The notes beneath the pieces were generated by a model that saw only the letters and a list, made by a program, of their open reading frames with translations, searched no databases and was not told where the DNA came from. The position numbers and the translations under genes were made by a program. From Agelas oroides (Eukaryota; Porifera; Demospongiae; Agelasida; Agelasidae), in NCBI GenBank assembly GCA_949130485.1, contig OX422204.1:3135515-3199514 (forward strand): a DNA stretch of 64,000 nucleotides, read 5' to 3'. Positions 1 to 64,000 of the stretch are shown in pieces. How positions within the stretch are numbered: the first letter of the stretch is position 1; every line of letters begins with the position of its first letter.

Positions 1-53
1 ATCTTTTAGCATTGTATCAACTCTGAAAATACTTTTGGTTTCTTGAATTGCAG

Positions 54-2951
54 CTGTTTTCTTGGCCTCTCATCCTCAATTGCTGTTCGAAGCCGAACGC
101 AAGAAGAAGAAGATGATGTGGTTGAGCTTCGAAACCACTTTCCTGATTTCCTCTGGTTACTTCGTGACGTCCACCTTCTGCCAGTTGACGACTGTGGACT
201 AGAAATACCACCAACAAAATACCTCAAGACAAAAGTCCTTGTTCGTAGCAAGCGATTTACTCCAACAAAAAGTGACGATGTTTCACGTGCCATTCTTTCA
301 TTCTTCCCTACAGTTGAATGTATGACTCTGCCACCCCCACACAGTGATCCATCCATGATGCGTGACATTGTCAGCAATGAGCACCTACTTGCGAAAGGAT
401 TCAATGACAAAGTTCACACCTTAGTGCAGTACCTGTTGCAGAAGGTACAACCAAAGAGAGGGTATTTAAAGGGCATGTGTGTTGATGGCATTCTATTTGC
501 TGAAATGGTTACCAAATACATTGAATCCCTCAATGACCCTGACTCCATCCCCTGCCTTGACAACACATGGCAGTCAGTTGTTCGCCAGAGGTGCAGTGCA
601 GTAACAGAAGAGCTCATAGCTGAGTATGATGCTGAGATGTGTTCCAAGATTGCTGTAATTGGGTTACCACTGGAAGAAGAGTATTTTTCAATAGACAACA
701 GTAAAACCACTCTGTTTGGTCTACATCGTACAATTGAGCTGCAAAAAACAGAAGCCCTTTTGAAGCAAGTTAGACACTTTCTTGGTGACCCAACTGCAGC
801 TAACCAAGACACAGTTCTCAGCAAGGAAAGCTTGATAGCCGAGTTTGGGCGAAAACTTGCCATCTTTGAGGAGGAAGAGCAAGTTTATGAAATCCAGGGC
901 AGACAAGCTCGGAAGAAGAAGGTTACTGGTGGTGCCCTTGAGAAGTACGCTAGACAAAATTACGCTGAATCACACACATTTTGCACAAAGCTGTTTTCTG
1001 ATCTTTACCAGCCAGTGGAACAAAGGGCTCTCGATTCTGATGCAAGCTATACATTTGAGAAGCTGCTGAAAGACCTTGGTGGTGTACAATCCCAATACCT
1101 TGAAAAGGCAGTGGGGCCAGCAAAGTGGCAAGTCTATCGTGAGCGTAGTGAGTATGTAAAGTCACAACAGGCCATGTTCAAGAAAATTCGAGGGTTCAAG
1201 GATGAGGCTTTCAAAGCTGCCCAGGAGGCCTCTGAGCAAAGTGCCAAAGCGACTGAACTGTATAACACCGTGTGTGACCTCCAGGCACAAATGAAAGATG
1301 AAGCTGAATTTAGTGCAAAGAAACTTGAGAAGCTCAAAGAACAGCACCAACAGGAAATGGAAAGATGTCGGCAGCAAGACCTTCAAAGAATGGAGGATGA
1401 ACGCAGAAAGTGCGATGACTTTGTAAAGACCCAGATGACTCAAATGGCAGAGCTGACAAAGCAAAACAATGAGCAACTGCAGCAACAGAACAAAGCCTTC
1501 ATGGATGCAATGAAGCAGAACGTGAAGGGAAGTGAAGAGACGATGAAGGTGTTTGCAGACACACTGAAAGTAATGCAAAGGCCTCCTCCACCTCCACCAA
1601 AGAAAGGTAAGATAACAGCTTTATTGGACAATTTCTACATGTATACCACAAGGACTCGATCAGACTTGACAGTATCTTTTTGAATGAGACTACGATAGGT
1701 TGCCAAATTTTACACCACCAGCTCTTCCAGGTACCCCACTACCGCTAGTATCAGCACTTGTACAAAGCTTCCAGTGTTGTTTTAGTATAGGGTTTGTGCT
1801 TTTATTTTAGTTATAGTTTTGGATATGGAAAATACTTTTGGTTTAGTTTAGTTATAGTTCCCGGTTTTACAAAATTTTTAGTTATAGTTTCAATTACTAA
1901 AACTCTGAAACCCCTTACTAAAAGGTATTTAGTTACAGTTATCAGTGAAAAGAGGCTGTTTTCTGTTTTAGTATAGTTATGGTTTCTTCTTGGATGTTAT
2001 TGGTTATTGTTCCCAGTTTAGCAAAAATTTTTAGTTAGTTGTAGTTTTGGTTAACTAAATATTATAAAGGCCATACTAAAATATATTTAGTTAAAGTTAT
2101 AGTTAACTAAAACAACACTGAAAGCTTCCAGTCATTCAGTACTATCTAGCTAGAGACATATCTCATGCACATACAGTATGTGTTTACACATTAATGCATG
2201 CAGTGCCTGTTTGTATAATCTCATAAGTACATGCTTTGCTGGTCATTTAGGTATCTTGGATTATGTGGTGGATATCCTACCAGTTGTTGCACCTGCTATA
2301 GCTGCATCTGGATGTTTCACTGCTGGAACGAAGATCACACTAACAAATGGGAAAGAGATACCCATTGAGAAGCAGGCTGCAGGGCTGAAACTGCTCGCTC
2401 AAGGAGGAGAAACCACCACTATCACAGAAGAGTATGTCGATAATGACCTCCTTCCTGGACAACAGCTCTTTGGCATCAATGACGACGATCCTTTCGCCTC
2501 ACTCAACCACCCTTTCTGGACAACAGAAGGTTGGAAGTGTCTCGATCCAGAAGGAGCAAAGGAAGAGAATCCGAACATCGACTTCAAGCTCCTTCAAGTG
2601 GGTGACATAGTGTTCCACATAGCACAGACCAATCCACTCCTCTATGAGCCTGTCAAGGTGCACAAGTTCACGTTCATGACAGTGACAGAGCCTTCCAAGA
2701 TCTATGGCCTTCACCTTGATGGCCCTCGCTCCTACCATGCCAATGGCTATGTGGTCACTGCCAACTACCCTGTCCTGACAAAGAAGCGAGTTCGTGAGGG
2801 AATGAGGAAGCTCAACGACGACGAGAAGAATAGCCTGAAGACAGGATTGACCTCAGTTCAGAGTGAGCTAACCAAGGTGCTTGGAACCTGGGCCGAGAGT
2901 GCATTCAAAGATATGGAACTGGTCGACCAAGATAAGATCAACGATGACTAA
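54..2951 (+). CDS. GBP-family large GTPase with C-terminal Hint domain (5' end outside window)
   Basis: Two coding exons are visible, 54-1606 and 2251-2951, joined in matching phase (G|GT). The first continues an exon chain from before the window, with acceptor ttgcag at 48-53. The start lies in the late G domain: the segment FPDFLWLLRD aligns with the GBP1 segment holding the guanine-binding TLRD motif, here LLRD. The GBP helical middle domain follows, then a long Gln/Glu/Lys-rich coiled coil and a Pro-rich stretch (RPPPPPPKK). Exon 2 encodes a Hint domain: Cys codon at 2313-2315 in SGCFTAGTK, SLNHPFW with His at 2508-2510, and the late HANGYVV strand. About 60 further residues end at a TAA stop. 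GBPs normally end in a short tail, often CaaX, so the Hint domain replaces it. I infer a self-processing C-terminus; cleavage itself is not shown by sequence. Confidence 0.85.
1772..2120. mobile_element. hAT-like MITE in the GBP-Hint intron
   Basis: The ends are inverted repeats starting CAGTGTTGTTTTAGT. They are flanked by a perfect 8 bp duplication AAAGCTTC (1764-1771 and 2121-2128). CAGTG-type ends with an 8 bp target duplication are the hAT signature. The 349 bp interior is AT-rich with repeated ttagttatagtt-like motifs and has no coding capacity. Confidence 0.85.
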
Positions 2952-3220
2952 ATTGTTTGAAACTAACTTAATAGCTAGTTTGCTACTGCATTGGTCTTGC
3001 TGAGTGCCATAATCTGCTGCGCATTAATTTTCTAAATACACCTGTGGAGCACCGCTTTGTTTTGTTTTAATAATTTCCTTTCATCCTGTTTTAAAATCAG
3101 TGGAAGTCTGCTTGAGGGTTGTGTCTGCTTGGGTATGGAAAAGTATGGTAGTATAACAATGAAGACACCTCACTCTTGACAACAATGTAACTTTGCAGAT
3201 TACATGATGTGTGGGTGAAG

Positions 3221-3300
3221 TAGCCTCGTTCACAGTCCCCGCCCAGCTTTCTGGCACTTGCAGTACATTCGCGTGCGGGGATAACCTGGGAACGAAGCTA
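3221..3300. mobile_element. Short Mutator-like MITE (TAGCCTCG family)
   Basis: An 80 bp foldback with ends TAGCCTCGTTC / GAACGAAGCTA. It is flanked by an 11 bp direct duplication tgtgggtgaag at 3210-3220 and 3301-3311. Confidence 0.7.
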
Positions 3301-3365
3301 TGTGGGTGAAGTGCTTAATCAATGATCAGATGGAGTAATAATTGCTGCAGATAGGTAGCCATGTT

Positions 3366-3470
3366 AGTCTAACCTCATTCCCAGTCCATGTTGCTTGCAG
3401 TATGAATACTGCTATCGGTGAGTCTAACCTCATTCCCAGTCCATGTTGCTTGCAGTATGAGTACTGCTAC
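3366..3470. repeat. 55 bp tandem duplication
   Basis: Two near-identical copies begin agtctaacctcattcccag at 3366 and 3421. The unit resembles one arm of the TAGCCTCG MITE family, so a MITE fragment was duplicated locally. Confidence 0.7.
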
Positions 3471-5008
3471 TTATTCTGTAAGCAATGCTATCCTGTGGTA
3501 GCTACATCATGAAGCCAGCAGCTTCTCTAGTAATATGTCTATTGGGGATTTCTTAATTACTGAGTGATGTCTCTGCTTCTGCCTTCTAAAATACAATCCT
3601 AGACCTGGCCTGGTTCTAGCCTGCAGCACTAAACTCTAGGTTGTGCATGGGAACATCTTCTTCTTGTTTTGACTTTCATTTACAACAGTCATATACAAAT
3701 GCTGTATGTACCCCCCTCTGGTACTTGTCTTTCCAGCATCGAAAATTCAGTCTGTTTGTCAAGTGAGCAGGGATTATAAATCATATTATGTTTTGTTATA
3801 CCTCCACAGTTGAATGAACTGAAGAAGCTCTTGGTACCATCATGATTTACAGCTGGGTCACAGTGATAAACAATACTAAGCCTATAGCTAAGGCTTACTT
3901 AATTGTTAAGAATACACTATGTTATCCTCGACCAAGGCCTCCTCTGTTCTACTCTTCCACTTCCGTGTTATACACTGAACACAAACTGAAGAACAACAAC
4001 AACAACAACAACAAAATAAAAAGGAGAGACCTGGGAATGAGGCTAACACTACATATCTAACCAACAGTGCCTTTTGATCTTTGTTCTCTAACCCCAACCC
4101 TAACCCCACCCACTAACAATGCAAACATGGACATCATAGCAGATTGACAATTGTTACAGAACTTTTTTTTTTTGGTCCATGGACCTTCATCAGCTGTAAT
4201 GACTGATAGCACAGATATGTACACAGGAATAAATAGTGAGGTGGTGAAGAGCATGTTGATGATACAGGTCACACTGACAGAAACGGAGTCCAGATAGAAT
4301 TTAATGTCAACCCACAATTGAGGTTTGTGTTCTCAGCATGTCTCTGGATCTCAATGGTCTCTACTACTCTCCTCTCCTGATAATTATGCAGGTTCCTGCT
4401 TCAGTACACTAGCATTCTGCTATAATAAGCTAATAACTCTCTCCAAGTCATTACTACACGTAGCAATGAGCATCTACAAGATTCGTATATGTCAATCTCA
4501 AGTAAGGCTCAACCATACTATCTTACATTGAGACAGCTAGAAAACTAGCCACTACGCATGGCCACTGTCACCAGCATGGAATAATGTCTTTTTGTACGTC
4601 ATAATTATGTGCTTTTGCTGCATACAGAACGCAATCACCCAGTGCATACTGCTGCTTAAGAGGTAGATGGATATGAAAGCTTTATTAAATTAAATTAGAG
4701 TGTCAAGACTAATTATTATACAACATACAATGTTCACTACAGAAATATGCATGTACCATTCTGCAGGCCTAGCTTAGGGCCTCAAGAATTAGCTAAAAGA
4801 GCTACCTCAGTGTAAAAGAGATAAAACTAGAGATAATATTAATAGTGCAGAAAGTATTGAAACAGAAAGTGCAGTGCTCCAGTTATGTATCACGTATACA
4901 GTACTCATAAAAACAATACAGTTCACTGTATTCAAAATAGAATATGGCTGCAATGTCTAGCTTTCATGTAGAACAGAATTGTGCTTACATTAAAGAACTA
5001 TAATCATT

Positions 5009-16708
<11,700 letters not shown>

Positions 16709-16972
16709 TGCTTTTAAATAAAAATGTTCAGAGTTTTCGAGATGTGTGGGTCACGACAAAGGTAGTTTAAAATAGAAAGTGGTGTTATCTCTTCATAGTA
16801 AAGGTGTCATTGTTGGCTGTTTTTGTCTTACTCCTGCTGGTATCTTGACCAATCAGAACCTACCAAAGATCTGAAATGAAAGACATGTATGTAACTTCTT
16901 GAAATATTACACGTGCGTAAATATTAACAAGTTCTCAATCAGTATTGACACATAGCAAGCTACTTACGACAT

Positions 16973-17223
16973 CAAGAGCGCATAAGAACGGGCGGCTAGA
17001 GTAAGAGCTTGTAACTACGTAAATTTGAAACCGGTCAGAATTATTGAACCGTTACTAAAAATAGTAACACGTACTGCGCAGCTGCGCGTAGACATAAGTC
17101 GTTGTTGCTAAGCATGTGCCGGGTGTTCTATTTTTAGTAACAGTCCAATAATTTTGACCGGACTGTGGGCTTCTATTGGAGTTACACGCTCTTACTCTAG
17201 CCGCCCGTTCTTATGCGCTCTTA
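16973..17223. mobile_element. hAT-like MITE, AAGAGCGCATAAG family, copy 2
   Basis: Near-perfect inverted ends (CAAGAGCGCATAAGAACGGG and its complement) with a central palindromic stretch around ctgcgcagctgcgcg. It sits in the shared upstream region of cyclin Y and the alsin-like gene. Confidence 0.75.
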
Positions 17224-18087
17224 CAACGTAGTTCTCAGTTTGCGTTGAGGAAAATAATCAGAGTTAATGAGGATGGTAGGACCTGATAGAATACGATGCT
17301 ACATGCAGTAACACATGCAACATGAGGTAATGGTACTTTAATAGCTGCATGCCAATGACTGAATTATGGCCATATCTGTATGACACAAATTCGAAACTAC
17401 TTATTGGAAGATTCTCCTCCTAGCTTCTTGATTACGTCCACTTCTGAATAACCTGCTCAAGGACGTTTTGGAAAACGTTGTACCCATAGCCTAGTTCCCC
17501 AACTTTTACCAAAGGGGCAAGAGAAATGGGACCAGTGAGCAAGAATTGGTAAACAGCGGAGTCCATGGGTTTGTGCTATTCAAGCGTACAACAGTGTATA
17601 TTTCAGAAGTCTCCTTGGACACCAAAGGAGTTTCATGCCCTCATTCAGCAAACCTGGCAAAATCTATCACATGATCTCAACAAATTCTCAGCCCCTGCAG
17701 TCATGCCCACATCCAGGTGTGTATTGACTGCAAGGTCTTATTTAAACACCATTTGAGCTAGCTAAGCAGGTTGTCAGCCTCATTCTCATCTACAAAGTAC
17801 TACACCTTACTATGCTGGACTGACTACCCAACTTGAATGCAACTTGCATCCACACACCCGGCTAGACACTCATACAAAACGCCCCAGGGGGGAGGGGGCA
17901 TGTTGTAAAATTTATGTGACACACCCCAAACATCAACAATCGATTGCAGCCTCTATCCTCATGAGCGACGTTACCGTTTACCTTGATGAGTCCTTTCAGA
18001 AATGGCTTCAGAGGTCCCTGACTAAATAAACCCAACTCGAGTGGTTTCCCCAGACGTAGCACTAGAAGCCATAGTAATCACAAATAT

Positions 18088-18154
18088 CACGTGATAAACG
18101 TTATAACACGTGCAGACGGAGCCCCACCCATATTTTTGTTTGTTTGCACACGTG
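18088..18154. promoter_or_regulatory. Cluster of three CACGTG E-boxes upstream of the alsin-like start
   Basis: CACGTG occurs at 18088-18093, 18107-18112 and 18149-18154, 77-144 bp before the ATG. The first two flank a near-palindrome (cacgtgataaacgttataacacgtg region). CACGTG is the bHLH-Zip (USF, MYC/MAX, MITF/TFE) core. The regulatory role is inferred. Confidence 0.45.
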
Positions 18155-18231
18155 GTTGTAATAAGTAGGGTCTTCCCTATGTATTGTTAGTAGTAGTGAT
18201 CTTTACTGTACTGTTTATCGAAATTCGTGAG

Positions 18232-57629
<39,398 letters not shown>

Positions 57630-58867
57630 GTACTTAAATTGTTATTACAATTATTATACTTGTACATTGTTTCTATGGTGTTTGCAACAGCTGTTCATAT
57701 AAGTGCCATGCAGGCACATAATACACGTATCAACACATATTGTCCATCTTGGATATAGTACCTACAATGTCGTATACTTCAAAGAGATGAGGATAGGAAA
57801 ACATTGTCAGGGCAATGTCACCTCATGAGACACCAAGAGACATGAGGGACACCATGAAATGCCATGAAACACCGTAAGACACCAAGGAATGATAAAAACA
57901 TGTTCAGGATCATCTGACGGATTCACCAAGTGTGGATGATACATAAATGGGCACAAATTAAACCATCCAAAGGGAACCTATCCACCAAACACGAGTGAAA
58001 GTATAACTGCTGTTTCATGGTGTCTCGTGAATTAGTTTCATGGTGTCTCGTGAGGTTTCATGGTGTCTCGTGAGGTTTCATGGTGTCTCGTGAGGTTTCA
58101 TGGTGTCTCATGGTGTCTCTTAGTGTCTCATGAGGTTTCATGGTGTACGTCTCATGATGCCTCTTGATGTCTGTTGACATCTCTTGATGTCTCATGGTGT
58201 CTCATGGTGTTTCAACAATGTCATGTTTCTATAAGGTGTTCCAAGATGTCTCATGGTGTCTTATTGTGTCTCATTTTGTATCTTAGCCTCATTACCAGCC
58301 AATACCAGGCCCATAGCATGTTTTTGAACTGCATATACCGGTGCAGTGCAAAATATCTATAAGATGAGGATTCACGTAAACCTGTGTAGCTAGTAATGGA
58401 CATCCAATCTGAGTGGTTAATGCCATGGTACACCTACTACATGGATGAGTCTTGTCCACCAAATAATGCTAAACCTAAACAATCTTTGTGTTCACTCTCA
58501 GTATATATTAAACTTCATTACTTTGCACATAAAGTGCAATTAATAAAGCCTGTGTCTAGCTTACTAACTGAGGTAATTTGAACTCACTGTGATGTTAAGG
58601 GTTACACAGCTACCTGTTGTGGAAGTGCAACTAGTTTTGCTTTCCATGCAGGCCATTTTTGATCTCCATGGTGATCCACACCACCTCACATCAAACCGAA
58701 AACAATTTACACTGCCTATAGTTGAGTGGCCTTTTTGGTATAGTAACTGCATGGTGAGCTACTGTGCAGTGATCTGAATGATGTGCACGTCACATGTCTT
58801 CGTACAATACAATTATACATATTGGCATGGCCCCACTTGGTACCTAGCCTAATGAAATGACACAGAG
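57630..58867. other. Convergent intergenic region between alsin-like 1 and bystin
   Basis: Holds both 3' ends and a 10 bp-type minisatellite in two orientations (about 57815-57890 and 58017-58275). No gene is supported. Confidence 0.6.
58017..58275 (+). repeat. TCATGGTGTCTCGTGAGGT / TCATGGTGTC minisatellite
   Basis: First a ~21 bp unit (ttcatggtgtctcgtgaggt), then 10 bp units. It shares its core with 50660-51007. Inverted units (gacaccatga) occur upstream near 57830-57890. Confidence 0.8.
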
Positions 58868-60205
58868 CTACTGAGTTTGCATTGGAGTTGACCCATGCTG
58901 TCTATTAGTAAAGATCTCTCCAAGGTCACGGCATTTTGAGTTCATAATCTCTCTTCGTATTTCAGGTGTAATCTCATGATGGGACTTGCTTCGAATCAGC
59001 TCTAACAGAGCCTCCTTTTGCTCCACTGCTAAGTCCTCTTTGTACCGCTGGACAAACGTCAGAAGACTTTGATGCCATAGCACTGGTAACTTTCTTGGAT
59101 CACTTGCAAACCTTAGAAAGTGGAAAACAACAGCATCAATGACTCTATAGGGTAGAGCATACTTTTTATCAAGAAGAGTTCGCAGGAAAATGCTATTAGC
59201 TCCCGAGTACTCCATTTCTGCTATCTTCAGCAATGCTGCACTGGAGTGTAGCATAGGTATGCTGGTTTTGGCCAGAACGCTACTGATAATCAGAGCCTCC
59301 CTGAGAGAACAAGTGCCTGATTCACAAAGAGGGAGAAGGATTCCCTTGAAGAACGCAGCTGGCTTAAAGAGTGACTTCTTAAGTGACATGTAGAGGTGGA
59401 AGTTCAGCCTCTTGTATTCTGAAATGTCGTCTCGGATTCTGGGCAAAAGAATGAGGTTGTAAAATCTCTGAGCCTTTGCTGCGCTGAGATTGGAAGAAAA
59501 GATTCTTGTAGCTTGGAACATGGCAGCTGCACTCCACTTGTCTGGCTCTGTATGATAGAGTACTTCCTCCCAGTTACAGAGTGAGGGGATGACCTTGAAT
59601 GCTTTCGGTAGCTTTCCAGACCGATACTTGGACAAAATCTTCCCAACTCCATTGAACACAGCAACAACTTTTTCATCCATTTGATGACTGAGTGAGGGTA
59701 CCTCAGATGTCTGGGTAGCAATTTCCACCTGTTTATCTTTAATTTTTTCCTGAATAAAATCAGCTAAAGTTCGTCTAGGTTGTTTATCTGGATTCATAAA
59801 TAGCTGCATCGCTTTTTCGTCCTCTTCAGTCATGACTGGGCAGAAGTCATCGCCAACATCAGCATCAAGTTCTTCATCAGAAGAACTCTCTTCATCAGAT
59901 CCCCCTAAATGCAGAGGGTCCAGTGACGTTCTTCCACTTGCAGTCCCCCCGGCAGGTCGCTTTCTCTTCTTGATAGCTCCACTTGCTCTTGAGCCTTGCC
60001 CAACGCCATACTGTTCTTCAAGCTCATCTTGCTGCTGCCGAGCCTGTTCCAGAATCTTACGAGATAGTCTTCCCTCAATAAACTCTTCTTCCTCACGTCT
60101 GGCCTTGCCTTTTGACTTCATGCGTTGTGATTTACGAGGTTGATCCGGCTCCAACAGCTGCTGTGTCAGGGACTGGTGTGCACGTACTTTCTTTTCTTTT
60201 CCCAT
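58868..60205 (-). CDS. BYSL: Bystin (40S ribosome biogenesis)
   Basis: Single-exon, 445 residues starting [13 protein letters not shown], close to human bystin (437). Bystin/Enp1 is a nucleolar factor needed for 20S pre-rRNA processing and pre-40S export. The basic, acidic-patched N-terminus ([19 protein letters not shown]) is followed by the conserved bystin domain: [74 protein letters not shown] and [16 protein letters not shown]. The start was chosen as the ATG aligning with family N-termini; the frame is open for eight upstream codons. It lies on the minus strand between two alsin-like genes. Confidence 0.96.
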
Positions 60206-60415
60206 CACTGCATGCACACCGTTATACACAGTACCACGAGGAAAATTTTGAAAAATAGATCAGTATAGTATACGGCACAAATGAATAAGAGGGTGGAGCT
60301 GCAATTATTATCGCGCGCACGAACTGCTTGATACTTTGCATGGCTGCAGATCCTACCAATTTTAATTGCTGTGTGTAAGTCGGATAGCATAGTCAGAGTG
60401 AACAACAAATTAGCA
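60206..60415. promoter_or_regulatory. Probable bidirectional promoter, bystin / alsin-like 2
   Basis: Only 210 bp separate the two divergent start codons, so both promoters must lie here or in transcribed sequence. It holds a CpG-bearing stretch (tatcgcgcgcacg) and no obvious TATA box. Confidence 0.5.
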
Positions 60416-63400
60416 ATGTCTAGATCACGAATAGTGTCCAAATCGGACGTGCTTCTACTGCATCGGCCAAAGAGCCGCCGACGCCCACGAATAAACGTGA
60501 GAGTATCGGTGGAGACAGGTACTCTTTCTGTGCAGTCGATGGAGAAAGGATGCATTTTTTTCAAGGTAAAAAAAAATTGCTGGGGACAAACTGAAGTTAT
60601 TTTTAATGTAGACTAACTAGCTGGTTCAACCGTTAGCAGATTAAAGTTCAATCGGTTTGCGTTCTTTTCCACAAAAGCGGGACGGTGGGAAGGTCTGAAT
60701 TTATATGTTGTTGCAATTAACTGTGATTTTTTCTACCTCTCTGAAACTATTTCAGCCAACTGTCGACAACCAGCATGATCTAAAGGTTGTGTGGACTGAT
60801 GATATGCTGGATGATGATTACAGTGAAGTCAGGTTAGCAGCTAAATAATGGTTTGTATAAATTATGGTGGCCACTGACCAATGTTTACTGGCTACCATGC
60901 TGCCAGGGGCTGATCCAGGGAGGGTGGAAAGAGTGGCTAACCATCCTCCTCTTTTTCCCTTCAAATGTTTTGTCCACTTGTGTTGTTGTGCAACATGTTT
61001 GGACTTATTTTGTCTAATGCTTCATCGTCGTCAAATCACTAATCATACAATTGCCAATTGGTAGGCTTTCCACAGTAACAATTATTAAGAAAAGTTTGCT
61101 AACTAACTCCATCAACCACCCCTCTTAAAGAAATCTTGGATCGGCTCCTGGCTGCTTGCATTGAGAAGTTTTAGGCATACATTACATATATATAACTAAT
61201 CCAAGAAAATTCTGATAAGCTGGGTGCTCAAGAGTAGTCATGATCCTGATGGGCGATGTCATTGAATCCCTATGCCAACTACCATAGATTTGAAGTTTCT
61301 CTACCAGATTACTATGTGCTGCACTTTGCAGGTAGGTTGTCACAAGGAAACAGACTTGTGGCCTACCAAGTCAATCAATTATCACTGGGACTTCAAAAGA
61401 CATTAATCAACCACAAGATGACCACAGTCCGTTTCCTTGTGACAACCTACCTGCAAGGTGCAGTACACATACAGGTCTAAAGGAGCTCACTATTGCATGG
61501 TTTTTTTGTTATACCTGCTCTCATGTTGCATGCAGGAACTGTTTCAATGTGGTGACTCCTGAGAAGAGCTACATTCTACAAGCCAGCTCAAACCGAGTGA
61601 AGGTTCATTGAATGTCACTGTTATGCATTAACGTGATCATTAACTACTGAAAATTACCGTATTTCTTGGATCAGACACCACGGCTACTATTTATTTCACT
61701 GCTCGTTTTGTGCGGCTACTATTTGAGGGCAGCAACTATTCGATGGTGGCGTTTATTTCTTTGGAAAGCCTGGAGACATCAACGACGGCTGGATAGGGTA
61801 CGAATGAGTGAGAGGGTGACGGTTGCTAGACACTGTCAGTAGTACGCGCAGCCTCTCAGTCCTGCTGTCAGCCGTGGGAACGACTCGTACAACACAAACA
61901 GTCCTAGCGCTAGCGTGGTGACCATCGTCAGAAATCATTCACACACATGTGCACGTGCCGCGTTTACTAGCCGCGGCTACTATTCGAGGGGGGCGTTTAT
62001 TTCGTTCAAGAGCTTCTGATTGTGCGGCAACTATTCGAGGGTGGCGTCTATTCGAAGAACTACGGTATTACTGGTATCTTAGACTACTGTGATGGCATTC
62101 AGCCAAGGCTAATGAACTTAAATTAAGCTTCCTGTCTGTTCTGGAGGAGATGTTTTCCAATCTTAGCCTAATGTTATCCACTTAGGGACTATAATGTTTT
62201 CCTTTGGTATGTCTGTCTCTGTAGATTGAGTGGATGCAAGCTCTGTCCATTGCAGTGTCGCAGACCATGAGGTTTAGGGGAAGCTACCGACCAAGGTGAG
62301 GCAACACAGTACATCATATACTTGTTGTGGCTGAACTTGAGGATGAGCTCCACCTCGGTAGGCTTTCTACTTCCTAACCTTGCTTCCTAAAAGTGTCCCC
62401 TCTTTAGTGACAGTGGTTAGATAATATCACCTTACACTCACTGGGTAGGAAATGAGTTGGTCAATACATCCTCGTAAAGAGATTCAATACACAATATCTT
62501 TTCAGACAAAACATTATGGCATATGTACATGGACTATACACTACAGATGAACAATGGAGGGGGGGGGGGGGGGGCTACAGTTCCAATGTGCGTTTCAAAG
62601 CTCTAGTCTGATTGGTTGGGTTAGGGTTAATTTAGGGTGTTGTTAGGACAATGGTACATATAGTCATGTATAATATATTGACCAGGAACCACCATCTGGA
62701 CGTAGCTAGAAGTGTACGGGGAAAGCAATGAATACACTTTGACATGAGTAATTAGCAAGCTGGCATATTCACATCTGAGTTTTGTGGCTACTGTTTGTTC
62801 ATCGATCTCCATTCTGTACCTTTTTTGAGCAAGTTTGCTGCAACACGTTTTGAATGTTGCTACATGTAGGTTATGTCGCAAAAGTGTGTGGTTGGCCAAG
62901 AAATTCGACTTTTGTTACCAGATTGTTTCTCCTCGGAGAGGATGGGATCTGGGGATGTAAATCGCCAAGCTGGCATATTCACACATCTGGCTAGTGAAGT
63001 GGTACTGTTTGTTTGGCAGTACCACAAACAAGTAACTTGATACCCAAGAAGGGACACAATTGTGGGTGCTGTCTGCTGGATGTTGCTGACTTTGTGGATG
63101 TTGCTATGGTAACTGTTGTATCATATTACCAGCTTGTGGCTTACTCAGACTCAGCTTTTGCTAGGCTAGGCTTCATCAATGATATTTGGCTTTTTTAATC
63201 TCCATTTCTCACCAACTGTGATTGTACACAAAGATTACTCTGTATTTAGAACCAAGTACCAATATGTAGTGATTCAAATGATTTGTGTTACTGCCAGGTG
63301 ACCAATAATAGTTTGGTATACATATAGCGTAAACTAGCCTATTATCGCCACGTTTCTGACGACAGCGTACGTAGGGTCAGCATGCTGCATCTTAATGTTA

Positions 63401-63675
63401 AACAGTATTTGTTGGTAGCCATATTTTTTAAAGTTGTTCACGATGACTGTATAATAAAACTTCAAGCTAACATGTTATGGATGTTATATAGTTTTAGTTA
63501 GCATGCTATATGTATATATTAGTGACTCTGCTATATAATGCAGTTCTTGGACTAATTTGGATGATCTTCAAAAGTGGCTGAGAGTCCGTGAAGTGCAGTA
63601 TCATTTTCAGAACCACAAACAGTACAAGGGAGCTGTGTACAGTGGCAAGTGGAATTCAGGAATGCCACATGTACG
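60416..63675 (+). CDS. ALS2-like: Alsin-like protein 2 (PH-MORN; 3' part beyond window)
   Basis: Five exons in matching phase: 60416-60565, 60756-60832, 61536-61602, 62225-62295 and 63544-63675; the next donor leads out of the window. It starts MSRSRIVSKSDVLLL, then PH strands (VRVSVETGTLSVQ, LKVVWTDD, CFNVVTPEKSYILQASSNRV) and the PH helix (IEWMQALSIAVSQ). The first MORN repeat follows (YKGAVYSGKWNSGMPH). Exons 3 and 5 match alsin-like 1 exons 4 and 6 exactly in length (67 and 132 nt) and phase, so the genes are duplicates. As in gene 1, translation starts at the PH domain, with no DH or RCC1 domain. By homology a VPS9 domain should follow outside the window. Confidence 0.8.
61655..62067. 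mobile_element. TACCGTA-ended MITE
   Basis: Ends TACCGTATTTCTTGGATC and an inverted CGAAGAACTACGGTA. Repeated ggctactatt / gaggg(t/g)ggcg(t)ttatt motifs inside form inverted pairs. It sits in intron 3 of alsin-like 2. Confidence 0.7.
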
Positions 63676-63837
63676 GTAAGCAAGTAATGAGCAGCCAATA
63701 AATGCATCTATTTCCTCTAACCTTGGGCAATAAGATGTATACCTTCAGCTTACAAGGAAGAGTTATAGTAGGTACTGATGCAGTGAATGGCTTCAGAGTG
63801 CCCCACTTGACAGCACAATAAGTGCCTGGTTATATGG

Positions 63838-64000
63838 CTTATAAGGACAGAAACTTTTCTATGTTTGTGGACGTTACGGAGATGATCTAACATTACATGG
63901 TTTCTACTGATGTTGCTTAGCAACCAATACCTTATAAGGACAGAAACTTTTCTATGTTTGTGGACGTTACAGAGATGATCTAACATTACATGGTTTCTAC
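63838..64000 (+). repeat. 93 bp tandem duplication at the window edge
   Basis: The segment cttataaggacagaaacttt...acatggtttctac occurs at 63838 and again at 63931, nearly identical, and may continue beyond the window. Confidence 0.85.

Follow-up and report, generated by a model that had tools for sequence, protein, structure and literature searches.

A putative GBP-type GTPase gene of the sponge Agelas oroides with a predicted Hint domain at its C-terminal end

The window analysed here, a stretch of 64,000 nucleotides (G000:C22:3135515-3199514), belongs to an assembly of the sponge Agelas oroides that comprises 259 Mb in 141 contigs. Two consecutive plus-strand exons are found at its 5' end. 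The first of these (54..1606), delineated by Pfam matches, a PDB match and splice phases, encodes the second half of a GTPase domain, a helical domain and a coiled coil; it is bounded by a phase 2 acceptor (CAG, 51-53) and a phase 1 donor (G/GTAAG, after 1606), with a six-proline linker directly 5' of the donor site (1582..1599, plus). The following phase 1 GT..AG intron is 644 bases long (1607..2250, plus) and ends in TTTAG. The last exon (2251..2951, plus), delineated by an AlphaFold model and PDB fold matches, encodes the Hint domain, with a hydrophobic segment before it and a helical tail after it, and terminates with TAA (2949-2951). Upon conceptual splicing, the frame stays open across the 1606/2251 junction up to this stop codon. 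The window also contains a tRNA-Thr (AGT) gene (9890-9964, minus) and a second tRNA-like call (15676-15763, minus).

Of the GTPase domain, only the second half lies in the window; the exon with the P-loop is outside it, at C22:3118280-3118797. This head exon contains an ATG, the P-loop GPCRTGKS and the G3 motif DTEG and ends in phase 2. It is followed by two plus-strand GBP tails, one at C22:3128782-3130331 (with a Hint exon at 3131165-3131820) and the other in the window, and it joins either of them in phase, the reading frame staying open up to the last codon in both cases. No P-loop or DTEG motif was detected within the 20 kb around the two tails (C22:3122001-3142000). In the simplest reading, the two tails would be alternative last exons of one gene, and we infer that the window tail is spliced to the distant head.

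The tail exon alone matches PF02263 (E 1.2e-9, positions 140-259 of the 264 in the profile) and, over the beginning of the GBP helical domain, PF02841 (E 2.9e-9). Both matches exceed the cut-off, and the PDB sequence match of the exon is GBP1 (6k2d, 4.1e-12). In the joined model of head and tail, the PF02263 match extends over profile positions 3-259 with an E-value of 7.6e-40, whereas no AIG1 match was obtained from Pfam at E <= 0.01. The helical middle and effector domains of the GBP family are also present in the gene model. By these domains and motifs, the protein is a putative GBP-type GTPase, resembling the vertebrate GBPs hGBP1/2/5 in the P-loop/DTEG GTPase domain, the helical domain and the coiled coil. 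The vertebrate proteins, however, end in a CaaX prenylation motif, through which, according to passages of PMC9005921, they are anchored to membranes, whereas the predicted sponge protein ends in Hint.

The Hint assignment depends on the fold. Pfam produced only a weak match of the Hint exon to PF01079 (E 0.0055, under the cut-off), and neither Pfam nor NCBIfam alone gave a Hint call above the cut-off, whereas the Hint fold is clear in the AlphaFold model of the last exon (pLDDT 88) and its PDB fold matches. A profile comparison with Hedgehog (probability 1.1) was too weak to rely on. The conservation of individual residues was counted in an alignment of the window with 75 of the 76 Hint relatives (P0063 left out); the alignment of a second fold model comprised 30 of the 40 GBP relatives and 20 of the 76 Hint relatives. 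The candidate nucleophile, Cys21 (2313..2315, plus), is preceded by Gly and is found in all 38 rows that have a letter in this column, the other 38 of the 76 being gapped; in those 38 rows, the preceding residue is Gly (26), Ser (10), His (1) or Phe (1). Block B reads Ser-Leu-Asn-His (2499..2510, plus) in place of Thr-x-x-His. Its His is kept in 73 of 74 rows, and the first position is occupied by Ala in 45, Ser in 17 (as in the window), Thr in 11 and Phe in 2 of 75 rows. Asp63 (2439..2441, plus) is aligned to Hedgehog D303 in a global hhalign alignment of low confidence (probability 1.1). In this weakly aligned column, the residue is acidic in 52 of the 61 ungapped rows without Met170 and in none of the 12 rows with Met170; since P0098 has Gln here, as judged by eye, an acidic residue at this position is no rule.

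Where the Hint fold ends, Asn171 (2763..2765, plus) is invariant (76/76 rows). According to the register read from the alignment and the aligned ranges of the fold matches, it stands one residue past the position of the intein Asn. It is followed by Tyr in 75 rows and Asn in one, never by Cys, Ser or Thr; residues 169-170 are Thr-Ala in the window, and position 170 is occupied by Ala (62 of the 76 rows), Met (12), Glu (1) or Ser (1). The window thus reads Thr-Ala-Asn-Tyr, with the Asn one residue late, where an intein would have a terminal His-Asn followed by Cys, Ser or Thr. Intein splicing was rejected because both a terminal His-Asn and a nucleophile at +1 are lacking. As Asn171 is out of register by one with BIL2 and DnaB inteins in the aligned ranges, its cyclisation is retained only as part of a rival explanation. 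The Hint fold is followed by four helices (2781..2912, plus; exon residues 177-185, 189-201, 203-210 and 212-220, by DSSP on the fold model). This tail is not specific to GBPs, as it is also carried by relatives of the P0061-P0069 type, which have a different N-terminal part and stand among the 76 rows without a GBP match. The sequence-only reading had placed the Cys (2313-2315) and the block B His (2508-2510) correctly, and its claim that the terminal His-Asn is missing holds in register; the Hint domain that it proposed is clear in the fold model and weak in the Pfam profile alone.

Directly before the presumed scissile site lies a hydrophobic segment, ILDYVVDILPVVAPAIAA (2253..2306, plus), with a best 19-residue Kyte-Doolittle mean of 1.75, compared to at most 0.96 anywhere in the GBP exon. 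It is kept in P0001 (mean 1.61) and is absent from the first tail of the tandem and, in that form, from P0098, so anchoring by this segment would not be general. A related arrangement occurs in a GBP locus on C17 (L018:3354-8892; G000:C17:429354-434892), which consists of one head exon (429354-429901) and two tails joined in the same head-tail phase as in the window gene. One last exon of this locus ends in ...VVADVLGGVVGAAVPLIASKCSVM and the other in ...SSGCILQ; the boxes CSVM and CILQ are, by their pattern, presumably of the CaaX type. In the first C17 tail, the last exon joins the coiled coil at phase 1, as the Hint exon does; the hydrophobic 19-mer of C17 has a mean of 1.97, against 1.75 in the window. 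The window segment GILDYVVDILPVVAPAIAASGC ends in the Hint Cys as the C17 paralogue ends in the CaaX Cys, a likeness of kind and not of letters. These features provide good evidence that the predicted Hint domain holds the place of the lipid-anchor (CaaX) exon of the sister gene.

The order of GBP exon and Hint exon recurs, with the same phases, 6.8 kb upstream. A blastn comparison of the two tails aligns the exons alone, with 81% identity over 1565 bases of the GBP exon and 95% over 639 bases of the Hint exon, and no match between the 1607-2250 intron and the tandem intron was found at 1e-5. The GBP exons differ at a pairwise dS of 0.65 with dN/dS of 0.19, and therefore the tails are old and seemingly constrained as a pair, whereas the Hint exons (dS 0.10, dN/dS 0.35) appear to have been swapped more recently, perhaps by gene conversion. 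The higher similarity of the Hint exons (window 2309-2947 against the first tail, L007) likewise points to gene conversion or a late exchange. A single search, in which divergent Hint genes remain uncounted, found at least three Hint exons in the genome. The third one (C22:3080446-3081288, minus; L004:9288-8446, minus) may, tentatively, end a minus-strand GBP gene of about 35 kb in all. This gene stands head-to-head with the first, its exons follow one another in order from 3115.3 to 3092.2 kb, and its parts include L012:3302-2832 (minus), L011 and L010. PF02263 has at least 17 exon matches in the genome. On C19 (minus), GBP tails run in an open frame into fibronectin type III sequence, forming another GBP fusion: L020:6899-1443 (minus) encodes 1819 residues with eight fibronectin type III stretches, and L021:8374-4487 (minus) 1296 residues with five.

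Outside this genome, P0098 encodes GBP and Hint in one open frame; of the seven long proteins found with its Hint part, it is the only one seen to carry GBP in a scan that did not include P0118. Furthermore, 7 of the 40 GBP relatives pair with one of the 76 Hint relatives on a contig of exactly equal size, compared to a mean of 0.13 and a maximum of 3 in 5000 trials with jittered contig sizes; contig identity was judged by size alone, and the repeated co-occurrence of GBP and Hint appears to be more than chance. In GTDB genomes, 40 stretches fit a search pattern and none is a relative; a scan of viral contigs returned one partial match of 34% (L013). The Hint unit has relatives at 42-43% identity in P0117 and P0118, labelled by their sources as a Spirochaetota MAG and a Legionella sp. 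MAG, labels that binning errors could affect, and in the unlabelled P0074. The Hint cassette may thus have crossed from one domain of life to another. The open junction frame, the tandem copy and P0098 all bear out the proposal that GBP and Hint belong to one gene model; as a predicted gene model, the fusion is real and recurs in relatives.

These observations can be accommodated by a GTPase gene with one head and two alternative Hint-ending tails in which Hint cleaves and frees the GBP, a scheme that we hold with about even confidence. One head exon, encoding the N-terminal half of the GTPase domain, would be spliced to either of the two 3' tails, and Hint would sit where the sister gene carries the CaaX exon. 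Upon folding, the Cys would attack the preceding Gly-Cys bond in an N-S acyl shift helped by the block B His, and the thioester would then be attacked and resolved by one of four nucleophiles: water, a thiol, an alcohol or an amine. The GBP would be freed with a new, possibly lipid-bearing C-terminus, here ending in the hydrophobic segment, and a fragment of about 24 kDa comprising Hint and the helices would be released. Cleavage would be the likeliest function of the Hint domain, and the absence of the terminal His-Asn makes cleavage rather than splicing, as proposed by the sequence-only reading, a sensible expectation. Active cleavage gains from the retention of Cys and His and is made less sure by block B, where the Thr of TxxH is replaced by Ser in the window and, in 45 of 75 rows, by Ala. 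In the part of PMC9163320 concerned with Hedgehog mutants, H329A is inactive, the activity of T326A is greatly reduced, and D303A allows DTT cleavage without completing cholesterol transfer. The replaced block B Thr and the effect of T326A leave the first step possible, not assured. The earlier idea of lipid attachment gains support from the CaaX-ending C17 paralogue, and lipid transfer to the GBP C-terminus is put forward as an idea. More speculatively, and with rather low probability, an early-animal GBP lineage would have swapped its CaaX exon for Hint, and the Gly thioester made by Hint would be transferred to a lipid or sterol of the membrane; the helical tail would be the acceptor-binding part, the GBP would be lipidated without a separate transferase, and alternative tails would give one GTPase head different anchors.

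Several alternatives have to be weighed against the cleavage scheme, two of which concern the gene itself. A partial duplication that left the window copy without a full GTPase, either unused or starting inside the tail, is unlikely: the missing P-loop/DTEG exon between the two tails would fit such a duplicate, but the dN/dS of the GBP exons (0.19 at dS 0.65), the acceptor phase matching the upstream head exon and the one-head, two-tail layout shared with C17 argue against it. That the Hint exon is a separate gene adjoining GBP is very improbable. In-frame ATG codons do precede the Cys, 45 codons before it in the window and 20, 28 and 46 codons before it in the third copy, but there is none in the tandem copy, P0098 has a single frame, GBP and Hint stand repeatedly on contigs of equal size, and the acceptor site and phase fit. 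For the tandem copy, the missing ATG and the single frame of P0098 lead to the rejection of a separate gene; for the window copy taken by itself, the rejection comes from the phase and these two parallels.

The other alternatives concern the chemistry. Hint might be a non-cleaving structural, dimerising or redox-sensing C-terminal module whose Cys acts without peptide cleavage, a lesser but real possibility to which the prevalence of Ala at the block B Thr and the lack of an intein Asn in register lend weight. Against it stand the near-complete retention of Cys and His, the small Gly or Ser before the Cys in 36 of 38 rows, as a scissile bond would favour, and, in the window, the hydrophobic segment directly before the Cys. 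Cleavage at both ends of Hint, as by bacterial intein-like (BIL) domains, with conjugation of the GBP to a partner amine, has reportedly been proposed for ciliate BIL-ubiquitin proteins, for which a literature search found no papers on such conjugation; here it is quite unlikely, with Asn171 one residue too late and lacking a preceding His, and with Tyr after it in nearly every row. In comparison with BIL domains, the window Hint has no terminal His-Asn in register and its partner is a GTPase, whereas the partner of BIL2 in Tetrahymena BUBL1 is ubiquitin-like.

The C-terminal Hog domain of Hedgehog shares 12-13% identity with the window Hint and has TxxH in place of SxxH; no Hedge signalling domain precedes the sponge Hint, and GBP domains stand there. 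The helical tail resembles the Hedgehog sterol recognition region, described in part of PMC7906309 as a helix-loop-helix after Hint, in place alone. Another GBP with an added C-terminal domain is zebrafish Gbp4, which, as passages of PMC9005921 state, carries a CARD instead of Hint; this protein and the fibronectin fusions in the genome show that the sequence-only reading was too narrow in allowing known GBPs either a lipid-anchor tail or no tail at all. AIG1/GIMAP-Hint proteins, which also combine an immune GTPase with a C-terminal Hint, belong to a different GTPase family, to which the predicted window protein has no match at 0.01. They are mentioned in sections of published papers for coral (PMC3723955), snail (PMC7053062) and amphioxus (PMC12373286), and their existence suggests that unions of Hint with immune GTPases arose repeatedly. 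Among 5.39 million open-access papers, subscription journals and preprints being outside the scope, no paper pairs guanylate-binding protein or GBP with a Hint domain, and, by their titles, none of the open-access papers naming both guanylate-binding protein and intein concerns such a fusion. A GBP-Hint fusion was thus not found in these papers, while Hint on another immune GTPase is known.

The arrival of GBPs at membranes decides much of their action on pathogens and membranes, and passages of PMC9005921 attribute it, for hGBP1/2/5, to CaaX. A GBP in which Hint replaces CaaX would acquire its modified C-terminus in a second way, one that bypasses the prenyl transferases. The apparently repeated joining makes the effect of Hint on such a GTPase addressable in one protein and, if the proposed function is true, Hint chemistry would reach from Hedgehog to cell-autonomous defence.
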